A stretch of DNA of 64,000 nt from Leptotrichia sp. oral taxon 847. GTDB lineage: Bacteria; Fusobacteriota; Fusobacteriia; Fusobacteriales; Leptotrichiaceae. The position numbers were made by a program, and so were the translations under genes. Where the stretch lies: contig NZ_CP014231.1 in NCBI RefSeq assembly GCF_001553645.1, positions 558,001 through 622,000 of the forward strand. Direction: 5' to 3'. The first letter of the stretch is position 1. The number at the start of each line of letters is the position of its first letter. Below are positions 1-64,000 of this stretch, piece by piece. The notes under the pieces were generated by a model. It was not told where the DNA came from. It searched no databases and saw only the letters and a list, made by a program, of their open reading frames with translations.

Positions 1-2
1 TT

Positions 3-53
3 GGACTTCTTTTTGAAAGTTTTGTTGAAACTCTTTTTGAACAAATAAAATAA
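3..53 (+). CDS. possible 3' end of a phage gene cut by the window edge
   Basis: The third frame is open from the window edge and ends GLLFESFVETLFEQIK followed by TAA, which reads like an amphipathic C-terminal helix. A second frame (positions 49-153) is also open, Lys/Asp-rich, and ends on the start of the next gene, so the true end of the upstream gene, or a frameshift joining the two frames, cannot be decided here. The rest of the gene is outside the window. Identity unknown. Confidence 0.25.
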   Translation, partial: GLLFESFVETLFEQIK

Positions 54-149
54 AAATACTTTTGTTAAGTCAAACAATCCTTCGGATAATAAATCTGATA
101 AGAAAAAAAGAAAGCAAGAAAATTCAAAAATAAAGTTAGGAGGCACGAG

Positions 150-326
150 ATGAACGAGAAAATAAATTCTTATGATTATAATGACAGAATTGACAAAGTA
201 AGGAAACTTACAAAAGAATTTAGAGAAATTATAGAGAAAAAATTCCCAGAAATAACGGAAATAGATGTTGAATTAATAACCGAAACACTGGGAATTGAAT
301 TGAAACATTATTTTAGGAAATTTTAA
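150..326 (+). CDS. small phage early protein, hypothetical (58 aa)
   Basis: A short gene with a strong Shine-Dalgarno (TTAGGAGG, eight bases before ATG). The product is 58 residues, charged and mostly helical (MNEKINSYDYNDR at the N-terminus), with no motif I recognise. It runs convergently into the YjcQ-like gene, one base separating the two stop codons. Its place in the early region suggests a role in regulation or recombination, but no function can be read from the sequence. Confidence 0.6.
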   Translation: MNEKINSYDYNDRIDKVRKLTKEFREIIEKKFPEITEIDVELITETLGIELKHYFRKF

Positions 327-327
327 A

Positions 328-651
328 TTACATACCAGGAACCCATTCTTTGGCTTCTTTAAGCATTTTGTAGGCTTTTTTCATAGCGGTGTTATTTTCT
401 AGAAAGTCCATACCGTCTAAAGTCAATCTGGGATTATTGATACTGATATGTATATAACCAGTTACTGAATTTACTGTTGAAATACCTGTTATATAATTTT
501 TTTCTTTAAGTTGCTCCAGCATTAAAATTAGTCTTCTTTCAGAAATTCCTAATTTTTCTAAGTTTAGAGTTTCTTCAAGATTAAAATTATTATTTTCATA
601 AGCAACATCGATAGCTTTTAATATTCTAAAAATAGTTTTGTCTAAAGACAT
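328..651 (-). CDS. YjcQ-family winged-helix protein
   Basis: The 107-residue product has the layout of the YjcQ family, small phage- and Bacillus-type proteins with a winged helix-turn-helix. An N-terminal helical part (DKTIFRILKAIDVAYE) is followed by a recognition-helix-like segment (LGISERRLILMLEQLKEKNYI), a wing ending in PRLTLDGMDFLENN, and the typical C-terminal AYKMLKEAKEWVPG. It is one of the few minus-strand genes in the prophage and is divergent from the gene at 742. Its Shine-Dalgarno (AAAGGAGGTG) is strong. A DNA-binding regulatory role is inferred from the fold; the target is unknown. Confidence 0.7.
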   Translation of the reverse strand: MSLDKTIFRILKAIDVAYENNNFNLEETLNLEKLGISERRLILMLEQLKEKNYITGISTVNSVTGYIHISINNPRLTLDGMDFLENNTAMKKAYKMLKEAKEWVPGM

Positions 652-741
652 TAAACAACACCTCCTTTCTTGTGGATTTAATTTATTTGGTGATAATATT
701 ATAACTCAAAAGGGGGTAAAAATGAAATAAGGAGGTTAGAA
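652..741. promoter_or_regulatory. divergent promoter region between the YjcQ gene and the 71-aa gene
   Basis: The 90-bp AT-rich gap contains TATAAT on the minus strand (698-703) reading toward the YjcQ-like gene, and overlapping TGATAATATT on the plus strand reading toward the 71-aa gene. Each gene has a strong ribosome-binding site at its edge of the gap. The -35 elements are poor, so the exact promoters are uncertain. Confidence 0.4.
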
Positions 742-957
742 ATGCAAACAAGAGGTACAAATCCTAAGCCAACAACTTCCAAACCGTCGAATCCGAGGGT
801 GCAACGATTATATATTGAACCAGAAAAAAATATAAAAAGAATATATGATATAAGTCTAAAAGTTTTGAAGATAATTGAAGATGAAAGAGTAACTGAAGAT
901 GAGTTTTATATAATAGAAAAAATGATAAAAAATGAGTTTAAAAGATTAAAAGAATAA
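742..957 (+). CDS. small phage protein, hypothetical (71 aa)
   Basis: The product begins with a Thr/Pro/Ser-rich disordered stretch (MQTRGTNPKPTTSKPSNPR) and ends in a charged helical region (ISLKVLKIIEDERVTEDE onward). The ribosome-binding site is TAAGGAGG. It stands alone between the divergent promoter and a hairpin at 967. I recognise no family. The disordered N-terminus plus helix would suit a small adaptor or DNA-associated protein, but that is a guess. Confidence 0.55.
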   Translation: MQTRGTNPKPTTSKPSNPRVQRLYIEPEKNIKRIYDISLKVLKIIEDERVTEDEFYIIEKMIKNEFKRLKE

Positions 958-966
958 AGCAAAAAA

Positions 967-984
967 AGCACTCCGAAGAGTGCT
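967..984 (-). terminator. UUCG-type hairpin followed by a T run on the minus strand
   Basis: AGCACTC and GAGTGCT form a perfect 7-bp stem. On the minus strand the loop is TTCG and the hairpin is followed directly by seven T, which makes it a strong intrinsic terminator for leftward transcription. On the plus strand the 3' side is AACAAAAATTT, so it is at best weak for the 71-aa gene. No leftward gene lies immediately to its right. Confidence 0.6.
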
Positions 985-1007
985 AACAAAAATTTATAAA
1001 ATACTAT

Positions 1008-1050
1008 ATCTTGTGTTAATTATAACATAAATTTAATAAAAACACAAGAT
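1008..1050. promoter_or_regulatory. 10-bp perfect inverted repeat upstream of the replication gene
   Basis: ATCTTGTGTT (1008-1017) and its exact complement AACACAAGAT (1041-1050) flank a 23-bp AT-rich spacer holding TATAAC-like boxes, just before the replication gene. The right arm ends 17 bases before the ATG. The CTTGTGT half-site also occurs in the palindrome ahead of the Rha gene at 4004, so it is probably an operator for a common phage regulator. Confidence 0.55.
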
Positions 1051-1067
1051 GTAGGGAGAGGAAAAAG

Positions 1068-1931
1068 ATGGAAAAACCTAATTATTATGGAATATTACCA
1101 GCGAATGTAAGATATGATAAAGAATTAAAACCAATGGAAAAAATATTATTTACTGAAATTTCATCACTTACAAGCAAAGAAGGATATTGTTACGCCAAAA
1201 ATTCGTATTTTGCCGAACTATATGATGTTCATAAAAATACAGTAGGAAACTGGATAAACAATCTTGTAAAAAGAGGTTATTTAAAATCAGTAATTATTTA
1301 TGAAAAAGGAACTAAAAACATACAGGAAAGAAGATTATACATTACTACCCCTACAAACAAAAAGATTGATACTCCTATCAATGAAAAAATTGATACCTAT
1401 CAATCAAAAGATTTAGAGGGTATCAACGAAAAAATTGATACCCCTATCAACGAAAAGATTGAGGATAATAATACAAGTATTAATAATACAAGTTTATTAT
1501 TAAATAATAATAATATACATGTGAAAAATGAATTTTCACAATCGTGTGAAAAAATAAAAAACCAATGGATAAAAATTGCTTACGAATTTGATTTATCAGG
1601 TAAACAATTAAAAATAACTGACAAGCGAAAGAGAGCTATTAACAATTTGCTAAAAGAGTATTCGCTGGAAGAAATGTTACAGGCTATGGGAAAAATCCGT
1701 ACATCTAATTTCTTGCAAGGAAACAATAAAACAGGGTGGCAAATATCATTCGACTGGTTTACTAACAAATCAAATTTTTTGAAAGTGCTCGAAGGAAATT
1801 ATGACGATAAAGCAGGTATTAATAATTCTGAAAAAGAAAAAAAATCTAAAAATTATCAAGAAAAAGACTTTGTTGGAGTAACTAACGAAAGCATTGCAAA
1901 TTTATTAGGAGGATTGACGGGAAATGAATAA
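1068..1931 (+). CDS. phage replisome organizer (helix-turn-helix replication initiator)
   Basis: This 287-residue protein has the architecture of phage replication initiators. The N-terminal helix-turn-helix (about residues 20-75) includes KNSYFAELYDVHKNTVGNWI. A repetitive linker (about 100-150) carries several copies of INEKIDTP and then Asn runs. The C-terminal domain contains the WQISFDWFTNKSNFLKVLEG type ending common in DnaD/replisome-organizer proteins. The linker repeats are encoded by DNA iterons, so the gene probably carries its own origin. It overlaps the next gene by eight bases, pointing to coupled translation with a helicase-loader-like partner. An inverted repeat before the gene suggests repressor control. 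Confidence 0.75.
   Translation: MEKPNYYGILPANVRYDKELKPMEKILFTEISSLTSKEGYCYAKNSYFAELYDVHKNTVGNWINNLVKRGYLKSVIIYEKGTKNIQERRLYITTPTNKKIDTPINEKIDTYQSKDLEGINEKIDTPINEKIEDNNTSINNTSLLLNNNNIHVKNEFSQSCEKIKNQWIKIAYEFDLSGKQLKITDKRKRAINNLLKEYSLEEMLQAMGKIRTSNFLQGNNKTGWQISFDWFTNKSNFLKVLEGNYDDKAGINNSEKEKKSKNYQEKDFVGVTNESIANLLGGLTGNE
1351..1520 (+). other. candidate phage replication origin: iterons plus AT-rich region inside the initiator gene
   Basis: Between about 1351 and 1465 there are four to five repeats about 22-24 bp apart, built on TATCAA-N8-TTGATA. Units at 1376-1395 and 1421-1440 carry the complete dyad; those at 1351, 1398 and 1445 are degenerate. They are followed at once by about 60 bp that are almost pure A/T (1466-1515), as expected of an unwinding element. 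Iterons inside the initiator gene followed by an AT-rich stretch is the known layout of lambda ori in gene O and of lactococcal phage rep genes; the assignment here is inferred from that. Confidence 0.6.
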
Positions 1932-2553
1932 TCAAGAATTTAACGAAGTATTTAAACTGCTTTTAGCAGCTTACCCAAACACAAAAGACAAGGAAAGTGT
2001 CGCAACTATTTATTTTTTGACAATTGCAAATGAGTTGACTAAAAAAGAATTTGCAGAAGCAGTTGTTAAAATCTTAAAAACCAGAAAAAGCGGATTTATA
2101 CCGCAACCGGCAGAGATTTTGGAAGTTGCTAAAAAAAATACTAACATCGAACATCAAGTGATTTTAGCTAAAAAAATGTTGATTGAAGGGGTTAGAAAAG
2201 TCGGCAGTTCAGGAATGGTGGCTTTTGAGGACAAAGGTCTTCACGCTGTAATCGATTTTCTTGGGTGGCATAGAATTTGCACAATGGACAAAGTCGAATT
2301 TGATAATTTTTTAAATTTTCAGTTTGACGGAATTTACAAGGATTTTTTAGAAAATCCATACAAAACAAAAAATTATTACACAGGTACATACAAAATTATT
2401 GGGCAAACACAACCAAAGCTCGTTACTTATGCAAGTGTTGGTGTAAAAAATACTAAAAATCTTAAATTTGTTAAACTAGAATATAAGCCACAAAATGAAG
2501 TTAGAGCAGTTGATTTTAGTGAACTTAGAGAAAAAATGCTGATAGGAGGATAA
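1924..2553 (+). CDS. putative phage replication protein, helicase-loader-like
   Basis: The 209-residue product begins with a helical domain (NNQEFNEVFKLLLAAYPN) typical of small phage replication partners that act as replicative helicase loaders or loader inhibitors. The motif SGFIPQPAEILEVAKK in the first 70 residues is characteristic of this group. The start codon overlaps the replisome organizer stop (ATGAATAA), so the two are translationally coupled. No Walker motif is present, so it is not an ATPase loader of the DnaC type. Function is inferred mainly from position and the N-terminal resemblance. Confidence 0.5.
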   Translation: MNNQEFNEVFKLLLAAYPNTKDKESVATIYFLTIANELTKKEFAEAVVKILKTRKSGFIPQPAEILEVAKKNTNIEHQVILAKKMLIEGVRKVGSSGMVAFEDKGLHAVIDFLGWHRICTMDKVEFDNFLNFQFDGIYKDFLENPYKTKNYYTGTYKIIGQTQPKLVTYASVGVKNTKNLKFVKLEYKPQNEVRAVDFSELREKMLIGG

Positions 2554-2559
2554 ATAGAA

Positions 2560-2760
2560 ATGACAAAAGAACGATTGAAATTGATGAAGCAAATCAGTTC
2601 TGAAACGGCGAAAAAAGTCGAAGAAAAAGTTGTAAATATAACGAATTTTGAAATTGATTTTTTTGTTGAGCATTTGAGAAATGAATTAAAAAAAATGAGA
2701 CATGGAGGAATAAATGCTAAAAGAAAATGTAAAAGCGAAAGTAATAGTGATAGATTTTGA
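2560..2760 (+). CDS. small phage early protein, hypothetical (66 aa)
   Basis: A strong Shine-Dalgarno (ATAGGAGG) supports translation. The product is mainly one charged helix (MTKERLKLMKQISSETAKKV) and its last 16 residues are read over the start of the next gene in another frame, a 47-base overlap. No family is recognised. Overlap and spacing place it in the early operon between the loader-like gene and RusA. Confidence 0.5.
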   Translation: MTKERLKLMKQISSETAKKVEEKVVNITNFEIDFFVEHLRNELKKMRHGGINAKRKCKSESNSDRF

Positions 2761-2965
2761 AAATAAAAAAGGTTGGAAATTGTATCACAATGAGGACTTG
2801 TATGGAAACACAGAGATTGCAGATGACAGATTCTGGAACGATGTGCAGGAAGGGTATTACAAGTTCGGCAAGGGCACAACTTTAATTGCTGATATTAAAT
2901 GCCCCTGGAGAATAGAAGAGCCTTTAAAAATTTTGAAAGTACATGAGGTGATTTACAGTGATTAA
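2714..2965 (+). CDS. hypothetical phage early protein (83 aa)
   Basis: This 83-residue protein has a clear ribosome-binding site (ATGGAGGAATAA before ATG) and looks like a small beta-rich domain: an N-terminal strand (VKAKVIVIDFENKKGWKLY), a middle FWNDVQEGYYKFGKG segment and a strand-rich end. It overlaps RusA by eight bases. No known family is recognised. It belongs to the early DNA-metabolism operon. Confidence 0.6.
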   Translation: MLKENVKAKVIVIDFENKKGWKLYHNEDLYGNTEIADDRFWNDVQEGYYKFGKGTTLIADIKCPWRIEEPLKILKVHEVIYSD

Positions 2966-3308
2966 GCTGGAATTATCCACAATGCCGCCATCTGTAAATT
3001 CTTTATGGATAAATAAACCGAGTGGAAGATACAAGTCCAAAAGGGGCAAAATCTTTGAAAATTTAGCTTGTGGCGAACTTAAAAAGCAATTTAGGTATAA
3101 ACCTTTGGCTAACAGTTTGAAAGTCCGCATAAGGCTTTATTTCAAAGATAAGAGAAAAAGGGATATAGATAACTACAATAAGGCGATTTTGGATTCAATG
3201 ACTAAAATTATTTATGAAGATGATTCGCAGATTGAAGAACTAAATGTTAAAAAATTAGTTGGCTGTGGATTTAATAAAGTAGAAATTGAAGTGGAGGGAA
3301 TTAAATAA
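2958..3308 (+). CDS. rusA: RusA-family Holliday junction resolvase
   Basis: The 116-residue product matches the size and layout of RusA endodeoxyribonucleases, Mg-dependent dimeric resolvases that cut Holliday junctions during phage recombination. Diagnostic features are the N-terminal strand with PPSVNSLW, the catalytic aspartate region KRDIDNYNKAILD (about residues 71-83) and the second acidic pair in YEDDSQIEEL (about 90-100). It starts with GTG eight bases before the stop of the preceding gene and ends touching the start of the next (TAATG), a tightly coupled early operon. Confidence 0.85.
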   Translation: MIKLELSTMPPSVNSLWINKPSGRYKSKRGKIFENLACGELKKQFRYKPLANSLKVRIRLYFKDKRKRDIDNYNKAILDSMTKIIYEDDSQIEELNVKKLVGCGFNKVEIEVEGIK

Positions 3309-3532
3309 TGGATAAAATATTATATCTTGTATCATTTAAATATGGAGATAGATTTGGTGATACAAATTCTGGAAATTGCACGGTTTTTATTAAAAAAGGG
3401 GACTATTCGGAAAGCGAAGTTCTCGAAATGTTTATTGAAGGCATAAAAACGAATTTTGGTTTTGAAAACGAAGAAATAGTGATAACAAATATAATTAACT
3501 TGGAAAAAATAAGAAGGGAACTGGAAGAATAA
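3308..3532 (+). CDS. hypothetical phage protein (74 aa)
   Basis: This 74-residue protein starts on the stop codon of rusA (TAATG) and its own stop overlaps the next start in the same way, so it is certainly part of the coupled early operon. The sequence (MDKILYLVSFKYGDRFGD, then SESEVLEMFIEGIK) suggests a small alpha/beta domain. No known motif or family is recognised. Confidence 0.6.
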   Translation: MDKILYLVSFKYGDRFGDTNSGNCTVFIKKGDYSESEVLEMFIEGIKTNFGFENEEIVITNIINLEKIRRELEE

Positions 3533-4002
3533 TGGAACAATGGAACAAATTGGTTGGATCAGTAAAAGAATTTTATATTGCATTTGGGCAGCAGGAATTT
3601 TTGGAAAAAGAAATGACTGACGAGAGAATGAAGTTAAGAGAAAAATTATTTGAAGAAGAATTAAAAGAATATGAGGTGGCAGAAAAAAATAATAACAAGG
3701 TTGAAATGCTGGATGCAGTATGCGACATGTGTTATATCTTAATAGGGACATTGTTAGAAAAATGTAAAGGCGATGTTAAGGCTGTTACAAATATGATTTA
3801 TTTTGGATGTGATGATAAAAGCGAATTTATTTTTGAAAAAGTCTTTAAAAATGAATTTAATGATATTTTTGTAAGAGCATTCGAGGAAGTCCACAGAAGC
3901 AATATGTCAAAACTGGAAAATGGGAAAGCAATTTTCAGGGAAGATGGAAAAATATTGAAAGGTAAAAATTATTTTAGACCAAATCTGGAAAATTTTTTTT
4001 AA
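3532..4002 (+). CDS. MazG/PRA-PH-like nucleoside triphosphate pyrophosphohydrolase
   Basis: The 156-residue product resembles all-alpha NTP pyrophosphatases (phosphoribosyl-ATP pyrophosphohydrolase/MazG superfamily), which hydrolyse nucleotides to monophosphate and pyrophosphate. The metal-binding signature is visible: EELKEYEVA (about residues 43-51) followed by EMLDAVCDMCYILIG (about 61-75), the E-x-x-D pattern of the second helix. The C-terminus contains the FREDGKILKGKNYFRPNL ending shared by phage members. Such enzymes are common in phage early operons. It ends just before a palindrome and the Rha gene. Confidence 0.7.
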   Translation: MEQWNKLVGSVKEFYIAFGQQEFLEKEMTDERMKLREKLFEEELKEYEVAEKNNNKVEMLDAVCDMCYILIGTLLEKCKGDVKAVTNMIYFGCDDKSEFIFEKVFKNEFNDIFVRAFEEVHRSNMSKLENGKAIFREDGKILKGKNYFRPNLENFF

Positions 4003-4003
4003 T

Positions 4004-4023
4004 AACTTATGTATACACAAGTT
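4004..4023. promoter_or_regulatory. 20-bp near-perfect palindrome (operator) before the rha gene
   Basis: AACTTATGTATACACAAGTT is a dyad centred on GTATAC, with 18 of 20 positions symmetric. It lies about 30 bases before the rha ribosome-binding site. One arm contains CTTGTGT, the same half-site as in the inverted repeat before the replication gene. It is probably the binding site of a phage regulator, perhaps Rha itself or the Xre repressor. Confidence 0.55.
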
Positions 4024-4055
4024 AAAGTGCATAAAAAAAATTAGGAGGAATATTA

Positions 4056-4670
4056 ATGAATGAATTAATGAACATAGAAAGCAGAAACACATTGACAAGT
4101 TTGGAAGTAGCACAAATAGTAGGAAAAGAACATAAAAATATTTTAGCTGATATTAGAGATGAAATCAGTAAATTAGGAGAGGAAAGAGGTCGGCTAATTT
4201 TTCAGCCAACCACCTATATAGATAATTTTAACAGAAGTCAACCGATGTTTCTTTTGAATTACAAAGGAGTGCTGCAACTTGGGGCAAGATATAATGCTGA
4301 AACAAGATTTAGACTTATTGAAAAGATTGAACAACTTCAAAAACCAATGACAATAGAAGATATGATCATATTGCAGGCAAATGAAATGAAGAGTGTTAAA
4401 CATAGAATTGACGTTGTAGAAAACAAAGTTGACAATGAGATAAGAATAGACCATACGGAACAAAGAAAATTGCAGAAAACAATAGCAACAAGAGTTTATC
4501 AAAGACTAGATGTGATAGATGCTGACAGAAATTTAATGTTTCCAGCAATTTACAGAGATTTAAAGGACAGGTTTGGAGTTGCAAGTTATCGTGATATTAA
4601 GAGAAAAGACTTAACCGAGGCATTGGCATATGTACAGAACTGGATAGAAAAAGCGGAATTGAGGAACTGA
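4056..4670 (+). CDS. rha: Rha-family phage regulatory protein with ORF6C domain
   Basis: The 204-residue protein combines two known phage domains. The N-terminal Rha domain (about residues 8-95) has LTSLEVAQIVGKEHKNILADIRD-type sequence, in which the regulator recognises DNA, and ends with FLLNYKGVLQLGARYNAETR. The C-terminal ORF6C domain (about 130-200) contains VYQRLDVIDADRN and DLTEALAYVQNWIEK. Rha proteins interfere with growth of phages in hosts lacking integration host factor and act as antirepressor-like regulators. A strong Shine-Dalgarno (TTAGGAGGAA) precedes it, with a palindromic operator candidate upstream. Confidence 0.85.
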   Translation: MNELMNIESRNTLTSLEVAQIVGKEHKNILADIRDEISKLGEERGRLIFQPTTYIDNFNRSQPMFLLNYKGVLQLGARYNAETRFRLIEKIEQLQKPMTIEDMIILQANEMKSVKHRIDVVENKVDNEIRIDHTEQRKLQKTIATRVYQRLDVIDADRNLMFPAIYRDLKDRFGVASYRDIKRKDLTEALAYVQNWIEKAELRN

Positions 4671-4698
4671 TATGGAAGAGATTGATTAAATTAATAAA

Positions 4699-4729
4699 AG
4701 GACAATGACAACTGAATAATAACTGTGAT
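4699..4729 (+). repeat. 5' box of accessory cassette 1 (31 nt, shared with 24965)
   Basis: This 31-base block reads AGGACAATGACAA, then four variable bases, then AATAATAACTGTGAT. It recurs at 24965-24995 with about four differences, each time directly after a late-operon gene and directly before the promoter of an accessory gene. Its inner 12 bases TAATAACTGTGA are the exact reverse complement of the left part of the terminator closing the cassette at 6649, so cassette 1 is bounded by inverted repeats. Confidence 0.75.
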
Positions 4730-4737
4730 AAATAATT

Positions 4738-4765
4738 TTGAAATTTTTAGATTTTTAGGTATAAT
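4738..4765 (+). promoter_or_regulatory. sigma-70 promoter of the OLD-family gene
   Basis: TTGAAA and TATAAT are separated by 16 bases, near-consensus, about 28 bases before the OLD gene start. It gives the accessory gene expression independent of the phage early operon, as is typical of morons. Confidence 0.75.
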
Positions 4766-4793
4766 AAATATTATCAGAAACAGGAGGTAATTA

Positions 4794-6641
4794 ATGAAAT
4801 ATAAGAAATTTAGAATAAGAAATTATAAGGCGATTAAAGATCTAACAATAGAATTGGATAATCAAAATTTGGTTCCAATAATAGGTTTAAATGAAACGGG
4901 AAAGAGCTCTATCTTACAAGCAATATTTGCATTTGATTGCTTTAATGACAAGCAATATAGTGGCGAGTTTATAAATTATGACTATATAAAAAATAAATTC
5001 GAAAATAAACAAAATCCTATTATCGAAGCCGAAATAGAAAATATAAATAAAAACGATTTGATAGAGAACGCAATAGGATATATAATTACGCAAAAAGAAG
5101 ATTATTTTATTTCTAACAGCCGATACAAAGATAATAGTGAATTTAAAAAGCATCAATATTTAAATTTTATTCGAGATAAATTATTGAATTTTATGGAAAA
5201 TGTATTTTTTAATATAAAAGAAAATAATTTAAAAATCGCAAGAGAATTTTCAATTACTCAAAATGGTATGTACAATAATAGATATTTAATTTCACAATTA
5301 AAAATCAAGGAGTTTAATGAAACAATATCAGTAAATGGTTATTCAATCGAAGAGCTCTTATTTTATATACCAAAAGAAGAAATAGAACAATTAATAGGAG
5401 AATCAATTTTAAAATATTTACCTCATATAGTATATATTGATGATTTTAAAGATGCGATTCCAAATAGAATCAAAGAAAACGATGATTGGTATTTGTACAT
5501 CAAGGAAATATTTTCTAGAAATAAAATGAATGTAAATGACTTTTTGAATAGCACTTTATCAGATAAAGGGACAATGCTGGAAGATATAAAATATGAACTT
5601 AATGAAAATCTAGCCAATTTATGGGATAAAATGCACGAAAACAGAATAAAAGAAGAATTTAAAACTATAGAAATTGATTTAAAATACGGAGATAAAGAAT
5701 TTCAATTTTTAATAAATGATTTGAGAGAAAAAAGAGAAAACGGAAGACCAAGAACAGTGGTATTTCCAGTAAATATGCGTTCTAAAGGATTTCAGTGGTT
5801 TTTCAATTTTTTCATTAAAATGAAATATAATTGGAAACATATAAGTGATGAAAATTATGGGAGTATAATTTTATTGGATGAGCCAGGAGTATATTTACAT
5901 ACAACTTTTCAGTCAGAATTAGTAAAAATATTGAAAGAATTATCGTTAGAAAACAAAATATTCTATACAACACATTTAGAAAATATGGTTAATCCAAAAG
6001 TAATAAAAATAAATCAAGTTCATATAGCAAAAAGAAAAAATGAAAAAGTGATATTAGAAAGAATCACTAAAATTGAAGACAATAAAAATTTAGGAGAAAT
6101 GACACCGATAATAAATGCTTTAAAAATAGATAATTTTCCATTATTACATTTTAATGAAAAAATTATAATAACAGAAGGGATGACAGATAAAATATTTCTA
6201 GAGATGCTAAAAGAAATTGAATTGCTGGATACCAATATAAAGATTATTCCTGGTGTAGGAGTTACAAATCTTAGTATTTTAATAGGTTTATTTAGTGGAA
6301 TAACAGATAATTATACTGTAATTTTTGATAATGATGATGAAGGAAGAAAATTTTTTGAAAAATATAAAAATGAATATGGTGAAAGAGAAAGCAAGAAATG
6401 GATATTGCATAAATCAAGGGATAAAGAAAAAAAAGATATTGTATTAGAGAGTTATTACAGTCCCAAAATAAAAGAAATTTTAGAAAAATATCCAAATGGA
6501 ATAAAGACAGGATTAATAGAGTTTTATTACTATGCAACATCCGAAGAAAAAGAAATATTTTATAAAGAATTAAAAGATTTAAATAGAAAAGGAGAGGATA
6601 TCCATATTCTTATAAATCAAATAAAATCAAAATTGAAGTAA
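4794..6641 (+). CDS. OLD-family ATPase with TOPRIM nuclease domain (putative phage defence gene)
   Basis: The 615-residue product has an SMC-type ATPase with a C-terminal TOPRIM domain, the OLD (overcoming lysogenization defect) architecture. Walker A is GLNETGKSS (31-39), Walker B and signature are LLDEPGVYLH (360-369), and a TTH histidine loop is at 392-394. TOPRIM metal ligands are E461 (TEGMTDK) and the acidic run FDNDDEG (511-517). No UvrD-like helicase follows, so it is not a Gabija pair. OLD nucleases are known anti-phage proteins, including in P2. It has its own promoter and terminator and shared cassette ends, so it is probably a prophage-borne defence gene. Confidence 0.85.
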   Translation: MKYKKFRIRNYKAIKDLTIELDNQNLVPIIGLNETGKSSILQAIFAFDCFNDKQYSGEFINYDYIKNKFENKQNPIIEAEIENINKNDLIENAIGYIITQKEDYFISNSRYKDNSEFKKHQYLNFIRDKLLNFMENVFFNIKENNLKIAREFSITQNGMYNNRYLISQLKIKEFNETISVNGYSIEELLFYIPKEEIEQLIGESILKYLPHIVYIDDFKDAIPNRIKENDDWYLYIKEIFSRNKMNVNDFLNSTLSDKGTMLEDIKYELNENLANLWDKMHENRIKEEFKTIEIDLKYGDKEFQFLINDLREKRENGRPRTVVFPVNMRSKGFQWFFNFFIKMKYNWKHISDENYGSIILLDEPGVYLHTTFQSELVKILKELSLENKIFYTTHLENMVNPKVIKINQVHIAKRKNEKVILERITKIEDNKNLGEMTPIINALKIDNFPLLHFNEKIIITEGMTDKIFLEMLKEIELLDTNIKIIPGVGVTNLSILIGLFSGITDNYTVIFDNDDEGRKFFEKYKNEYGERESKKWILHKSRDKEKKDIVLESYYSPKIKEILEKYPNGIKTGLIEFYYYATSEEKEIFYKELKDLNRKGEDIHILINQIKSKLK

Positions 6642-6648
6642 ATTGAAG

Positions 6649-6679
6649 TCACAGTTATTAATTTAGCTGTGATTTTTTT
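6649..6679 (+). terminator. intrinsic terminator and 3' box of cassette 1
   Basis: TCACAG and CTGTGA form the stem around TTATTAATTTAG, followed by seven T. The same 24-base hairpin, letter for letter, closes the second cassette at 25867. Its first 12 bases are the reverse complement of part of the 5' box at 4717-4728. Confidence 0.85.
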
Positions 6680-6699
6680 ATGCAAACAGCAAATAAAAT

Positions 6700-6775
6700 A
6701 TAAAAATAGTAAAATTTATATAATAAGAACGATAAAAATGTATCATAAGTGTGAAAAAACACTAAAATTATATTT
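6700..6775 (+). pseudogene. truncated copy of the leader and start of the gene at 8295
   Basis: The sequence after the cassette 1 terminator (from about 6703) matches that preceding and starting the gene at 8295: AAAATAG-AAAATTTATAT, then GATAAAAATGTAT, then GTGAAAAAA. The short reading frame from 6738 begins MYHKCEK, compared with MYIKCEK at 8295, and quickly becomes unrelated. It looks like a leftover of a duplication or an abandoned junction. The rest of 6642-6798 holds no gene. Confidence 0.5.
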
Positions 6776-6798
6776 TAAAGTTTTAAAATGGAGGGAAA

Positions 6799-6987
6799 AT
6801 GGAAAATAAAATAAATAAAATTACGAGAAAGAAAATAAGTTTTGTAAAAAGGAAATTAAGAGAAGGTGAACATTTATCAGAAAGTGAAATATTTTTTTGT
6901 CAGTATAATCCGAAATATTTTGAAAATATAAAATTCATAAGAAGGAAAGGATTAAAAAATGGCAGACGCTCAAATTTTAAAAGATGA
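6799..6987 (+). CDS. small basic phage protein, hypothetical (62 aa)
   Basis: A 62-residue, lysine/arginine-rich protein (MENKINKITRKKISFVKRKL) preceded by ATGGAGGG. Its C-terminal end (KNGRRSNFKR) overlaps the start of the HNH gene by 29 bases. The high positive charge suits nucleic acid binding, but there is no recognised family. Confidence 0.55.
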   Translation: MENKINKITRKKISFVKRKLREGEHLSESEIFFCQYNPKYFENIKFIRRKGLKNGRRSNFKR

Positions 6988-7720
6988 GTTAGTGGTAACA
7001 ATAGCTGTTGAAAAAATTTATCCTGGTCTGAAAGAACGTCTTGAAGAGCATTTAAAAAAACTCAAAATTAGAGTTATTCCGATCAAAAAACTTACAAAAG
7101 CACAAAACGGATTAATTCATGTGCTTTTAAAACAGTTTGCAGATGAGCTTGGATGGACAATGCAGGATATGAAAGAATATCAAAAAGAACAATTTGCATT
7201 AAGTAAAGATTTAGAAAAGTTTTCGACAGCAAGTTGTGATATAGAAACGGCAAGCGATTTTATAGCGTTTATAATAGAACAGGCTCTAGAAAATGAAATA
7301 AATTTATATATACTTGGAAAACACGATAAAAGATATAAACATATACTGGAAATTGACAATATAACACAAAGATATGTGATTGCCTGCTTGAGAAAAAGAG
7401 TTTGCTGTATCTGCGGAAAAGAGCATAATGAGTACAACGAAATACAGCTGGATCATTACGATACTGTAGCAAATACTGTCGGAACTTATGAAAATGATGA
7501 CGGATTACACGGTAGGTTTTTACCTTTGTGCAGCTATCATCATTTTGAAAAACATTCAAAAAGTTTAAAAGAATTTGAAGAGGAGTATCATATAGAAGGC
7601 GTTTATCTGAATCCCCAATTAGTTTATGATTTATTACCAGTTTATAAAAATCATTTTAAATTATTTAGAAAAAGGCTTAAAGATGGGTATTATAGGGGGA
7701 TTATTAAGGAGGTGGAATAA
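6959..7720 (+). CDS. putative HNHc endonuclease (phage HNHc_6-like)
   Basis: The 253-residue protein has the C-terminal zinc-bound HNH domain of the putative phage HNHc nuclease family: VCCICGKEHNEY (about residues 147-158), the catalytic LDHYDTVAN (about 163-171), and CSYHHFEKH near 190-198. The N-terminal 130 residues are a helical domain typical of this group (LTKAQNGLIHVLLKQFADEL). HNH proteins often sit before terminase genes and assist packaging, which suits its position upstream of the terminase. Start chosen at the ATG after AAGGATT; it is coupled to the following membrane gene (TAATG). Confidence 0.75.
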   Translation: MADAQILKDELVVTIAVEKIYPGLKERLEEHLKKLKIRVIPIKKLTKAQNGLIHVLLKQFADELGWTMQDMKEYQKEQFALSKDLEKFSTASCDIETASDFIAFIIEQALENEINLYILGKHDKRYKHILEIDNITQRYVIACLRKRVCCICGKEHNEYNEIQLDHYDTVANTVGTYENDDGLHGRFLPLCSYHHFEKHSKSLKEFEEEYHIEGVYLNPQLVYDLLPVYKNHFKLFRKRLKDGYYRGIIKEVE

Positions 7721-7941
7721 TGGAAATAATAATAAGAATCATAAACACTTTAATCACAGCAACAGCTACTTTAATGCTGGTAAGATACATCTATGGATTA
7801 GTTATCGTATTTAAAGATAAAGTAAGAACATTTAAATTCAACATAAGCAATTTGATAGTGCTTTTAATTGCTATGATTGTAATTTTATCCGTGATTTACG
7901 GCTTGGTTTGGATTATAAAGTTTTTTGCGATTAGAGTGTGA
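7720..7941 (+). CDS. small membrane protein with two transmembrane helices (73 aa)
   Basis: Two hydrophobic segments are clear: about residues 5-30 (RIINTLITATATLMLVRYIY) and 44-70 (ISNLIVLLIAMIVILSVIYG). They are joined by a short charged loop (FKDKVRTFKFN). It starts on the stop codon of the HNH gene, so it is co-translated. Holin-like or exclusion roles are possible for such a protein, but it is far from the lysis genes and nothing specific can be read. Confidence 0.6.
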   Translation: MEIIIRIINTLITATATLMLVRYIYGLVIVFKDKVRTFKFNISNLIVLLIAMIVILSVIYGLVWIIKFFAIRV

Positions 7942-7947
7942 AAAAGG

Positions 7948-7976
7948 TTGCAAATACATAAAAAATAAGGTATAAT
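7948..7976 (+). promoter_or_regulatory. near-consensus promoter of the 63-aa gene
   Basis: TTGCAA and TATAAT with a 17-base spacer, directly followed by TAGGAGGT and the TTG start at 7989. The -10 box abuts the ribosome-binding site, so the mRNA leader would be very short. Confidence 0.75.
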
Positions 7977-7988
7977 TAGGAGGTAAAA

Positions 7989-8180
7989 TTGAACATAAAA
8001 AAAGAACTTACACAAGAGGATATTAATGAGCTTTTAAAGGAGAAAGAAGTTTTGTATTTATTGCAAGATTTAAAAACAGCAAAAACTTTTGAGGATAATA
8101 TCAAAATTACTTTATACATAAAAAAAGGCGAAATAAGAGATAAAGAATATAAAACAAAAAAATATCATAGGGGCAAATAA
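7989..8180 (+). CDS. small charged phage protein in its own transcription unit (63 aa)
   Basis: Starts with TTG eight bases after TTAGGAGG. The 63-residue product (MNIKKELTQEDINELLKEKE) is rich in Lys and Glu, probably an N-terminal helix followed by a basic tail (KKYHRGK). It has its own promoter at 7948 and terminator at 8194, so it forms an independent unit inside the phage operon, like a moron. No family recognised. Confidence 0.6.
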   Translation: MNIKKELTQEDINELLKEKEVLYLLQDLKTAKTFEDNIKITLYIKKGEIRDKEYKTKKYHRGK

Positions 8181-8193
8181 ACCTCAGATGAGT

Positions 8194-8252
8194 GAGCCAC
8201 TGAATAGATAGATTAGAAATAGTCTATTTGTTTAGTGGCTCTTTTTGTTTTT
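8194..8252 (+). terminator. intrinsic terminator after the 63-aa gene
   Basis: GAGCCACT and AGTGGCTC form the outer stem, with ATAGA/TCTAT extending it inside, followed by TTTTTGTTTTT. It is strong and closes the small independent unit. Confidence 0.8.
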
Positions 8253-8294
8253 AAGTATAAAAATAGCAAAATTTATATGAAAGAGATGATAAAA

Positions 8295-8567
8295 ATGTAT
8301 ATTAAATGTGAAAAAATTAAAGAATTAGCAGAAAAAATAGAAAAAGAAACATTGAATGACTGCGAAGTAAAAGATGAAGGAAATGAGGATGAACGCATTG
8401 AAATATGGACAAAAACTTATGAGTGTTTTTCATATACTTCTAAAAGAGGATTAATATTTGAAATGCAAGATGGTTATTTAACTGAAGAAGAAATAGAGTA
8501 TTTATTTAACGAATATAAAAAAATAAAAGAAGTAATTCAAAATTTTTTAGAACAAAAGGAAAAATAA
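8295..8567 (+). CDS. acidic small phage protein, hypothetical (90 aa)
   Basis: I place the start at ATG 8295 (MYIKCEKIKELAEKIEKE), after a GAGATGAT box; an upstream in-frame ATG lies in the terminator T run and lacks a ribosome-binding site. The product is very acidic with a helical N-terminus and a C-terminal amphipathic helix (TEEEIEYLFNEYKKIKEV). The leader and first codons have a degenerate copy at about 6703-6770. Function unknown. The downstream membrane gene follows after one base. Confidence 0.55.
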   Translation: MYIKCEKIKELAEKIEKETLNDCEVKDEGNEDERIEIWTKTYECFSYTSKRGLIFEMQDGYLTEEEIEYLFNEYKKIKEVIQNFLEQKEK

Positions 8568-8568
8568 A

Positions 8569-8868
8569 ATGGGTATTATGATAACTATAATGGGTTTTAT
8601 TATTTATATCATAGTAATGTTAATAGCATTTGAGGTTATCAATTATAATTTGAAGAAATATTTAAATGAAAGAATAAAAAGAAGTTTAGAATTATTAAAT
8701 AAATTACAAGATATAAGTAAAGATATTAACAATGAAATAGATGGATTGAAGATAATGATATATGATAAGTGTCTTGATAGGTGCAAAGAGGGGATGAAGA
8801 AAAAGAGAGAAGAAGACAAAGGATTGAGAGATAAGCTAGCAGAAATAGAGAGCAAATACTCAAAATAG
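8569..8868 (+). CDS. single-pass membrane coiled-coil protein, hypothetical (99 aa)
   Basis: An N-terminal transmembrane helix (about residues 3-25, ITIMGFIIYIIVMLIAFEVI) is followed by a long charged coiled coil with heptad-like spacing (LLNKLQDISKDINNEIDGLK, then EDKGLRDKLAEIESK). This organisation is typical of small phage membrane-anchored proteins. No known family. It is the last gene before the non-coding region leading to terminase. Confidence 0.55.
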   Translation: MGIMITIMGFIIYIIVMLIAFEVINYNLKKYLNERIKRSLELLNKLQDISKDINNEIDGLKIMIYDKCLDRCKEGMKKKREEDKGLRDKLAEIESKYSK

Positions 8869-9041
8869 TGAGTATATCAAGTAAATATTAAAGTGGAAAC
8901 AAAGAAAAAAATAAAATTTTGATTAAAAAGGTACTTCTGAGAGGTCGAAAAAGAGCGAACGGGTTCGAAGCCCCGAAAAAAATATGTACGACGACTTTTT
9001 TTTGTTTAATGTCGTGTCGGAAAGGGATAAATAAAAATGAA
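8869..9041 (+). other. non-coding, locally GC-richer region before terminase: candidate cos site
   Basis: This 173-bp gap stands out in base composition and has dense dyads: GGGTTCGAAGCCC (8961-8973), and ACGACGAC (8988-8995) facing GTCGTGTCG (9011-9019) across a T-rich loop. GpA/Nu1-type terminases cut at a cos site located just upstream of the small-subunit gene in lambda, so this is the natural place for cos. No gene fits here; an apparent reading frame through it lacks a plausible start. Confidence 0.4.
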
Positions 9042-9614
9042 ATGAAGATAGATAATGAAACGATTGTTAGTTTAAAAATATTATCAAAAATGATAGGTTT
9101 GAGTGAAAGGCAAATACAGAGACTCGTTAAAGAAGGTGTAATAAAGAAAAACGACAACGGGAAATATTTACTAGTTGAAAGTGTGCAAGGATATTTAAGT
9201 TATGTGGTAGATAAAAATGATACAAATGTGGACTTGAAAGACGAAAAAATTAAGGAAGAGATAAAGAGAATAAAAAAAGACACAGAATTAAAAGATTTAA
9301 AAATCAAGGAAACTAAAAATCAATTACATTTAGCAACTATTGTCGAAAAAGTGATGACTGATATGCTTATGAATATTAAAGGGAAGCTGCTTTCTATATC
9401 TAGTAAGGTAGCGCCGGCTGTAATTGCAGCGGATAATCTTGGGGAAATTCAAGATGTCATCCAAGATGAAATATTCGAGGTTTTGGAGGAACTTAGTGAA
9501 TACGATCCAGATATGTTTAAAAATAATAAAATTTTTATAGAAAACGAGGAAGATATGGAAGTGAAAGTTGAAAGTGAAAAAAGAATTAGAGGAAGACCTA
9601 AAAAGAACAGTTAA
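9042..9614 (+). CDS. phage terminase small subunit (Nu1-like)
   Basis: I choose ATG 9042, giving 190 residues, over longer frame extensions that run through the hairpin region. An N-terminal winged helix-turn-helix (about residues 8-40) reads LKILSKMIGLSERQIQRLVK, as in Nu1/DNA-packaging proteins that recognise cos. A long charged helix and a C-terminal oligomerisation region follow; the end is basic (RIRGRPKKNS). It overlaps the large subunit by 47 bases. The DNA-binding subunit directs the large subunit to the packaging site. Confidence 0.75.
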   Translation: MKIDNETIVSLKILSKMIGLSERQIQRLVKEGVIKKNDNGKYLLVESVQGYLSYVVDKNDTNVDLKDEKIKEEIKRIKKDTELKDLKIKETKNQLHLATIVEKVMTDMLMNIKGKLLSISSKVAPAVIAADNLGEIQDVIQDEIFEVLEELSEYDPDMFKNNKIFIENEEDMEVKVESEKRIRGRPKKNS

Positions 9615-11424
9615 ATTATTTAAAAAAATTGCTTTGGTTTTAAAGCCACCACCAAAATTAACAATTGATACTTGGGCGGATATGTATAGAGTTTTATCAA
9701 CTAAAAGCTCAGCAATTCCAGGAAAATGGAAAACTGACAGAGTGCCATTTCAAAGAGAAGTAATGAGGGCAATTTCTGATAAAAATACAGAAAAAGTTGT
9801 GATGATGTATGGGGCTCAGTTATCAAAAACAGAAATTCTTATGAATACAGTTGGATATTTTATGGACTACGAACCTTCTCCAATTATGTTTTTAATGCCC
9901 ACGAAAGATATGGCAGCTGATTTTTCAACAACAAGGCTTAATGACATGATTCAATCGACACCACAACTTAGGAGCAAAGTTATCGAAAGTACTGATGCCA
10001 GGGATACAAAAAGGCAAAAAGAATTTTCAGGCGGATACATTGTTTTAACCGGGAGTAATTCAGCTTCAGAATTAGCAAGTAGACCAATTAGAGTTTTATT
10101 GGCAGATGAAATTGACCGTTTCCCTCGAAGTGCTAAAAAAGATGGAGACCCATTGAATTTGGCGATTGAAAGGGTAAAAACTTGGCCAAACAGTAAAATA
10201 GTTTTAACAAGCACACCAACTATCAAAGGTGGGAGCAGGATAGAACTTGAATACGAGAATAGCTCAAAAGACGAGTATTATATTCCTTGTCCAAAATGTG
10301 GAGAGATGCAAACTTTGAAATGGGGAAATATCGTTTTTGAAGATGTGTCACATAAATGTGAGAAATGTATGGAAACTTCAACAGAGTACGAGTGGAAACG
10401 AAACCTTATTAAAGGTGAATGGAGAAGTACCAATCCTGATGTAGACCCACATATTTCAAGAGGATTTCATGTATCAGAGTTATATAGTCCGTTTACCAAA
10501 TGGGCTAGCATGATTCGTAAATTTAGAGCAGCAAAAGGCGATGAACAGCTTATGAAAGTATTCGTAAATACAGCTCTTGGGGAATGTTGGGAAGAAAAAG
10601 TTGAAAGATTTGATTTTGAAAAAATACAAGCGAGAGCTGAGAATTATGGAGAATATATAAACGAAGAAGATGGTACGATAAATGATATTGAAATACCTGA
10701 TAAAGTTACTGTATTAACTGCTGGAGTGGATGTTCAAGACAATAGGCTTGAAGTCGAAATTGTTGGATGGGGACCAGGAGAAGAAAGCTGGGGGATTTAT
10801 TATAGAGTTATTATGGGAAATCCTGCATTGCCGTATGTATGGAATACATTGGATGAATTTCTTATGAGAGATTTTGAATATCAGAATGGAGAGAAAATAA
10901 GAGTTGCTTGTACTTGTATTGATACAGGTGGACATCATACTGACGATGTTTACAGGTATGTAAAAGCAAGAGAACAGTTGAATATTTTTGGAATAAAAGG
11001 AAGTGGAGAAGCTGGAAGACCTCTTATTTCACGACCTAGTAAAAATAATAAAGGAGGAATCTCTTTATTTGTGTTGGGAGTTAATACTGGAAAGGATACT
11101 ATAATGAGCAATCTTAAAGTAACAGAACCAGGAGCTAAATATATGCACTATCCAAATGACCCTAAACGTGGATATGATGAAGTTTATTTCAAGGGACTTA
11201 CTTCTGAAATAAAGGTTGTTACATTTAGCAAAGGGCAAGCTAAAATCGAGTGGAAAACAATCGGAGATAAAAGAAATGAGCCTTTGGACATTCGGAATTA
11301 TGCGCAGGCGGCATTAAGAATAGCGAATCCTAACTTAAATATACGGTATTCAACGGATGTGCTTAATAATTTTAGGACACAACAAAGAAATAATGGTAGG
11401 CGAATAATTCGTAGCGGAATATAG
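9568..11424 (+). CDS. phage terminase large subunit, GpA family
   Basis: The 618-residue protein matches lambda GpA-type terminases, ATP-driven packaging motors with a cos-cleaving nuclease. The ATPase has a deviant Walker A (YGAQLSKTE, 81-89) and Walker B LLADEID (177-183). A zinc-binding insert CPKCGEMQ with a second CEKC lies near 235-265. The nuclease domain shows the GVDVQDNRLEVEIVGWG motif near 385-400. The start is TTG inside the small-subunit gene. Length is normal for the family and there is no sign of damage. Confidence 0.9.
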   Translation: MKVKKELEEDLKRTVKLFKKIALVLKPPPKLTIDTWADMYRVLSTKSSAIPGKWKTDRVPFQREVMRAISDKNTEKVVMMYGAQLSKTEILMNTVGYFMDYEPSPIMFLMPTKDMAADFSTTRLNDMIQSTPQLRSKVIESTDARDTKRQKEFSGGYIVLTGSNSASELASRPIRVLLADEIDRFPRSAKKDGDPLNLAIERVKTWPNSKIVLTSTPTIKGGSRIELEYENSSKDEYYIPCPKCGEMQTLKWGNIVFEDVSHKCEKCMETSTEYEWKRNLIKGEWRSTNPDVDPHISRGFHVSELYSPFTKWASMIRKFRAAKGDEQLMKVFVNTALGECWEEKVERFDFEKIQARAENYGEYINEEDGTINDIEIPDKVTVLTAGVDVQDNRLEVEIVGWGPGEESWGIYYRVIMGNPALPYVWNTLDEFLMRDFEYQNGEKIRVACTCIDTGGHHTDDVYRYVKAREQLNIFGIKGSGEAGRPLISRPSKNNKGGISLFVLGVNTGKDTIMSNLKVTEPGAKYMHYPNDPKRGYDEVYFKGLTSEIKVVTFSKGQAKIEWKTIGDKRNEPLDIRNYAQAALRIANPNLNIRYSTDVLNNFRTQQRNNGRRIIRSGI

Positions 11425-11434
11425 GGAGGTAAAA

Positions 11435-11656
11435 ATGTATAGTGTAGAAACTTGCAAAGAAATGATAAATTCATATATTGAGGCTGAAAAGTCTGTATTG
11501 TTGGGACAGAGCTATAAAATTGGAAGCAGAGAACTGACTAGGGCAGACTTAACCGAAATTATAAAAGCTAGACAATTATGGGAGCATAATTTAACGCTTG
11601 CACAAAACAGTGGACGGCGTACACAGTCTGTACAGGTTATAATAAGAGATTTGTAA
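11435..11656 (+). CDS. DUF6148/gpW-like head-tail joining protein (73 aa)
   Basis: The 73-residue product has the pattern of the small gene found between terminase and portal in lambda-like head modules: YSVETCKEMINSYIEAEKSV, then LGQSYKIGSRELTRADL, then a basic end. Such proteins (DUF6148, gpW type) join the head to the tail connector. Position, size and the SYKIGSR-LTRADL core all agree. The ribosome-binding site is GGGAGG. Confidence 0.7.
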   Translation: MYSVETCKEMINSYIEAEKSVLLGQSYKIGSRELTRADLTEIIKARQLWEHNLTLAQNSGRRTQSVQVIIRDL

Positions 11657-11676
11657 TAGTTAGGAGGTGGAAATGA

Positions 11677-13254
11677 TTGAATTTATTTGATAAGGCAGTA
11701 GGAGTATTCAATCCAGAAAAAGCATTAAAAATGGCTGGAGCAAGAGAAAGGCTAAAGCTGTTTAACCAAAATCAAAAAATAATGAATAAAGGTTATGGAG
11801 AACATGGAGCAAGTACCCGTAAAAAATCTTTGAGAGGATGGTTTGCTTCTCTCGGTGGAGTAAAGAACGACATTTATAACTACCGTGAAAAACTTGTGGC
11901 TCGTTCCAGAGACTTGTATATGGGAGCACCTCTAGCTAATGGAGCTTTGAATACAATGAAAATGAATGCTGTTGGTTCAGGATTAAAATTAAAATCAAGT
12001 ATTGATTCAGATATTATAAACTTATCCGAAGATGAGATAGAAACGTTAGAAACTAAAATTGAAAAAGAATTTAATTTGTGGAGTAATTCTAAAATAGATC
12101 AAACAGGTTTACTCAACTTTTATGAAATTCAAGATTTAGTTTTCTTAACAACATTGTTAAATGGAGAATGTTTTATTCATTTGAATTATTTTGAAACTCC
12201 AGAAAATCCGTATAGCTTGAAATTATCCATAATTGAGCCTGACAGAGTAAATACTCCAAGCAATAAAACAAGCGATGCCTCTATTGTTCAAGGAGTACAA
12301 TTGGACAAAAATGGGCGTGTTAATGGTTATTATATTCAAGAGCATAATCCAAATGATGAAATTAGAGGTATGAATCAGTATAAATATGTAAAGATGTACG
12401 GAAGCGAAAATCAGTTAAATATAATTCATTTGACAACTGCGGAGCGTCCAGGACAGGTGAGGGGTGTACCGATATTAGCTCCTGTAATGGAAAGCTTGAA
12501 ACAGCTCGACAGATACACGAATGCAGAATTAACGAGTGCAATCATCAGCAGTATGTTTACAATTTTTATTGAATCGGCTGATATACCTCAAACAAATCCA
12601 GGGGATTTATCGAACGTCGGACAAAAAGATGCCATAGCAAATGAAGAATCTGGAACGCTGGAACTTTCAAGCGGTGCAATAGTATCTCTTAACAAAGGCG
12701 AAAAAGCTACATCAGTAAATCCAGCAAGACCTAATGCACAATTTGACCCATTTATGACAGCTATAATACGGCAAATTGGAAGCAGCTTGGGCATTCCTTA
12801 TGAACTTATGATAATGCACTTTACAAGTAGTTATTCGGCGAGTAGAGCAGCTTTATTAGAAGCGTGGAAGACTTTTAGAAAAAAGCGTGAATGGTTTGCA
12901 AAAAATTTTTGTCAACTTATTTATGAAGAGTGGCTAAGAGAGGCTGTTTTGCTTGGAAGAATAGAAATAAAAGATTTTGAAAATGACATTTTGATTAGAA
13001 AAGCATACAGTAATGCAATTTGGAGTGGAACTTCACAAGGACAGTTAGATCCTATAAAAGAGGTTAATGCGGCAATTTTGAGAATAAATGCTGGATTATC
13101 CACAAGAAGCCGTGAAACTATCGAATTAAATGGAGGAGATTTTGAGCAAAATATAAAAATACTGGCAAAAGAACAAAAAATAGCAAATGAGAAAGGAGTG
13201 ATTTTGGATGGGACAATCTATACCGAACCACCAAACGATGAACCAGAGGAATAA
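11677..13254 (+). CDS. phage portal protein (lambda gpB family)
   Basis: The 525-residue protein belongs to the lambda-type portal family, the dodecameric ring at the head vertex through which DNA enters. Recognisable segments are RDLYMGAPLANGALNTMKMNA (about 76-96), SIIEPDRVNTPSN and GVQLDKNGRVNGYYI in the middle, ERPGQVRGVPILAPVMESL (about 257-275), and SYSASRAALLEAWKTFRKKR in the C-terminal crown. Start is TTG 11677, nine bases after AGGAGG; the nearer ATG at 11672 is followed by an early stop. The end overlaps the protease gene by 47 bases. Confidence 0.9.
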   Translation: MNLFDKAVGVFNPEKALKMAGARERLKLFNQNQKIMNKGYGEHGASTRKKSLRGWFASLGGVKNDIYNYREKLVARSRDLYMGAPLANGALNTMKMNAVGSGLKLKSSIDSDIINLSEDEIETLETKIEKEFNLWSNSKIDQTGLLNFYEIQDLVFLTTLLNGECFIHLNYFETPENPYSLKLSIIEPDRVNTPSNKTSDASIVQGVQLDKNGRVNGYYIQEHNPNDEIRGMNQYKYVKMYGSENQLNIIHLTTAERPGQVRGVPILAPVMESLKQLDRYTNAELTSAIISSMFTIFIESADIPQTNPGDLSNVGQKDAIANEESGTLELSSGAIVSLNKGEKATSVNPARPNAQFDPFMTAIIRQIGSSLGIPYELMIMHFTSSYSASRAALLEAWKTFRKKREWFAKNFCQLIYEEWLREAVLLGRIEIKDFENDILIRKAYSNAIWSGTSQGQLDPIKEVNAAILRINAGLSTRSRETIELNGGDFEQNIKILAKEQKIANEKGVILDGTIYTEPPNDEPEE

Positions 13255-14257
13255 AACTATATGGAATTTAGTCAAAAATGATGATAAAAGTGCTGAATTA
13301 ATGCTTTATGGAGATATAGCTGAAAGTTTTTGGGGAGATACGGTAAGTGCTAAAGAAGTAACGGAATATTTGGCTGGCTTAGATGTAGAAAATATTGACG
13401 TTTATATTAATTCAAACGGCGGAGTAGTTGACACTGCTATTGCAATTAGTAACGCTTTGAGAAGACACAAAGCTAAAGTAACTGTAAATATTGACGGTAT
13501 TGCAGCAAGTGCAGCCACTTTAATCACATGTGCTGGAGATACAGTTAGAATGCCTAAAAATGCTTTGTTTATGATACACAATCCTTCAACAATTGCAATG
13601 GGGGATTCAGAAGAGATGAGAAAACAGGCAGATGTGCTTGAGAAATACAAAAATTCAATAACGGAAACCTATTTACAAAAGGTTAATATTGATAAAGAGA
13701 AATTATCAGAATTAATGGACAACGAAACTTGGTTAAACGCCGAAGAAGCATTGAAATATGGATTTATTGACGAAATAACCGAAAATACAGATATTCAAGT
13801 AGTTGAAAATAAGGTAATTTCTAATAATATGGTATTTAATATGGCGGAGTTTAAAAACTTTAATGTTGATAAAAATATAAAAAATAATGGAAAAGGAAGT
13901 GGAAAAATGACAAAAGATGAAATAAAAGCACAATTTCCTAACATTTATGCCGAAATTGTAAATGAAGGAAAAGAAATTGGAGTAAAGGAAGAAAGAACAA
14001 GGATACAGGAAATTGAGAATTTAGGATATAACCACGAAGTAGTTGATAAAGCTAAATTTGAAGAGCCTAAAAATGCTAGAGATTTAGCATTGGAAATTGT
14101 AAGTTTAATGAAACAGGAAAATCAAAATAAACTTAACAGAATACAAGATGAAGGAAAACCACTTAACAATACGCCGAAAGGTAATGATGATGGGGTTAAT
14201 GATGAGCAAAAAGCAGCAAATAAAATTTTAGCATTTTTTAAGAAAGGTGGTAAATAA
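13208..14257 (+). CDS. ClpP-like head maturation protease with C-terminal scaffold region
   Basis: The N-terminal 200 residues are a ClpP-fold serine protease: strand VYINSNGGVVDTAIAI, catalytic Ser in GIAASAAT (S101) and His in MIHNPS (H124). The C-terminal third is a charged, helix-rich region (residues 234-349) that resembles scaffold proteins. This is the layout of lambda gene C with its nested Nu3 scaffold. The protease cleaves scaffold and portal during prohead maturation. It overlaps the portal gene and is followed immediately by the decoration protein gene. Confidence 0.88.
   Translation: MGQSIPNHQTMNQRNKTIWNLVKNDDKSAELMLYGDIAESFWGDTVSAKEVTEYLAGLDVENIDVYINSNGGVVDTAIAISNALRRHKAKVTVNIDGIAASAATLITCAGDTVRMPKNALFMIHNPSTIAMGDSEEMRKQADVLEKYKNSITETYLQKVNIDKEKLSELMDNETWLNAEEALKYGFIDEITENTDIQVVENKVISNNMVFNMAEFKNFNVDKNIKNNGKGSGKMTKDEIKAQFPNIYAEIVNEGKEIGVKEERTRIQEIENLGYNHEVVDKAKFEEPKNARDLALEIVSLMKQENQNKLNRIQDEGKPLNNTPKGNDDGVNDEQKAANKILAFFKKGGK
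13907..14257 (+). CDS. probable internal-start scaffold protein nested in the protease gene
   Basis: An in-frame ATG at residue 234 of the protease is preceded by AAGGAAGTGG, a plausible ribosome-binding site, and begins MTKDEIKAQFPNIYAEIVNE, a good N-terminus. The resulting 116-residue product would be the separate scaffold, as Nu3 is made from within lambda gene C. That it is made here is an inference from the signal and the known arrangement. Confidence 0.5.
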   Translation: MTKDEIKAQFPNIYAEIVNEGKEIGVKEERTRIQEIENLGYNHEVVDKAKFEEPKNARDLALEIVSLMKQENQNKLNRIQDEGKPLNNTPKGNDDGVNDEQKAANKILAFFKKGGK

Positions 14258-14259
14258 AT

Positions 14260-14589
14260 ATGAAATATGATTATACAAATGAGCCAGATCATTTGATTGT
14301 TGGGAAAAAGGAACTGGTTGTAGCAGAACTTGTTTTACAGGTTGGAAAAACTGTGAAAAGAGGGGATATTGTGGATAAAGATGGTGCAATAATAACTGAT
14401 ACTGGAAAAGTGTTTGGAATTGTTACAAGAGATGCCGATGCAACTGGAGCTACTACGAAAACAACTGTTTATACTGAAGGAGAATTTAATATTGAAAAAG
14501 TAAACTTCGGTACAGCGACAAAAGAAAAAGTAATTGAGTTATGCAGCGACAGAAATATTTATTTAAGAACATTAGGAGGTAAGGAATAA
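14260..14589 (+). CDS. head decoration protein (lambda gpD family)
   Basis: The 109-residue protein has the size and order of lambda gpD, the trimer that caps the capsid after expansion. It contains a beta-rich core with LKRGDIVDKDGA-like sequence (VKRGDIVDKDGAIITDTGKV) and GIVTRDADATGA, followed by the TVYTEGEFNIEKV strand. Situated between protease and capsid genes, three bases after the protease stop, exactly as in lambda (C-D-E). Confidence 0.8.
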   Translation: MKYDYTNEPDHLIVGKKELVVAELVLQVGKTVKRGDIVDKDGAIITDTGKVFGIVTRDADATGATTKTTVYTEGEFNIEKVNFGTATKEKVIELCSDRNIYLRTLGGKE

Positions 14590-14591
14590 CA

Positions 14592-15632
14592 ATGAGCATG
14601 AATTTAGATTTGAGTTTAAGAACATTATTTTTAGTAACAGAGGCAATGCCGAGACCGAGAACATTTTTATTTGATACGTTTTTTGGAAACAGAGAAAATT
14701 TGGATACTGAAACAGTAACTATTGAATTTAAAAATGGTAGAAGATTGATGGCTCCATTTGTCGATAGATATGTTGACGGAGAGGAAATGCCAAAAGATAC
14801 ATTTTCAGGAAGAACATTCAAACCGTATGCAGTGGCTCCTAAAAAGACGTTTCATGCAGATGAACTGACCTTTGAAAGATTGCCAGGAGAAAATCCGTTT
14901 TCACAAAGTGATCCTGATACAAAAAGACAGAAAAAAATTGCTGAAACTTTGCAGGAACAAAGCGAACAGATTGCAAGACGTTGGGAAGCGATGGCAGCTG
15001 AAACATTATATAAATTACAAACTACAATCGACGGAGAAGGAATATCAGACACAATCAAATATTATGATAACTCTTCTACGGAACATCATACAACCGTTGC
15101 TTCAACTTGGGACAATGCTAATTCTGACCCAATTAAAGATATAAAGGCTGTATTAAGCGAAATTAATAAAGCTGGAGGAACTAGACCAGAAGCAATAATT
15201 CTTGATCCGTTGGCAGCGGAATTATTTATTAATAATAAAGCTGTACAAAATATGATGAATCTTAGAAATGCTTATTTTGGGGACATAAGACCTGAAGTTG
15301 AGGGTGTAAATGGTGCGAATTATATTGGTACATTGACTGGATTAGGAATTGATGTTTTTGAATATCAGGAATATTACGATTATGTGGATGAAGCTACAAA
15401 ACAAACTAAAACAAAAGCAATTATTCCAGACTATACAGCTTTATTTGCACCGAAAGGCAATTTAGTAAAATTTGGAGCTGTAAGTACAATTAATGATGGA
15501 CTTTTGGAAGGGGATTTGATTCCTAGAACTCACACAAAGGAAGAAAACGATACTATCACAATCCGTACAATGTCAAAACCAGTAACAATTCCTTTGAACA
15601 CAAAATCATTGAAAGTTCTAAAAGTTAAGTAG
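14592..15632 (+). CDS. major capsid protein (lambda gpE family)
   Basis: The 346-residue product fits the lambda E major capsid family: RPRTFLFDTFFGN near the N-terminus, a hydrophilic insertion with PKKTFHADELTFERLPGE, the LQEQSEQIARRWEAMAAETL helix (about residues 117-140), and PEAIILDPLAAELFINN in the middle. The C-terminal part contains FAPKGNLVKFGAV and IPRTHTKEENDTIT. It follows the decoration protein gene directly. Several hundred copies form the procapsid shell. Intact length. Confidence 0.88.
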   Translation: MSMNLDLSLRTLFLVTEAMPRPRTFLFDTFFGNRENLDTETVTIEFKNGRRLMAPFVDRYVDGEEMPKDTFSGRTFKPYAVAPKKTFHADELTFERLPGENPFSQSDPDTKRQKKIAETLQEQSEQIARRWEAMAAETLYKLQTTIDGEGISDTIKYYDNSSTEHHTTVASTWDNANSDPIKDIKAVLSEINKAGGTRPEAIILDPLAAELFINNKAVQNMMNLRNAYFGDIRPEVEGVNGANYIGTLTGLGIDVFEYQEYYDYVDEATKQTKTKAIIPDYTALFAPKGNLVKFGAVSTINDGLLEGDLIPRTHTKEENDTITIRTMSKPVTIPLNTKSLKVLKVK

Positions 15633-15642
15633 GTGATGGTTG

Positions 15643-15861
15643 ATGACAGCGTATATAGTTAAAGAATCGTTTATTTATGGTGGGAAAATACAAAATATCG
15701 GTGAAGAAGTTCAAATACTGGAAAAAGATGTGATTGAAAATTGTATCGATAGAGGACTGATAGAGAAAAAAGACAATAAAGAAGCAGACACAAATGACAT
15801 TCCTGAAGAAACAGGAGTGTCAGATTCTGAATCTAAATCAGATAAAAATAAGAAAAAATAG
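15643..15861 (+). CDS. small phage head protein, hypothetical (72 aa)
   Basis: The start is set at ATG 15643 after AGGTGATGG; a TTG three bases upstream is possible. The N-terminal half (MTAYIVKESFIYGGKIQNIG) is a small beta domain and the C-terminal half is an acidic, disordered tail ending in KSDKNKKK. Proteins of this shape commonly sit between capsid and connector genes. No confident family assignment. Confidence 0.55.
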   Translation: MTAYIVKESFIYGGKIQNIGEEVQILEKDVIENCIDRGLIEKKDNKEADTNDIPEETGVSDSESKSDKNKKK

Positions 15862-15870
15862 GTAAAAAAC

Positions 15871-16200
15871 ATGAATTTTAAAGATATTTTAGAAAACGAT
15901 ATACAAAATACATTTTTAAATTCAGAAGAGTTTGGTGAAACACATAATTTGAACGGCACTGATGTTATTTGTGTGACAGATGAGGACAGTTTTCAGGAAA
16001 AGGAAATTAGTGGAAAATTAACAATAGAAAGTGGATTTTACAAGGAAGGGATTACGGTGTTTATTGACAAAAAATATTTGAAGTATAAGCCTGAAGGCAA
16101 TGTGAGGATAGATTTTGACAATAAAGAATGGATAGTTGCAAACTGTAAAGAAAACTTTGGTATGTATGAACTTGATTTGTATAGATACACTGATTATTAG
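15871..16200 (+). CDS. putative head-tail attachment protein (lambda FII-like)
   Basis: 109 residues, beta-rich (KYLKYKPEGNVRIDFDNKEW in the second half, then IVANCKENFGMYELDLYRY). The size and position after the capsid gene and before the GpZ-like gene match lambda FII, the connector that joins head to tail. The similarity is in order and shape rather than in a strong motif. Confidence 0.5.
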   Translation: MNFKDILENDIQNTFLNSEEFGETHNLNGTDVICVTDEDSFQEKEISGKLTIESGFYKEGITVFIDKKYLKYKPEGNVRIDFDNKEWIVANCKENFGMYELDLYRYTDY

Positions 16201-16212
16201 GAGTTGATTTAG

Positions 16213-16764
16213 ATGTTTACAATTCAATTTGATGAAAGTGTCCTTAATGATATTGAGAATAAGTTCGTTGAATTTCCACAACAAGCTCCAAGGGCTTTAG
16301 CAAGTGCTTTGAACAGGGTTTCAACTATGAGTAAAACTCGTATGGTTAGAAATGCAACTAAGACCTATACGGTTAAATATGGGGATTTATTAAGCGGATT
16401 GACTATGAAAAGGGCTAATCCCGGTAAGCTTATGGCTGAAATTAATTCTAATGGAGGTTATTTGGGATTAGACCATTTTCAATTGAATCCTAGTGTGAGA
16501 ACAGGAAGAACATCAGTAACGGCTACGGTAAAGAATGGTAACGGAATAATGCTTAATGATAAAACATTTATAGCATATAAAGACGGTCATTTAGGGGCAT
16601 TTGAAAGAGAAGGAAGTGGACGATTGCCAATCAAAAGAAAATATGGACCGTCTGCTCCGCAAATGTTAGGACCTACAACGTGGTTACCTGATCTCGATGA
16701 ATTTATGTCTCAAAAGTTAAATGAAAGGTTTGAACATGAGTTGAATAGGCTCTTGTCAATGTAA
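16213..16764 (+). CDS. minor tail protein, lambda gpZ-like
   Basis: The 183-residue product resembles the lambda minor tail protein Z group: VEFPQQAPRALASALNRVST near the N-terminus, TMSKTRMVRNATKTYTVKYG, then a glycine-rich middle, and a C-terminal YGPSAPQMLGPTTWLPDLDE segment typical of the family. It helps connect the tail to the head. The order Z then a terminator-like gene is conserved. Confidence 0.7.
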   Translation: MFTIQFDESVLNDIENKFVEFPQQAPRALASALNRVSTMSKTRMVRNATKTYTVKYGDLLSGLTMKRANPGKLMAEINSNGGYLGLDHFQLNPSVRTGRTSVTATVKNGNGIMLNDKTFIAYKDGHLGAFEREGSGRLPIKRKYGPSAPQMLGPTTWLPDLDEFMSQKLNERFEHELNRLLSM

Positions 16765-16767
16765 TTT

Positions 16768-17226
16768 ATGAGCATTAAAGTGATTGAAAAAAGTTTATAT
16801 GACTTTTTGTGTGAAGAATTTAAAGATACTGATTATCAGATATTTCGAGGAGCGTTGCCAGTTAGGAGATACGGCGAAATTGACAAAAATACAGGACAGA
16901 AAAAGCCGTTTTTCCCTTGTGTGACATTAAGAGCTTTGAGTTCTAGGCAAGTTACAGAAGGAATGGATAGTTATGATTGCGATGCTACTTTTGAAATAAT
17001 AGTTGGTACTAAAAATGAAGATTATATTGATAATCTTTACAAAGGTGAAGAAATTAGAAGCAAACTTTTAACTAAAGTTTATGATGAAAGAGGATGGGCA
17101 ATACGGGAAGATAAAGAATTTAAGTGCGATTTATATAGTGACGAGTTTGGAGATTTTATATTTTCAAGAATTACATTTACAGTTTGGGATTATCCTGTTG
17201 AGTCTGAAATTTTGAAGGAGGAATAA
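16768..17226 (+). CDS. putative tail completion/terminator protein
   Basis: The 152-residue product lies between the GpZ-like gene and the tail sheath, the normal place of the tail terminator (lambda U type) that caps the tail. The sequence has VTLRALSSRQVTEGMDSYDC, then a strand-rich segment with FTVWDYPVES at the end, consistent with the alpha/beta terminator fold. It is coupled to the next gene (stop TAATG). Assignment is by position and general shape. Confidence 0.5.
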   Translation: MSIKVIEKSLYDFLCEEFKDTDYQIFRGALPVRRYGEIDKNTGQKKPFFPCVTLRALSSRQVTEGMDSYDCDATFEIIVGTKNEDYIDNLYKGEEIRSKLLTKVYDERGWAIREDKEFKCDLYSDEFGDFIFSRITFTVWDYPVESEILKEE

Positions 17227-17465
17227 TGGAAGATAAAAAGCAATATATTTATTTAGGAGATACGCTTGAATTTAAAGATATTAGATTTACAAAAGGTGTT
17301 ATTTACTACAGTAATGAAGTGATTGAAGAAAAATTTGAGAAATATCCGCTTTTGAAAAGAACTTTAGTGGATGTTAATCGAGCTAGTGAAGCATTACAAA
17401 ATGAAAAATTGCTTGAAACGGTAACACAGCAAATTAAAGACCAAATAAGGGAGGAGGTTGAATAA
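17226..17465 (+). CDS. small phage tail-module protein, hypothetical (79 aa)
   Basis: 79 residues with a beta-like N-terminal half (YIYLGDTLEFKDIRFTKGVI) and a helical C-terminal half (RASEALQNEKLLETVTQQIK). It is coupled by TAATG at both its start and its end, the latter with the tail sheath gene. Short genes at this position are common in Mu/P2-like tails, but their roles are unclear. Confidence 0.55.
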   Translation: MEDKKQYIYLGDTLEFKDIRFTKGVIYYSNEVIEEKFEKYPLLKRTLVDVNRASEALQNEKLLETVTQQIKDQIREEVE

Positions 17466-18910
17466 TGGGGTATAAACACGGAACTTATCAAACTGAGACA
17501 TCGAGTGATATATCACTGCCAATAGTGCTTGATTATGGACATTTTATCGTAGGGACTGCACCGATTAATAAAGTAAAAAAAGAAAACAGAAGAGTGAATG
17601 AGATTGTAAGATTAGGAACTTATAAAGAAGCTATTCAGTATTTTGGAGATACTTACGACTTGGATTTTTCAATTTCACAAGCGATAAAAGTATTTTTCGA
17701 GTTGTATAAAGTAGCACCGCTTTATGTTGTGAATATCTTGGATCTTGAAAAGCACAAAACAGCTAAAAAGACTCAAAATGATTTGAGTTTAACAAATGGT
17801 AAAGTTGTTATTCCAAATCACAAACTTATAACAGATACATTAGTAGTTAAAGAAAATGCAACATCACAAGTTATTTCAGACGCTGTAACGATGTGGACGA
17901 ACGAAGGGCTTGAAATATATGCTAAACCATCGAATGGGACTAAAATTGATATTGAATATGAAGAAATTGACTTGTCAAAAGTAACGAAAGCACAGGCTTT
18001 AGGTGGATATGATATTTCAACAATGAAAAGAACTGGATTAGAATTATTAGATGAAGTTTATTTAAAATATTCGGAATTACCAGCTTTCATTGATATTCCA
18101 GATTTTTCAAGTGATAGTGAAGTTGCAGCGATTATGCAAACAAAAGCTAAAAACATAAATGGGAATATGTTTGAAGCGGTTGCATTGATTAATGCACCGA
18201 TAGACAAGCCTTATGACCAAATCCCAAAATGGAAAGATGATAATAATATTAACGGAAATGACCAAATTGTGTTGTATGGAACATTAGGATTAGCTGGTAA
18301 GAAATATATTCAGTCTATTCAGTATGCTGCTTTGTCGTTGCTAGTAGACGACGAGAAGAGTGGTGTGCCTTCACAGGTGCCGTCTAACTTCGCATATAAA
18401 TGTGACAGTTTATATTGGAAAAATTCAAATGGAAAATTAGAGGAAATAATTTTAGATAAAGAACAACAGGCTAACTTTTTAAATAAAAATGGAGTAGTTA
18501 CAGCTATCAATTTCAAAGGTTGGCGTTGCTGGGGGTCTGAAACTGCACTTAATCCGATGGCAACAGATCCAAAGGACAAATTTATAAACACTCGTAGAAT
18601 GTTTAAATATGTCGGGAATGAACTAGTTATAAGTCTTTTTGATAAAGTGGATAAAACATTCTCTAAAAAATTAGCTGAAACAGTAACAAAATCAATGAAT
18701 ATTAGATTGAATGCTATTGTGGCTAGAAATGATTTGTTAAGTGCGAGTGCGACTTTATCAAGCGAGGATAACGACGCTATTAATGTTATGAATGGTGATA
18801 TAACTTGGGTTATTAAGTTAGGAGTAATTCCAGGTATGAAATCGGCAACATTTAAGAAAAAATATGATGTAGACGCATTAACTGAGTTTGCAAACAGTTT
18901 AGGAAAATAG
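17465..18910 (+). CDS. contractile tail sheath protein
   Basis: The 481-residue product belongs to the phage tail sheath family (P2 FI/Mu L type), whose contraction drives the tube into the host. Features are the N-terminal HFIVGTAPINKVKKENR, the segment GLELLDEVYLKYSELPAFIDIPDF (about 185-210), GWRCWGSETALNPMATDPKDKF (about 354-375) and a C-terminal IKLGVIPGMKSATFKKKYDV, which forms the strand exchanged with neighbours. It shows that the phage is a myovirus. The gene is intact, with the tube gene 12 bases downstream. Confidence 0.88.
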   Translation: MGYKHGTYQTETSSDISLPIVLDYGHFIVGTAPINKVKKENRRVNEIVRLGTYKEAIQYFGDTYDLDFSISQAIKVFFELYKVAPLYVVNILDLEKHKTAKKTQNDLSLTNGKVVIPNHKLITDTLVVKENATSQVISDAVTMWTNEGLEIYAKPSNGTKIDIEYEEIDLSKVTKAQALGGYDISTMKRTGLELLDEVYLKYSELPAFIDIPDFSSDSEVAAIMQTKAKNINGNMFEAVALINAPIDKPYDQIPKWKDDNNINGNDQIVLYGTLGLAGKKYIQSIQYAALSLLVDDEKSGVPSQVPSNFAYKCDSLYWKNSNGKLEEIILDKEQQANFLNKNGVVTAINFKGWRCWGSETALNPMATDPKDKFINTRRMFKYVGNELVISLFDKVDKTFSKKLAETVTKSMNIRLNAIVARNDLLSASATLSSEDNDAINVMNGDITWVIKLGVIPGMKSATFKKKYDVDALTEFANSLGK

Positions 18911-18921
18911 GAGGATAAAGA

Positions 18922-19449
18922 ATGGCTAAAAAGAAACTGCCTTTAGGAATCGTTGACGCTGACCTTTATGTCAATGGTTCAAACGCATTAGAAGGAGTTG
19001 GAGTAGTAGAACTTCCAAACGTTGAGTCCGCAACAATAACAACTGAACAGTTTGGAATGGCTGCGGAATTTGAAGCACCGCTAATTGGGCATTACAAAAA
19101 AATGTCAGCAAAAGTAAAAATGGATAGTATGAACGAAACATTATTAAATTTTAATAATAATGACTCAATCACACTAGAGTGCTTGGGAGCTTTGCAACAG
19201 TTAGATAGAATGACGCACTCACCAAAAATAACTGGTGCAGATGCAACATTAAAGGGATTTATCACAAAATTTGATGGTCCAAAAGTTGAAAATGGTAAAA
19301 AATTTGAAGGTTCGTTTGATTTGAGTATTACTTATTATAAATTAACGATAAATGGTAAAACAATCATTGAAATTGATGTATTGAACGGAATTTCAAATGT
19401 AAATGGAAGTTTTAACAATATCATAAGACAATTATTAGGACATATTTAG
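18922..19449 (+). CDS. major tail tube protein (P2 FII family)
   Basis: The 175-residue protein is the usual length for the P2 FII-type tail tube. Signatures include LPLGIVDADLYVNGSNALEG near the start, VELPNVESATITTEQFGMAAEFEAP and the C-terminal SFDLSITYYKLTINGKTIIEIDVLN. It forms the rigid tube inside the sheath. Position after the sheath gene is conserved. Confidence 0.85.
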   Translation: MAKKKLPLGIVDADLYVNGSNALEGVGVVELPNVESATITTEQFGMAAEFEAPLIGHYKKMSAKVKMDSMNETLLNFNNNDSITLECLGALQQLDRMTHSPKITGADATLKGFITKFDGPKVENGKKFEGSFDLSITYYKLTINGKTIIEIDVLNGISNVNGSFNNIIRQLLGHI

Positions 19450-19459
19450 GAGGAATAGA

Positions 19460-19789
19460 ATGATTATAAAATTAACGAAAGAATACGAGTTAGGAAGTAA
19501 AAAATATAAAGAAATAGATTTAAAACTGGATAATTTAACAGGAGCAGATTTATTGGAATGTGGAAAAGACTATAAGTCAAGAATGAAATCCAACGCTGAA
19601 AACTTTAAAGATTTTGATGACGCTTGGGCTTTGACTGTGGCTGAAAGAGCATCAGGTATCAAATATGGACATTTGATGACTTTAGGTGCTGAAGACTTTT
19701 TAAAAGTGGTAAACCAAACTAAGAATTTTTTAGTAAAAGGTTGGGGAACGGACGAAGACAAGGACGAGAAAGCTCCAACGGAAGCATAA
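19460..19789 (+). CDS. tail assembly chaperone E
   Basis: 109 residues, the first half of the tail assembly chaperone pair of Mu/P2-like phages. It has a strand-rich N-terminus (IIKLTKEYELGSKKYKEIDL) and an ADLLECGKDYKSRM helix. At codons 89-91 a slippery heptamer would let ribosomes pass in the -1 frame into E', giving a fused 167-residue product. Without slippage the protein ends ADLL...EKAPTEA. The chaperone pair coats the tape measure protein during tail assembly; both forms are expected to be needed. Confidence 0.8.
   Translation: MIIKLTKEYELGSKKYKEIDLKLDNLTGADLLECGKDYKSRMKSNAENFKDFDDAWALTVAERASGIKYGHLMTLGAEDFLKVVNQTKNFLVKGWGTDEDKDEKAPTEA
19726..19732 (+). promoter_or_regulatory. programmed -1 frameshift site T TTT TTA
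   Basis: The zero-frame codons AAT TTT TTA contain the perfect slippery heptamer TTTTTTA. The -1 frame is then open through 19962, and the E stop at 19787 is bypassed. In P2 E/E' and lambda G/GT the same gene pair uses a -1 shift, so the role follows from established knowledge plus an exact motif at the right place. Confidence 0.8.
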
Positions 19790-19962
19790 CGGATGACTTT
19801 TTAGACTTGATTACAGATTTATTGAGCGGACTTAACTATTTTAAAATGAATATCAGTTATGAAACGCTTATGAAATGCACATTTGATGAGCTGGATTACT
19901 GGATAGCAAGAGCTAATAAACTGATTGAGGAAGAAAAGATAAGACAAGAAGAAAGTGAATAA
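19733..19962 (+). CDS. tail assembly chaperone extension E' (read by -1 frameshift)
   Basis: After slippage the -1 frame encodes a linker rich in Arg/Gly/Ser and then a helical domain beginning ITDDFLDLITDLLSGLNYFK and ending in LDYWIARANKLIEEEKIRQE, the typical C-terminal E' domain. A TTG at 19741 could in principle be a start, but it has no ribosome-binding site. The extension overlaps the end of E and is followed at once by the minus-strand unit at 19961. Confidence 0.75.
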
Positions 19963-19984
19963 AAAATGGGGATTAGTCATCCCC
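19961..19984 (-). terminator. intrinsic terminator of the antisense membrane gene
   Basis: GGGGAT and ATCCCC form a 6-bp GC-rich stem around five bases, with a run of six T on the minus-strand 3' side. The stem overlaps the stop codon of the minus-strand gene. On the plus strand the U run is missing, so late tail transcripts are less affected. Confidence 0.75.
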
Positions 19985-20179
19985 ACCAATGAAAATTGAT
20001 AAAAATTTAAACAGAACTACAATAAGAGCTATGACTGTAATTACAGGACTTATGGTAAACATAAATGATAGAAATATAAAAAGGAAAAATAATGACGGAA
20101 TAGATACAACTAGACCAAATAATATTATTAAAGTTATTTCTAGCGGAGTATATTTTTTATCTGATTTATTAATTTTCAT
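19973..20179 (-). CDS. antisense two-helix membrane protein inserted in the tail operon (68 aa)
   Basis: I choose ATG 20179, preceded by AAGAGGTG; a GTG three codons upstream lies in the ribosome-binding site. The product has a short basic N-terminus (MKINKSDKKYTP) and two transmembrane helices: about 15-40 (ITLIILFGLVVSIPSLFFLF) and 43-63 (FTISPVITVIALIVVLFKFL), ending in GGDD. It has its own extended -10 promoter and terminator and runs opposite to all tail genes. Such self-contained membrane morons often block superinfection, but no family is recognised. Confidence 0.65.
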   Translation of the reverse strand: MKINKSDKKYTPLEITLIILFGLVVSIPSLFFLFIFLSFMFTISPVITVIALIVVLFKFLSIFIGGDD

Positions 20180-20208
20180 AAAAATCACCTCTTTGATTTA
20201 TTTAATAT

Positions 20209-20217
20209 ATTATACCA
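20209..20217 (-). promoter_or_regulatory. extended -10 promoter of the antisense membrane gene
   Basis: On the minus strand TGGTATAAT carries the TGn extension of a perfect -10 box, about 30 bases before the gene start. No -35 is visible because the corresponding bases encode the tape measure ribosome-binding site on the other strand. Confidence 0.65.
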
Positions 20218-20242
20218 TGTTTGAGAGAAAAGGAGGTAAATT

Positions 20243-23200
20243 GTGGCAAAAAATTTGGAGCTGAACATAGTTCTGGGTGCGGCAGTAGCTAGTGCTATCA
20301 ATGGAATGAGCCAAGTTGCAAACGCTTTGAAAAACACGACAAAATCTGTCAAAGAATTTGAAAAACAAATCAAAAGTATGGAGAAAGCACAAAAAGCGTT
20401 TCAAAATATGGACAAGGCTCGTGAAGGATTAAATAAAATTAATTCGGAGTATAAAAAAGCTGCTGAACATTTACAAAAATTGAAAGCCGAATATGAAAGG
20501 ACCGGAAGCAGTAATAAACAACTGGCTAAGGAAATAGAACAGGCAGAAAAAAATGTTGGAAAATTGAACAAACAAAAAGAACGACAGCAACATGTATTTG
20601 AAGCTGCAAGAAGTAAGATAGAAGCGGAAGGTGCTAGTTTATCTAACTATAGGAGCAAGGTTCAGGAAGTTGAAAAAGAAATCGAGAAAATGAACAAACT
20701 GAAAGAAGCTCAAAAAAGATATGAAGCTAGACAAGAAACTGTTGGGAAAATGAAAGACTTTGGGGATAAGCAAATAATGCAAGGTATGGGAATGGCTGGA
20801 GCTTTGGCAGTTCCTGTTAAATTAGCAGTTGATTTGGAAAATGCTCAAGCAGACTTAAAAAAAGTTGCTGATTTTAGTTCAAAACAAATGGAAACTGGGT
20901 TTTACAAAGCGATGAGGAACTTTAGTGAAAACAGTCCGCTATCTCAAGTAGAATTATTTCAAATTGCAGGAGCAGGAGCTCAAGCAGGAATAAAAACAGA
21001 TGAATTAGAAAGATATACTAAAGATGCGGCTAAGATTAAAGTTGCGTTTGACATGAATACCGAAGCGGCTGGGAACTTTTTAGCAAAAACTAGAGCACAA
21101 CTTAATTTAGACCAAAATGGAGTAATGGAATATGCTAACGTAATCAACTATTTGGCAAATAATGTAGCGGCAACAGCTCCAGAAATTGCTGATATTTCAA
21201 GCAGAGTTGCTGGATTAGGTGGAATGGCTGGTATTTCTAAAGAAGGAGTTGCAGCATTAGGAGCAAGTTTAGTATCAGTTGGAGTACCTTCAGAAGTGGC
21301 AGCAACTGGCTTAAAAAATATTTCATTAGGATTAATGGCTGGAACATCAGCAACTAAAAAACAAGCGGCAGCTTTTAAATCGTTAGGATTAGATGCAGAA
21401 GATGTGGCAAAAAGAATGACGAAAGATGGAGAAGGTACATTAATTGATGTTTTTCAAAGGATAAAAAAACTTCCCAAGGATGTTCAAGCTGCGACACTTA
21501 AAGATTTGTTCGGTAAAGAATCTATTCAATCAGCATCTGAGTTAGCAAAACATATTGACGAAGTTGGGACAAACATAAAGAATGCTCATGATAAGATGAA
21601 AACATCGGGGAGTGTTGATGCAGAATATAACCAAAGATTGAAAACAATGGGGAACTCTTTTAATACTTTAAAAAACAGAATTGTAAATATGGGAGTAGAT
21701 TTAGGTTCGGCATTAGGACCAAGTTTAGTTCAAGTTGCAAATTCTATTGGTCCGTTAATTAAGAAATTTTCTCAGTTAATACAAAAACATCCGCAATTAA
21801 CTGCAAATATTTTAAAAGCTATAGCTGGATTTGCGGCGTTTAAAATAGGGATTGGCGGTTTGGCGAAAGGATTTGCCCCAGTTTTTAGTGGGATATCAAA
21901 AGGAATGTTGATTTTTGATAAATTTAAAGCAGCAGGAAGTTTTGCGGAAGGATTTAAAACAGCATTTCCAACAATTTCTAAAATTGGCAGTGGGCTAAAG
22001 AAATTAGGACAATCTGGTTTAAAAGTAGGAAAAGTACTTGGAAAAGGATTAGTGAAAGGAGTGCAAGCAACAGGAAAAGTTGCAAAAATAGCGGGTAGCG
22101 GAATAGTCAAAGGTGCTAAATTTGTTGGAAGTGGTGCTATAAAAGGTGCAAAAGCAATTGGTTCAGGAGCAAAGGCTGTTGGTGGAATGGCAGTTCAAGG
22201 AGCAGCTAAAGGAATGCAGCTTTTAGCAACAGGAGCGCAGAAAGCTATTGGAGCAGTAAGAGCAGTTGGAGTGGCTTTGAAAGTTGCTTTTATGGCAAAT
22301 CCAGTTGGATTTATTATTGCTGCAATAGTTGCTGTTGTTGTGATATTAGTTGTGCTTTATAACAAATGTTCGTGGTTTAGAAATGGTGTAAATGCAGCTT
22401 TTAGAGCAGTAGGTAATTTCATAAAACAGGTTTGGCAAGGTATTAAGCCAGTTGTAATGGCTGTTATTTCAGGTATTGCAGCTTATATAAGAGTGTACGT
22501 TGCTATTTGGAAAGCTATATTTAAAGGAATAGGTATTGTATTTAAAGCTATTTGGAACGGAATAAAAGTAGTTGTAAAAGTTGTAATGGCTGGAATATCA
22601 GCTTATATTAGAGCATATGTAAATGTTTGGAAAACAATTTTTAAAGTAATTGGTACAGTTGCCAAAGCTGTATGGAATGCTATCAAATCAACAGCATTAG
22701 CATTATGGAATGCTCTAAAAAGTGGAATAACAGCAGTAGGTTCATTTTTTAAATCAACTTGGGAAGGAATAAAAGGAGCTGCAATTGGAGTATGGAACGC
22801 TATTAAGTCTGCTTTTGATGCGGTTGCTTCTGGATTGAAAAGTGCAATTAGTGGTGTTGTAAAATTTTTCACGGATAAATGGAACGGATTGAAAAATATG
22901 GTTTCAAAAGGACTTGGAGCAGTTGGAGGGCTTTTAGGAATTGGAAAAAATGCGGCGGGAACTAACTATTGGAGCGGAGGACTTACAACAGTAGCAGAAC
23001 GTGGAGCTGAATTAATTCAAATGCCTGGCAAACCAGCTTTCTTGGCAGAACACGAAATGTTATTGAATTTACCTCGTGGTACTCAAATTTTGAATAATCG
23101 TGAAACTAAAAATAGTTTTAGAGATAAGATTAGTGGACTAAAAGAGAGAATGTCAGGACTTAGAAGCAACGAAGGTTCAAGCAGTGGAGATGTTATCAAT

Positions 23201-23308
23201 ATTAGCATAACAGTAAACGGGAATGCTGATACAAGTGTAATTGAGAAAGCAGTAATGAGAGCATTGGCGAAAGCTAAAAACAAAAAAGAAAGGACGGCGT
23301 TTGGATAA
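20243..23308 (+). CDS. tail tape measure protein
   Basis: At 1,021 residues this is the longest gene of the phage, as expected for the tape measure that sets tail length. An N-terminal coiled coil (about 25-170, with QKAFQNMDKAREGLNKINSE) is followed by the TP901-type core (about 200-450, ADFSSKQMETGFYKAMRNFS, then GAQAGIKTDELERYTKDAAK). Hydrophobic, glycine/alanine-rich segments occur near 540-700, including VGFIIAAIVAVVVILVVLYN. Trp-containing repeats (VWNAIKS-type) span 750-870. Start is GTG 20243 after AAAGGAGG; the ribosome-binding site overlaps the antisense promoter region. Confidence 0.9.
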   Translation: MAKNLELNIVLGAAVASAINGMSQVANALKNTTKSVKEFEKQIKSMEKAQKAFQNMDKAREGLNKINSEYKKAAEHLQKLKAEYERTGSSNKQLAKEIEQAEKNVGKLNKQKERQQHVFEAARSKIEAEGASLSNYRSKVQEVEKEIEKMNKLKEAQKRYEARQETVGKMKDFGDKQIMQGMGMAGALAVPVKLAVDLENAQADLKKVADFSSKQMETGFYKAMRNFSENSPLSQVELFQIAGAGAQAGIKTDELERYTKDAAKIKVAFDMNTEAAGNFLAKTRAQLNLDQNGVMEYANVINYLANNVAATAPEIADISSRVAGLGGMAGISKEGVAALGASLVSVGVPSEVAATGLKNISLGLMAGTSATKKQAAAFKSLGLDAEDVAKRMTKDGEGTLIDVFQRIKKLPKDVQAATLKDLFGKESIQSASELAKHIDEVGTNIKNAHDKMKTSGSVDAEYNQRLKTMGNSFNTLKNRIVNMGVDLGSALGPSLVQVANSIGPLIKKFSQLIQKHPQLTANILKAIAGFAAFKIGIGGLAKGFAPVFSGISKGMLIFDKFKAAGSFAEGFKTAFPTISKIGSGLKKLGQSGLKVGKVLGKGLVKGVQATGKVAKIAGSGIVKGAKFVGSGAIKGAKAIGSGAKAVGGMAVQGAAKGMQLLATGAQKAIGAVRAVGVALKVAFMANPVGFIIAAIVAVVVILVVLYNKCSWFRNGVNAAFRAVGNFIKQVWQGIKPVVMAVISGIAAYIRVYVAIWKAIFKGIGIVFKAIWNGIKVVVKVVMAGISAYIRAYVNVWKTIFKVIGTVAKAVWNAIKSTALALWNALKSGITAVGSFFKSTWEGIKGAAIGVWNAIKSAFDAVASGLKSAISGVVKFFTDKWNGLKNMVSKGLGAVGGLLGIGKNAAGTNYWSGGLTTVAERGAELIQMPGKPAFLAEHEMLLNLPRGTQILNNRETKNSFRDKISGLKERMSGLRSNEGSSSGDVINISITVNGNADTSVIEKAVMRALAKAKNKKERTAFG

Positions 23309-23529
23309 TGGCAAATGTTAGAGTTTACAGGACACAAAGCGGTGACACTTGGGACTTGATAGCTTATAGAGTTTATGGAAGCGAAGGCTACTATCATGAC
23401 CTTATAAGAAGTAATTTAGCTTTAATTGACATCGCCGTCTTTGACGCAAATGTTCCAATTATCATTCCTGAAATTGCTGAAGAAAGTGATAATGATACAA
23501 GTTTGCCACCGTGGAAGAGAGGTGAATAG
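23308..23529 (+). CDS. tail protein X (LysM-like)
   Basis: The 73-residue product carries a single LysM-like motif typical of P2 gpX: YRTQSGDTWDLIAYRVYGSE, followed by LIRSNLALIDIAVFDANVPI. It begins on the tape measure stop and is followed two bases later by the gpD gene. It joins tube and baseplate hub. Confidence 0.85.
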   Translation: MANVRVYRTQSGDTWDLIAYRVYGSEGYYHDLIRSNLALIDIAVFDANVPIIIPEIAEESDNDTSLPPWKRGE

Positions 23530-23531
23530 GA

Positions 23532-24395
23532 ATGGCATTTGCCAGAAGTATTAGGGTTATAGTTATATTTAATAAAGTTGATATTTCTGATGAGATAGCA
23601 CATTCTATTTCATCTCTTAACTACACAGATAATTCAAAAAATGCTATAGATGATTTAGAAATAGAACTAGAAAACTTAGATTATAGATGGCTTAAAGAGT
23701 GGTATCCTGACGAGAATGCTCAACTACTTGTTGGGATTCACGAAGAGCTGGAAAACGAAACTAATTTTTTGGATTTGGGAACTTTTTATGTGGACGAGCC
23801 GACTTTTGAAGATCAGAAACTTACTTTAAAGTGCTTGGCTTTACCGCTTGACCAGAATATTAGAGATCAGAAAAATAGTGTTGCTTGGGAGAATATAACT
23901 TTGAAAGAGCTTGTTACACAGATTGCGAATAAACACGAAATGAATGCAGAGATTTATGCAGAGAATGTGTTTTTTGAGAGATTGGACCAGAATCAGGAAA
24001 CGGATTTAGCCTTTATTAATCGAGTTGTAAAAGAGATTGGCTTGAATATGAAAGTATCTGATGACAAGATAATTATTTTTGATGACGAAGAAATGGAAAA
24101 GAATGATACGATTGAAGTTTTTAATATTAAAGATTATCGAATCAGAAGTTTCAGCTTAAAAAAGAAAAATAAAGAGATTTACGATAAAGTCGAAGTTTCC
24201 TATTATGATCCTGATAAGAAAAAGGTTGTTAAGGAAATTATCACAAAAGAGGAACTTGACAAGCGTAATGAAGTAACTACTGGGGATTCAGAAGAAAAGG
24301 AATCTAAAGCTAAAGATAGTAAGAAAACTAATAAGAAGAGTCAGAAAAAGACTAACAAAAAATCAGTCAAAAAGGTTAAATCCGAGAAAAAATAA
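23532..24395 (+). CDS. late control gene D protein (baseplate hub), N-terminal part
   Basis: The 287-residue protein matches the N-terminal two thirds of P2 gpD-type baseplate hub proteins: FNKVDISDEIAHSISSLNYT at the start, DDLEIELENLDYRWLKEWYP, and the LTLKCLALPLDQNIRDQKNS/VAWENITLKELVTQIANKH segment. After residue 250 it becomes extremely Lys-rich (KKTNKKSQKKTNKKSVKK) and stops. The next gene, in the same frame with only a stop and nine bases between, encodes the remaining hub domain. So gpD is split or its stop is read through. Confidence 0.8.
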   Translation: MAFARSIRVIVIFNKVDISDEIAHSISSLNYTDNSKNAIDDLEIELENLDYRWLKEWYPDENAQLLVGIHEELENETNFLDLGTFYVDEPTFEDQKLTLKCLALPLDQNIRDQKNSVAWENITLKELVTQIANKHEMNAEIYAENVFFERLDQNQETDLAFINRVVKEIGLNMKVSDDKIIIFDDEEMEKNDTIEVFNIKDYRIRSFSLKKKNKEIYDKVEVSYYDPDKKKVVKEIITKEELDKRNEVTTGDSEEKESKAKDSKKTNKKSQKKTNKKSVKKVKSEKK

Positions 24396-24404
24396 GAGGT
24401 TGAA

Positions 24405-24956
24405 ATGAAGAAAAAGACAACTGGTAAGAAAAAAGGTAAAACGATTAAAGAATCAAAAGAAAAATTGCAAAAGAAAGCCGAAAGCAAGAAGAAAAGAACT
24501 AAAAAAGAAAAAACCTTGAAAGTTAAAACTAAAGGGAAAACAGAAGCAAAGAAAGTTGCAAAAAAGACTTTGAAAGATAATCTAAAACAAGAGTATCAGA
24601 TAACTTTAAACGTTGACGGAAGCACTAAATACTTAGCTGGAGCAATAATTGAACTTGATGAAAGCTGGGGAAAGTTTGAAGGCAAATATGTAATTGACAA
24701 GGTAACACACGAAATAAGTGGTGATTATACTTGCGAAATCATAGCAATGAAACTTGGAGCAAGAGAAAATGCAGAGAAAAAAGCAATAGCTCAAACTAAA
24801 GAAGAACAAAAGAAAAAAGAAGCTGAAAAAGCTAAGAAAAAAAGTGCGAAGAAGTCGAAAAGTAAAACAACTTCTAAAGGTAAAAACACTGCGAGAAAAT
24901 CGACTAAAAAAGCAAGAGATAAGAAAAACACTAAAAAATCTGGTAAAAAGAAATAG
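24405..24956 (+). CDS. late control gene D protein, C-terminal part with lysine-rich tails
   Basis: 183 residues. The middle (about 65-125) is the gpD C-terminal domain: YQITLNVDGSTKYLAGAIIE, then LDESWGKFEGKYVIDKVTHE, then ISGDYTCEIIAMKLGARENA. It is flanked on both sides by long Lys/Ala/Ser/Thr stretches (first 60 and last 55 residues) that look like histone-type basic tails. It lies in the same frame as the preceding gene and has a weak ribosome-binding site (AGAGGTTGA). The basic tails may bind DNA or the cell surface, or simply tether the two halves; this is inference. Confidence 0.7.
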   Translation: MKKKTTGKKKGKTIKESKEKLQKKAESKKKRTKKEKTLKVKTKGKTEAKKVAKKTLKDNLKQEYQITLNVDGSTKYLAGAIIELDESWGKFEGKYVIDKVTHEISGDYTCEIIAMKLGARENAEKKAIAQTKEEQKKKEAEKAKKKSAKKSKSKTTSKGKNTARKSTKKARDKKNTKKSGKKK

Positions 24957-24964
24957 AGTTTTGT

Positions 24965-24995
24965 AGGACGATGACAATCAAATAATAACTGTGAT
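24965..24995 (+). repeat. 5' box of accessory cassette 2 (31 nt, shared with 4699)
   Basis: Same length and order as the box at 4699: AGGACGATGACAA, variable bases, then AATAATAACTGTGAT. Its inner 13 bases TAATAACTGTGAT are the reverse complement of ATCACAGTTATTA in the terminator at 25866. It directly follows the gpD C-terminal gene. Confidence 0.75.
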
Positions 24996-25028
24996 TTGCA
25001 AATTTTAACATTACAATGTCAAAAAAAG

Positions 25029-25057
25029 TTGCACTTTTACTACAAATAAGTTATAAT
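25029..25057 (+). promoter_or_regulatory. promoter of the small-protein/GNAT operon
   Basis: TTGCAC and TATAAT separated by 17 bases, followed by AAAAAGGAG and the gene at 25091. A near-consensus promoter independent of the late phage operon. Confidence 0.75.
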
Positions 25058-25090
25058 TTATTAAGAAATTATAAAAAGGAGATGGTAAAA

Positions 25091-25255
25091 GTGGCTACAA
25101 AAAGTTTTACGACAGAAATGACTTTTGATAAAAAATCTGTAAATAGTTTGATAAAAGCTTTGAATAATGAAAAGTCTCCCAACAGAAAACCTGTAAAAAA
25201 TGTGGAAATTATAAACAATCCAGATACAATACGAAAGATATTTGGCAAAAAATAA
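25091..25255 (+). CDS. putative antitoxin of a GNAT toxin pair (54 aa)
   Basis: Start GTG 25091 lies eight to nine bases after AAGGAG; an ATG at 25082 is too close to that site and a longer frame crosses the promoter. The 54-residue product reads ATKSFTTEMTFDKKSVNSLI, then KNVEIINNPDTIRKIFGKK. Small proteins of this pattern (KSFTTE...F..KS...L...) are found directly before GNAT acetyltransferase genes in Firmicutes-type genomes and behave like antitoxins by position. The toxin gene follows after one base. Assignment as antitoxin is inference. Confidence 0.55.
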   Translation: MATKSFTTEMTFDKKSVNSLIKALNNEKSPNRKPVKNVEIINNPDTIRKIFGKK

Positions 25256-25256
25256 T

Positions 25257-25856
25257 ATGTATATAGAAAATGTAAAAATTGTATCTTTGCAAGATTTATT
25301 GGACGAATTAAAAGATAAAAAATTCGTGAGAGATAGTATTTTGAAAAATTTTAAAAATAATTATAATAAAGATATAGAAGACTTTTTACATAACAAAGCA
25401 ATAGAATTTGAAAAGGCAGGTTTATCAAGTACACATTTAGTTTTTAGCGATGATTTTGTTTTATTGGGTTATTTTTCTTTGGCAAACAAACCTTTGCTTA
25501 TATCAAAAAGAAATTATGAGGCATTATCGAAGAGCCAAAGAAAAAAACTCTGTCAAAACGGTAAAAGATTAACAACAGATGGCTATATAGTTAATAGTTA
25601 TTTATTAGGACAAATTGGCAAAAATCATTCAGAGCAAGTAAAATCCGAAAATTATATAGATGGAGCACAACTTTTGACATTAGCTTATGATTCATTAATG
25701 GAAGCTAAGAAAATAGTAAATGTCCGTTATGTATGGTTAGAATGTGAAGATAATGAAAAATTATTATCTTTTTATAAAAATTTTGGATTTGAAGAAATTG
25801 AGAACTTTATTTCAGGAAATGGATTAAAAGTTTTAGTAATGAAATTGAAAAAGTAA
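25257..25856 (+). CDS. GNAT-type acetyltransferase, candidate toxin
   Basis: Start at ATG 25257, one base after the upstream stop, suggests translational coupling; a TTG at 25242 is an alternative. The 199-residue product is a GNAT fold: an N-terminal helical part (NNYNKDIEDFLHNKAIEFEK), strands LVFSDDFVLLGYFSLANKPL, the acetyl-CoA binding region near GQIGKNHSEQ (a shortened Q/R-x-x-G-x-G/A loop) and the C-terminal VRYVWLECEDNEKLLSFYKNFGFEEI typical of the last strand and helix. GNAT toxins acetylate aminoacyl-tRNA; whether this one does is unknown. Confidence 0.65.
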   Translation: MYIENVKIVSLQDLLDELKDKKFVRDSILKNFKNNYNKDIEDFLHNKAIEFEKAGLSSTHLVFSDDFVLLGYFSLANKPLLISKRNYEALSKSQRKKLCQNGKRLTTDGYIVNSYLLGQIGKNHSEQVKSENYIDGAQLLTLAYDSLMEAKKIVNVRYVWLECEDNEKLLSFYKNFGFEEIENFISGNGLKVLVMKLKK

Positions 25857-25866
25857 ATTTTGTAAA

Positions 25867-25897
25867 TCACAGTTATTAATTTAGCTGTGATTTTTTT
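25867..25897 (+). terminator. intrinsic terminator and 3' box of cassette 2
   Basis: TCACAG and CTGTGA around TTATTAATTTAG, followed by seven T. It is identical over 24 bases to the terminator of cassette 1 at 6649, though 19 kb apart. Confidence 0.85.
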
Positions 25898-25930
25898 GTT
25901 ACAAAAAAAGTGATAAGGCAGGTGGTTAAA

Positions 25931-26380
25931 TTGATTGAAACATTAAAAGCAGGAGAAGTAAGTGCGATAGATTCAAAAACTGGAAAAGTAAGAGTGCTGT
26001 TAAAAGGCGACGATGATAAAACAACGGACTGGCTTAATGTGTTAGTTCCTTATTCTGAAAGCCACAGCGATAATTATACACTTGGACTAGGGCAGACTGT
26101 TTACTGCTTATTCTTTTCAGAAATGCCTGAACAGGGAGTTGTGCTTGGCTGTCCTATGCGAGGTGCTTCTAGTAGTGAAAGTGAAGTGAAAAGGAGTTTT
26201 TCTGATGGTGGAAGCTGGAGCTATGATAAAAACACGTTGACCTTGAATATCGGAAAAATTGTAATTAATGGAGATTTGGAAGTCAGCGGAACTACAAAAA
26301 CTGGTGGAAGTATTAATCTTAATACACATAAACATGATGGAGTAACTGCTGGTGGAGATATGACTGGAGGTCCACAATGA
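25931..26380 (+). CDS. baseplate assembly protein V (spike)
   Basis: I start at TTG 25931, after GCAGGTGG; earlier GTG codons lack a ribosome-binding site. The 149-residue product has the P2 gpV layout: an N-terminal OB-like domain (GEVSAIDSKTGKVRVLLKGD, then LGLGQTVYCLFFSEMPEQGV) and a C-terminal beta-helix with THKHDGVTAGGDMTGG. The H-x-H-like NTHKHDG suits the metal-binding tip of the spike. The second cassette lies just before it, between gpD and gpV. Confidence 0.8.
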   Translation: MIETLKAGEVSAIDSKTGKVRVLLKGDDDKTTDWLNVLVPYSESHSDNYTLGLGQTVYCLFFSEMPEQGVVLGCPMRGASSSESEVKRSFSDGGSWSYDKNTLTLNIGKIVINGDLEVSGTTKTGGSINLNTHKHDGVTAGGDMTGGPQ

Positions 26381-27168
26381 TAGGAAGTCTCGGAGATGTA
26401 ATATTTGAAGTATCCGACAAAAAAGTATTTTCAATCAATAATCAGATAAATAGATCATATAAATCTAAAATTTCTGAACACAACCCAATATATGGTCCTG
26501 GTATGTTAAGACATCAAGGCAGGGAATTAACGGAAATAACTTTTGGAATTACATTAATTTCTTCATTAATACAAGAAACAACGCCCTCAGAACAGCTTGA
26601 TAAAATAAAGACTATGTGGGAGTTCGGAGAATACGATTATCTAACGCTAGGTGGGCAAACATTTGGGGCTTTCCCATTTTTGATAACAGAAATAAGTGAA
26701 AAGAATTCTTATTTCAACAGAGAAACTTCTGAATTTGATTATATAAATCTGGAATTAACTTTAAAAGAGTATATAGATAATCCTAAAAAATATAATCAGA
26801 TAATAGAACAGTTAAAAGTTCAAAAAAAAGAGCAGGAGAAACTTACGGAAACAGAAGCTATGAATGTTGAAGCTGAACAGAAAACAAAATTACAGGAATT
26901 TGCAGAAAAAGTGAAAAGCAAAGTGGGCAGTACACTCGAAAAAGTGGATAAAGCTATTCAAATTGCTGAAAATAAGAAAAAGGAAATATTAGATCAGCTT
27001 GAAAAAATCAAAAAAGACGCAAAAATTGATGAATTGATGGATTTGGTAAGGGCTGGAACAATTACAGCGGACAAAGTTAATGAAATGATTGACTATGCTA
27101 AAAACTTTTCCGAAACAGATAGACAGATTTTGTTGAATTTTTTAAGAAATCAGATTGGAGGTAAATAA
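26377..27168 (+). CDS. phage tail protein U with coiled-coil extension
   Basis: The first 140 residues resemble P2 gpU tail proteins: MIGSLGDVIFEVSDKKVFSI, HNPIYGPGMLRHQGRELTEI and TLGGQTFGAFPFLITEISEK. The remaining 120 residues are a charged coiled coil (residues about 145-235, with KLTETEAMNVEAEQKTKLQE) not present in the shorter family members. It overlaps gpV by four bases (ATGA). The gene helps assemble the tail end; the extension may contact the tape measure or baseplate. Confidence 0.75.
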   Translation: MIGSLGDVIFEVSDKKVFSINNQINRSYKSKISEHNPIYGPGMLRHQGRELTEITFGITLISSLIQETTPSEQLDKIKTMWEFGEYDYLTLGGQTFGAFPFLITEISEKNSYFNRETSEFDYINLELTLKEYIDNPKKYNQIIEQLKVQKKEQEKLTETEAMNVEAEQKTKLQEFAEKVKSKVGSTLEKVDKAIQIAENKKKEILDQLEKIKKDAKIDELMDLVRAGTITADKVNEMIDYAKNFSETDRQILLNFLRNQIGGK

Positions 27169-27482
27169 TGATATATGTTTCATCTAACGAGGAAATAAAT
27201 TATTCTCCAAAAAATTATATTGAGGAAGTTGTAACAAATGTTGGAATGCTTTTAAGAGTTTGTAAGGAAGAACAGCCACTTAACCGTGATTTCAGTTTTG
27301 ACAGCGATTTAATAGATAAGAATATAAATGTTGTAAAAAACAGGATAACCGCACAGTTGCTTGAAATGTTTAGGAAATACGAGCCGAGAGCAATTTTGAG
27401 AGCTACAGAGATAAAAACGGAGGATAAGTTTAATAATGATTTTCACATTGAATTAGGAATCGAGGTGGTAAATATTGAGTGA
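27168..27482 (+). CDS. baseplate wedge protein W (gp25-like)
   Basis: 104 residues, with the gp25/gpW motif near the middle and end (NRDFSFDSDLIDKNINVVKN, then FRKYEPRAILRATEI). Such proteins start sheath assembly at the baseplate. It starts on the stop of gpU (TAATG) and overlaps gpJ by eight bases. Confidence 0.8.
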   Translation: MIYVSSNEEINYSPKNYIEEVVTNVGMLLRVCKEEQPLNRDFSFDSDLIDKNINVVKNRITAQLLEMFRKYEPRAILRATEIKTEDKFNNDFHIELGIEVVNIE

Positions 27483-28593
27483 TATATTGAATGATGAATA
27501 CGAGATTATAGATGCGGATTCTTGGGAGCTTAAAAGAGATATGATTAATAAATTCCAAGAATTGAGCGGAAGAAAATTGACAGAAGCGAGTCCAGAAACA
27601 CTCATTTTTGAAACAGTTGCTTATATGATTGGGTTGAGAGAAGAAAAATATAATGATGAAATGAAACAGAATTATTTAAGATTTGCAAGAAATGAGCGGC
27701 TAGATTTGAAAGGGGAATTTTACGGAAATAGAGGTAAAAGACTCATAGAACAACCAGCCGTGGCAACATTCAGATTTTATATTACTGATATTCAAGCAAC
27801 AGATATAATAATTCCAAAAGGGTCAAGAATTCAATACAATGAGTTATATTTCTCAACAGACGAACAATATAAAATAGAAAAAGGAGATTTGTATGTAGAC
27901 GGAATTGCGACTTGTAATACATCAGGAACTGTCGGGAATGATATTCCCGTTGGACAAATTAACACGATGGTTGATATTTACCCACATTATGACAAGGTTG
28001 AGAACATTACGGCATCAAATAATGGAGCTGAAATAGAGCAAGACGACAATTATAGAGCTAGAATTAGAGAAATCCCTGAATCGTTTACAACAGCTGGAAG
28101 TAAAGGAGCTTATGAATTTTGGGCTAAGTCGACAAGCACGAATATTGTTGATGTTGTAGCGTATAGTCCAAGTGCAACAAATGTGGATATTTATGTTTTA
28201 ACTGATTCTTTGACACTTACAAATGAACTAAAAAAGAGAATTGAAGAAATGTTGAATACTGATAATATAAGACCTCTTACGGATAATGTGACAGTAAAAC
28301 AGGCGATAAAAACATCATACACAATTGATTTTGATTATTATATTGATAAGTCTAATGAAACCCTTGTAAATGTTATCAAAAATAATGTTGAAAAAGCGGT
28401 AAAAGAATACAAGACTTGGCAACAGAATAAAATGGGGAGAGATATTAATCCAGACGAGCTTATAAAATTGCTAAAATTAGCTGGAGTAAAAAGAGTTGTA
28501 TTAAGAAGTCCAACATTTCAAGTTTTAGATTTTAATGAGATAGCAGAGAACACAAGTGTTACAAGTAATTACTTAGGAGTTGAAAACATATGA
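27475..28593 (+). CDS. baseplate wedge protein J
   Basis: 372 residues in the P2 gpJ/Mu gp47 baseplate family: IPKGSRIQYNELYFSTDEQY in the first half, DDNYRARIREIPESFTTAGS, then GAYEFWAKSTSTNIVDVVAY (about 203-222) and the C-terminal DINPDELIKLLKLAGVKRV. Start is TTG 27475. It forms the wedge ring linking sheath and fibres. Coupled to W and I by overlaps. Confidence 0.88.
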   Translation: MSDILNDEYEIIDADSWELKRDMINKFQELSGRKLTEASPETLIFETVAYMIGLREEKYNDEMKQNYLRFARNERLDLKGEFYGNRGKRLIEQPAVATFRFYITDIQATDIIIPKGSRIQYNELYFSTDEQYKIEKGDLYVDGIATCNTSGTVGNDIPVGQINTMVDIYPHYDKVENITASNNGAEIEQDDNYRARIREIPESFTTAGSKGAYEFWAKSTSTNIVDVVAYSPSATNVDIYVLTDSLTLTNELKKRIEEMLNTDNIRPLTDNVTVKQAIKTSYTIDFDYYIDKSNETLVNVIKNNVEKAVKEYKTWQQNKMGRDINPDELIKLLKLAGVKRVVLRSPTFQVLDFNEIAENTSVTSNYLGVENI

Positions 28594-29228
28594 TAACTAT
28601 TGATAATCTGAACTTAACAGATATAGCGGCGAAGTCAACTTTGAATGATAAAACAACACTTTGGATTTATGAATCTATAAATTTTGCTATCAAAAAGAAG
28701 CATGATGCGATTAAAAGAAAATTTTTCTTGGAATTATCAGAGTTAAATGATGTAGAATTAGACTTTTTGATGTGGGAATATCATGTGGACTATATTGATT
28801 CAAATATCACGAGAGAGACTAAAATAAAACTGATAAAAAGATCTATTTTTTCACATTTTAACAAAGGAACTGTCGGTGGAATTAAAGAAATTTGTGAAAT
28901 CTTATTTAGCGAAAATGTTGAAATAATAGAATGGTTTAAATATGGCGGCAATGCAGGATATTTTAAAGTCAATACTAATGGTAACTTGTCAAATTATGAA
29001 GGTTATAAGAAAATAATAGAAGTTGTAGAACAATACAAAAATATTCGTTCGTGGCTTGAGGGAATAAGGCTTTTAAGAAAAGAAGAAAATAAAAATTATT
29101 ATGGTTTTATTGAAAAAAATAAAAAGAAATATTACTTAGGTTCAACTGATATAAATATTCCAAATGAGATTATAGTGGCAAATTTTGGAACGGTACACAG
29201 AACAAGAGTATTAAGAGAATTAAGATAG
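28590..29228 (+). CDS. baseplate tail protein I
   Basis: 212 residues matching the P2 gpI group: FFLELSELNDVELDFLMWEY, VDYIDSNITRETKIKLIKRS and HFNKGTVGGIKEICEILFSE, which are the family's conserved core. It overlaps gpJ by four bases. gpI connects the wedge to tail fibres; the C-terminal 60 residues are more variable. Confidence 0.85.
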   Translation: MITIDNLNLTDIAAKSTLNDKTTLWIYESINFAIKKKHDAIKRKFFLELSELNDVELDFLMWEYHVDYIDSNITRETKIKLIKRSIFSHFNKGTVGGIKEICEILFSENVEIIEWFKYGGNAGYFKVNTNGNLSNYEGYKKIIEVVEQYKNIRSWLEGIRLLRKEENKNYYGFIEKNKKKYYLGSTDINIPNEIIVANFGTVHRTRVLRELR

Positions 29229-29238
29229 GAGGTAAATT

Positions 29239-30171
29239 ATGGCAAAATTTAACGGATTTATTTTAACAGAAAAAGGAAGAGAACTGTTAGCAAAAGGATT
29301 AGCAGGAGAAACAATAACATTTACTAAAATGGCGATAGGAGATGGAACATCATTAACTTCCGAAAGAGAAAGGACAGCATTAGTCAATCAAATTACAACA
29401 TTGCCGATTTTGAATATAAACGCAAAAGGAAACGGAACTTGCGAAATTAGCGCTTTATTGACTAATAAATCAGTAACAACAGGGTTTTATATCAAAGAGT
29501 TAGGAATATTTGCACATGGGAATGATAATGTTGAAATACTTTATGCTTATAATATTTCGACTAGTCCAGATTTTGTGCCACCTTTTTCAGCTAACAACGT
29601 TGTAGAAATTGAATATGTAGATACGATTATTGTTGATCAAGTGGCGAATATAACTGCTGTTATTGATCCGAGTATCACGTATATTACTAAAAAATATGCG
29701 GATGAAAATTATTTAGTTAGTTCGAGATTGGCTGAAATATTAGGATTACAATTTGGTGGGAATATTCAGGACATTGGCAATAAAACGAAAGGTAAGTTTT
29801 ATTATGACAGTGTAACAAAATTTTACTATGAATGTATTGGAGACAACAGTCTGACATACAACGATAACGGAAAATTTAGAGCTATTTCTAATAAGCCGAT
29901 TTCGGACAAATTAGAAAATTTGTACGAAGGAAGAACAGGATTTACTAAAATCGGAAAAACACTTATTCAGTGGGGATACGTGGAAAATCCTTCAAATAAC
30001 GCAACTTTAAATTATCCTGTTCCGTTCAAAAATGGCACTTTGCCAATTGTTGCTATCGCGAATTGGGTAAATACAGACTTAATTGTCTTAACAACCCAAA
30101 ACAACCAATACTGTAGTTTTAAAAGTTCTAAAGCGATTTCATTGAATTGGATTGCCGTGGGGATGGTTTGA
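29239..30171 (+). CDS. tail-collar fibre protein
   Basis: The 310-residue protein has the phage tail-collar domain at its N-terminus (FNGFILTEKGRELLAKGLAG, then FTKMAIGDGT, then YIKELGIFAHGND), which attaches to the baseplate. The C-terminal part (from about 180) is a beta-rich receptor-binding region with GRTGFTKIGKTLIQWGYVEN and ends VGMV. The length is short compared with P2 fibres, and a possible fibre-gene remnant follows at 30185. Confidence 0.75.
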   Translation: MAKFNGFILTEKGRELLAKGLAGETITFTKMAIGDGTSLTSERERTALVNQITTLPILNINAKGNGTCEISALLTNKSVTTGFYIKELGIFAHGNDNVEILYAYNISTSPDFVPPFSANNVVEIEYVDTIIVDQVANITAVIDPSITYITKKYADENYLVSSRLAEILGLQFGGNIQDIGNKTKGKFYYDSVTKFYYECIGDNSLTYNDNGKFRAISNKPISDKLENLYEGRTGFTKIGKTLIQWGYVENPSNNATLNYPVPFKNGTLPIVAIANWVNTDLIVLTTQNNQYCSFKSSKAISLNWIAVGMV

Positions 30172-30184
30172 TATTTAGTTACAT

Positions 30185-30277
30185 ATAGATGTAACTAAAA
30201 AGCACTATGTTAAGAAAACAAGTGCGAGAGAAAGAAAAAATAAACTGTTAGAAATTCGGAAAAAGGCTGGATTTTAA
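30185..30277 (+). pseudogene. possible remnant of a tail-fibre gene in the 30172-30524 gap
   Basis: One frame lacks a start but ends KKTSARERKNKLLEIRKKAG-F, a C-terminal style seen in phage structural genes, so it may be the tail end of a lost gene. The rest of the 353-bp gap holds two hairpins (TAGTTACAT/ATGTAACTA at about 30177-30198, and GTCAAC/GTTGAC at about 30404) but no T runs, promoters or other reading frames that I can support. Confidence 0.35.
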
Positions 30278-30524
30278 CAGTAAAAAGTAAATAAATTTAT
30301 GAATTTGTACGAATATTTTTAGAATTTTAAAATTAGGAATAGTGATTTTACTAGTTTTAAGAACCACTTACATAAAAATAAATTGTATTTTTTCAACAGT
30401 CAACTATTAGTTGACAATCACAAAACTTAGTAAAAACTATAAATATTTTAAAAAATTCTGAACAAATTCATAAGTTAGCACAGAATAAAAATCATAAAAA
30501 AATAAAGAAATGGAGTGATAAAAA

Positions 30525-31262
30525 ATGACAGTAATTTACATTTATTTAATTGCAACAATGGAATGTATAGCAAAGCCAGTTACGACTGGGATTGATAAAT
30601 TTAAGGAAAATCCAAACATGTTTTTTCCGGATTGGAATGAAGAAACAATGAAATTTTCGACGTCGTTACTTTCAAATCCAACTTTGGATAAAAAAACTGG
30701 AGAACTTAGAGAAATGACTGAAGTTGAAAAAATAAAAGCTGGTAAAACAGTTTTAAATGATGGAAGTTATTTGGATGAAGTTAACGAAACGATTGTGACT
30801 ATCGCAAAGCCGAATGAATGGAGTATTTGGGATAAAGACTCTCACACTTGGAAAGTTGACAATGATTTATTAAATGCAAAATTAAAAGAATTAAGAGAAA
30901 AAGCATTAAAAGACTTAGCAGAAGCAAAATCAAACTTTTTAAATCAGCCGCTTGAAATCGAAAAAGATAGCAAAAAATACACATTTGAGAATAACGAAAG
31001 AAACAGAAACAGTTTATCTCTTAAAATGTCGCTAATGTGGACTTTAGAGCAAGAAAAAATTGAAAAAGTAAAAGTTTTAAATGATAAAAAAATGGTTGAA
31101 TTTATTGAGTTGAATAGAACTGAATTAAAAGATTTAGCTACAAAAATACAAGACATTATTGAGATTGCTGATGTAGCAGAACAAATGGCAGTAGTAGGAA
31201 TCAGTAGATATACTATTGATCAGATGTTAGAACTTAATGTAAAAGATTTTTTTCAAAATTAG
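30525..31262 (+). CDS. DUF4376-containing tail fibre associated protein
   Basis: 245 residues. The C-terminal part (about 120-240) resembles DUF4376 modules that follow fibre genes: KLKELREKALKDLAEAKSNF, then the strand KKYTFENNERNRNSL and AEQMAVVGISRYTID. The N-terminus reads IAKPVTTGIDKFKENPNMFF. Proteins of this type are probably fibre assembly or tip proteins. Ribosome-binding site ATGGAGTGAT. Confidence 0.6.
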   Translation: MTVIYIYLIATMECIAKPVTTGIDKFKENPNMFFPDWNEETMKFSTSLLSNPTLDKKTGELREMTEVEKIKAGKTVLNDGSYLDEVNETIVTIAKPNEWSIWDKDSHTWKVDNDLLNAKLKELREKALKDLAEAKSNFLNQPLEIEKDSKKYTFENNERNRNSLSLKMSLMWTLEQEKIEKVKVLNDKKMVEFIELNRTELKDLATKIQDIIEIADVAEQMAVVGISRYTIDQMLELNVKDFFQN

Positions 31263-31278
31263 AAAAGGAGTGATTTAA

Positions 31279-31797
31279 ATGGACAGATTTGAGAAAATAT
31301 TTGATTATTTGCTAAAAGTTGAAGGCGGATATTCGAATGATAAATATGACGCTGGAGGAAAAACAAAATATGGTATTATAGAATCAGAGGCTAGAAAATA
31401 CGGATATAAAGGTCACATGAGAGATATGCCGCTTGAGATAGCAAGAGATATTTATAATAAGAAATACTATCACAGAAATGGACTTGATACTTTAAAATCA
31501 GACAAGATAGCTTTATCAATTTGTGACTTTGTAGTAAATGCTGGAAACTGGGGAGCTAAAAAAGCACAGGCTGCACTTAATGAATTAGGATTTGATTTGA
31601 GAGTAGACGGAATTTTAGGAGAAAAAAGCTTAGCTGCGTTAAATGAAGTTGATGAAAATAAATTTTTGGAAAAATATCACGATTTGCAGAGACGATATTA
31701 TAAAGTAATAGTATCAAATAGACCATCGCAAAAAGTTTTTTTAAAAGGATGGCTCAACAGAGTGGACAGAAAAGAAAATTATTTAAAATCGCTCTAA
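31279..31797 (+). CDS. endolysin, glycoside hydrolase family 108
   Basis: The 172-residue protein is a GH108 (N-acetylmuramidase) endolysin. The catalytic Glu lies in KVEGGYSNDKYDAGGKTKYG (E15 within VEGGYSN). The C-terminal peptidoglycan-binding domain (about 105-168) contains DLRVDGILGEKSLAALNEV. It hydrolyses the glycan strand of peptidoglycan at lysis. The lysis module continues with three small genes and then a terminator at 32935. Confidence 0.88.
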   Translation: MDRFEKIFDYLLKVEGGYSNDKYDAGGKTKYGIIESEARKYGYKGHMRDMPLEIARDIYNKKYYHRNGLDTLKSDKIALSICDFVVNAGNWGAKKAQAALNELGFDLRVDGILGEKSLAALNEVDENKFLEKYHDLQRRYYKVIVSNRPSQKVFLKGWLNRVDRKENYLKSL

Positions 31798-31941
31798 AAA
31801 CGGCTTTGATACAGGCTGAATAAGAGCATAAAAGGAATACTTTTGATGTTGAAGTTACCTAATGAGTTGATTTGTCTTAAAACGCTTGTTAGGTGGCTTA
31901 GAATGAATATTAAGAAAAATAACAAAATAGGAGTGATAAAA

Positions 31942-32268
31942 ATGGATAAAATGGTAGAAATATGGATAATTAATAAGGCAGCAGAGATGGTTGTTACTAA
32001 AATTTATAAAAATGAAATTGTAAACAAAGCAAAAACTGGAGCAGAAAAATTTGATATTATAGCAAAAGATTTTTGGGAAAAATTAGAAAGTTATATTTTA
32101 AAAGAAAAAGAGATTGATAGAAAATGGATTCCAAATTTTATTGAAGAAACTGGAGAGGAAGCAATTTTATCTTGTATAAGAGAATTAAAAACTAAACTTA
32201 TTCCATCTGAGTTTATTCAAGAAATATTTGATTTTGAAAAAAAGAAGGATAAAAAGAACATATTGTAG
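31942..32268 (+). CDS. hypothetical protein in the lysis module (108 aa)
   Basis: Start at ATG 31942 after TAGGAGTGAT (an earlier ATG at 31843 has no ribosome-binding site). The product is helical and charged (MDKMVEIWIINKAAEMVVTK, then EETGEEAILSCIRELKTKLI) and has no transmembrane helix or signal peptide. Position between endolysin and the holin candidate suggests a lysis-regulating or tail-associated role, but none can be shown. Confidence 0.5.
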   Translation: MDKMVEIWIINKAAEMVVTKIYKNEIVNKAKTGAEKFDIIAKDFWEKLESYILKEKEIDRKWIPNFIEETGEEAILSCIRELKTKLIPSEFIQEIFDFEKKKDKKNIL

Positions 32269-32276
32269 GAGCATAA

Positions 32277-32651
32277 ATGATAGAGGACTTAAAAATAATA
32301 ATTGACAATCACGGACTTTTCTTGATCTTATTTTTTAGCGGAGTATTATTTGGCGTAGTGGCTCAAAAAATGGTTGACAACAAGCCTGTCAAGCCATATT
32401 TGAAAAGAATAGCAGTTGCTGGGATGACTATGTCAATAACATTGTCTTTAAACAAGATAATAGGACATTTTTCGGCAGAATACCTGTATCCGTGGAGTCC
32501 AGTTTTTGGATTTTTTGGAGAGGCATTGCTGGAAACGATAAACCAAAAAAGATATGGGATTAGTACAGGCTTTTTAGAATTGCTGCTGGAAAAGCTGGGG
32601 TTTGTCAAAAAGGATAAAGGTGATGATAATGGAAAAGCATCGCAAAAGTAG
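32277..32651 (+). CDS. putative holin
   Basis: 124 residues with hydrophobic segments at about 11-30 (GLFLILFFSGVLFGVVAQKM) and 45-62 (IAVAGMTMSITLSLNKII), and possibly a third near YLYPWSPVFGFFGEALLET, ending in a basic C-terminus (KKDKGDDNGKASQK). This is the architecture of a small phage holin that permeabilises the membrane for the endolysin. No sequence signature names the holin class. Confidence 0.55.
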   Translation: MIEDLKIIIDNHGLFLILFFSGVLFGVVAQKMVDNKPVKPYLKRIAVAGMTMSITLSLNKIIGHFSAEYLYPWSPVFGFFGEALLETINQKRYGISTGFLELLLEKLGFVKKDKGDDNGKASQK

Positions 32652-32940
32652 AAAATTAGCGTTTATTATGCTAGCCGTTATATTTTTAAATTCTGTTTTG
32701 ACATTGAAGTTAAGAAATTATCAAAGACATCAGAACTTGAATTTATTAAGAAGCAGGTTAAAAAGTGAAAGCAATAAAGAGATTTTTGATAATATCGAAG
32801 AAAAATCAAAAAAAGAGGATATGTTGCTTTTGATAGGAACAAATATAGTGGCATTGATAATTATTGCTGGATTTGATAGACAAAGAATGGTTGATGAAGA
32901 TAAAGAGAAAAAGATAGTTGTCAAAATATTCGGAAGATAG
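32629..32940 (+). CDS. small membrane protein overlapping the holin gene (103 aa)
   Basis: ATG 32629 after AAAGG overlaps the holin gene end by 23 bases; a TTG at 32602 is less likely. The product has an N-terminal transmembrane helix (KLAFIMLAVIFLNSVLTLKL), a charged linker and a second one (MLLLIGTNIVALIIIAGF). Overlapping membrane genes at the end of a lysis module often encode spanin or second-holin functions; here this is an inference from the arrangement only. Confidence 0.5.
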   Translation: MEKHRKSRKLAFIMLAVIFLNSVLTLKLRNYQRHQNLNLLRSRLKSESNKEIFDNIEEKSKKEDMLLLIGTNIVALIIIAGFDRQRMVDEDKEKKIVVKIFGR

Positions 32941-32962
32941 TCAGAAATGGCTATCTTTTTTT
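32935..32962 (+). terminator. late-operon terminator after the lysis genes
   Basis: AGATAG and CTATCT form the stem around TCAGAAATGG, followed by a T run. It overlaps the end of the last lysis gene and ends the phage late operon. Confidence 0.75.
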
Positions 32963-33008
32963 GTGGAATGAAAAAGTCACAATATTTTAAAAATAGAGTG
33001 AAAAGTCT

Positions 33009-33028
33009 ATTTTACAAATTTGTAAAAT
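33009..33028. promoter_or_regulatory. perfect 20-bp palindrome, candidate repressor operator
   Basis: ATTTTACAAATTTGTAAAAT is fully symmetric and lies 15 bases before the -35 box of the Xre-family gene promoter. It is a candidate operator for autoregulation by that repressor. Confidence 0.6.
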
Positions 33029-33043
33029 TTATTTTCAAAATTG

Positions 33044-33072
33044 TTGGCAAAAATAAAAATACTTGATATAAT
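33044..33072 (+). promoter_or_regulatory. promoter of the Xre repressor gene
   Basis: TTGGCA and TATAAT with a 17-base spacer, about 30 bases before the repressor ATG. It is next to the perfect palindrome at 33009. Confidence 0.75.
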
Positions 33073-33103
33073 GTATTCAAAAGAAGGAAAGCAGGGAGTA
33101 AAT

Positions 33104-33472
33104 ATGAAAACTAAAGGAGTTACAAATTTAGGAAAAAAACTTAGAAAAATTAGAATTGATAATGACGAAATTTCTTCTGATATGGCTCGTAAACTTGAAA
33201 TCTCTGTTTCGTATTTATCAGCAATTGAAAACGGAAAAAGAAATATTCCAAAGGATCTTGCAGAAAAACTTTTCAAAATTTATCAGCTAAGTGATAATGA
33301 TAAAGAAAAAATTTTACAGGCTATAAGTATTTATTCAGGTGAAATGAGAATAAGATTAGATTCATTAAACGAAAAACAGCAGGAATTAAGTTTATTGTAT
33401 GCTAGAGAAATTAGTAAGCTGAGCGACAGGCAAATAGAAAAGATAACGGGGTATTTGAATGGAAAGGAATAG
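33104..33472 (+). CDS. Xre-family HTH repressor
   Basis: Start at ATG 33104 after GGGAG; a longer frame runs through the promoter. The 122-residue protein has an N-terminal Cro/CI-type HTH (about residues 8-62): LGKKLRKIRIDNDEISSDMA, SVSYLSAIENGKRNIPKDLA, then AEKLFKIYQLSD. The C-terminal half is a helical dimerisation region (QQELSLLYAREISKLSDRQI). It is probably the lysogeny or late-stage repressor of the prophage, transcribed from its own promoter next to a palindrome. Confidence 0.8.
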   Translation: MKTKGVTNLGKKLRKIRIDNDEISSDMARKLEISVSYLSAIENGKRNIPKDLAEKLFKIYQLSDNDKEKILQAISIYSGEMRIRLDSLNEKQQELSLLYAREISKLSDRQIEKITGYLNGKE

Positions 33473-33534
33473 CATAACAGAATCAGAAAGAATACACATT
33501 GTTAATAATAAAATATAGAGGAGAAATTATAATT

Positions 33535-34392
33535 ATGGGTGATTTAAGAGAATACAACGTTAGTATGTTTGAAGATATTAAACACATGGATGAAAATGGA
33601 ATTGAATTTTGGTATGCAAGAGAACTGATGACAATATTGGAATATACAAATTGGAGAAATTTTGAAAAATTAATTAATAAATCTATAACTTCATTAGAAA
33701 ATAGTAATATTAAGGTTTCCGACCATTTTGATGTTGACATCAAAATCGTAGAAGCGGGAATTTCAAAAAAAACTATAGAAGATTATAAACTGACAAGATA
33801 TGCTTGCTATATACTTGTACAAAACGGTAATCCAAGAAAAAAAGCCATTGCATTAGGACAACAATACTTTGCCATTCAAACAAGAAAACAAGAAATTGTT
33901 GAATCTAAATTTGAAGAACTTTCCGAAGATGAACGTAGATTAAAATTGAGAAGCGATGTTAAAGGATTTAATAAATTGCTTGCTAAAGAAGCTCAAAATG
34001 TAGGAGTTCAAAACTTTGGAAAATTTCAAAATTTTGGCTATAAAGGTTTGTATAACGGAGAAACTGCAACAGATATAAAGAAAAGGAAAAATCTTGGCAA
34101 GAATGAGCAAATACTTGATCATATGGGGTCTACGGAATTAGCAGCCAATTATTTTAGAATAACTCAAACTGAAGAGCGATTAAAAAAAGGTGATGTAAAT
34201 GGAGAAGAACAGGCAAACAATACACATTTTAAAATAGGTGAAAAAGTAAGAGAAACAATGATTGAAATTAGTGGGGTAGCTCCTGAAGAACTTCCGACAC
34301 CTGAAAAAGGAATAAAACAAATCCAAAAAGAGAAAAAACAACTTGCAAAGAAAAATAGTAAAACAATAAATACAAAAAAGAAAAACAAATAA
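33535..34392 (+). CDS. dinD: DinD-like protein with BRO-type N-terminus
   Basis: I place the start at ATG 33535 after GAGGAG. The 285-residue product resembles DNA damage-inducible protein D: MGDLREYNVSMFEDIKHMDE, GIEFWYARELMTILEYTNWR, ITSLENSNIKVSDHFDV and KLTRYACYILVQNGNPRKKA, with GYKGLYNGETATDIKKRKNL and HMGSTELAANYFRITQTEER later. DinD inhibits RecA filaments in Escherichia coli, and BRO-domain proteins in prophages act as antirepressors. A Lys-rich tail ends it. It follows the Xre repressor gene, so it may be an SOS-responsive antirepressor. Confidence 0.8.
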   Translation: MGDLREYNVSMFEDIKHMDENGIEFWYARELMTILEYTNWRNFEKLINKSITSLENSNIKVSDHFDVDIKIVEAGISKKTIEDYKLTRYACYILVQNGNPRKKAIALGQQYFAIQTRKQEIVESKFEELSEDERRLKLRSDVKGFNKLLAKEAQNVGVQNFGKFQNFGYKGLYNGETATDIKKRKNLGKNEQILDHMGSTELAANYFRITQTEERLKKGDVNGEEQANNTHFKIGEKVRETMIEISGVAPEELPTPEKGIKQIQKEKKQLAKKNSKTINTKKKNK

Positions 34393-34420
34393 AGAGCCAC
34401 ACAAGGCTCTTATTCTTTTT
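34392..34420. terminator. bidirectional terminator between dinD and the 50-aa gene
   Basis: AAGAGCC and GGCTCTT form a 7-bp stem around ACACAA. The plus-strand 3' side is ATTCTTTTT. On the minus strand the 3' side is TATTTGTTTTT, so it can serve both convergent genes. Confidence 0.75.
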
Positions 34421-34562
34421 CTATATTTTTAATAGCTATTTCAATCTTAACTCTCAAAATTTTCAAATCTTGAAGTTTCATTTCTTCCAGCTCTATGATT
34501 TTGATTTTTTTCAAATTCTCAATATCTTTTTTATTTAAGTTTTTGGTTTTTAAATTTTTCAT
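34410..34562 (-). CDS. small charged protein on the minus strand (50 aa)
   Basis: A short gene with a ribosome-binding site (TGGAGTCAAA before ATG). The 50-residue product is built of Lys, Ile, Leu and Glu (MKNLKTKNLNKKDIENLKKI, ending KIEIAIKNIEKE), predicted as one or two helices. Its stop lies in the arm of the shared terminator. It lies opposite to dinD, next to the right prophage end. No family recognised. Confidence 0.5.
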   Translation of the reverse strand: MKNLKTKNLNKKDIENLKKIKIIELEEMKLQDLKILRVKIEIAIKNIEKE

Positions 34563-34572
34563 TTTGACTCCA

Positions 34573-34662
34573 TTGTATTTTCAAGTCATCTATGATAAAA
34601 TGAAAATGTAATAAGATTTATAATAACTCTGTCAATATCATAAATATTGATAGAGTTTTTTA
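34573..34662 (+). ncRNA. possible short RNA: extended -10 promoter plus strong terminator
   Basis: TTGTAT, 17 bases, then TGA-TAAAAT (extended -10, 34596-34601) is followed 24 bases later by a strong terminator hairpin, AACTCT/AGAGTT with TCAATAT/ATATTGA (34625-34657) and a T run. The transcript would be about 55 bases and contain no reading frame. It is divergent from the 50-aa gene. No known RNA family is recognised; it may be only a stray promoter and terminator at the prophage junction. Confidence 0.35.
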
Positions 34663-34774
34663 ATATAAAATTACAATATACAAGCAATATACAAATAAAA
34701 TTGAAAATGTAGAATTTATAGGTGTTTAAATACTCTTTAAAATTTTCAAAAAGATAATTTTATTATTTTATATA
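34663..34774. other. AT-rich non-coding stretch near the right prophage end
   Basis: No reading frame, promoter or hairpin can be supported in this stretch. Together with 34563-34662 it is the most likely location of the right attachment site, because prophage genes end at 34,562 and host genes start at 34,855. The left end is outside the window, so the att core cannot be matched. Confidence 0.35.
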
Positions 34775-34805
34775 CCCTTGAAAACACTGATTTTCAGGGG
34801 TTTTT
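34775..34805 (+). terminator. plus-strand terminator facing the gltA operon
   Basis: CCCTTGAAAA and TTTTCAGGGG form a 10-bp stem (one wobble) around CACTGA, followed by five T. No plus-strand host gene precedes it in the window, so it probably belonged to a gene now separated from it by the prophage, or it blocks phage read-through into the gltA operon. Confidence 0.7.
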
Positions 34806-34814
34806 ATTTTGAAA

Positions 34815-34843
34815 AGAAAAAAAGGATAGTTTTTTCACTATCC
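34815..34843 (-). terminator. terminator of the acnA-icd-gltA operon
   Basis: On the minus strand GGATAGT and ACTATCC around GAAAAA are followed by at least eight T. It lies 11 bases after the gltA stop codon. Confidence 0.8.
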
Positions 34844-34854
34844 TAAATTTCAAA

Positions 34855-36186
34855 TTACAAAATGACATTCCCTTCTTCGTCAATTGCCTTGTAAGCTGGA
34901 CGAATTAATTTTTTGTCAATTATGATTTGTTCTATTCTGTGTGCACTCCAGCTGGCAATTCTCGCCAGTGAAAAAAGTGGAGTGAAAATGTTTTGTGGAA
35001 TGTCTAATAAATCATAGACGAATCCAGAATACAAATCAACATTTGCACAAATTGTAAAATCTTCTCCTTTCAATTCTTTTCCAACTTCTTTTGTAAGCTC
35101 CTCAATATTAGAAAATAACGCAAACTCCTCTAGCGCATTTTTATCTTTTGCAAGTTCATAAGCCCTTTCTTTCAGTAATACAGCTCTTGGATCCGACAAT
35201 GTATAGATTGCATGTCCCATTCCGTACACTTTTCCCTTTTTATCAAAAGCTTCTTTTTCAAAAATTTTTCTTATATATTCCTTTAATTTTTCTCTGTCTG
35301 TATAATTACAGTTTTTCTTAATATCTTGTATCATTTTAGTTACCATTGAATTTGCTCCCCCGTGCATAGGTCCTTTTAATGAACCAATTGACGCTGAAAT
35401 TGACGAATATGTGTCAGTTCTTGTGGAAGAAACCACGTGAGAAGTAAAAGTCGAATTATTTCCTCCCCCGTGCTCAGCGTGTATAACTAAAATCAAGTCC
35501 AAAATCTCCGCTTCAAGTTCAGTAAATTTGTTATCTGGTCTTAACATATGTAGCACATTTTCGGCAGTACTGTATTCTTCAACTGGATTGTGAATGATAA
35601 GACTTTTGTTAAAATGCTTGTAATTGGTCGCTTGATAACAATAAACTAAAAGACTTGGAAATTTTGCGATTAAATTTAAAGCTTGATTTATTAAATTGTT
35701 TAACTCCACAGAATCGGGATTTGGATCAAGGGTGTAAAGGCACAAAACCGTTCTTTGAAGCTGATTCATAATATCTACACTCGGTTTTCGCAAAATAAAA
35801 TCTTCAATAAATTCTTCTGGTAAATTTTGCAATTCTTTTAATGTACTTAAAAACATTTTTAGCTCAAAATTTTCTGGAACTTTCCCAAAAAGTAGCAAAA
35901 ACATCGTTTTTTCAAAGGCATATCTCTTTTCTTTTTCTTTAAATTTTTTAATAAGAGTATTTAGTGGAATTCCACGAAAAAAAAGCTGACCTTCTTTTGG
36001 AATTTTTTTCCCGCCTTCAACAGAATATCCAACTACCGCTCCAATTTTTGTAAGTCCAACTAAAACTCCCGTCCCATTTTTATTCCTAAGTCCTCTTTTG
36101 ACGTCCAGCTTGTCGTAAATATCTTCCGAGATAAAATTATGCTCCTGTATCAAAAGACTTAGCTCATGTATAAAATCACTTTTCAA
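34855..36186 (-). CDS. gltA: citrate synthase
   Basis: The 443-residue enzyme condenses acetyl-CoA and oxaloacetate to citrate. Family signatures are the catalytic histidine regions HAEHGGGNNSTF (about 235-250) and GPMHGGANSMV, and GMGHAIYTLSDPRA with the third catalytic site, plus a C-terminal SAHRIEQII. I set the start at TTG 36186, seven bases after GGAGGT; a TTG six codons upstream overlaps that ribosome-binding site. The gene is the last of an acnA-icd-gltA operon that makes 2-oxoglutarate from acetyl-CoA and oxaloacetate, presumably for glutamate in an organism without a full cycle. Confidence 0.9.
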   Translation of the reverse strand: MKSDFIHELSLLIQEHNFISEDIYDKLDVKRGLRNKNGTGVLVGLTKIGAVVGYSVEGGKKIPKEGQLFFRGIPLNTLIKKFKEKEKRYAFEKTMFLLLFGKVPENFELKMFLSTLKELQNLPEEFIEDFILRKPSVDIMNQLQRTVLCLYTLDPNPDSVELNNLINQALNLIAKFPSLLVYCYQATNYKHFNKSLIIHNPVEEYSTAENVLHMLRPDNKFTELEAEILDLILVIHAEHGGGNNSTFTSHVVSSTRTDTYSSISASIGSLKGPMHGGANSMVTKMIQDIKKNCNYTDREKLKEYIRKIFEKEAFDKKGKVYGMGHAIYTLSDPRAVLLKERAYELAKDKNALEEFALFSNIEELTKEVGKELKGEDFTICANVDLYSGFVYDLLDIPQNIFTPLFSLARIASWSAHRIEQIIIDKKLIRPAYKAIDEEGNVIL

Positions 36187-36211
36187 AAAACTACCTCCTT
36201 TCAAGCAAAAC

Positions 36212-37216
36212 CTATAGATTTTCTATAATTTTTTGCGTAAACTCACTAGTTGTTGCATTTCCACCTAAATCAGCTGTCTTTATTCCTGATTCCAATGTTT
36301 TCAAAATAGCATTTTCAATTTTTGTGGAAAATTCGTCCATTTTTAAATATTTTAGCATTTCTACACCTGATAAAAGAATTGCCAGTGGATTTGCTTTATT
36401 TTGTCCAGCAATGTCAGGCGCTGAACCATGAACTGCTTCAAATATCGCAATGTCGTCACCAATATTCGCTCCTGGTGCAACACCAAGCCCTCCGACAAGT
36501 CCTGCAACCAAATCAGACAAAATATCCCCGTATAAATTCATTGTTACAATAACTTTATATTTTTCTGGATTTATGACAAGCTGCATACACATATTGTCAA
36601 TTATAACTTCTTCTAGTTTAATATTCTTATAACAATCTTCTTTTGAAATTTCTCTTGCGGTATTCAAAAACATCCCGTCAGTTAATTTTAAAATGTTTGC
36701 TTTATGCACGACTGTCACTTTGTCAATATTATTTTTTTTGGCATATTCAAAAGCATTTTTTATTATTCTGTAACTTCCTTTTTTTGTAATTCTTTTTATA
36801 GCAACTGCCACATTTTTTTTGTCATCTTCATATTTTTCTTCCCCAATGTAAAGCCCTTCGGTATTTTCCCTAAAAATTACTAGATTGATGTTGTCGTATC
36901 TTGTTTTAATTCCTGGAAGAGTTCTCGAGGGTCTAAAATTTGAATACAAGTCATATTTTTTTCTCAAATAGACATTTATACTTCTAAAACCTTTTCCAAT
37001 CGGCGTTGTAATCGGACCTTTAATTGCTATCTTATTTTTTTCCACACTTTTGTATAAACTTTCAGGAATTAGTTCTCCAGTTTTTTCATAAACAGTAGTC
37101 CCAGCATTTTCTTTTTCAAATTCAATTGGAACTTTTGCCGCTTTAAATACTTTTTCCAAACTTTCTGATATTTCAAATCCAATCCCATCTCCAGGAATTA
37201 ATGTAACTTTTTTCAT
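36212..37216 (-). CDS. icd: isocitrate dehydrogenase (NAD-type, isocitrate/isopropylmalate family)
   Basis: The 334-residue protein belongs to the isocitrate/isopropylmalate dehydrogenase family, oxidising isocitrate to 2-oxoglutarate with Mg and probably NAD. It shows LIPGDGIGFEIS at the start, the substrate loop GKGFRSINVYLRKKYDLYSN with its serine, RENTEGLYIGEE, the metal-binding MNLYGDILSDLVAGLVGGLG and AVHGSAPDIAGQNKANP near the C-terminus. The short length and lack of the NADP-enzyme insert favour the NAD-type. The serine-containing loop with N argues for isocitrate rather than isopropylmalate. Middle gene of the operon. Confidence 0.85.
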   Translation of the reverse strand: MKKVTLIPGDGIGFEISESLEKVFKAAKVPIEFEKENAGTTVYEKTGELIPESLYKSVEKNKIAIKGPITTPIGKGFRSINVYLRKKYDLYSNFRPSRTLPGIKTRYDNINLVIFRENTEGLYIGEEKYEDDKKNVAVAIKRITKKGSYRIIKNAFEYAKKNNIDKVTVVHKANILKLTDGMFLNTAREISKEDCYKNIKLEEVIIDNMCMQLVINPEKYKVIVTMNLYGDILSDLVAGLVGGLGVAPGANIGDDIAIFEAVHGSAPDIAGQNKANPLAILLSGVEMLKYLKMDEFSTKIENAILKTLESGIKTADLGGNATTSEFTQKIIENL

Positions 37217-37305
37217 AAATCCACCTTCTTTGTTATAGTTTATTTTAATAATTTTAAAAAACTGCCATTTACCAAAATAAATGACAATTTTTTTATAAAG
37301 AAAAA

Positions 37306-39243
37306 TTAGTTTAAAAACTCATCACTTACCGCAAATTTCAAATATCCACCATATTTCAATATTTTAAGTTCTCTTGCTGAACCATTGAATTTCGCCTTAA
37401 ATTCATTATTTTTTGTAAGATTTTTTACTATAAATTCACCTTTTTCTAAAGAATTTTCAACATCAGTCAATTGCAATTCATCATATTCGTCAATTCCGTC
37501 GTAATCACTTTGATCTTCAAATTCCAAAGGGATTATTCCACTGTTTATCAAGTTTGCCTTGTGAATTCTTGCAAAAGATTTAGCAATTACAGCTTTTATT
37601 CCTAAATATAATGGAAGAAGTGCTGCATGTTCACGGCTCGAACCTTGTCCGTAGTTATCTCCTCCAACTATAATTCCTCCATTATTTTTTTCAGCTCTTT
37701 CTTTAAAATCAGGAATTATTGTTTCAAAGCAATGCTGTGATAATTTTGGAATATTTGAACGGAAGGGAAGCAGTGCCGCATTTGATGGACAAATGTCATC
37801 TGTTGTTACATTATCTTTAGTTTTTAAAATAACTTTTTTTGTAATTGTATCTTTTAATTCTTCTCCAATTGGGAATGGTTTAATGTTTGGTCCCATCACA
37901 ATTTTTACATTTTTTCTCTCATTTTCATCTTGGCTTGGAAAAATAAAATAATTTTCTGAAGATTCAAATTTTTCTGGCTGCTTAATAATTATTTCTTCAC
38001 CCAAAGTACGAGGATCTGTCAAATATCCTGTAAGAGCTGAAGCTGCTGCAGTTTCAGTACTAACCAAATAAACTTCAGCATTCATTGTCCCGCATCGTCC
38101 TTTAAAGTTACGGTTAAATGTTCTAAGCGAAATTCCATTTGATTTTGGTGCCTGCCCCATTCCGATACAAGGTCCACAAGCTGCTTCCAAAAGTCTTGCT
38201 CCTGCTCCGATAAATTTAGCAAGTGCTCCATTTTCAGAAATCATTTTCATAATGTTGCTTGAACCAGGTGACAACACTAAACTCACATCAGGATGGACTT
38301 TCTTCCCATCAAGAATTTTTGCAAGTTTCATAAAATCTGAATAAGAAGAGTTTGTGCAAGAACCTATCGCAATCTGGTCAACTTTTATTTTTTCATCTGG
38401 AATTTCGTGCACATTGTCAGGACTGTGCGGGAATGCTGCAAGCGGTACCAATTCATCCAAATTTACAATCAACTTTTTGTCATACACTGCATCTACATCT
38501 GGCAGTAATTCTATGAAATCAGATTCTCTTGACTGTTTTTTAAGAAAATCTCTGGTAATTTCGTCACTTGGGAAAATTGAAGTTGTAGCTCCTAACTCAG
38601 CTCCCATATTTGTAATTGTAGCTCTATCTTCCACAGAAAGTGATTTTATTCCCTCTCCAGTATACTCCATCACATATCCAACTCCACCTTTTACAGTAAG
38701 TTCTTTTAAAACATAAAGAATTATATCTTTTGCCGAAACCCAAGGTTTTAATTTTCCTCTCAATTCGATATTATAAACTTTTGGAACTTTTAAATAATAA
38801 AGACCTCTTGCCATTCCTATTGCGACATCCAGTCCTCCAGCTCCAATTGCTATCATTCCAAGTCCTCCGCCAGTTGGAGTATGACTATCTGAACCAATCA
38901 GAACTTTTCCCGGTTTTCCAAATTTTTCCAAATGTAATCTATGGCAAATTCCATTTCCAGGTTTTGAAAAAATTATGTTATGCTTTGCAGCCGATGTCTT
39001 TATAAATTCGTGGTCGTCAGCATTTTCAAAGCTCGACTGAAGCATGTTGTGATCAACATATGCAACAGAAATATCAGTTGCGACTTTATCCACATTCATC
39101 GCATTTAATTGAAGATATGCCATCGTCCCAGTTGAATCTTGTGTAAGCGTCTGATTTACTTTTACAGCAATTTCATTTCCTGCTTTTAGCTCGCCTTTTA
39201 ACAAATTGTTTTTCAAAATTTTGTAAGTTAAACTCATTCCCAT
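37306..39243 (-). CDS. acnA: aconitate hydratase
   Basis: The 645-residue product is an aconitase of the bacterial/mitochondrial-type family, isomerising citrate to isocitrate with a [4Fe-4S] cluster. Cluster ligands are seen as a Cys in AIGSCTNSSYSD and two in AACGPCIGMGQAPKSNG. Other signatures are IGSDSHTPTGGGLGMIAIG near the N-terminus and GDNYGQGSSREHAALLPLYLG in the C-terminal swivel domain. It is transcribed first in the operon from the consensus promoter at 39293-39321, with AGGAGGTAAC as the ribosome-binding site. Confidence 0.92.
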   Translation of the reverse strand: MGMSLTYKILKNNLLKGELKAGNEIAVKVNQTLTQDSTGTMAYLQLNAMNVDKVATDISVAYVDHNMLQSSFENADDHEFIKTSAAKHNIIFSKPGNGICHRLHLEKFGKPGKVLIGSDSHTPTGGGLGMIAIGAGGLDVAIGMARGLYYLKVPKVYNIELRGKLKPWVSAKDIILYVLKELTVKGGVGYVMEYTGEGIKSLSVEDRATITNMGAELGATTSIFPSDEITRDFLKKQSRESDFIELLPDVDAVYDKKLIVNLDELVPLAAFPHSPDNVHEIPDEKIKVDQIAIGSCTNSSYSDFMKLAKILDGKKVHPDVSLVLSPGSSNIMKMISENGALAKFIGAGARLLEAACGPCIGMGQAPKSNGISLRTFNRNFKGRCGTMNAEVYLVSTETAAASALTGYLTDPRTLGEEIIIKQPEKFESSENYFIFPSQDENERKNVKIVMGPNIKPFPIGEELKDTITKKVILKTKDNVTTDDICPSNAALLPFRSNIPKLSQHCFETIIPDFKERAEKNNGGIIVGGDNYGQGSSREHAALLPLYLGIKAVIAKSFARIHKANLINSGIIPLEFEDQSDYDGIDEYDELQLTDVENSLEKGEFIVKNLTKNNEFKAKFNGSARELKILKYGGYLKFAVSDEFLN

Positions 39244-39292
39244 TTTTTTTGTTACCTCCTAAAATTTAAGTTCTCGTTTCATCACATTTAAT

Positions 39293-39321
39293 ATTATATT
39301 CTGCAAAATGTATATTGTCAA
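39293..39321 (-). promoter_or_regulatory. consensus sigma-70 promoter of acnA-icd-gltA
   Basis: On the minus strand TTGACA and TATAAT are perfect and separated by exactly 17 bases, about 50 bases before acnA. Upstream, at about 39333-39385, is a short sequence related to the end of the large repeat at 41167. Confidence 0.85.
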
Positions 39322-39400
39322 TATTAGAATTTAGTTTTGATTACAAAATGTTATTTTTTTATATGATTTTTTATTTTTTTATGTTTAAAATAAAAAAATG

Positions 39401-39429
39401 TAGAAAAATTTCTCAAGATATAGTATAAT
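39401..39429 (+). promoter_or_regulatory. promoter of the glycerophosphotransferase gene
   Basis: TAGAAA, 17 bases, then TATAAT, about 38 bases before the ATG. The -10 is perfect and the -35 matches four of six positions. Confidence 0.6.
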
Positions 39430-39466
39430 TTTATAAAAGAAATCTAATGTTACAGAAAGGAAAAAA

Positions 39467-40654
39467 ATGGATAAATTAAAATATTTAATAAACATGTCAA
39501 TTGCCTATATTTTGTACCCTTTTAAGAAGAATTCATTTAAAAACAGGAGAATCTGGATTGTTGGAGGAAATGCAGGTGAACTTTATGTTGACAATGGTCG
39601 TGCAATGTACGAATATTTGAGAGCCAAAGAAGAAATCGAAGAACACTGGGTGATTAACAAAAATTCCAAAGTGGCAAAAAAAATTCCAGGAAAAAAATTA
39701 ATTAAAGGAAGCATAAAAAGTTATTTATATTTTATGAATGCTGAAGTTGTGCTATTTTCTCATTCAATTTCCGCTGATATAGTCCCTTACCTTTTCGTTG
39801 TTCCATTTTTAAAAAGATTTCACAAAAAAGTTTTTAAAGTTTTCCTAAATCATGGAACAGTCGGATTTAAAGTCAATCACCCAATGAATAAAAAGACTCA
39901 AAAAATCGCTCAAGACATTGTAAAATCTTATGATTTAAACATTTGTGACTCCAACTTTGAAAAAAATATAAAAACCAAAGTATGGTGGAAAGTTCCAGAA
40001 AATACTGCCGTTGTAACAGGCTATCCAAGATACGATAAACTTTATAACGTAAAAAGCTCTCAGAAAGAAATACTTTTCATGCCAACTTGGCGAAACTGGA
40101 TAAAGACTGAACATTTGAACATAGAAGAAACAAATTATTTTAAAAATATCACAAATTTAATTACAAACTCAAAATTAAATGATTTTCTTAATAAGAAGAA
40201 CATAAAATTCAATATTTATATCCATCAGTTGATGCAAAATTACCTAAAAAATTTTGACAGTATAAAACTTTCTGAAAATGTAAAAATTTTGCCAATTGAT
40301 GCCGAAATTACACAGGAATTGCGGGGAGCAGATCTTTTGATTACTGATTATTCAAGTGTCGCATACGATTTTTACTACTTAAATAAACCCATAATATTTT
40401 TTCAGTTTGACAAAGACGAATACGATAGAAAAGTCGGCTCATATGTGAAAAATAAGGATTTATTTGGAATACAGGTAAAGAATGTGGAAAAATGTGTCGA
40501 AAACGTCATAAAAATTTCAGAAAATAATTTTAATTACGACAAAAATTTAAAAGAAAAATTTGAAAAATTACAGCCGAAATTTTTGAAATACACAGATAAA
40601 AAAAATTGCGATAGAGTTTACACTGAAATCATAAAACATTTAAAAAACAAATAA
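39467..40654 (+). CDS. CDP-glycerol glycerophosphotransferase family protein
   Basis: The 395-residue protein resembles TagB/TagF-type transferases, which add glycerol phosphate from CDP-glycerol to lipid-linked or surface polymers at the cytoplasmic membrane. Conserved features are the N-terminal RIWIVGGNAGELYVDNGRAM, HGTVGFK, SNFEKNIK, GYPRYDKLY, LFMPTWRNW, and the TDYSSVAYDFYYLNKPIIFF motif near 310-330. No polymerase repeats are present, so it may be a single-addition enzyme for a lipooligosaccharide or capsule. It is monocistronic, with its own promoter and terminator. Confidence 0.8.
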   Translation: MDKLKYLINMSIAYILYPFKKNSFKNRRIWIVGGNAGELYVDNGRAMYEYLRAKEEIEEHWVINKNSKVAKKIPGKKLIKGSIKSYLYFMNAEVVLFSHSISADIVPYLFVVPFLKRFHKKVFKVFLNHGTVGFKVNHPMNKKTQKIAQDIVKSYDLNICDSNFEKNIKTKVWWKVPENTAVVTGYPRYDKLYNVKSSQKEILFMPTWRNWIKTEHLNIEETNYFKNITNLITNSKLNDFLNKKNIKFNIYIHQLMQNYLKNFDSIKLSENVKILPIDAEITQELRGADLLITDYSSVAYDFYYLNKPIIFFQFDKDEYDRKVGSYVKNKDLFGIQVKNVEKCVENVIKISENNFNYDKNLKEKFEKLQPKFLKYTDKKNCDRVYTEIIKHLKNK

Positions 40655-40660
40655 AAAAAT

Positions 40661-40696
40661 AAAACTACCTTCCAGTAACATGAGGTAGTTTTTATG
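40661..40696. terminator. bidirectional terminator between the glycerophosphotransferase gene and rpsT
   Basis: AAAACTACCT and AGGTAGTTTT form a 10-bp stem around TCCAGTAACATG. T runs occur on both strands, so it serves both convergent genes. The remaining stretch to 40754 is AT-rich and holds no gene. Confidence 0.85.
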
Positions 40697-40754
40697 TTCA
40701 AAATTTTTAAGTTGTTATTCATTTAAAAAAAATTTTTTTTAAACTAACAATAAA

Positions 40755-41021
40755 TTAGTTAGCTAATTTGTTAACTTTTAATGCAAGTCTCGATTTTTTT
40801 CTTGACGCAGTATTTTTCTTGATTACACCTTTAGTTACAGCTTTATCTAATTCTTTGTAAGCCACTTGTAATGCTGATTTAGCTTCGTCGACATTTTTAG
40901 CTTCCACAGCTTTTACAACTTTTTTTACAAAAGTTCTTGTTCTACTTTTAATTGCTTGGTTTCTAAGTGCATTTCTTTCACCTATAAATACTCTTTTTTT
41001 AGATGCTTTAGAATTCGCCAT
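40755..41021 (-). CDS. rpsT: 30S ribosomal protein S20
   Basis: The 88-residue protein is a typical S20: MANSKASKKRVFIGERNALR at the start, the helical SRTRTFVKKVVKAVEAKNVD, and the C-terminal VIKKNTASRKKSRLALKVN. It binds 16S rRNA in the small subunit and helps assembly. It is monocistronic behind a near-consensus promoter. Full length, no oddities. Confidence 0.97.
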   Translation of the reverse strand: MANSKASKKRVFIGERNALRNQAIKSRTRTFVKKVVKAVEAKNVDEAKSALQVAYKELDKAVTKGVIKKNTASRKKSRLALKVNKLAN

Positions 41022-41073
41022 TCCTTCTCTCCTTTCAATTCAATAAATTTATATCATAGAATAATTTAACAGT

Positions 41074-41102
41074 ATTGTACTATATTTTTATTATTTTGTC
41101 AA
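41074..41102 (-). promoter_or_regulatory. promoter of rpsT
   Basis: On the minus strand TTGACA and TACAAT are separated by 17 bases, about 52 bases before the start codon. Confidence 0.8.
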
Positions 41103-41166
41103 TATTTTAGCAAATTCATGAGTGGAGTAAAAATTTTAGAAATAAATTTTAGTTTCAATATTTTTT

Positions 41167-41583
41167 AATTTATTTTGATTACAAGATGTTATTTTAATTT
41201 AGTATAGTTTTTTATTTTTTTACATAAGGGGAAAGGACCGCCATTTCCCCTTATAATCCCCACGCTCGTCTAAGCATTTTTTTGAAGCAAAGCCGAAACT
41301 CGCATAAACGTGCTCAAACAGTCGTCTTTACTCCAAAAAAATCACGACACCTTTTGTATAATAGTAAAATTTAAACCGTCGGAGCATTTTTATGTGCTGA
41401 CAAAACTGCCCCGCCGTAAGCGAGTTTTTTGGCAGTGCATAAAAATGTCGAAGACTAGCTGGGGTGCAGGGGTGCGGCGATGGTACCCCTGCTTAAAAAA
41501 GAACAAGTTATTTTGTAACTTTGTGAATTGAATAAGAAACTTAAAACAGAAGTTTTTATTTCCCCTTAAATATTTTACTCTGT
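41167..41583 (+). repeat. interspersed hairpin-rich repeat, copy R1
   Basis: A segment of about 415 bp that recurs as its reverse complement at 47685-48098 with high identity, although it is GC-richer than its surroundings. It contains two long imperfect hairpins. One pairs TTTTTTTGAAGCAAAG with CTTTACTCCAAAAAAA. The other pairs CATTTTTATGTGCTG with CAGTGCATAAAAATG. Coding potential is poor in every frame, so no gene is called. The stretches 41022-41166 and 41584-41759 hold only promoters for rpsT and for the YueI-like gene. Confidence 0.8.
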
Positions 41584-41658
41584 TGCAAATTGATGAGAGT
41601 ATAAAAATTTTAAGACAAATTTTACTTTCAATATTTTGAAAAATTTTTTCAAATTACA

Positions 41659-41687
41659 GTTGAGAATTATTAAAAAAAGTAGTATAA
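41659..41687 (+). promoter_or_regulatory. promoter of the yueI-like/murA operon
   Basis: TTGAGA and TATAAT with a 17-base spacer, about 105 bases before the first gene. No other promoter is seen in the leader. Confidence 0.75.
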
Positions 41688-41792
41688 TATAAAAATAAGT
41701 AAAAAGTCTGAGTTTATTTGGGTTTTTTGGCTTTGATAAAAAAGTAACTTGTTATTTTAATGTTATTTGACTATATGAAAATGGAGAAAAAA

Positions 41793-42374
41793 ATGAAATA
41801 CAATGATACAGATTTTATGAGAGATGTAGAAAAGGTTGCAGATAGAGCGCATAACGCAAAAATTGAGAGCAGTTTATATTTGGGAGAATACAAAGAAAGA
41901 GTGATAAAGGCTTTGACATTTGACGAGGTCAATGAAAAAGGTATTTATTATGAAATTGAAGAAGCTATGGAAGACAAAAATGCTTACAAATTATTAGTTT
42001 CTCGCCAAGCCGATTTTGTCAATATAAAAAAATATATTGAAATTGCCAAGAAAAAAGGAATGTCATACAAAATGATTGATAGTTTAGAATACTCAGGAGA
42101 TATCGCTCTTGTCGTCGCAGCTAAAGATGCAATTGAACACGGTGAAAATGACAATATTTTAGTACAGCCTAAATTGGAAGTTATAAAGCAGAAAAATTTA
42201 CCGGAAATTTATTATAAATCAATGGAAAAATGTATTTGTGAATTTCATTTAGATATAGTTCGAAAAGAATTGCCAAATTACGTAAAAAATTATAAAGAAA
42301 TAGGATTTTTGGACAAATTATTCGGTTCAAAATGTCCAATATGTCAAAAATTAGGAGGAAAAAAGCGTGGTTGA
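41793..42374 (+). CDS. YueI-family (DUF1694) protein
   Basis: Start at ATG 41793 after ATGGAG; an ATG 33 bases upstream has no ribosome-binding site. The 193-residue product has the YueI pattern: YLGEYKERVIKALTFDEVNE, LLVSRQADFVNIKKYIEIAK and YSGDIALVVAAKDAIE, with C-terminal CPICQKLGGKK. The family has no established function. The end overlaps murA by eight bases, so the two are translated together. The C-P-I-C pair near the end could bind a metal. Confidence 0.7.
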   Translation: MKYNDTDFMRDVEKVADRAHNAKIESSLYLGEYKERVIKALTFDEVNEKGIYYEIEEAMEDKNAYKLLVSRQADFVNIKKYIEIAKKKGMSYKMIDSLEYSGDIALVVAAKDAIEHGENDNILVQPKLEVIKQKNLPEIYYKSMEKCICEFHLDIVRKELPNYVKNYKEIGFLDKLFGSKCPICQKLGGKKRG

Positions 42375-43635
42375 CGGATTTAAAATAAAAGGGAAAAACA
42401 GTTTAAATGGAACTATAAAAGTGAGTGGAGCAAAAAATGCAGCTCTTCCAATTCTTATTGGAACGCTCGTTGCAGAAGGGGAATATATTTTAAAAAATGT
42501 ACCGAATTTAAGAGATATAAGAGTTACAATAAAGTTACTCGAAGACTTGGGAATGAAAACAGAAAAATTGGACGAAACCACTTATAAAATTGTAAATGAA
42601 GGATTTAAAAGAAATGAAGCCAGTTATGAAATTGTAAAACAGATGAGAGCTTCATTTTTAGTGATGGGACCTATGATTGCCAATCTTGATGAAACTGTCG
42701 TTTCACTTCCAGGAGGATGTGCAATTGGTTCAAGACCTGTTGATTTGCACTTAAAGGGGTTTGAACTATTAGGTGCCGATATTACAAGGATTCATGGATA
42801 CGTTCATGCAAAATCTGATAATCTAAAAGGAGCAGAAATTCCATTGGGATTTCCAAGCGTTGGTGCAACTCAAAATATCATGATGGCTGCGGTAAAGATT
42901 CCTGGAAAAACTATCATTTCAAATGCTGCAAGAGAACCTGAGATAGTGGATTTAGGAAATTTTTTAACAAAAATGGGAGCGAAAATTAAAGGACTTGGAA
43001 CTACTAGAATAGAAATTGAAGGAGTAAAAGATCTACATGCTGTTGAATATTCAATTATGCCTGATAGAATCGAAGCCGGAACTTATGTTATCGCTTCTTT
43101 GATAACTGACGGAGATTTAAAAATTCAAGATGCCAGACTTGACGACTTGGGTGAATTCAAATCTGACCTCGAAAAAATGGGTGTAAAATTTAAAGAAGAA
43201 GGAAATATTTTAACTGTAAAAGCGAATCTAAAAAAACTAAAACCTTGTAATGTTAGAACTTTTCCACATCCGGGATTTCCAACTGACATGCAGCCGCAGA
43301 TGATGCTACTGCAAACATTAGTAAACGGAACCAGTACAATGGAAGAAACTGTGTTTGAAAATAGATTTATGCATGTGCCTGAATTTAACAGAATGGGTGC
43401 TGACATTATGATAAAAAGAGGAATTGCTGTTATAAATGGAGGAGTTTCGCTAACTGGTGCCGCTGTCATGTCTTCTGACTTACGAGCTGGAGCTGCACTT
43501 GTACTTGCCGGACTTGCTGCTGAAGGGGAAACTATCGTAAACAGAGTTTATCACATTGATCGTGGATATGATAGACTAGAAGCTAAATTAAACGCTGTTG
43601 GCGCTGATATTCAAAGAATTAAACTTGATATTTAA
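42367..43635 (+). CDS. murA: UDP-N-acetylglucosamine 1-carboxyvinyltransferase
   Basis: The 422-residue enzyme catalyses the first committed step of peptidoglycan synthesis, adding enolpyruvate to UDP-GlcNAc in the cytoplasm. Recognisable are LNGTIKVSGAKNAALPILIG with the catalytic Lys-Asn, the loop PGGCAIGSRPVDLH with the active-site (fosfomycin target) Cys, VGATQNIMMAAV, PDRIEAGTYVIAS and the C-terminal DLRAGAALVLAGLAAEGET. Start is GTG 42367, within the end of the upstream gene. Full length. Confidence 0.95.
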   Translation: MVDGFKIKGKNSLNGTIKVSGAKNAALPILIGTLVAEGEYILKNVPNLRDIRVTIKLLEDLGMKTEKLDETTYKIVNEGFKRNEASYEIVKQMRASFLVMGPMIANLDETVVSLPGGCAIGSRPVDLHLKGFELLGADITRIHGYVHAKSDNLKGAEIPLGFPSVGATQNIMMAAVKIPGKTIISNAAREPEIVDLGNFLTKMGAKIKGLGTTRIEIEGVKDLHAVEYSIMPDRIEAGTYVIASLITDGDLKIQDARLDDLGEFKSDLEKMGVKFKEEGNILTVKANLKKLKPCNVRTFPHPGFPTDMQPQMMLLQTLVNGTSTMEETVFENRFMHVPEFNRMGADIMIKRGIAVINGGVSLTGAAVMSSDLRAGAALVLAGLAAEGETIVNRVYHIDRGYDRLEAKLNAVGADIQRIKLDI

Positions 43636-43657
43636 TTATCTAATTTAATAAATTTAG

Positions 43658-43702
43658 AAAGGATTGACTTTTCTCTAAAGAAGTTACTCCTTTTTATTTT
43701 AT
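43658..43702 (+). terminator. terminator after murA
   Basis: AAAGGA and TCCTTT form the base of an imperfect stem, with GACTT/AAGTT inside, followed by TTTATTTTATTT. Confidence 0.55.
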
Positions 43703-43760
43703 TTACTTTTTAAATTTATCTTTTTCTATTTATCAAAATTTTTCCAAACTAAATTTTGTA

Positions 43761-43790
43761 AAAAAATAAAAGTCCTAAAAAAGAACTTTT
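43761..43790 (-). terminator. terminator of the yraN-comF-GH13 operon
   Basis: On the minus strand AAAAGTTC and GGACTTTT (one mismatch) close a T-rich loop and are followed by ATTTTTT, six bases after the GH13 stop codon. Confidence 0.65.
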
Positions 43791-43795
43791 ATTAA

Positions 43796-46369
43796 TTATA
43801 TTTTATTTTTATTTTGTCTAAATGAATCAAACATATTTTTAGCATTGCTGTAAAGAACTTTTACTTCGTAAGGTTTTACGTTCACTTGTATCTTTCTTTC
43901 AGAAATTGCATAATTTTCTTTTGGATTTAGCTGATTTTTATAAAATCCAAATAATTTGGGAACATTTAAGTTTAATGGATATTCATCGGGACTATTATTT
44001 ACCAAAACTACAAGTGATTCATTTCCCAAAGAGATTTCGTAGGAAATAAAATCCGTATTTGGTTTTGGCGGCGTGTAGTCACGACCTTGATATAATTTTG
44101 CTCTTCTAGTTTGATCGGCTAAATATGCTGCAATTTCAGCGTCAACCCTGCCTTTCGTCTTTCCATCCTCATAAACTTCCAATATTCTAAGCTTTCCATT
44201 CTTAAACAAATTTTTATGCTCTTTTCTTATTTTTAACAAGCTTCTGTAATGATTTTCAATTTCTTTATTACTTGTAACAGGATAAGAAATAAATTTTTGT
44301 ACTTCATTTACTTCCACTGAGTCCGGTAAACTTCTAAGCACTTTTTTATATTTACTTATGTCGTCTGTTTCATTGTCATACGGCTCGTAATCTTCCCACA
44401 GCATGGGTTTTCTATTTCTGGGCGAGTCCGATCCCCACATACCTTTTTCGTCGCCATAGTAGATGATAGGAGTTGCAGGCAGCATCATTTGCATCGAGAC
44501 TACTCTTTTTAATTTGTTTACCGCAGTTCCATCATATAAATCAGGTCTTATGTTCAAATATTGGTTTGACTGATTATTTCTGTCGTAAACACGGTTTGGA
44601 TTTATCATTCCACTAAAAATCCTGTCCGTATCCAGTGAACCTATGAAAAGTTGTGTCATATTAAATCTGTTAGCCGAATATTTGTTGTAAATTTCATTTA
44701 ATTTTGAAGCAAATTCTACTCCATTTATACGATAATTTGGATTTGTATTCACGGTATATTTTATTATATTATTTACAATGTTATAATCCGCTCCGCTGTC
44801 GTATACTCCATCTTCAATATCTTTTGTAAGACTGTTGGAAAATTCTCCAGTTATCAATAAATCAGGTTTGTATTGTTTTAAATTTTCTGTAATATCAGCT
44901 ATATACTCTTTATTTTTATCAGAATAATAGACATATCTAATCCCATCAATTCCATCGTCGTAAACATTTTTCTTAAAAGTCTGATCAGGTCCTAAAATCC
45001 ATTTTTTCATTGAATTTTCAAAATAATTTCTGACCTCTGGATTGCTTAAATCAAGGACCGTATCCTCTAAATACCAATTTTTAAATTCCTTGTTTTCCTT
45101 TGCAAAAAAAACACTAGAAGTTACATCAGGCGCAACTTCCAAAACTATTTTCAGTCCTTTTTGATGTGCCTTTTTTACAAGGCTTGCAAGTACCAAGTCA
45201 GAATCCGTCCAAACCCAGCTGTTTGTATTTCTCAAATCCTCGCCAAGTAAATTCTTATCAGTCGCCGGATTAAAGACCAATAAATTTAACTCCTTATCGC
45301 CATTAACATTATGAACAGGTGCTTTTATATCAAGTGCCTTTATTGTCCCAGTTTGCTCAAGAGTCCCAAAATATGGATCCACATGATTAAAATAAATCGT
45401 GTCATATTTGTGATTTGAAAGTGAATAAAAAGGAGACGATAAAATTATATACTCTACTCCCAATTTTTTTAAGTAATCCAGTTTTTCTTCAACACCTTTT
45501 AAATCACCACCATAATAACGGGTATAATTCTGAACTTCATTTAATGCACTTTCTTCCCATTCATTTTTTTCTTCGTAATTACTGTTCCATTCATTCAGTG
45601 AAAACTGAGGTTTGCTTCCATCTCCCCATTCAGCTAAAAGAAGTTCCCTTTTTGTAGTTCCAGAACGAATTTCTCCAGTCGGTGGAGAAAAGTCATCAGT
45701 TCCAAATTCATTAAAAATCGCATCGTTATCAACATCTCCATTTCTAAAAGAATCAATATAGATCTGGTATCCAACTGAACCTCTTGCCCAATCTGGAATC
45801 TGTGTCAATTTTTTTGAATTTGTATACTCAAATGGAATTACCGAACTTCTATTTTTTGTCAAGTTTCTTCCCATAAAATATTTTGTTTTGGCGTCGGTTA
45901 TCTCAAAATAATAATCTTTGATTGTGTTTGGAACTTCTGCTAAAAATGTTTCGTTTCCACCATAATTTCCAATTCCACGCATCATTTTTTTCCCATTTTT
46001 GTAAATCACTTCTACCGAATAAACATCGTTATTTTTAGTTTTCATCATTATTTTTACATTTTTTCCATCTTTTATACGATATTCTGAATTTTCTTCATGT
46101 TTTAGAGAATTTATATCTATTATTCCATCATTTCTCTGGCTATACTTCAAGTTTTCATTTGCACTTTTATTTTTTTGTTCGTCTATAATTTCTTCATCTA
46201 TTTTTGAACTGTCATCTATAATTTCCTGCGATGAATCTTCCAGTTGTTCTTTATTTTGCTGTGTTTTTGTATTCACTTTTTTTGCTTCATCATTTTTTTC
46301 TTTTGAAAAAGAAAGGGTTGCACCAATTATAAATATCAGAACTGTCATTTTTAATTTTAGTGTACTCAT
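43796..46369 (-). CDS. secreted GH13-family protein, probably catalytically inactive
   Basis: 857 residues: signal peptide (about 1-22, LKMTVLIFIIGATLS), acidic/Lys linker to about 85, a neopullulanase-type N-terminal beta domain (about 95-170) and a GH13 barrel (195-660, RGSVGYQIYIDSFRNGD; PATPIIYYGDEKGMWG), then a beta C-terminus. Family order is kept but key residues are changed. Region I reads EVAPDVTS (411-418) instead of D-x-x-x-NH. Region II is DGIRYV with V480 at the nucleophile Asp. Region IV is GSLDTDRI, Leu for His. The acid Glu is present (TGEF, E509). It is likely exported and binds glycans rather than hydrolysing them. It overlaps comF by four bases. Confidence 0.8.
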   Translation of the reverse strand: MSTLKLKMTVLIFIIGATLSFSKEKNDEAKKVNTKTQQNKEQLEDSSQEIIDDSSKIDEEIIDEQKNKSANENLKYSQRNDGIIDINSLKHEENSEYRIKDGKNVKIMMKTKNNDVYSVEVIYKNGKKMMRGIGNYGGNETFLAEVPNTIKDYYFEITDAKTKYFMGRNLTKNRSSVIPFEYTNSKKLTQIPDWARGSVGYQIYIDSFRNGDVDNDAIFNEFGTDDFSPPTGEIRSGTTKRELLLAEWGDGSKPQFSLNEWNSNYEEKNEWEESALNEVQNYTRYYGGDLKGVEEKLDYLKKLGVEYIILSSPFYSLSNHKYDTIYFNHVDPYFGTLEQTGTIKALDIKAPVHNVNGDKELNLLVFNPATDKNLLGEDLRNTNSWVWTDSDLVLASLVKKAHQKGLKIVLEVAPDVTSSVFFAKENKEFKNWYLEDTVLDLSNPEVRNYFENSMKKWILGPDQTFKKNVYDDGIDGIRYVYYSDKNKEYIADITENLKQYKPDLLITGEFSNSLTKDIEDGVYDSGADYNIVNNIIKYTVNTNPNYRINGVEFASKLNEIYNKYSANRFNMTQLFIGSLDTDRIFSGMINPNRVYDRNNQSNQYLNIRPDLYDGTAVNKLKRVVSMQMMLPATPIIYYGDEKGMWGSDSPRNRKPMLWEDYEPYDNETDDISKYKKVLRSLPDSVEVNEVQKFISYPVTSNKEIENHYRSLLKIRKEHKNLFKNGKLRILEVYEDGKTKGRVDAEIAAYLADQTRRAKLYQGRDYTPPKPNTDFISYEISLGNESLVVLVNNSPDEYPLNLNVPKLFGFYKNQLNPKENYAISERKIQVNVKPYEVKVLYSNAKNMFDSFRQNKNKI

Positions 46370-47064
46370 ATCGCTCCTTTACTTTTTTTTATTTCTTTTG
46401 CCGCTGCGAGACAAAAAACGACAATATTTATATTCAACATTTTAGAATTTTGTAAAATTTCTTTTTTTATCTCTTTCAATGTTGCTCCAGTTGTAACAAT
46501 ATCATCAACTATTAAAATATTTTTATTACCAAAATCAATGTTATCAGAAATTTCAAATGCGCCTTTTATATTTTTCATCCTTTTTTGCTCATCTAAAATT
46601 GACGCCATTTTTTTAGTATTTTTTGTTCTTTTAATTTGACAATACTTTATTTCAAGATAATTTAAAATCTCATCGACTTGATTGTAGCCACGCTCACTTT
46701 TTCTCTTTTTACTTACAGGAACGCTTACAATAATATCTATTTTTTCTTTTTTCAAAATAAAATAAAATTCTTTTTTTATAGATTCCGAAATAAATTTTGC
46801 CAAAATTTTTTTCCTGTTGTATTTATATTCGTAAATTAATTTTTTAAATTTGTCATCGTAGTCCCACAAATAATAAATATTATTTAGTTTTCGCAATTTT
46901 TTTAAATTGTTTAAAATCTTTTTAGTCTCTTTTGAAACTATTTTGCACTCAACTAATTCCTCCCCAGAAATTATATCTCTATTTCTAAAAAAAATCCCTT
47001 TAAATTTAAAAATTTCGCTTTTTAGTCTATCAATAATTTTTAATTGGATCTTTGACTTTCTCAA
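46366..47064 (-). CDS. comF: ComF-family phosphoribosyltransferase-like protein
   Basis: 232 residues with the C-terminal PRPP-binding motif NILIVDDIVTTGATL (about 190-205) and SVPVSKKRKSERGYNQV (about 120-136), the signature of ComF proteins needed in DNA uptake. The N-terminal zinc finger of classical ComF is absent here, but a separate small zinc-ribbon gene lies just upstream and overlaps it, as if the domain were split off. Start is TTG 47064. The GH13 gene follows with a four-base overlap. Confidence 0.75.
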   Translation of the reverse strand: MRKSKIQLKIIDRLKSEIFKFKGIFFRNRDIISGEELVECKIVSKETKKILNNLKKLRKLNNIYYLWDYDDKFKKLIYEYKYNRKKILAKFISESIKKEFYFILKKEKIDIIVSVPVSKKRKSERGYNQVDEILNYLEIKYCQIKRTKNTKKMASILDEQKRMKNIKGAFEISDNIDFGNKNILIVDDIVTTGATLKEIKKEILQNSKMLNINIVVFCLAAAKEIKKSKGAI

Positions 47065-47230
47065 TTACTTTAGTTGAGTACATTTCAGTATATCCGCAAT
47101 TTTGACATATTTTTAAGTAAAATGTGTCTATTCCGATTTTGGCTTTTGCTATTTTTGTAGTTGGAATTGCTATTTTTTTTATTTCGAATGTTTTTTCACC
47201 ACATTTTAAGCATTTTTCATCATTTCTCAT
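47030..47230 (-). CDS. small zinc-ribbon protein (66 aa)
   Basis: 66 residues with two Cys pairs, KCLKCGEK and ICQNCGYTEMY, separated by about 30 residues: a classical zinc ribbon as in nucleic acid-binding proteins of the YgiT-like/zinc-ribbon group. It overlaps comF by 35 bases and follows yraN directly. It could act with ComF as the metal-binding part, but no evidence beyond position supports that. Confidence 0.7.
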   Translation of the reverse strand: MRNDEKCLKCGEKTFEIKKIAIPTTKIAKAKIGIDTFYLKICQNCGYTEMYSTKVIEKVKDPIKNY

Positions 47231-47238
47231 ATTTCACC

Positions 47239-47601
47239 TCAAAACGCATTTTTTATCCACCTAATATTATTAGAAAAACTATCTATTCCTATAATATCAT
47301 ATCGTATGCCACTATTCCATTTATTTTTCAGTATATATACCTGTGAAGTTGCCAAAATTTTATTTTGCTTTTCTTTCGTAACCATCTCAATGGCTTTTCC
47401 AAAAAAATCATTTTTCCTGTATTTAACTTCCACAAACACAAGCATTTCGCCATTTTTCACATCTTTAAAAATCAAATCAATTTCTCCATACCTACTGGAA
47501 AAATTACTTTCAACATAAGTAAGTCCTCGCAAAATCAAATACTTTTTAGCAATTTCTTCATATTTAAACCCAATTTCCCTATTATTCCTCAATTTCCCCA
47601 T
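47239..47601 (-). CDS. YraN-family putative endonuclease (UPF0102)
   Basis: I choose the ATG at 47601 (MGKLRNNREIGFKYEEIAKK), after AAAGGGAAA. A longer frame to 47640 has no ribosome-binding site and would begin at the promoter's -10 box. The 120-residue product has the UPF0102 pattern: GFKYEEIAKKYLILRGLTYV, SSRYGEIDLIFKDVKNGEML and VFVEVKYRKN, with the D-x-n-E-V-K nuclease-like core. The cellular role of the family is not settled. First gene of the operon with the zinc-ribbon, comF and GH13 genes. Confidence 0.85.
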   Translation of the reverse strand: MGKLRNNREIGFKYEEIAKKYLILRGLTYVESNFSSRYGEIDLIFKDVKNGEMLVFVEVKYRKNDFFGKAIEMVTKEKQNKILATSQVYILKNKWNSGIRYDIIGIDSFSNNIRWIKNAF

Positions 47602-47638
47602 AAAAAAATTTCCCTTTCTTTCCAATTTTTCTAAAAAC

Positions 47639-47667
47639 ATTTTATCACAATTTGATTAAAAAAACAA
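47639..47667 (-). promoter_or_regulatory. promoter of the yraN-zinc ribbon-comF-GH13 operon
   Basis: On the minus strand TTGTTT and TAAAAT with a 17-base spacer. The -10 box lies immediately before the ATG of the longest yraN frame, which supports the downstream start at 47601. Confidence 0.6.
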
Positions 47668-47684
47668 AATTTTCATTTTTTTAG

Positions 47685-48098
47685 ACAGAGTAAAATATTT
47701 AGGGGAAATAAAAACTTCTATTTTAAGTTTCTTATTCAATCCAGAAAGTTACTAAAATAATTTTTTTTTTAAAGCAGAAGTGCTCATCGCCGCACCCCTG
47801 CACCCCGGCTAGTCTTCGACATTTTTATGCACTGACAAAAAACTCGCACTAATCGTGCTCAAACAGTTTTGTCAGCACATAAAAATGCTCCGACGGTTCA
47901 AATTTTACTACCATAGAAAAAGTGTCGTGATTTTTTTGGAGTAAAGACGACTGTCTGAACGAAGTGAGTTTCGGCTTTACTTCAAAAAAATTCTTAGACG
48001 AGCGTGGGGATTATAAGGGGAAATGGCGGTCCTTTCCTCTTATGTAAAAAATAAAAAAATAATATTAAACAAAATAACATTTTGTAATCAAGAATAAC
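47685..48098 (-). repeat. interspersed hairpin-rich repeat, copy R2 (inverted relative to R1)
   Basis: Reverse-complement copy of R1. Shared landmarks include GGAAATGGCGGTCCTTTCC next to GCGTGGGGATTATAAGG, CGCACCCCTGCACCCCGGCT and GACATTTTTATGCACTGACA. The two hairpins of R1 are retained. It fills most of the gap between yraN and the minus-strand island. No gene is supported here. Confidence 0.8.
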
Positions 48099-48359
48099 TT
48101 AAAAAATTTAAAATTAAAAATCTGCCCCTAAAATTTTTAAACCATCCATTTTTTTAATATAGTCAAATTTTTATCAATAAATACAAAAAACATATGTTAC
48201 CATCACACTATTAAATATGTTGACTAAAAAAAATATTGCAGTAATAATGATGTAAATAAATTTAAATAAAATTTTTAAAAATGTATGATATACTGATATT
48301 AACAAAAACTTATCAAAAAAATTCAAAATTTAATAAATATAAAATAAAATGGAATAAAT

Positions 48360-48434
48360 ATGAAAAAATTAAATTTAAAAATAGAAGCTGAACTCAAAAT
48401 TTTAATCATTTTAAGACAGCCCCTTATTTTTTAA
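48360..48434 (+). pseudogene. truncated copy of the esterase gene start
   Basis: The first 28 bases (ATGAAAAAATTAAATTTAAA, then AATAGAAG) are identical to the start of the esterase at 55263, encoding MKKLNLKIE. The upstream 100 bases are also related (AATAAAATTTTTAAAAA, then a TATACT/TATAAT box). After nine codons the frame is unrelated and stops within the end of the next minus-strand gene. The 5' end of the esterase therefore exists twice, on either side of the island at 48411-55027. The rest of 48099-48360 holds no gene. Confidence 0.6.
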
Positions 48435-49172
48435 AATAAAATCTCTAGCCTTTTCAGCAATGTTTTTTTTAGCAAAAAATATTTGTATAGAATCAAAAGA
48501 TTTATTAAGAGTAAAATTTAAAGAATAATAATTTCCTCCTCGACTAAGAAATTTATCAACTTTCACATCATAAATCCAAGAATAAGGGATTATATATGCG
48601 GGATAAACACAAAACAAATATCTGTTTCCAAGTTTTAAATCACTTTGCAACATTATTCCAGTTCCAACTATTCTATCAGAATTAATAAAATCTTCTTTTG
48701 CATAAGTTAAAAAGTTACCCTCATTTAAATCATCTAACATTTTAAAAATTCTTTTATTTTCTTTCTTTCTCATAAACAATGCAAACAATAATAGAAAAAG
48801 TATAACAAACCATAAAAAAATTGGAATGCCAAATTTAATAAGCACAGAAGTTATAGGGCTTATGGAAAAATCAGGATACTCCTTTACAAATTCCAGTTCT
48901 TTAATATACTCTAAATATCCACCAAATAAAATATATACAGTGTCTACTATTAACAAAAAAATTTCTATGCAATAAATCGGGTTTGCCGCTCTTTCTATTT
49001 TTAATATGTTATAAAAAAATTCACGTGGCCCCAGGTCTTTTAAATTCTCATCAATTTCTACGAATACAGTTTTTCTTATTATTCTTTTTCTTGCTGCTAA
49101 AGCAAGAAATATTGATAAAATAAAAATTAAGGGTATAAACATTATCTCGCCAATCATTCCAAACATTCTCAT
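48411..49172 (-). CDS. membrane protein with PH-like C-terminus, hypothetical (253 aa)
   Basis: Hydrophobic segments are at about 9-27 (EIMFIPLIFILSIFLALAAR), 68-84 (IEIFLLIVDTVYILFGGYLE) and 110-135 (LIKFGIPIFLWFVILFLLLF). The C-terminal 100 residues are soluble and strand-rich (GTGIMLQSDLKLGNRYLFCV, then YSLNFTLNKSFDSIQIFF), resembling a bacterial PH-like domain. First gene (in map order) of a minus-strand island of related proteins. No known family name can be given. Confidence 0.6.
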   Translation of the reverse strand: MRMFGMIGEIMFIPLIFILSIFLALAARKRIIRKTVFVEIDENLKDLGPREFFYNILKIERAANPIYCIEIFLLIVDTVYILFGGYLEYIKELEFVKEYPDFSISPITSVLIKFGIPIFLWFVILFLLLFALFMRKKENKRIFKMLDDLNEGNFLTYAKEDFINSDRIVGTGIMLQSDLKLGNRYLFCVYPAYIIPYSWIYDVKVDKFLSRGGNYYSLNFTLNKSFDSIQIFFAKKNIAEKARDFILKNKGLS

Positions 49173-49261
49173 TTAAAACACTTCCTTTTCAATATAAAAT
49201 ATTGTCATTTTTACATAAGTGAAGCAACAGTAATTTTTTTTGCAAATTCTACATTTTTAAT

Positions 49262-49636
49262 TTAGTCATATTTAACGGTATACGGTATAGAATATTCTTT
49301 TAAAATAGGTGTTAATTTCTGTATTTCATCTAAAACCATTTTTTCAGTAACAATAAGTGAAATTTTACTTGTCTGAAAAAAACGTTTAACCACTTTTGCA
49401 TTTTTCTTATAAATCCTTATTTGCCCTCTGTAAGAATTACGAATACGAGTACAGTAAAATTCTACATAATCAATGTCGAAAAGCGGGATTTTTTTTGTAG
49501 GTACAGAATTAAGATGTAAGTTTTCATTTTCTACATAAAAACATTCCATTGTATTTTTTCTGACTATTAAATATATAAGAGTTGCGCTAGAGATAATAAG
49601 TATTACCAGTTGTAGTATTATCATACTAATAATCAT
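49262..49636 (-). CDS. single-pass membrane protein with PH-like domain (124 aa)
   Basis: An N-terminal transmembrane helix (about 3-25, ISMIILQLVILIISSATLIY) precedes a strand-rich domain (MECFYVENENLHLNSVPTKK, then IDYVEFYCTRIRNSYRGQIR) and a C-terminal helix (VLDEIQKLTPILKEYSIPY). It looks like a small version of the bacterial-PH-like proteins encoded next to it. Ribosome-binding site AAGGAGGAA. Function unknown. Confidence 0.6.
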   Translation of the reverse strand: MIISMIILQLVILIISSATLIYLIVRKNTMECFYVENENLHLNSVPTKKIPLFDIDYVEFYCTRIRNSYRGQIRIYKKNAKVVKRFFQTSKISLIVTEKMVLDEIQKLTPILKEYSIPYTVKYD

Positions 49637-49676
49637 TTTATATTCCTCCTTAAATATTTACATATAATCTTATTTT

Positions 49677-50771
49677 TTAAATCTTATTAAACTCATCGTC
49701 TATTAATACTTCATATTTTTTGAAATACTTTTTCAATAGAATATAATCGCTTGTTTTTATATCCAGCTCAGCAAATATATTCTTTTTTCTATCTAAAATT
49801 TGAATAATAGGAATATTATACTTTCTTCCCTTCTTAAATTCTTTAGTATAGAAATTAACAAAATTTATGTTCTCAATTTCTATAGATTTTATTTCATTTT
49901 TATTATATAACAGAGTAATCTCTTTATTACTTATATTTAACGAATATTTTTTATACTTAAGCATTTTTAAAAGCTCATAAACTCCATAAATTATGAAAAT
50001 AATTAACGGAATAATATAAAGAATATCTTTATATTCCCCTTTCTTATATGCCTTAACAAGAACAATAGGTATCACAATAATAAATATAAGAAGTAATAAA
50101 ATATTCGAAAATAAATCAAAATTACTAATGAAAGCTTTAACTTCAAATTGATCTGAAAGTTCTAAATTTCCAAGAGTTTTTAATTTATTTTCTGTATTAT
50201 AGATATCTAAACTAACTAGAGGTAAAGTTATCATAAAAACTAAAATACCCAAGATAGAATATGTTAAAATTATCATTCTTATATCTGAGCTTCTATCTAA
50301 AAATATCAACTGAATTAAAAAAATAACCACAAGTACTAGAAAAATACTCAGCATTATTTTTCGTGCTTTCTTTTGCCTTGCTAAATTTGGAACAAAAAGA
50401 TTCAATTTTTCATCAAAAATATATCTCCGTTTATCCGTATTTGCTTTATTAGTTTCAATGTTTTTCTTAAAAATTAAATTATCTGTATAATTTTTAGCTT
50501 CTAATAAAGACATATCCTTATTTTTATGAAGAAAAGCAACGGTCTCTAATTTTTTATTTTCATTAATCAAAGAAGATAAATGTTTTTCATCTTCTTCAGA
50601 AATAGATATATTTTTTTCATAGTGTTCATTATTGATTTTTTTATCGATACAATCCTTAGCTTCTTTTAAAGTCATTCCTTTTTTATTTTTAATAAAGACA
50701 ATAGCCTCTACTTTTTTCCCTTGTTCAAGTAGTGAAATAATATATTCCTCATCTTTTTCTAATAATTCCAC
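49677..50771 (-). CDS. membrane protein with two L7/L12-like repeats and PH-like C-terminus (364 aa)
   Basis: The N-terminus has two copies of a ribosomal L7/L12 C-terminal-like helical repeat: about 7-44 (LLEQGKKVEAIVFIKNKKGM, TLKEAKDCID) and about 62-95 (LINENKKLETVAFLHKNKDM, SLLEAKNYTD). A short cytoplasmic motif YIFDEKLNLFVPNLARQKKA then precedes four hydrophobic helices (140-160, 170-190, 225-245, 250-270), and a PH-like domain ends the protein (KYSLNISNKEITLLYNKNEI). It starts with GTG after AAGAGGTAAAA. Its paralogue lies next to it, split by a frameshift. Function unknown. Confidence 0.65.
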   Translation of the reverse strand: MELLEKDEEYIISLLEQGKKVEAIVFIKNKKGMTLKEAKDCIDKKINNEHYEKNISISEEDEKHLSSLINENKKLETVAFLHKNKDMSLLEAKNYTDNLIFKKNIETNKANTDKRRYIFDEKLNLFVPNLARQKKARKIMLSIFLVLVVIFLIQLIFLDRSSDIRMIILTYSILGILVFMITLPLVSLDIYNTENKLKTLGNLELSDQFEVKAFISNFDLFSNILLLLIFIIVIPIVLVKAYKKGEYKDILYIIPLIIFIIYGVYELLKMLKYKKYSLNISNKEITLLYNKNEIKSIEIENINFVNFYTKEFKKGRKYNIPIIQILDRKKNIFAELDIKTSDYILLKKYFKKYEVLIDDEFNKI

Positions 50772-50790
50772 AGTATTTTACCTCTTCTTT

Positions 50791-51273
50791 TTAAAATTCT
50801 TTATATTGATTATCTATTGTTACATTATAATTTTCAAAATATTTTTTTAATGAATAATAATCAGTAGCACTTATAGTCATTTCAAGAAGCTTTTTTTCTT
50901 CGCTATCAAAGATTTGTAAAGTAGGATTTCTATCCCTTCTTCCTCTTCCACGAGCAATAGCATAAAATTTAACATAACTTATATTATCTGTTGTAATAAA
51001 TTCTTTTTCATTATTTTCATAATATATTTTTATTGTTTTTCCAACTATGATTAAAGAATATTTACTATTTTTAAATTCTTTAAAAAGTGTATAGAAATTA
51101 TAAATAGATGCCACAGTGGCAAAAATTAAATAAAAAATATATCTAGTTGAAAACTGTTTTAATATATTGGGATGAGAAACAAACATAACAATTAAAAGAA
51201 TCCATATCATCATATATGCAAAAAATCGTCTATTTTTTAAAGCTTTTATTTCAAGATCTTTTGATAATTTCAA
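50791..51273 (-). CDS. paralogue of the 364-aa protein, 3' part of a frameshifted gene
   Basis: 160 residues from a TTG start at 51273: two hydrophobic helices (FFAYMMIWILLIVMFVSHPN, then IFYLIFATVASIYNFYTLFK) and a PH-like domain (KYSLIIVGKTIKIYYENNEK, then TTDNISYVKFYAI). The latter closely resembles the end of the 364-aa protein (KYFENYNVTIDNQYKEF versus KYFKKYEVLIDDEFNKI). The frame stays open upstream to about 51350 and joins the frame of the gene at 51339 across an A6GA6 run, so the two are one interrupted gene. Confidence 0.6.
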   Translation of the reverse strand: MKLSKDLEIKALKNRRFFAYMMIWILLIVMFVSHPNILKQFSTRYIFYLIFATVASIYNFYTLFKEFKNSKYSLIIVGKTIKIYYENNEKEFITTDNISYVKFYAIARGRGRRDRNPTLQIFDSEEKKLLEMTISATDYYSLKKYFENYNVTIDNQYKEF

Positions 51274-51338
51274 TCCTTTAATTTCTTCTAGCCTTTTCTC
51301 TATCAGATGAATATTTATTTTTAAAACAAGATATATAG

Positions 51339-51554
51339 CTAAAAAAGAAAAAATATTACATGGGTATAAGCCAAAAATGATCTTTTCTCATAAGAAATTT
51401 TATTCCAAAAATATATTTGTATTAAAATAGCAACAAAAGATATTAATGATAAAATCAAAAGTACTTTTGCGATTTTTTTTTGTCTTGGTAAATTAGGAAC
51501 ATACATATTTAACTCTTCATCAAAAATATAGCCCCATTTTTTAGGTTCATTCAT
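51339..51554 (-). CDS. paralogue of the 364-aa protein, 5' part of a frameshifted gene
   Basis: Start at ATG 51554 after TTGGAGGC. The first residues (MNEPKKWGYIFDEELNMYVP, then NLPRQKKIAKVL) match RRYIFDEKLNLFVPNLARQK of the 364-aa neighbour, followed by a transmembrane helix (LLILSLISFVAILIQIYFWN). It ends at a TAG in a homopolymer region; shifting by one base continues the protein into the gene at 50791. Either a frameshift mutation or phase-variable slippage at A6GA6 (51341-51353) is likely. It lacks the L7/L12-like repeats. Confidence 0.6.
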   Translation of the reverse strand: MNEPKKWGYIFDEELNMYVPNLPRQKKIAKVLLILSLISFVAILIQIYFWNKISYEKRSFLAYTHVIFFLF

Positions 51555-51572
51555 TCTATAAGCCTCCAAATA

Positions 51573-52508
51573 TTATTTTTTTCTAATAAGCATAAAAATA
51601 GAAATTATTACAAGAGTAATACCTAAAATGATACCACTTAATCCAATAACTTTATATAATTCAATATATTTTAACAAGCTAACATCAGAATTTTGAATTC
51701 CAATATGAGCAACATAAAGAATGAAAATTCCAAAAATAAATATTAGAATTCCACTAACAAATAATAAAATATACCCAGGAAATGAATAATCTTTTTTTGT
51801 TAAACTTCTCTTTTTAAAAGGAGAAGTACTATATGAATTTGTGTTTTCAGGAACATTTACACCTGCATCTTCAATTAATTTTATACTTGTTATATAGCTT
51901 GTTCCAAAAATTCCTTTTCCAAAAGTACAAGAAAATTTAGAGCCAACTTTATCTATAAAAATTTTGTGTCTCCACATCCCAGTAGAATACAAATCTGGAG
52001 AATCTTTAAATTTAAAAATATAAATGTGGGTAAGAGATCTTCTACTTTTATAAATAGTAAAATAATCTCCTAAAACTACTTCTTGCGTTTCTCTATTGTG
52101 TATAAAAATTCTGTCCACTATCTTAAAAAGTATAGCCCAAGATATAAGAAGACTTGGAATAAAAATATATAAAGGTGAATTTCCTAATGTTATTATGTTT
52201 GATTTAACAATAATATACCAAATGGGTATAGCAAAAATAACAGTTGCTATAGAAATTGAAACAAAATTATAACTTGTATTATAATCAATATATGAATTAC
52301 CACTAGCACGCATTCCTTTACTATGATAACATAATCTTGAAATTAAGTGTAGTAATCCAAAAGCACAAATTGCTATTCCCTGTAAAGAAGAGCTGCTATT
52401 AAAATATAATATTCCACCTAATACAAAAGAAGCTATTGAAAACAATATTGATAAATCTATTAAAACTGATAATAAAGAAAAAATAAACAAATATGCTAAA
52501 AATAACAT
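51573..52508 (-). CDS. multi-pass membrane protein, hypothetical (311 aa)
   Basis: Hydrophobic segments at about 2-22, 24-40, 84-102, 111-130, 246-268 and 286-306 (for example LYIFIPSLLISWAILFKIVD and GYILLFVSGILIFIFGIFIL). The middle soluble part (about 140-230) includes GDYFTIYKSRRSLTHIYIFK, resembling the PH-like domains in this island. Ribosome-binding site GTGGAGAG. It follows the frameshifted gene by a few bases, suggesting a joint operon. No family named. Confidence 0.6.
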   Translation of the reverse strand: MLFLAYLFIFSLLSVLIDLSILFSIASFVLGGILYFNSSSSLQGIAICAFGLLHLISRLCYHSKGMRASGNSYIDYNTSYNFVSISIATVIFAIPIWYIIVKSNIITLGNSPLYIFIPSLLISWAILFKIVDRIFIHNRETQEVVLGDYFTIYKSRRSLTHIYIFKFKDSPDLYSTGMWRHKIFIDKVGSKFSCTFGKGIFGTSYITSIKLIEDAGVNVPENTNSYSTSPFKKRSLTKKDYSFPGYILLFVSGILIFIFGIFILYVAHIGIQNSDVSLLKYIELYKVIGLSGIILGITLVIISIFMLIRKK

Positions 52509-52527
52509 TACTCACTCTCCACAGTTT

Positions 52528-53445
52528 TTATTTCACTAATCCTAAAAGTTCTTCCCTATTTAACGGTTCAACCATAATATATGAAGCATCTATGAATCTA
52601 TATTTATTTTCCGGTAAATTTTTAATAAAGTCATCATAATCCAAATGTGCAACAACATTATAACTGTTTCGATCATTTTCATCTCCATCAATAGTTACCA
52701 ATCCAATATTCCAGAAAGCAATATCTTCATTTTTAACCATATCTGAATTTTCAAATTCAACACTAGGTTTATAAGGAAGTATCGTCCTAAGATTTTGTGT
52801 AAGAGTATAAGCTCCTATTATTTCCCCGTCTTCCTTATTTCTGAAAAATCGCTGATTTGCTGAGAAGGCATCTAAATATTGTATTTCCTTTACCATATTA
52901 GAAAAAGTATCAATAGGGCTATTTGAATTTTCTATTTTATCAATCATTTCTTGATTAAAGGAAACAATCCTATTTACTCCAAAAATACTGTAAAGAGTCG
53001 AATCTTCACCTTTAACCCGTGATGAAATTCCTTCTATTCCATAAAGTATATCACCTTCATAGTCAAATTTATCAATATTATCAACTGTATATTCTTCTCC
53101 CGTTTCACTTATAATTTTTGAATCAAATTTTTTAGCCAATGCTTTTATATATTCCAATGCCAGAAGCCAATCTTCTCTGGACGATGGTGTAAAAACCCTT
53201 ATGCTATAATTTTTATTTTTATTATCATAATACAATTCAAATCCTCTTGCACTTTGCTTACCATCTCCTATTAAAAGACACTGATAATTAGAAACAGGAG
53301 ATAACAGCAAATCATTAATGTCAATATTTCCAGTATTGTAGCTGTAAAGCTCCGTATCCAGCAAACTCAATGCAGTTTCAACATTTAAAACCGGTTCATA
53401 ACCTAAAAATTTTTTCTTGTTTTTTACATAAAAACTTATACTCAT
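52528..53445 (-). CDS. DUF4299-family protein
   Basis: The 305-residue product resembles DUF4299 proteins, found in Streptococcus, Fusobacteria and relatives: MSISFYVKNKKKFLGYEPVL at the start, YQCLLIGDGKQSARGFELYY, VFTPSSREDWLLALEYIKAL and SYNVVAHLDYDDFIKNLPEN, ending SYIMVEPLNREELLGLV. It is soluble and has no signal peptide. The family function is unknown; members often lie in islands with immunity or toxin-like genes. It has a strong ribosome-binding site (GGAGGTT). Confidence 0.7.
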   Translation of the reverse strand: MSISFYVKNKKKFLGYEPVLNVETALSLLDTELYSYNTGNIDINDLLLSPVSNYQCLLIGDGKQSARGFELYYDNKNKNYSIRVFTPSSREDWLLALEYIKALAKKFDSKIISETGEEYTVDNIDKFDYEGDILYGIEGISSRVKGEDSTLYSIFGVNRIVSFNQEMIDKIENSNSPIDTFSNMVKEIQYLDAFSANQRFFRNKEDGEIIGAYTLTQNLRTILPYKPSVEFENSDMVKNEDIAFWNIGLVTIDGDENDRNSYNVVAHLDYDDFIKNLPENKYRFIDASYIMVEPLNREELLGLVK

Positions 53446-53541
53446 TTTTTAACCTCCGTATTTTTTTTATTTACTAATTTATTATTTTTATCGCCACTTT
53501 ATTTTTTAATTTTATTCAAATTTCTAAAAAGATATAATACA

Positions 53542-53889
53542 TCATTTTACTAATTTGCTTAATTTTTCTTTCAACTCATCATCAACTTCAATTTTTTCTA
53601 AGTTTTCTATATTTTCTTCATTTATAGCAGTATGATACAAAAAAACGCCATCCATTGCACCATCTGCCCAAGGAATTCCATTCTCCTCTTCTTGAGGCAA
53701 AGCAAAATCTTCAGGTAATTTTCCACACTCTCGAATAGAAGATTTTATTAATTCATACATAGATAAATTTTTGTTTTCCAATTTTTTATTCTCCTTTTTT
53801 TCTAATTTTTTTGTTATCATTAATTTTTTTATTAGAAAAATAATTGTTACTACAACTACAATAATAAGTATATTTTGAAAAAATTCCAT
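53542..53889 (-). CDS. membrane-anchored small protein, hypothetical (115 aa)
   Basis: One N-terminal transmembrane helix (about 4-26, NILIIVVVVTIIFLIKKLMI), a Lys/Glu-rich linker (KLEKKENKKLENKNLSMYEL) and a short soluble domain with KLPEDFALPQEEENGIPWAD and GAMDGVFLYHT. The P-W-A-D-G-A-M-D-G motif is distinctive but not a family I can name. Possibly anchors a soluble domain to the membrane. Confidence 0.55.
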   Translation of the reverse strand: MEFFQNILIIVVVVTIIFLIKKLMITKKLEKKENKKLENKNLSMYELIKSSIRECGKLPEDFALPQEEENGIPWADGAMDGVFLYHTAINEENIENLEKIEVDDELKEKLSKLVK

Positions 53890-53917
53890 AAATCCTTCAT
53901 TATAATTTTACTATATT

Positions 53918-54673
53918 TTACCATTCATTTACAAAATATAAAAGAGCAAGCCTAATTTGTGTCAAAAGTTCTTCCGTAAGACTGTCATATTCACTTTCAA
54001 GCCCCTTTTCGTGTGCATAATAAGGAGGGCTGTCATTCCAGGAACCCATTCCACCAAAAACATTAGAAATATCTGAGGCATAAAAAAGGAGTTTATTAAT
54101 TTTGGGTAATTCAGAAAAATATATTCCATAAAAAGTTTTTTGTATATTTTCAATCTCTTCGCCATTTAAAATACTAATAGCTTTTCTAAAGATATTTCCA
54201 AAATTTTGAAAATCAATTTTATCAGCTAAAATTGCTATTCTATTCAATACATCTTTAAAATCTTCTGTATTATCATAAAATTTAGGTTTTGCTTTTAGAG
54301 GGGGTTCCCATTCATGTTCTGTGTAAATAATGTGCCATTCATTATTGTAATCTTCCCATTTTGGAGTAAAATAAGTAACTAATTTATTGTCAAAAAAGCA
54401 GACTATACTAGCTTGACTTATATTAGTAAAATTAAGAAAATTACTATCTTTTATAGGTAGAGGAATTAAGAACTTAATATTTTGTAATCCTCTATCAATA
54501 CAATAATCAAACCATTCCTCAACACTTTTAGCCTTATATTTTTTATTATTAAAAAATATAAATTCAACTTTTTTTTCATAATATATGGGCTTATATCTAA
54601 TCCTATTTCTTTTTTCCAAAGCACTTTTAGTGGCCAATACAATATTACATATTTGTGCTATTTCTATATTCAT
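53918..54673 (-). CDS. hypothetical protein, possible polymorphic-system type (251 aa)
   Basis: Start at ATG 54673 after TGGAGGTTATTTTTA. The protein is soluble (MNIEIAQICNIVLATKSALE at the start; EWFDYCIDRGLQNIKFLIPL; a middle EHEWEPPLKAKPKFYDNTED; ASDISNVFGGMGSWNDSPPY near the end). The VFGGMGSWNDS segment and general size recall immunity-type or SUKH-like proteins that accompany toxins, but the match is not strong enough to assign a function. Confidence 0.55.
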   Translation of the reverse strand: MNIEIAQICNIVLATKSALEKRNRIRYKPIYYEKKVEFIFFNNKKYKAKSVEEWFDYCIDRGLQNIKFLIPLPIKDSNFLNFTNISQASIVCFFDNKLVTYFTPKWEDYNNEWHIIYTEHEWEPPLKAKPKFYDNTEDFKDVLNRIAILADKIDFQNFGNIFRKAISILNGEEIENIQKTFYGIYFSELPKINKLLFYASDISNVFGGMGSWNDSPPYYAHEKGLESEYDSLTEELLTQIRLALLYFVNEW

Positions 54674-54728
54674 TAAAAATAACCTCCATTTGAATATTTT
54701 GTACATAATTCTGAGCAGTTCAACAGTT

Positions 54729-55025
54729 TTATCTCATTATATGCTCATCTAACTGAATAAAGCAAACAATTTTTTTATTTTTCAGTTTATCTACACTTGG
54801 TAATATATTATTTTCCTCGTCATCTTCCAATCCTACCTGAGCAATTAAATGGTTGGAAAATTCATCTTCGTAAATATCGCAGGTAATAAACGGAACACCT
54901 TTAATACACAGGGCATTCTGCACATCTACATAATAGATTGTATTTCTAAATACATCAAGGGTTGATTCATTAATAATAATTTTAACTTTTCCAACATAAA
55001 AAATTTCTTTTTTCCTTCTAAACAT
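54729..55025 (-). CDS. small hypothetical protein (98 aa)
   Basis: 98 residues, soluble, probably beta-rich (FRRKKEIFYVGKVKIIINES, then ALCIKGVPFITCDIYEDEF). No signal peptide, no motif recognised. It is the most upstream gene (in transcription order) of the minus-strand island. Ribosome-binding site AGAGAGGAT. The gap to the divergent esterase at 55263 holds the esterase promoter. Confidence 0.55.
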   Translation of the reverse strand: MFRRKKEIFYVGKVKIIINESTLDVFRNTIYYVDVQNALCIKGVPFITCDIYEDEFSNHLIAQVGLEDDEENNILPSVDKLKNKKIVCFIQLDEHIMR

Positions 55026-55197
55026 TTCATTATCCTCTCTATAAATATTCTTTTGTTGATAGAGTTTACAAAAATTCCAGATTTTATCAAGTATTTTAGT
55101 TTATTTTACCATAATTTAAAAAAAAATTAAATATATTTAAGCAAAGAAAAAAATTATAAATAGTATAAATAAATTGAATAAAATTTTTAAAAACATA

Positions 55198-55206
55198 TGT
55201 TATAAT
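55198..55206 (+). promoter_or_regulatory. extended -10 promoter of the esterase gene
   Basis: TGTTATAAT is an extended -10 box; a TTGAAT 21 bases upstream is too far away to count as a good -35. It lies 56 bases before the esterase ATG. A related box occurs before the truncated copy at 48360. Confidence 0.55.
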
Positions 55207-55262
55207 TAATTATATTAATCAAAATTTATTTAAAATAAATTCAATATTAAAAAGGAGCTGCT

Positions 55263-55961
55263 ATGAAAAAATTAAATTTAAAAATAGAAGACAACGAATG
55301 TATTTTGTATATGAAGGAAAATAAAAATACGGAATATGTTTTAATTCAGCCTGTCGACGAACATGATATTGATGTTCTTGATAACGAAGTAAGATATATT
55401 TCTGAAAATACAAGTAAAAATTTTAGCCTTGCCGCATTTAAAATAGACGACTGGAACAGCGAACTGACTCCATGGGAAATGCCTCTTCTTCGTGGAAAAG
55501 GCAATTTTGGAAATGAAGCTGGTAAAACATTAGAGTTTATAAAGGAAAAATTGATTCCAAGTTTGGCAGAATTTATGAATATTCAAGATAAGAACGTGAA
55601 GTATATTTTAGGTGGATATTCTCTTGCTGGGTTATTTTCGCTTTGGAGCGGTTATCAGACAGATATTTTTGATGGAATAGCTGGAGTTTCACCATCGGTT
55701 TGGTATAAGGATTGGATAAAATTTGTGAAAAACAATGAGATTTTGGCAAAAAATGTTTATTTGAGTCTTGGGGATTTGGAAGAAAAGACTAAACATCAGG
55801 TTTTATCGAAGATTGGGGATAATATAAGGGAATATTTTGAAATTTTGAGAAATTATGAAAATGTAGAAAAATGTATTTTAGATTGGAATGAAGGAAATCA
55901 TTTTAGAGATTCGGATGTGCGGACTGGGAAGGGGTTTCGTTGGGTTTTGGAGAATGTTTAA
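55263..55961 (+). CDS. alpha/beta hydrolase, esterase D-like
   Basis: 232 residues with the alpha/beta hydrolase fold. The nucleophile elbow GYSLAGLFSLWSG (about 119-131) carries Ser in G-x-S-x-A. The family PSVWYKDW follows, then a catalytic Asp/His region ending GNHFRDSDVRTGKGFRW with the His. Related proteins are small esterases or enterochelin esterase-like enzymes; the substrate is unknown. It has a ribosome-binding site AAAGGAGCTG. Its 5' end was copied to 48360. Confidence 0.8.
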   Translation: MKKLNLKIEDNECILYMKENKNTEYVLIQPVDEHDIDVLDNEVRYISENTSKNFSLAAFKIDDWNSELTPWEMPLLRGKGNFGNEAGKTLEFIKEKLIPSLAEFMNIQDKNVKYILGGYSLAGLFSLWSGYQTDIFDGIAGVSPSVWYKDWIKFVKNNEILAKNVYLSLGDLEEKTKHQVLSKIGDNIREYFEILRNYENVEKCILDWNEGNHFRDSDVRTGKGFRWVLENV

Positions 55962-56062
55962 GTATGATAAAAAACACTTATAAAATGGATTTATCAATAT
56001 TTAGCTTTAGTTTTAAATATTAATATTATTTATAATTAACAATAAATTAATCCAAAATAAAG

Positions 56063-56088
56063 TTTAGACAAATCTGGGGGGGTATAAT
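56063..56088 (+). promoter_or_regulatory. promoter with a G7 tract touching the -10 box
   Basis: Seven G (56076-56082) immediately precede a perfect TATAAT (56083-56088), upstream of the secreted-protein gene. TTTAGA at 56063 or TAGACA at 56065 could serve as -35 boxes at spacings of 14 or 12, and AGTTTA at 16, depending on the length of the G run. Such a tract is exceptional in a 30% GC genome and is the kind of element that changes promoter spacing by slippage. Confidence 0.6.
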
Positions 56089-56131
56089 ACAATTAATAAA
56101 TTTTAAAAATTTTTAGAAAGGAGAAAAATAA

Positions 56132-56599
56132 ATGAAATTAAAATTTAGAAAAGTATTTTTACTTAGAAAAATATTAGTGCTATTAGGTGTTTTGATTTTA
56201 TCTTCAATTTCTTATTCGTATCAACATAAATTATCAGAGCCACTTGATAACTTTAATTATTTATTATGTACTTCAGTAAGACCTAGTTATCAATCTGAGA
56301 AGGGTGTTCTAAGAGTAAATTTAGATAATTGTGCTGTAGATAGAGGAGACCTTAGTAATAATAATTTTTTTTGGAGTGGAAATATGGGTATAAGAACAGA
56401 AAATGTTTCTGAATTACAAAAATATTTAAATGACAATAATGCAATAATAATGTTAAAATGTGGGATAAAAGGTTATACAAATTTTTTTAAAGATTCATAC
56501 ATTGAAGTACAAAGAAAAGATATTGTCATTACTGATTATGATGGTTTTTTAAAAAGATATAAAGCTAAGTATGACGATTATGGGTGTATTCCCAAATAA
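56132..56599 (+). CDS. secreted small protein, hypothetical (155 aa)
   Basis: Signal peptide: basic start (MKLKFRKVFLLRK) and hydrophobic core ILVLLGVLILSSISYS, with probable cleavage near SYS-YQ. The mature part is about 120 residues with several Cys (for instance YLLCTS, LDNCAVD, LKCGIKG, YGCIPK), possibly disulfide-bonded after export, and no recognised domain. It has a strong ribosome-binding site (GAAAGGAGA). Downstream its terminator is interrupted by an IS256-type element. Confidence 0.6.
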   Translation: MKLKFRKVFLLRKILVLLGVLILSSISYSYQHKLSEPLDNFNYLLCTSVRPSYQSEKGVLRVNLDNCAVDRGDLSNNNFFWSGNMGIRTENVSELQKYLNDNNAIIMLKCGIKGYTNFFKDSYIEVQRKDIVITDYDGFLKRYKAKYDDYGCIPK

Positions 56600-56671
56600 T
56601 TAAATTGAAAAAAAAGGCTGGAAATAGAGAGTGTCCAGAATTTTGTGTAAACTCAAAATATAATATATGGT

Positions 56672-56702
56672 ACAGGATGGTATTTTTATCATCCTGTTTT
56701 TA
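56672..56702 (+). terminator. terminator inside the left end of the IS element
   Basis: ACAGGATG and CATCCTGT form an 8-bp stem around GTATTTTTAT, followed by TTTTTA, on the plus strand. It would stop transcription entering the element from the secreted-protein gene. Confidence 0.75.
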
Positions 56703-57911
56703 AATCCTTCCTTCAAAATAAATACTTAACTGAGAATATATTTCTCCCCAGCCCGGTATTCTTCCAGTCCATTTCCTTGTTGCTTCCTTTAAACTTAAAT
56801 ATACTGACTTCATCAATGCTTCATCTGTCGGATAAAGTGATTTTGTCTTCGTATACTTTCTTAATTGTCTGTTTAAGCTTTCTATCGGGTTTGTCGTATA
56901 TATCAGCTTTCTTATCTTTGTATCATATTTAAAGTATGTTGTCAACTCATTCCAGTTACTTCTCCAGGAATTAATTACTGCCATATACTTTTTACCCCAT
57001 TTTTCTTCTAGTTCATCCAGTTTAAACTCTGCCTGTTCCAGTGTTGGTGCATTGTACATTTCTTTTAAGTCTGATGTAAATTCCCTTACATCTTTGTAAG
57101 ATATGTATCTTATGCTGTTTCTAATTTGATGAACCACACATTTTTGAATTTCTGTCTTAGGGAACACCGAAGATATTGCTTCGCTGAACCCTTTTAAATT
57201 ATCAACAGACATAATTAGTATATCCTGAACTCCTCTGTTTTTTAATTCATTTAAAACATTTAGCCAGTACTTGCTTGATTCATTTTCTCCTATCCAAAAT
57301 CCTAAGACCTCCTTTCGCCCTTCCTTATCTATTCCTATAGCTAAATATACCGCCTTTTTAACAACAACTCCATCTTTTCTTACGCTGTAATGGATAGCAT
57401 CCATAAAAACTATTGGGTATACATCCTCAAGCTGTCTAGACTGCCATTCCCTAATTTCAGGTATAATTTTATCTGTAATTTTACTGATCATAGATGGCGA
57501 AACATCAATTCCATAAAGATTATTGAGATGGTCCTCGATATCTCTATTGCTCATTCCTTTAGCATAAAGAGAAAGAATCTGTCCTTCAATGCCAGTAATT
57601 TCTCTTTGATATTTAGGGATGATTTGAGGCTCAAACTCAGCATTTCTATCTCTAGGAATATCTAAATCAAGATTGCCATACTCACTTCTAACAGTTTTCT
57701 TGGAATGTCCATTTCTAGCATTAGAAGTAGTCTTATCTTTCATAGAATGTTTAGCATACCCCAGTTCATGCTCAATTTCAGCTTCAAGCATGGTTTGGAT
57801 AGTACCCGAAAGCAAATCCTTAAGCATATCCTTAATATCATTAGTATCTTTAATATTGTAATCCTCAATCAGTGTTTTAAAAATTTCGTTGTCAATTTTC
57901 TTTTTAGTCAT
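56700..57911 (-). CDS. IS256-family transposase
   Basis: I set the start at ATG 57911 after TTGGAGGT (the longer frame begins in the ribosome-binding site). The 403-residue DDE transposase has the IS256/MULE type catalytic residues: first Asp in VFMDAIHYSVRKDG, second Asp in IMSVDNLKGFSEA and Glu in TNPIESLNRQLRKYT. Other signatures are LSGTIQTMLEAEIEHELGYA and RNAEFEPQIIPKYQREITGI. It catalyses copy-out transposition through a circular intermediate. Complete, no frameshift. Confidence 0.92.
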   Translation of the reverse strand: MTKKKIDNEIFKTLIEDYNIKDTNDIKDMLKDLLSGTIQTMLEAEIEHELGYAKHSMKDKTTSNARNGHSKKTVRSEYGNLDLDIPRDRNAEFEPQIIPKYQREITGIEGQILSLYAKGMSNRDIEDHLNNLYGIDVSPSMISKITDKIIPEIREWQSRQLEDVYPIVFMDAIHYSVRKDGVVVKKAVYLAIGIDKEGRKEVLGFWIGENESSKYWLNVLNELKNRGVQDILIMSVDNLKGFSEAISSVFPKTEIQKCVVHQIRNSIRYISYKDVREFTSDLKEMYNAPTLEQAEFKLDELEEKWGKKYMAVINSWRSNWNELTTYFKYDTKIRKLIYTTNPIESLNRQLRKYTKTKSLYPTDEALMKSVYLSLKEATRKWTGRIPGWGEIYSQLSIYFEGRI

Positions 57912-58079
57912 AACAAAAACCTCCAAATATTATACAGTTATTTTACCATATATTATCTAGAGGTTTACACAAAAATTTTTACACACCCTGGAAATATTAA
58001 AACAGCCTTTTTTAACAATGAATATAAGTTTTTTTATTTCACTTATTAAATTAATTATACAATATTTTTTTATAAAAAA

Positions 58080-58105
58080 GGGAGTAAAGACACACTCCCT
58101 TTATT
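58080..58105 (-). terminator. terminator of the aldo/keto reductase operon
   Basis: GGGAGT and ACTCCC form a 6-bp stem around eight bases. The minus-strand 3' side is a run of six T followed by AT-rich sequence. On the plus strand TTTATT follows, so it may also act from the other side. The rest of 57997-58230 holds no gene I can support. Confidence 0.7.
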
Positions 58106-58230
58106 CTGTGTTTACACAAATTTATTTAACTAATTCCACAATTTTTCAGCATATTTCAACGCTTTTATGCTTATTCCTTCAAACTATCGTTTCTCTAAAC
58201 ACTAGATATAAAGCTCATCCTATGAATAAA

Positions 58231-59196
58231 CTACATCGAACTTTCCCATTCACCTTTCACAGTAACACCTGTACTAATAGCTACTCTATCCATAAGCTCA
58301 ACATCTTCATCACTTAATTCAACACTTGCAGCTCTTTTGGCATCATCAACTTGATTAGGTTTTGTAACTCCAATTATTGGAATTGTTCCTTTTGCTATTG
58401 CCCAGGCAGTCGCAATTTCAGGAATTGTTGCAGAATATTTTCCACCTAAAATTTTCATTTCATAAAATAATGGCTCTAATTTTGCCAAAGTTTCAGGCGG
58501 GAATGCTTCACCCCTTCTTGTTCCAGCTGGCAAGGGATTTTCTTTTGTATATTTTCCAGATAAAGCGCCTTGTTCAAGTACCATGTATGAAAACACTGCG
58601 ATATTATTTTCCTTGCAATAATCTAAAATTCCAGTTGTTTCAATTGTTTTGTAAAGTAAGCTAAAATGATTTTGAATAGCATGCAACTGAAATCCAGCTT
58701 CTTTCAAAATATTATTCACATATTTTATTTGTTCCAAATTGTGGTTAGAAACTCCTACTTTTTTCACTTTTCCTGATCTTAACACATCAACCAATTTAGG
58801 TGCCCATTTCTCCATATCTTTTGTATTGTGTATCCAATAAATATCAATAACTTTCTTTTTCAATCTTTCTAAACTTTCATCAAGAAATTCAAAAATTGCA
58901 TTATCTCCTCTTCCTTCAGCAAGTTCAGGTGTAAATTTTGTAGAAATTATCGCATCACTTCTATCTTTTACAAATTCTCCCAAAATAGTTTCAGATTGAC
59001 CACTCGCATAAACAGTGGCAGTATCCCACAATTTTAGTCCCAAATCCATTGCTCTATCAAAAACAGGTTTCAATTCATCTTTTCCTAATTTATTTCCAAA
59101 AATCGAATCTCCTCCAGCGATTCCTCCAAATCCCCAAGACCAAGTTCCTAGTGCTACTTTAGGCACATCTATTTCCTGTATTTTTGTTGTTTTCAT
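58231..59196 (-). CDS. aldo/keto reductase
   Basis: The 321-residue protein is an NADPH-dependent aldo/keto reductase with a TIM barrel. The catalytic tetrad is visible: Asp and Tyr in LWDTATVYASGQSE, Lys in STKFTPE, His in DIYWIHNTKDM. The C-terminal cofactor-binding region contains GTIPIIGVTKPNQVDDAKRA. The substrate is not indicated. It is the last gene of the operon starting with the flavodoxin gene, suggesting a joint redox or detoxification role. Confidence 0.88.
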   Translation of the reverse strand: MKTTKIQEIDVPKVALGTWSWGFGGIAGGDSIFGNKLGKDELKPVFDRAMDLGLKLWDTATVYASGQSETILGEFVKDRSDAIISTKFTPELAEGRGDNAIFEFLDESLERLKKKVIDIYWIHNTKDMEKWAPKLVDVLRSGKVKKVGVSNHNLEQIKYVNNILKEAGFQLHAIQNHFSLLYKTIETTGILDYCKENNIAVFSYMVLEQGALSGKYTKENPLPAGTRRGEAFPPETLAKLEPLFYEMKILGGKYSATIPEIATAWAIAKGTIPIIGVTKPNQVDDAKRAASVELSDEDVELMDRVAISTGVTVKGEWESSM

Positions 59197-59249
59197 TTGA
59201 AATCATCTCCATTTTTTATATATTTTTCCAAAGTTCAAAATTAATATTT

Positions 59250-59894
59250 TTATTTTACATAATTTAAATTACCTTTATTTAATAATTTTATACCTTCAAT
59301 ATTTATAAATTCTTTATTTTCAATTATATTTTCCGTTTGCTCAATATATTTTTTAAAATGAGCTGTTTTTCTGTGATTCTGATACGCTTTTTCATTTTCA
59401 TAAATTTCAAAAAAGTACCATTTATTCAGATTTCCTGTTGCCGTCGCAGCATAAATTACATAAACACCTTCTTCTTTTATCGACTGCTTCATTTCATCAA
59501 GTACAATTTCCCTGAAAGCATCATTAAATCCTTCTTTTACATCAACTGTAACATAATTTACACGAGTATTTCTTGTTTGCACAAACTTTTTATCTCCTAT
59601 ATACTCTGGCATTACTTGGATTTTCTTTTTATGCTCAGTCAAAATTGCTGGCGACTTTTTTAAAAATTCTTTATATTGTTCTGACTTGACATGTTCCTGG
59701 TAACTTTTCTCATCTTCATAAACTTCAAACATATAAGTCATATTGGGATTTTCTTTTTCCTGAACCAAATACATCCCAAGTGTACCTTCATCATTTAAAA
59801 CTGACTTTGTAATATTATTTTTACCAACTGCCACATATGCATTTTTTTCGTTTTCTTTGACCCCAAGCTCAAAAATATTAAAAATTGGTAGCAT
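59250..59894 (-). CDS. tandem antibiotic-biosynthesis-monooxygenase (ABM) domain protein
   Basis: Start at ATG 59894 after TTGAGGAGA. The 214-residue product carries two ferredoxin-fold ABM domains: about 5-100 (LGMYLVQEKENPNMTYMFEV, then YEDEKSYQEHVKSEQYKEF) and about 115-205 (YVIYAATATGNLNKWYFFEI, then YENEKAYQNHRKTAHFKKYI). The family includes quinol monooxygenases and stress-response enzymes. The gene begins within the end of the LysR gene, so the two are coupled. Confidence 0.8.
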   Translation of the reverse strand: MLPIFNIFELGVKENEKNAYVAVGKNNITKSVLNDEGTLGMYLVQEKENPNMTYMFEVYEDEKSYQEHVKSEQYKEFLKKSPAILTEHKKKIQVMPEYIGDKKFVQTRNTRVNYVTVDVKEGFNDAFREIVLDEMKQSIKEEGVYVIYAATATGNLNKWYFFEIYENEKAYQNHRKTAHFKKYIEQTENIIENKEFINIEGIKLLNKGNLNYVK

Positions 59895-60759
59895 TTCTTT
59901 TCTCCTCAATAAATTTAATAAATTTTTCTGTCGCCACTGAATATTTTAAACACGGTTTCCAAGCCAAAATTGTCTTAGAAATTGCTGCTTTATAAAATGG
60001 AATAAATTTCAAATCTTCAAAATTATTCTCTAATTTTAAGCAAACTGCCATTCCCATTCCATTTTTCACCATCATCGCAGCATTATAAACCAGTGTGAAA
60101 GTAGCACCAACATTTAATTTCTCCATAGGAATTCCCATCCAATTTGTAAATTCATTTTGAATTAATTTATTTTTAGAAATAATTACCGATTCTTTTTTTA
60201 TTTCTTCTGGATAAATAAATTTATTTGAAGCCAATTTATGGTCTTTTCTAACCAAAAGTCCCCATTCTTCAATCTGTTTCAATCTTATAAATTTATACTT
60301 TTCCTTATTTATATAGTCAAATACAAGTCCCATATCCAAAAAACCGTGTTCAATTCTATAAATAATATCTTCGGCTGTCCCACTATAAATGTCAAATTTA
60401 ACATTTGGATACTTTTCCTGAAATTCCGAGAGTAATTTTGCAAGTTCATTCATTCCCAAAAATTCGCCACATCCAATAGATATTTCTCCAGCAACAATTT
60501 CATTGTCATAAGACAGCTCTTTTTTCGTTTTTTCTGTTAAATAAAGTATTTCTCTCGCCCTTCTCTGCAAAAATTCCCCATCGTCAGTCAATAAAATTTT
60601 ACGATTACTTCTCGTAAAAAGTTTGACTCCCAGCTCTTCCTCAAGCTGTGCCAATTGCCGTGATAATGTCGGTTGTGTGATATAAAGTGATTTTGCCGCT
60701 TTCGTTATATTTTCCTCTTTTGCAATCATCAAAAAATATTTTAAAATTCTTAATTCCAT
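59878..60759 (-). CDS. LysR-family transcriptional regulator
   Basis: 293 residues with the N-terminal winged HTH MELRILKYFLMIAKEENITK, ITQPTLSRQLAQLEEELGVK, LFTRSNRKILLTDDGEFLQR, followed by a substrate-binding domain (AGEISIGCGEFLGMNELAKL, then the FTNWMGIPMEKL segment). It lies inside the operon it probably regulates, unlike the usual divergent position. A palindrome with T-N11-A shape (63284-63300) before the flavodoxin gene may be its target. Confidence 0.88.
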   Translation of the reverse strand: MELRILKYFLMIAKEENITKAAKSLYITQPTLSRQLAQLEEELGVKLFTRSNRKILLTDDGEFLQRRAREILYLTEKTKKELSYDNEIVAGEISIGCGEFLGMNELAKLLSEFQEKYPNVKFDIYSGTAEDIIYRIEHGFLDMGLVFDYINKEKYKFIRLKQIEEWGLLVRKDHKLASNKFIYPEEIKKESVIISKNKLIQNEFTNWMGIPMEKLNVGATFTLVYNAAMMVKNGMGMAVCLKLENNFEDLKFIPFYKAAISKTILAWKPCLKYSVATEKFIKFIEEKRNATNF

Positions 60760-60795
60760 AAATCCTCATTCATTTTATAATTTTTTTATACTAAC

Positions 60796-61542
60796 TTATC
60801 TCGCATTCACCGCTTTTGGCAACTTTTCATATTCATCTTCTGACAATATCCCAAACCATTCAGTCGAACCGCCATCTGACAAGGCAATATGCGTAAACCA
60901 ACTGTCTTTTGCCGCTCCATGCCAATGCTTAACATTTTTAGGAATATTCACAACATCTCCTGGATGTAATTCTACTGCTTGTTTCCCGTCTTCTTGATAC
61001 CAGCCGTATCCATCAGTCACCAATAATACTTGTCCATTTGAATGAGAATGCCAGTTATTTATAACTCCTGGCTCGAAAACAACATTGTGAACACCAACTT
61101 TTAAAGTGTCATTCGGCTCAACTAATGTTTTTAAATAAGTTTTCCCATTAAAATATTTTGCATAAGCCTCGTTATAATCGCCTTTCCCAAACAAGCTGTT
61201 TACAGGATTAGCCGTCCCATCTTCTGAATAGATCTCTTTCAAAAGCCGAAATACAGCCCAAGCTTTTGGCCATCCCACATAAAATCCTAAATGTGTAACA
61301 GCCTCTGCCAATTCTTCTCTTGTAACCCCATTTTCCAAAGCACTTTTTAAATGAAATTTCAAAGAACTATCCAAAATTCCACTCGCCATAAGTCCAGTGA
61401 CCGTAATCAAACTTCTATCCCTAGCCGATAACTTATCCTCTCTTGCCCAAACTTCTCCAAACAAAACGTCATCATTCAATTGTGCAAATTTTGGTGCAAT
61501 ATTACCTAATAAATCTCTTCCTGCAGTAATTTTTTTTCTCAT
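60796..61542 (-). CDS. carboxymuconolactone decarboxylase-like protein fused to a cupin
   Basis: 248 residues. The N-terminal part (about 1-110) is a carboxymuconolactone decarboxylase/AhpD-like helical domain (LSARDRSLITVTGLMASGIL, then HLKSALENGVTREELAEAVT), without the C-x-x-C of peroxidases. The C-terminal part (about 125-235) is a cupin with metal ligands in NNWHSHSNGQVLLVTDGYGW and the second motif in HPGDVVNIPKNVKHWHG. Such fusions are common in reductive operons next to aldo/keto reductases and flavodoxins. Substrate unknown. Confidence 0.85.
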   Translation of the reverse strand: MRKKITAGRDLLGNIAPKFAQLNDDVLFGEVWAREDKLSARDRSLITVTGLMASGILDSSLKFHLKSALENGVTREELAEAVTHLGFYVGWPKAWAVFRLLKEIYSEDGTANPVNSLFGKGDYNEAYAKYFNGKTYLKTLVEPNDTLKVGVHNVVFEPGVINNWHSHSNGQVLLVTDGYGWYQEDGKQAVELHPGDVVNIPKNVKHWHGAAKDSWFTHIALSDGGSTEWFGILSEDEYEKLPKAVNAR

Positions 61543-61558
61543 TTTCTTTTACCTCTGT

Positions 61559-62638
61559 TTAATCAAATTTCACATTCAATATATTTTCTAAATTTTTACG
61601 ATATATTTTATATCTAGTTGTTTCACTTACATTTAAATTTTCGATAGATTCTATCACATCAACAGTTGCACCAGCTGGCTGCATTCCCACAGGAGCATCA
61701 GTTGCAAAAATTACCTTATCTTCCCCAAAATAATCAATTGCCATATCCACAGCCTTTGTATTTCCAATAATTGCCGTGTCAACATAAAATTTCTTAAAAT
61801 CATCTGCATATTCTTTTGGCATCACAAGTGGCAATCGGTTTGCAAAAAACGGAACCATCGCACCAGCATGATGAACTAATATTTTAATATTTGGATATTT
61901 CTTAAAAATTCCAGCCATTACAATTTCATTCATAGCCTGTGTCTGTTCATATTCCCACGAAAATATGATATTGTTATTATTTTTACTCATATCATACACA
62001 GGATGCAAAAATATTACCACATCATTTTTTGCCACTGCCTCAAATATTGGCAAATATTCATCACTTGCAATTGACTTTCCAAGAGCCTTTGAAAACAACT
62101 GAATTCCAAACATTTCTTTATTTTTACCAACTTGTTCATTAATAATTCTTACCGCTCCATCGACATTATTCATCGGAACCATTCCAACAGCCCCCACGAA
62201 TAAGTCTGAATTGTCTTTTACTGTTTCTATCAATTCTTCATTAGCTTTTCTTGTAATTTCATAAGTTTTTTCTCTATCTTTTATAAAATCTTCAGGATTA
62301 AAATTTATCATTGAAATAATTTCTTTAACATCCGAATATTCATTATGATATTTTCTTCTTGCATCCACATTTACTAAAGGCTCATTTATTAATGTACCAA
62401 ACATTTGAGGAATTTTAGGATTTAATTCCTTAATGTCTTTAAAAAAATTTGGTGTCAAAATATGTGTAAAAGCATCAATTTTCAAATCTTTTTTTCTATT
62501 TAAAAATACTTCACTTCTGTCTTTCAGTTTAAAATTATTTTGATTTTCTTTCATAAATTCTCCAGTAATTTTCACAATTCTATCATTTACTGGATTTACA
62601 CTCGTTATATTTTTAGATTCTGTTTTCTTTATATTCAT
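61559..62638 (-). CDS. ACMSD-like amidohydrolase/decarboxylase with an altered first metal motif
   Basis: 359 residues. An N-terminal extension of about 50 residues precedes the amidohydrolase barrel. The usual H-x-H of the family is replaced by DAFTHI (first His changed to Phe at 57). Other ligands are present: His in FLHPVYDMSK, the double His LVHHAGAMVPFF and Asp in FATDAPVGMQ. Related enzymes decarboxylate or hydrolyse aromatic or keto acids with zinc. The missing His suggests changed metal binding or lost activity. It is the second gene of the operon. Confidence 0.78.
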   Translation of the reverse strand: MNIKKTESKNITSVNPVNDRIVKITGEFMKENQNNFKLKDRSEVFLNRKKDLKIDAFTHILTPNFFKDIKELNPKIPQMFGTLINEPLVNVDARRKYHNEYSDVKEIISMINFNPEDFIKDREKTYEITRKANEELIETVKDNSDLFVGAVGMVPMNNVDGAVRIINEQVGKNKEMFGIQLFSKALGKSIASDEYLPIFEAVAKNDVVIFLHPVYDMSKNNNNIIFSWEYEQTQAMNEIVMAGIFKKYPNIKILVHHAGAMVPFFANRLPLVMPKEYADDFKKFYVDTAIIGNTKAVDMAIDYFGEDKVIFATDAPVGMQPAGATVDVIESIENLNVSETTRYKIYRKNLENILNVKFD

Positions 62639-62702
62639 TTTTATCCTTTCTTTTTAAGCTTCATTTGAGTTTGGCAATATGTTATTTATAATTATCAACA
62701 AA

Positions 62703-63176
62703 TTATAATTTTTTAGTCCAAGCTCCAATGCTTTCCAAGCTTTCATTCCACTCAAATCTTTTGCCTTCAATAATATTCAATTCCGAATAATTTTTTTTCA
62801 AAAAATCTGTTGAGCCTTTTATCCCGCTTCCACCTGATGTCGCAAAAGTGATTATCTTTTTCCCACTCAAATTATGTTTTTCAATAAAAGTCTGAATAAT
62901 ACGAGGCGGAATATACCACCAAACTGGAAATCCAACAAACACAGTATCATAATCATCAATATTCTCTACAACATTTTCAATTTCTGGGCGGCTAAATTCA
63001 TCATTCATTTCCACTGAACTTCTACTTTTTTTGTCGTTCCAATTCAAATCCTCAGAAGTATACTCAACTTGCGGTTTTATCTCAAACAAATTTCCCCCAG
63101 TCGCTTTTGCCAATTTTTCTGCAACTTTTTTTGTTGTCCCTGTCGCTGAAAAGTAAGCTACTAATATTTTATTCAT
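62703..63176 (-). CDS. flavodoxin
   Basis: 157 residues. The FMN-binding loop is at the N-terminus, VAYFSATGTTKKVAEKLAKA, followed by DYDTVFVGFPVWWYIPPRII and TFATSGGSGIKGS, typical of flavodoxin_4. The protein carries low-potential electrons, perhaps for the oxidoreductases in the operon. It is the first gene of the operon, with AAGAGGTGAT as ribosome-binding site, and a promoter and palindrome upstream. Confidence 0.88.
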   Translation of the reverse strand: MNKILVAYFSATGTTKKVAEKLAKATGGNLFEIKPQVEYTSEDLNWNDKKSRSSVEMNDEFSRPEIENVVENIDDYDTVFVGFPVWWYIPPRIIQTFIEKHNLSGKKIITFATSGGSGIKGSTDFLKKNYSELNIIEGKRFEWNESLESIGAWTKKL

Positions 63177-63251
63177 AAAAAATCACCTCTTAAAATTAGA
63201 TAAAATCTAAATTTTTTATTTTCTTATAATTTATTTTACAATATTTATCCT

Positions 63252-63257
63252 ATTATA
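63252..63257 (-). promoter_or_regulatory. probable -10 box of the flavodoxin operon
   Basis: TATAAT on the minus strand, in ATTTGATATAATAGG, about 75 bases before the flavodoxin gene; the -35 is not clear. It lies about 30 bases downstream (in transcription) of the palindrome at 63284. Confidence 0.5.
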
Positions 63258-63283
63258 TCAAATACTTATTTTTTATAACCAGT

Positions 63284-63300
63284 TATGCTTTAAAAGCATA
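63284..63300. promoter_or_regulatory. 17-bp palindrome, candidate LysR operator
   Basis: TATGCTTTAAAAGCATA is symmetric around the central A and has the T-N11-A shape of LysR-type boxes (ATGCTTTAAAAGCAT). It lies directly upstream of the flavodoxin operon promoter, about 35-50 bases before the -10 box. Confidence 0.5.
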
Positions 63301-63319
63301 TCTTAAAAACTATTTCCTA

Positions 63320-64000
63320 TTATTCTCTTTCAAACTTTATTTCAAATTCTTTTCCCAAAAATGCAATCCCAATTTTCAAAAGTTTCTCAACTCCAGCATT
63401 TTTTAAAACTGAACTATATTCTTTCTCATCAATCTGCTTTAATGCAACTTCACATTCTTTTTCAAGTTTTTCATGAATTTTATTATCATTTAAATTTTTC
63501 ACTTCATTAATAATTTTCAACTTAATAATAATTCCTTCTTTTCCTTCCAAAATATTTTTAGGTTTTAAAAGTAAATCATATCTTCCTTTTCCCGCAAAAT
63601 TATTCGATGTAATTTCGTATTCATTTTTCAAAGTTAAAATTAATCCTAACATCAATCCGTGATAAAATTGCTCTTTGTAAGTTCCACTCACATCAAATAT
63701 TCCAGCATTTTCCAATAAAATTTCTTTTAGATATTTTTTGAAATTTGAAATATCACCATTTGTAAGCGCATTAGTCATATCCAAAAAAATTCCAGTATTT
63801 TTAAAATATACTTCAATAAACATATCCGAAAACATTTCTAAAATTTCTTTATTGGGTATTTTTATATTGACAATTTTTTTCATTTCATCATATTTTTCTG
63901 CCAGAGTCAAGTAACCACTATGAAAAAATAAATTCCAAATATTTTTTTCAAAATTTGCTTCCAAATTACCAAAAGTCATATTATCATTAATGATTTTTAA
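63320..64000 (-). CDS. C-terminal part of an AAA-ATPase/PD-(D/E)XK-type protein, cut by the window
   Basis: The frame is open to the window edge (LKIINDN before the first Met at 63979), and full-length family members are about 500 residues, so the ATPase half is outside. The visible part begins with the linker NIWNLFFHSGYLTLAEKYDE, then helices with YHGLMLGLILTLKNEYEITS, and the nuclease-like core GKGRYDLLLKPKN and GIIIKLKIINE. In the family the second motif has Glu before x-K; here it is Lys (IIIKLKI), so the nuclease may be inactive. These genes are frequent in anaerobes; function unknown. Confidence 0.75.
   Translation of the reverse strand, partial: LKIINDNMTFGNLEANFEKNIWNLFFHSGYLTLAEKYDEMKKIVNIKIPNKEILEMFSDMFIEVYFKNTGIFLDMTNALTNGDISNFKKYLKEILLENAGIFDVSGTYKEQFYHGLMLGLILTLKNEYEITSNNFAGKGRYDLLLKPKNILEGKEGIIIKLKIINEVKNLNDNKIHEKLEKECEVALKQIDEKEYSSVLKNAGVEKLLKIGIAFLGKEFEIKFERE

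What the first reader, a model, noticed from the sequence alone, without database searches (positions are those of the whole stretch)
4699..6679. Two unrelated accessory loci in the prophage are built on the same cassette frame
Seen directly: a 31-nt block at 4699-4729 recurs at 24965-24995, and a 24-nt hairpin with seven T at 6649-6679 recurs exactly at 25867-25897. Part of the 5' block (TAATAACTGTGA) is the exact reverse complement of the left side of the hairpin, so each cassette is closed by inverted repeats. Each holds its own sigma-70 promoter and a different payload: an OLD-type ATPase/TOPRIM gene in one, a small-protein/GNAT pair in the other. They sit 20 kb apart in different operons. 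I infer that these are exchangeable slots for defence or toxin genes, moved by recombination or by an unknown mobiliser at the shared ends.
Basis: partly seen in the sequence, partly recalled or inferred. Interest (0 to 1): 0.85.

Follow-up and report, generated by a model that had tools for sequence, protein, structure and literature searches.

The report
Swappable phage cassettes with read-through ends
Viruses integrated in Leptotrichia bacteria carry interchangeable toxin and defence gene cassettes whose front end is complementary to the stop signal at their back end, probably so that the cassette's own transcript stops there while the virus's long transcripts run through undamaged.

Summary
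I found 35 distinct cassettes with the 5' box and the 3' terminator in Leptotrichia and related Leptotrichiaceae. Payloads include OLD nuclease, GNAT toxin, SocA/PemK, Fic, ParE/RelE-like, BRO/Rha proteins, lipoproteins and a probable type I toxin-antitoxin pair. The same slot holds different payloads and the same payload sits in different slots, with identity breaking at the box and resuming at the terminator. Three homologous phages have an empty slot lacking both boxes. So exchangeable slots are supported.

What the ends do is the larger point. The box is complementary to the whole terminator hairpin, and both ends change together. The same outer box motif precedes other cassettes whose inner box and terminator have unrelated sequences that still match each other (four well-supported sequence classes and one weak one). 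Internal promoters mean a cassette's own RNA lacks the box and should terminate. Long phage RNA carries it, so the terminator cannot fold and transcription continues. Folding predicts this switch in 18 of 18 class I cassettes tested. The mechanism is inferred, with no experiment. Exchange is best explained by homologous recombination at the ends. No mobiliser was found.

The parts
4699..4729 (+). 5' box of cassette 1 (AGGACAATGACAACTGAATAATAACTGTGAT), proposed antiterminator RNA segment
   Evidence: complementary to the hairpin at 6649-6672, duplex -22.7 kcal/mol against -12.0 for the hairpin
4738..4765 (+). sigma-70-like promoter of cassette 1 (TTGAAA-16-TATAAT), downstream of the box
   Evidence: 96th percentile of windows inside cassettes
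4794..6641 (+). OLD-type ATPase/TOPRIM gene (615 aa), payload 1
   Evidence: AAA_15 7e-22, OLD-like_TOPRIM 3e-7, PADLOC Old 6.5e-26
6649..6679 (+). intrinsic terminator hairpin TCACAGTTATTAATTTAGCTGTGA plus T7, right end of cassette 1
24965..24995 (+). 5' box of cassette 2 (AGGACGATGACAATCAAATAATAACTGTGAT)
   Evidence: weakest duplex with a standard class I terminator, -16.8 kcal/mol
25029..25057 (+). sigma-70-like promoter of cassette 2 (TTGCAC-17-TATAAT)
25091..25255 (+). small ORF, probable ribbon-helix-helix type antitoxin (start codon and family inferred)
   Evidence: relatives next to the GNAT gene in L264, L215, L216
25257..25856 (+). GNAT acetyltransferase, AtaT/TacT-like toxin by predicted fold
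25867..25897 (+). identical terminator hairpin plus T7, right end of cassette 2
4056..4670 (+). left flank of slot A: antirepressor gene; in empty phages it lies directly next to the small ORF
6799..6987 (+). right flank of slot A: small ORF before the phrog_398 gene
24405..24956 (+). left flank of slot B: tail gene, stop codon 8 nt before the box
25910..26380 (+). right flank of slot B: baseplate assembly gene, same strand, immediately after the terminator

Best explanation
These are morons: self-contained accessory transcription units inserted between same-strand phage genes, in a standard frame of 5' box, promoter, payload and intrinsic terminator. The box is an antisense copy of the terminator. 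RNA started at the cassette promoter lacks the box, so its terminator folds and transcription stops. RNA started upstream at a phage promoter carries the box, which pairs with the terminator as it emerges, prevents the hairpin and lets polymerase continue into essential phage genes such as the baseplate genes. Thus a cassette can be expressed on its own in the prophage without blocking the phage operon. Payloads are exchanged between slots and phages by recombination in the common ends. Shown: the frame, its distribution, the exchanges, the empty sites, the complementarity and its co-variation. Inferred: read-through in the cell, and homologous recombination as the mover.
For: (1) 35 distinct class I cassettes; wherever the contig extends far enough, a full box is followed by a matching terminator. 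(2) Same slot with different payloads, and same payload in different slots, with identity breaking at the box and resuming at the hairpin; empty slot A in three phages lacks both ends. (3) Box:hairpin duplex -15 to -30 kcal/mol against about -12 for the hairpin; the box itself is nearly unstructured, 0 to -2.2. (4) Co-variation: 91.9% of cells paired; five pairs with changes on both sides; score 0.173 against 0.128 +/- 0.009 in shuffles (0/500) and at most 0.083 when slid. Box GAC goes with hairpin GTC 11 times; the A:C combination is never seen and the two hybrids keep G.U. (5) The outer motif occurs with unrelated inner sequences that match their own terminators: AATCTAGTCTT/AAGACTAGATT, TTTAGTCTTGT/ACAAGACTAAA, TTGAGGGTTT/AAACCCTCGA. 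Cognate duplexes average -18.9, cross-class -7.7. In an unbiased scan the best complement within 4.5 kb is a terminator for 15/33 boxes against 9/198 shuffled boxes. (6) Partition functions: terminator stem probability 0.00-0.01 with box, 0.99-1.00 without, in 18/18 class I cassettes; 0.00-0.10 against 0.97-1.00 in four class IV/V cassettes. (7) Promoter-like sequence between box and payload at or above the 94th percentile in 23/35. (8) Clear flanking phage genes run in the same direction, boxes often 8-32 nt after a stop codon. (9) The same terminator at chromosomal operon ends has no box.
Against: No transcript data. Equilibrium folding ignores kinetics: the box must find the hairpin across 0.5-3 kb before it folds. 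Sequences are related, so counts are not independent. Class II is weak (terminator probability 0.86 with box), and window cassette 2 has the weakest duplex with a standard class I terminator. A few phage insertions carry the terminator without a box (L085, L077 near 12375, L176). The conserved first part of the box, AGGACAATG, does not pair and is unexplained. 12 of 35 cassettes lack a convincing sigma-70 promoter near the box.
Confidence: 0.66

Rival explanations
1. The box and hairpin are DNA-level terminal inverted repeats of a mobile cassette, bound by one recombinase or transposase supplied in trans.
For: The left end is a near-complete inverted copy of the right end in class I; cassettes move between slots and form tandem arrays.
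Against: End sequences differ entirely between classes yet stay self-matched. The box has lost its own hairpin while keeping pairing to the terminator. Box variants tend to follow the slot, not the payload. No recombinase or transposase gene seen in the cassettes examined, no clear target duplication at empty sites, and no cassette seen reversed relative to clear flanking phage genes.
Confidence: 0.12
2. The ends are only patches of homology that allow recombinational exchange of payloads, with no role in transcription.
For: Exchange boundaries fall in the ends.
Against: Pure homology does not require the 5' end to be complementary to the 3' end, nor that both change together, nor that the complementarity persists in unrelated sequence classes.
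Confidence: 0.08
3. The outer box (AGGACAATGRCAAYTGAATA) is a processive antitermination RNA like canT or put, and pairing to the terminator is secondary.
For: The first part is conserved across classes and does not pair; processive cis-RNA antiterminators exist in mobile elements (PMC11658703).
Against: A processive element would not need an inner segment matched to each terminator; the outer motif itself changes to match the hairpin in class III (TAGAATATT against TTCTAG).
Confidence: 0.1
4. The box:terminator duplex in long phage RNA is an RNA-processing or stability signal (for example RNase III cleavage) that cuts the cassette out of the polycistronic message.
For: A 20-24 bp duplex would close each cassette in read-through RNA.
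Against: Still presupposes read-through; does not explain why boxes are matched to terminators rather than to any downstream sequence.
Confidence: 0.04

Closest known systems
Phage morons (HK97/HK022 type; P22 pid)
   Same: Extra transcription unit with own promoter and terminator at a site where relatives have nothing or another insert (PMC6316719 for the definition; PMC3573128 for P22 pid).
   Different: Common ends shared by dozens of cassettes with unrelated payloads, and a 5' segment complementary to the terminator. The annotated HK97 morons show no such segment upstream: the best complements of their terminators lie elsewhere, in other terminator-like sequences.
Transcription attenuators (terminator/antiterminator switches)
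   Same: Mutually exclusive RNA pairings decide termination.
   Different: The antiterminator strand lies 0.5-3 kb upstream, across a whole gene cassette; the switch reads where the RNA began, not a ligand or ribosome.
Tn916 insulating terminator and canT
   Same: A mobile element combines a terminator with a cis-acting RNA antiterminator (PMC11658703).
   Different: canT is processive and acts on heterologous terminators; here each box matches its own terminator.
Insertion sequences protected from impinging transcription (own knowledge, not tested)
   Same: Inverted ends fold only in RNA that enters from outside.
   Different: There it silences transposase; here it would open a terminator.
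OLD family and AtaT/TacT GNAT toxins
   Same: Payloads 1 and 2 belong to these by domain or predicted fold.
   Different: They are only two of many payloads.

Membership tests
Phage moron | absent from, or replaced in, related phages at the same site | tested here: met
   Empty slot A in L143, L153, L171; replaced payloads in slots A, B, D
Phage moron | own promoter | tested here: met
   23/35 at or above the 94th percentile including both window cassettes; 12/35 unclear
Phage moron | own terminator | tested here: met
   Hairpin plus T-run at the right end of every cassette
Phage moron | expressed in the prophage independently of the lytic operon | not testable with these tools
   needs RNA-seq
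Transposon with terminal inverted repeats | common repeat sequence recognised by one enzyme | tested here: not met
   Unrelated inner sequences in different classes, each self-complementary
Transposon with terminal inverted repeats | transposase, or target-site duplication | tested here: inconclusive
   No transposase gene seen in cassettes; no clear duplication at slot A, but flanks are too diverged for proof
Integron gene cassette | attC-type GTTRRRY cores at cassette junctions | tested here: not met
   Junction sequences read
RNA terminator/antiterminator switch | mutually exclusive structures, antiterminator more stable | tested here: met
   (in silico only; class II not met)
RNA terminator/antiterminator switch | pairing conserved by co-variation | tested here: met
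   classes
RNA terminator/antiterminator switch | read-through depends on the upstream strand | not testable with these tools
   needs reporter or in vitro transcription
Processive antitermination RNA (canT/put type) | suppresses unrelated terminators | not testable with these tools
   no expression data
Known Rfam RNA family | match at gathering score | tested here: not met
   no match in window 1-40000

The most novel reading that the evidence does not exclude
Leptotrichiaceae phages and chromosomes carry an undescribed, lineage-wide class of read-through-permissive gene cassettes: a conserved 5' element combined with a terminator-specific antisense segment makes each cassette's terminator act only on transcripts born inside the cassette, so defence and toxin genes can be plugged into essential operons without polarity.
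Probability: 0.6. Interest if true: 0.87.

Novelty: new variant of a known kind. Interest (0 to 1): 0.8.

Why it matters
How accessory genes with their own terminators can sit inside essential phage operons without silencing everything downstream is usually answered by phage-encoded antitermination proteins. A cassette that carries its own RNA key for read-through would be a portable solution. It would explain why these slots accept so many payloads, give a handle to find new defence and toxin genes (read what lies between box and matching terminator), and offer a simple design rule for insertable gene cassettes.

Tried and rejected
A phage-repressor operator as the role of the outer box: the prophage control region has different repeats (TTGC..ATGCAA type), no box-like site. 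A promoter inside the box: the TATAAT of the 32-nt form is not conserved in the 30-nt form. A leader peptide in the box (ATG...TAA): lost in the ATT forms and in the 32-nt forms. A DNA-uptake type repeat: only about 2-7 copies per genome. A further class at L176 (TCACGA hairpin): no box there. Classical morons with the same device: HK97 gp15 and gp22 show none. Viral-contig search with the slot A flank protein found no relatives. Cultured phage records: no DNA match. Paper searches found no description of this device, but only open-licence papers are held.

Full report
Observation. The 24-nt hairpin with T7 is exact in both places; the 31-nt 5' block is 27/31 identical. Own-genome searches find seven hairpins and three boxes, with none in reversed controls. 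A second prophage in the same genome (1838-1868 kb) carries the same OLD cassette and another cassette with a SocA-type antitoxin and a PemK-like toxin.

Distribution. The hairpin is present in all 13 genomes of the genus. The genus is Leptotrichia, from the named records L. hongkongensis and L. sp. oral taxon 879. It occurs both in prophages and as an ordinary terminator at conserved chromosomal operon ends, there without a box. The box is found with it in prophages. Collecting all box-hairpin pairs gave 35 distinct cassettes. Payloads identified: OLD, GNAT with a small antitoxin-like protein, SocA/PemK, PemK, Fic, ParE/RelE-like, BRO-N/ANT and Rha-like proteins with AbrB-like partners, DUF4875-like lipoproteins, and 510-bp units with two tiny hydrophobic peptides that look like a type I toxin-antitoxin pair. 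A scan of one genome per species in GTDB finds strict boxes only in Leptotrichiaceae.

Slots and exchange. Slot A lies between the antirepressor gene and a small ORF. It holds OLD in three phages and SocA/PemK in another with an identical box; identity stops at the box's last base and resumes at the hairpin. Slot B, between a tail gene and the baseplate assembly gene, is filled in all eight Leptotrichia homologues and in one homologue from another genus, with several payloads. Slots C and D behave likewise. Conversely SocA/PemK and the type I-like unit occur in several slots with flanks that differ outside the ends. Three phages have slot A empty, with antirepressor and small ORF nearly touching and neither box present. 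Tandem arrays occur. Outer box variants tend to go with the slot rather than the payload, as expected if crossovers fall inside the box. This fits homologous recombination at the ends; the phage encodes a protein with weak similarity to NinB/Orf recombination mediators, but the recombination route itself is untested.

The ends as an RNA device. The box is complementary to the whole hairpin, not only its left arm: duplex -15 to -30 kcal/mol against about -12 for the hairpin. It hardly folds on itself, 0 to -2.2, whereas the exact reverse complement of the hairpin would reach -5 to -10. Thus the box has kept pairing to the terminator while losing its own structure. On 21 distinct pairs 91.9% of cells form standard pairs, five pairs change on both sides, and the covariation score exceeds all 500 shuffles and all slid registers. 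Two subclasses match exactly: box AATAACTGTGA with TCACAGTTATT, and AATGACTGTGA with TCACAGTCATT. The two hybrids keep a G.U pair and no A:C combination was seen. The GNAT payload of the window appears in another genus with the other matched pair of ends (L264).

Unrelated end sequences, same rule. The outer motif AGGACAATGRCAAYTGAATA also precedes other cassettes. In a chromosomal toxin-antitoxin island of several Leptotrichia genomes the inner box is TTAATCTAGTCTT and the terminator AAGACTAGATTAAAATTCTAGTCTT. In a second genus (G027) the pairs are ATATTTAGTCTTGT with ACAAGACTAAAT and CAACTGAATATTGAGGGTTT with AAACCCTCGATATTAAGTTG. Without choosing targets, the best complement of the box in 4.5 kb downstream is an intrinsic terminator in 15 of 33 occurrences against 9 of 198 with shuffled boxes; several of these are orthologous, so the figure is not a probability. 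Cognate duplexes average -18.9 kcal/mol and cross-class ones -7.7. A further class II is weak. The motif is in 21 of 33 Leptotrichiaceae genomes and 4 of 63 other genomes of the order, the latter all at two mismatches.

Mechanism. Promoter-like sequences lie between box and payload in most cassettes, so the cassette's own RNA lacks the box. Flanking phage genes run in the same direction wherever the flanks are clear, so incoming RNA carries the box. Partition-function folding gives terminator stem probability 0.00-0.01 with the box and 0.99-1.00 without it in 18 of 18 class I cassettes up to 1.1 kb, and 0.00-0.10 against 0.97-1.00 in four class IV/V cassettes, but little effect in class II. 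I conclude that the terminator is conditional: closed for RNA born inside the cassette, open for RNA arriving from upstream. This is inference from sequence; co-transcriptional kinetics and translation of the payload are not modelled.

Against and open. Some phage insertions have the terminator alone. The unpaired AGGACAATG is unexplained and could be a protein or processive antitermination site. Twelve cassettes lack a clear promoter near the box. Window cassette 2 has the weakest duplex with a standard class I terminator (-16.8), though still predicted to switch.

Known relatives. Morons are defined as complete transcription units added to phage genomes (PMC6316719), and P22 pid sits where relatives have no insert or another (PMC3573128). 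Tn916 combines an insulating terminator with a cis RNA antiterminator, canT, that is processive (PMC11658703). I found no description of an antisense copy of the terminator at the front of a cassette. HK97 morons do not show it and Rfam has no match. I therefore rate it a new variant of a known kind.

Noticed in passing
window 1471-7945 and G000:C1 1838599-1845066 (L010): Two prophages in this genome share about 6.5 kb at 99% identity, including the OLD cassette, while their tail regions differ.
   Followed up: partly
L062:1569-2078, L067:3310-3819, L081:2254-2760, L087:3981-4490, L115:1403-1913: 510-bp cassettes with two tiny hydrophobic peptides and a promoter-like sequence facing inward from the far end; looks like an undescribed type I toxin-antitoxin unit.
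   Followed up: partly
L182, L195, L185, L193 and extended loci L213-L217: A chromosomal toxin-antitoxin island (GNAT, AbiEii-like, SocA-like genes) with variable content in a class III frame, at the same left flank in several Leptotrichia genomes.
   Followed up: partly
L254-L257 (genome G027, another Leptotrichiaceae genus): Back-to-back class IV/V cassettes carrying small lipoprotein or secreted proteins, most with their own matched box and terminator.
   Followed up: partly
L058, L060, L066, L083, L093 and others: The same 24-nt hairpin is the conserved terminator of core operons (for example after a ribonuclease J-like and YhbY-like operon) throughout the genus; why this one sequence is so conserved is unclear.
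   Followed up: no
L085:3067-3680 and L176:2535: Phage insertions ending in this hairpin or a variant (TCACGATTATTAATTTAGTCGTGA) but with no box upstream.
   Followed up: partly
L266:1781 and about 3010 nt downstream: Box-like element with a very strong complement (-25.5 kcal/mol) that is not an obvious terminator.
   Followed up: no
first 9 nt of every box, e.g. window 4699-4707: AGGACAATG is conserved in nearly all class I boxes and recurs with the outer motif in other classes, but does not take part in the pairing.
   Followed up: no
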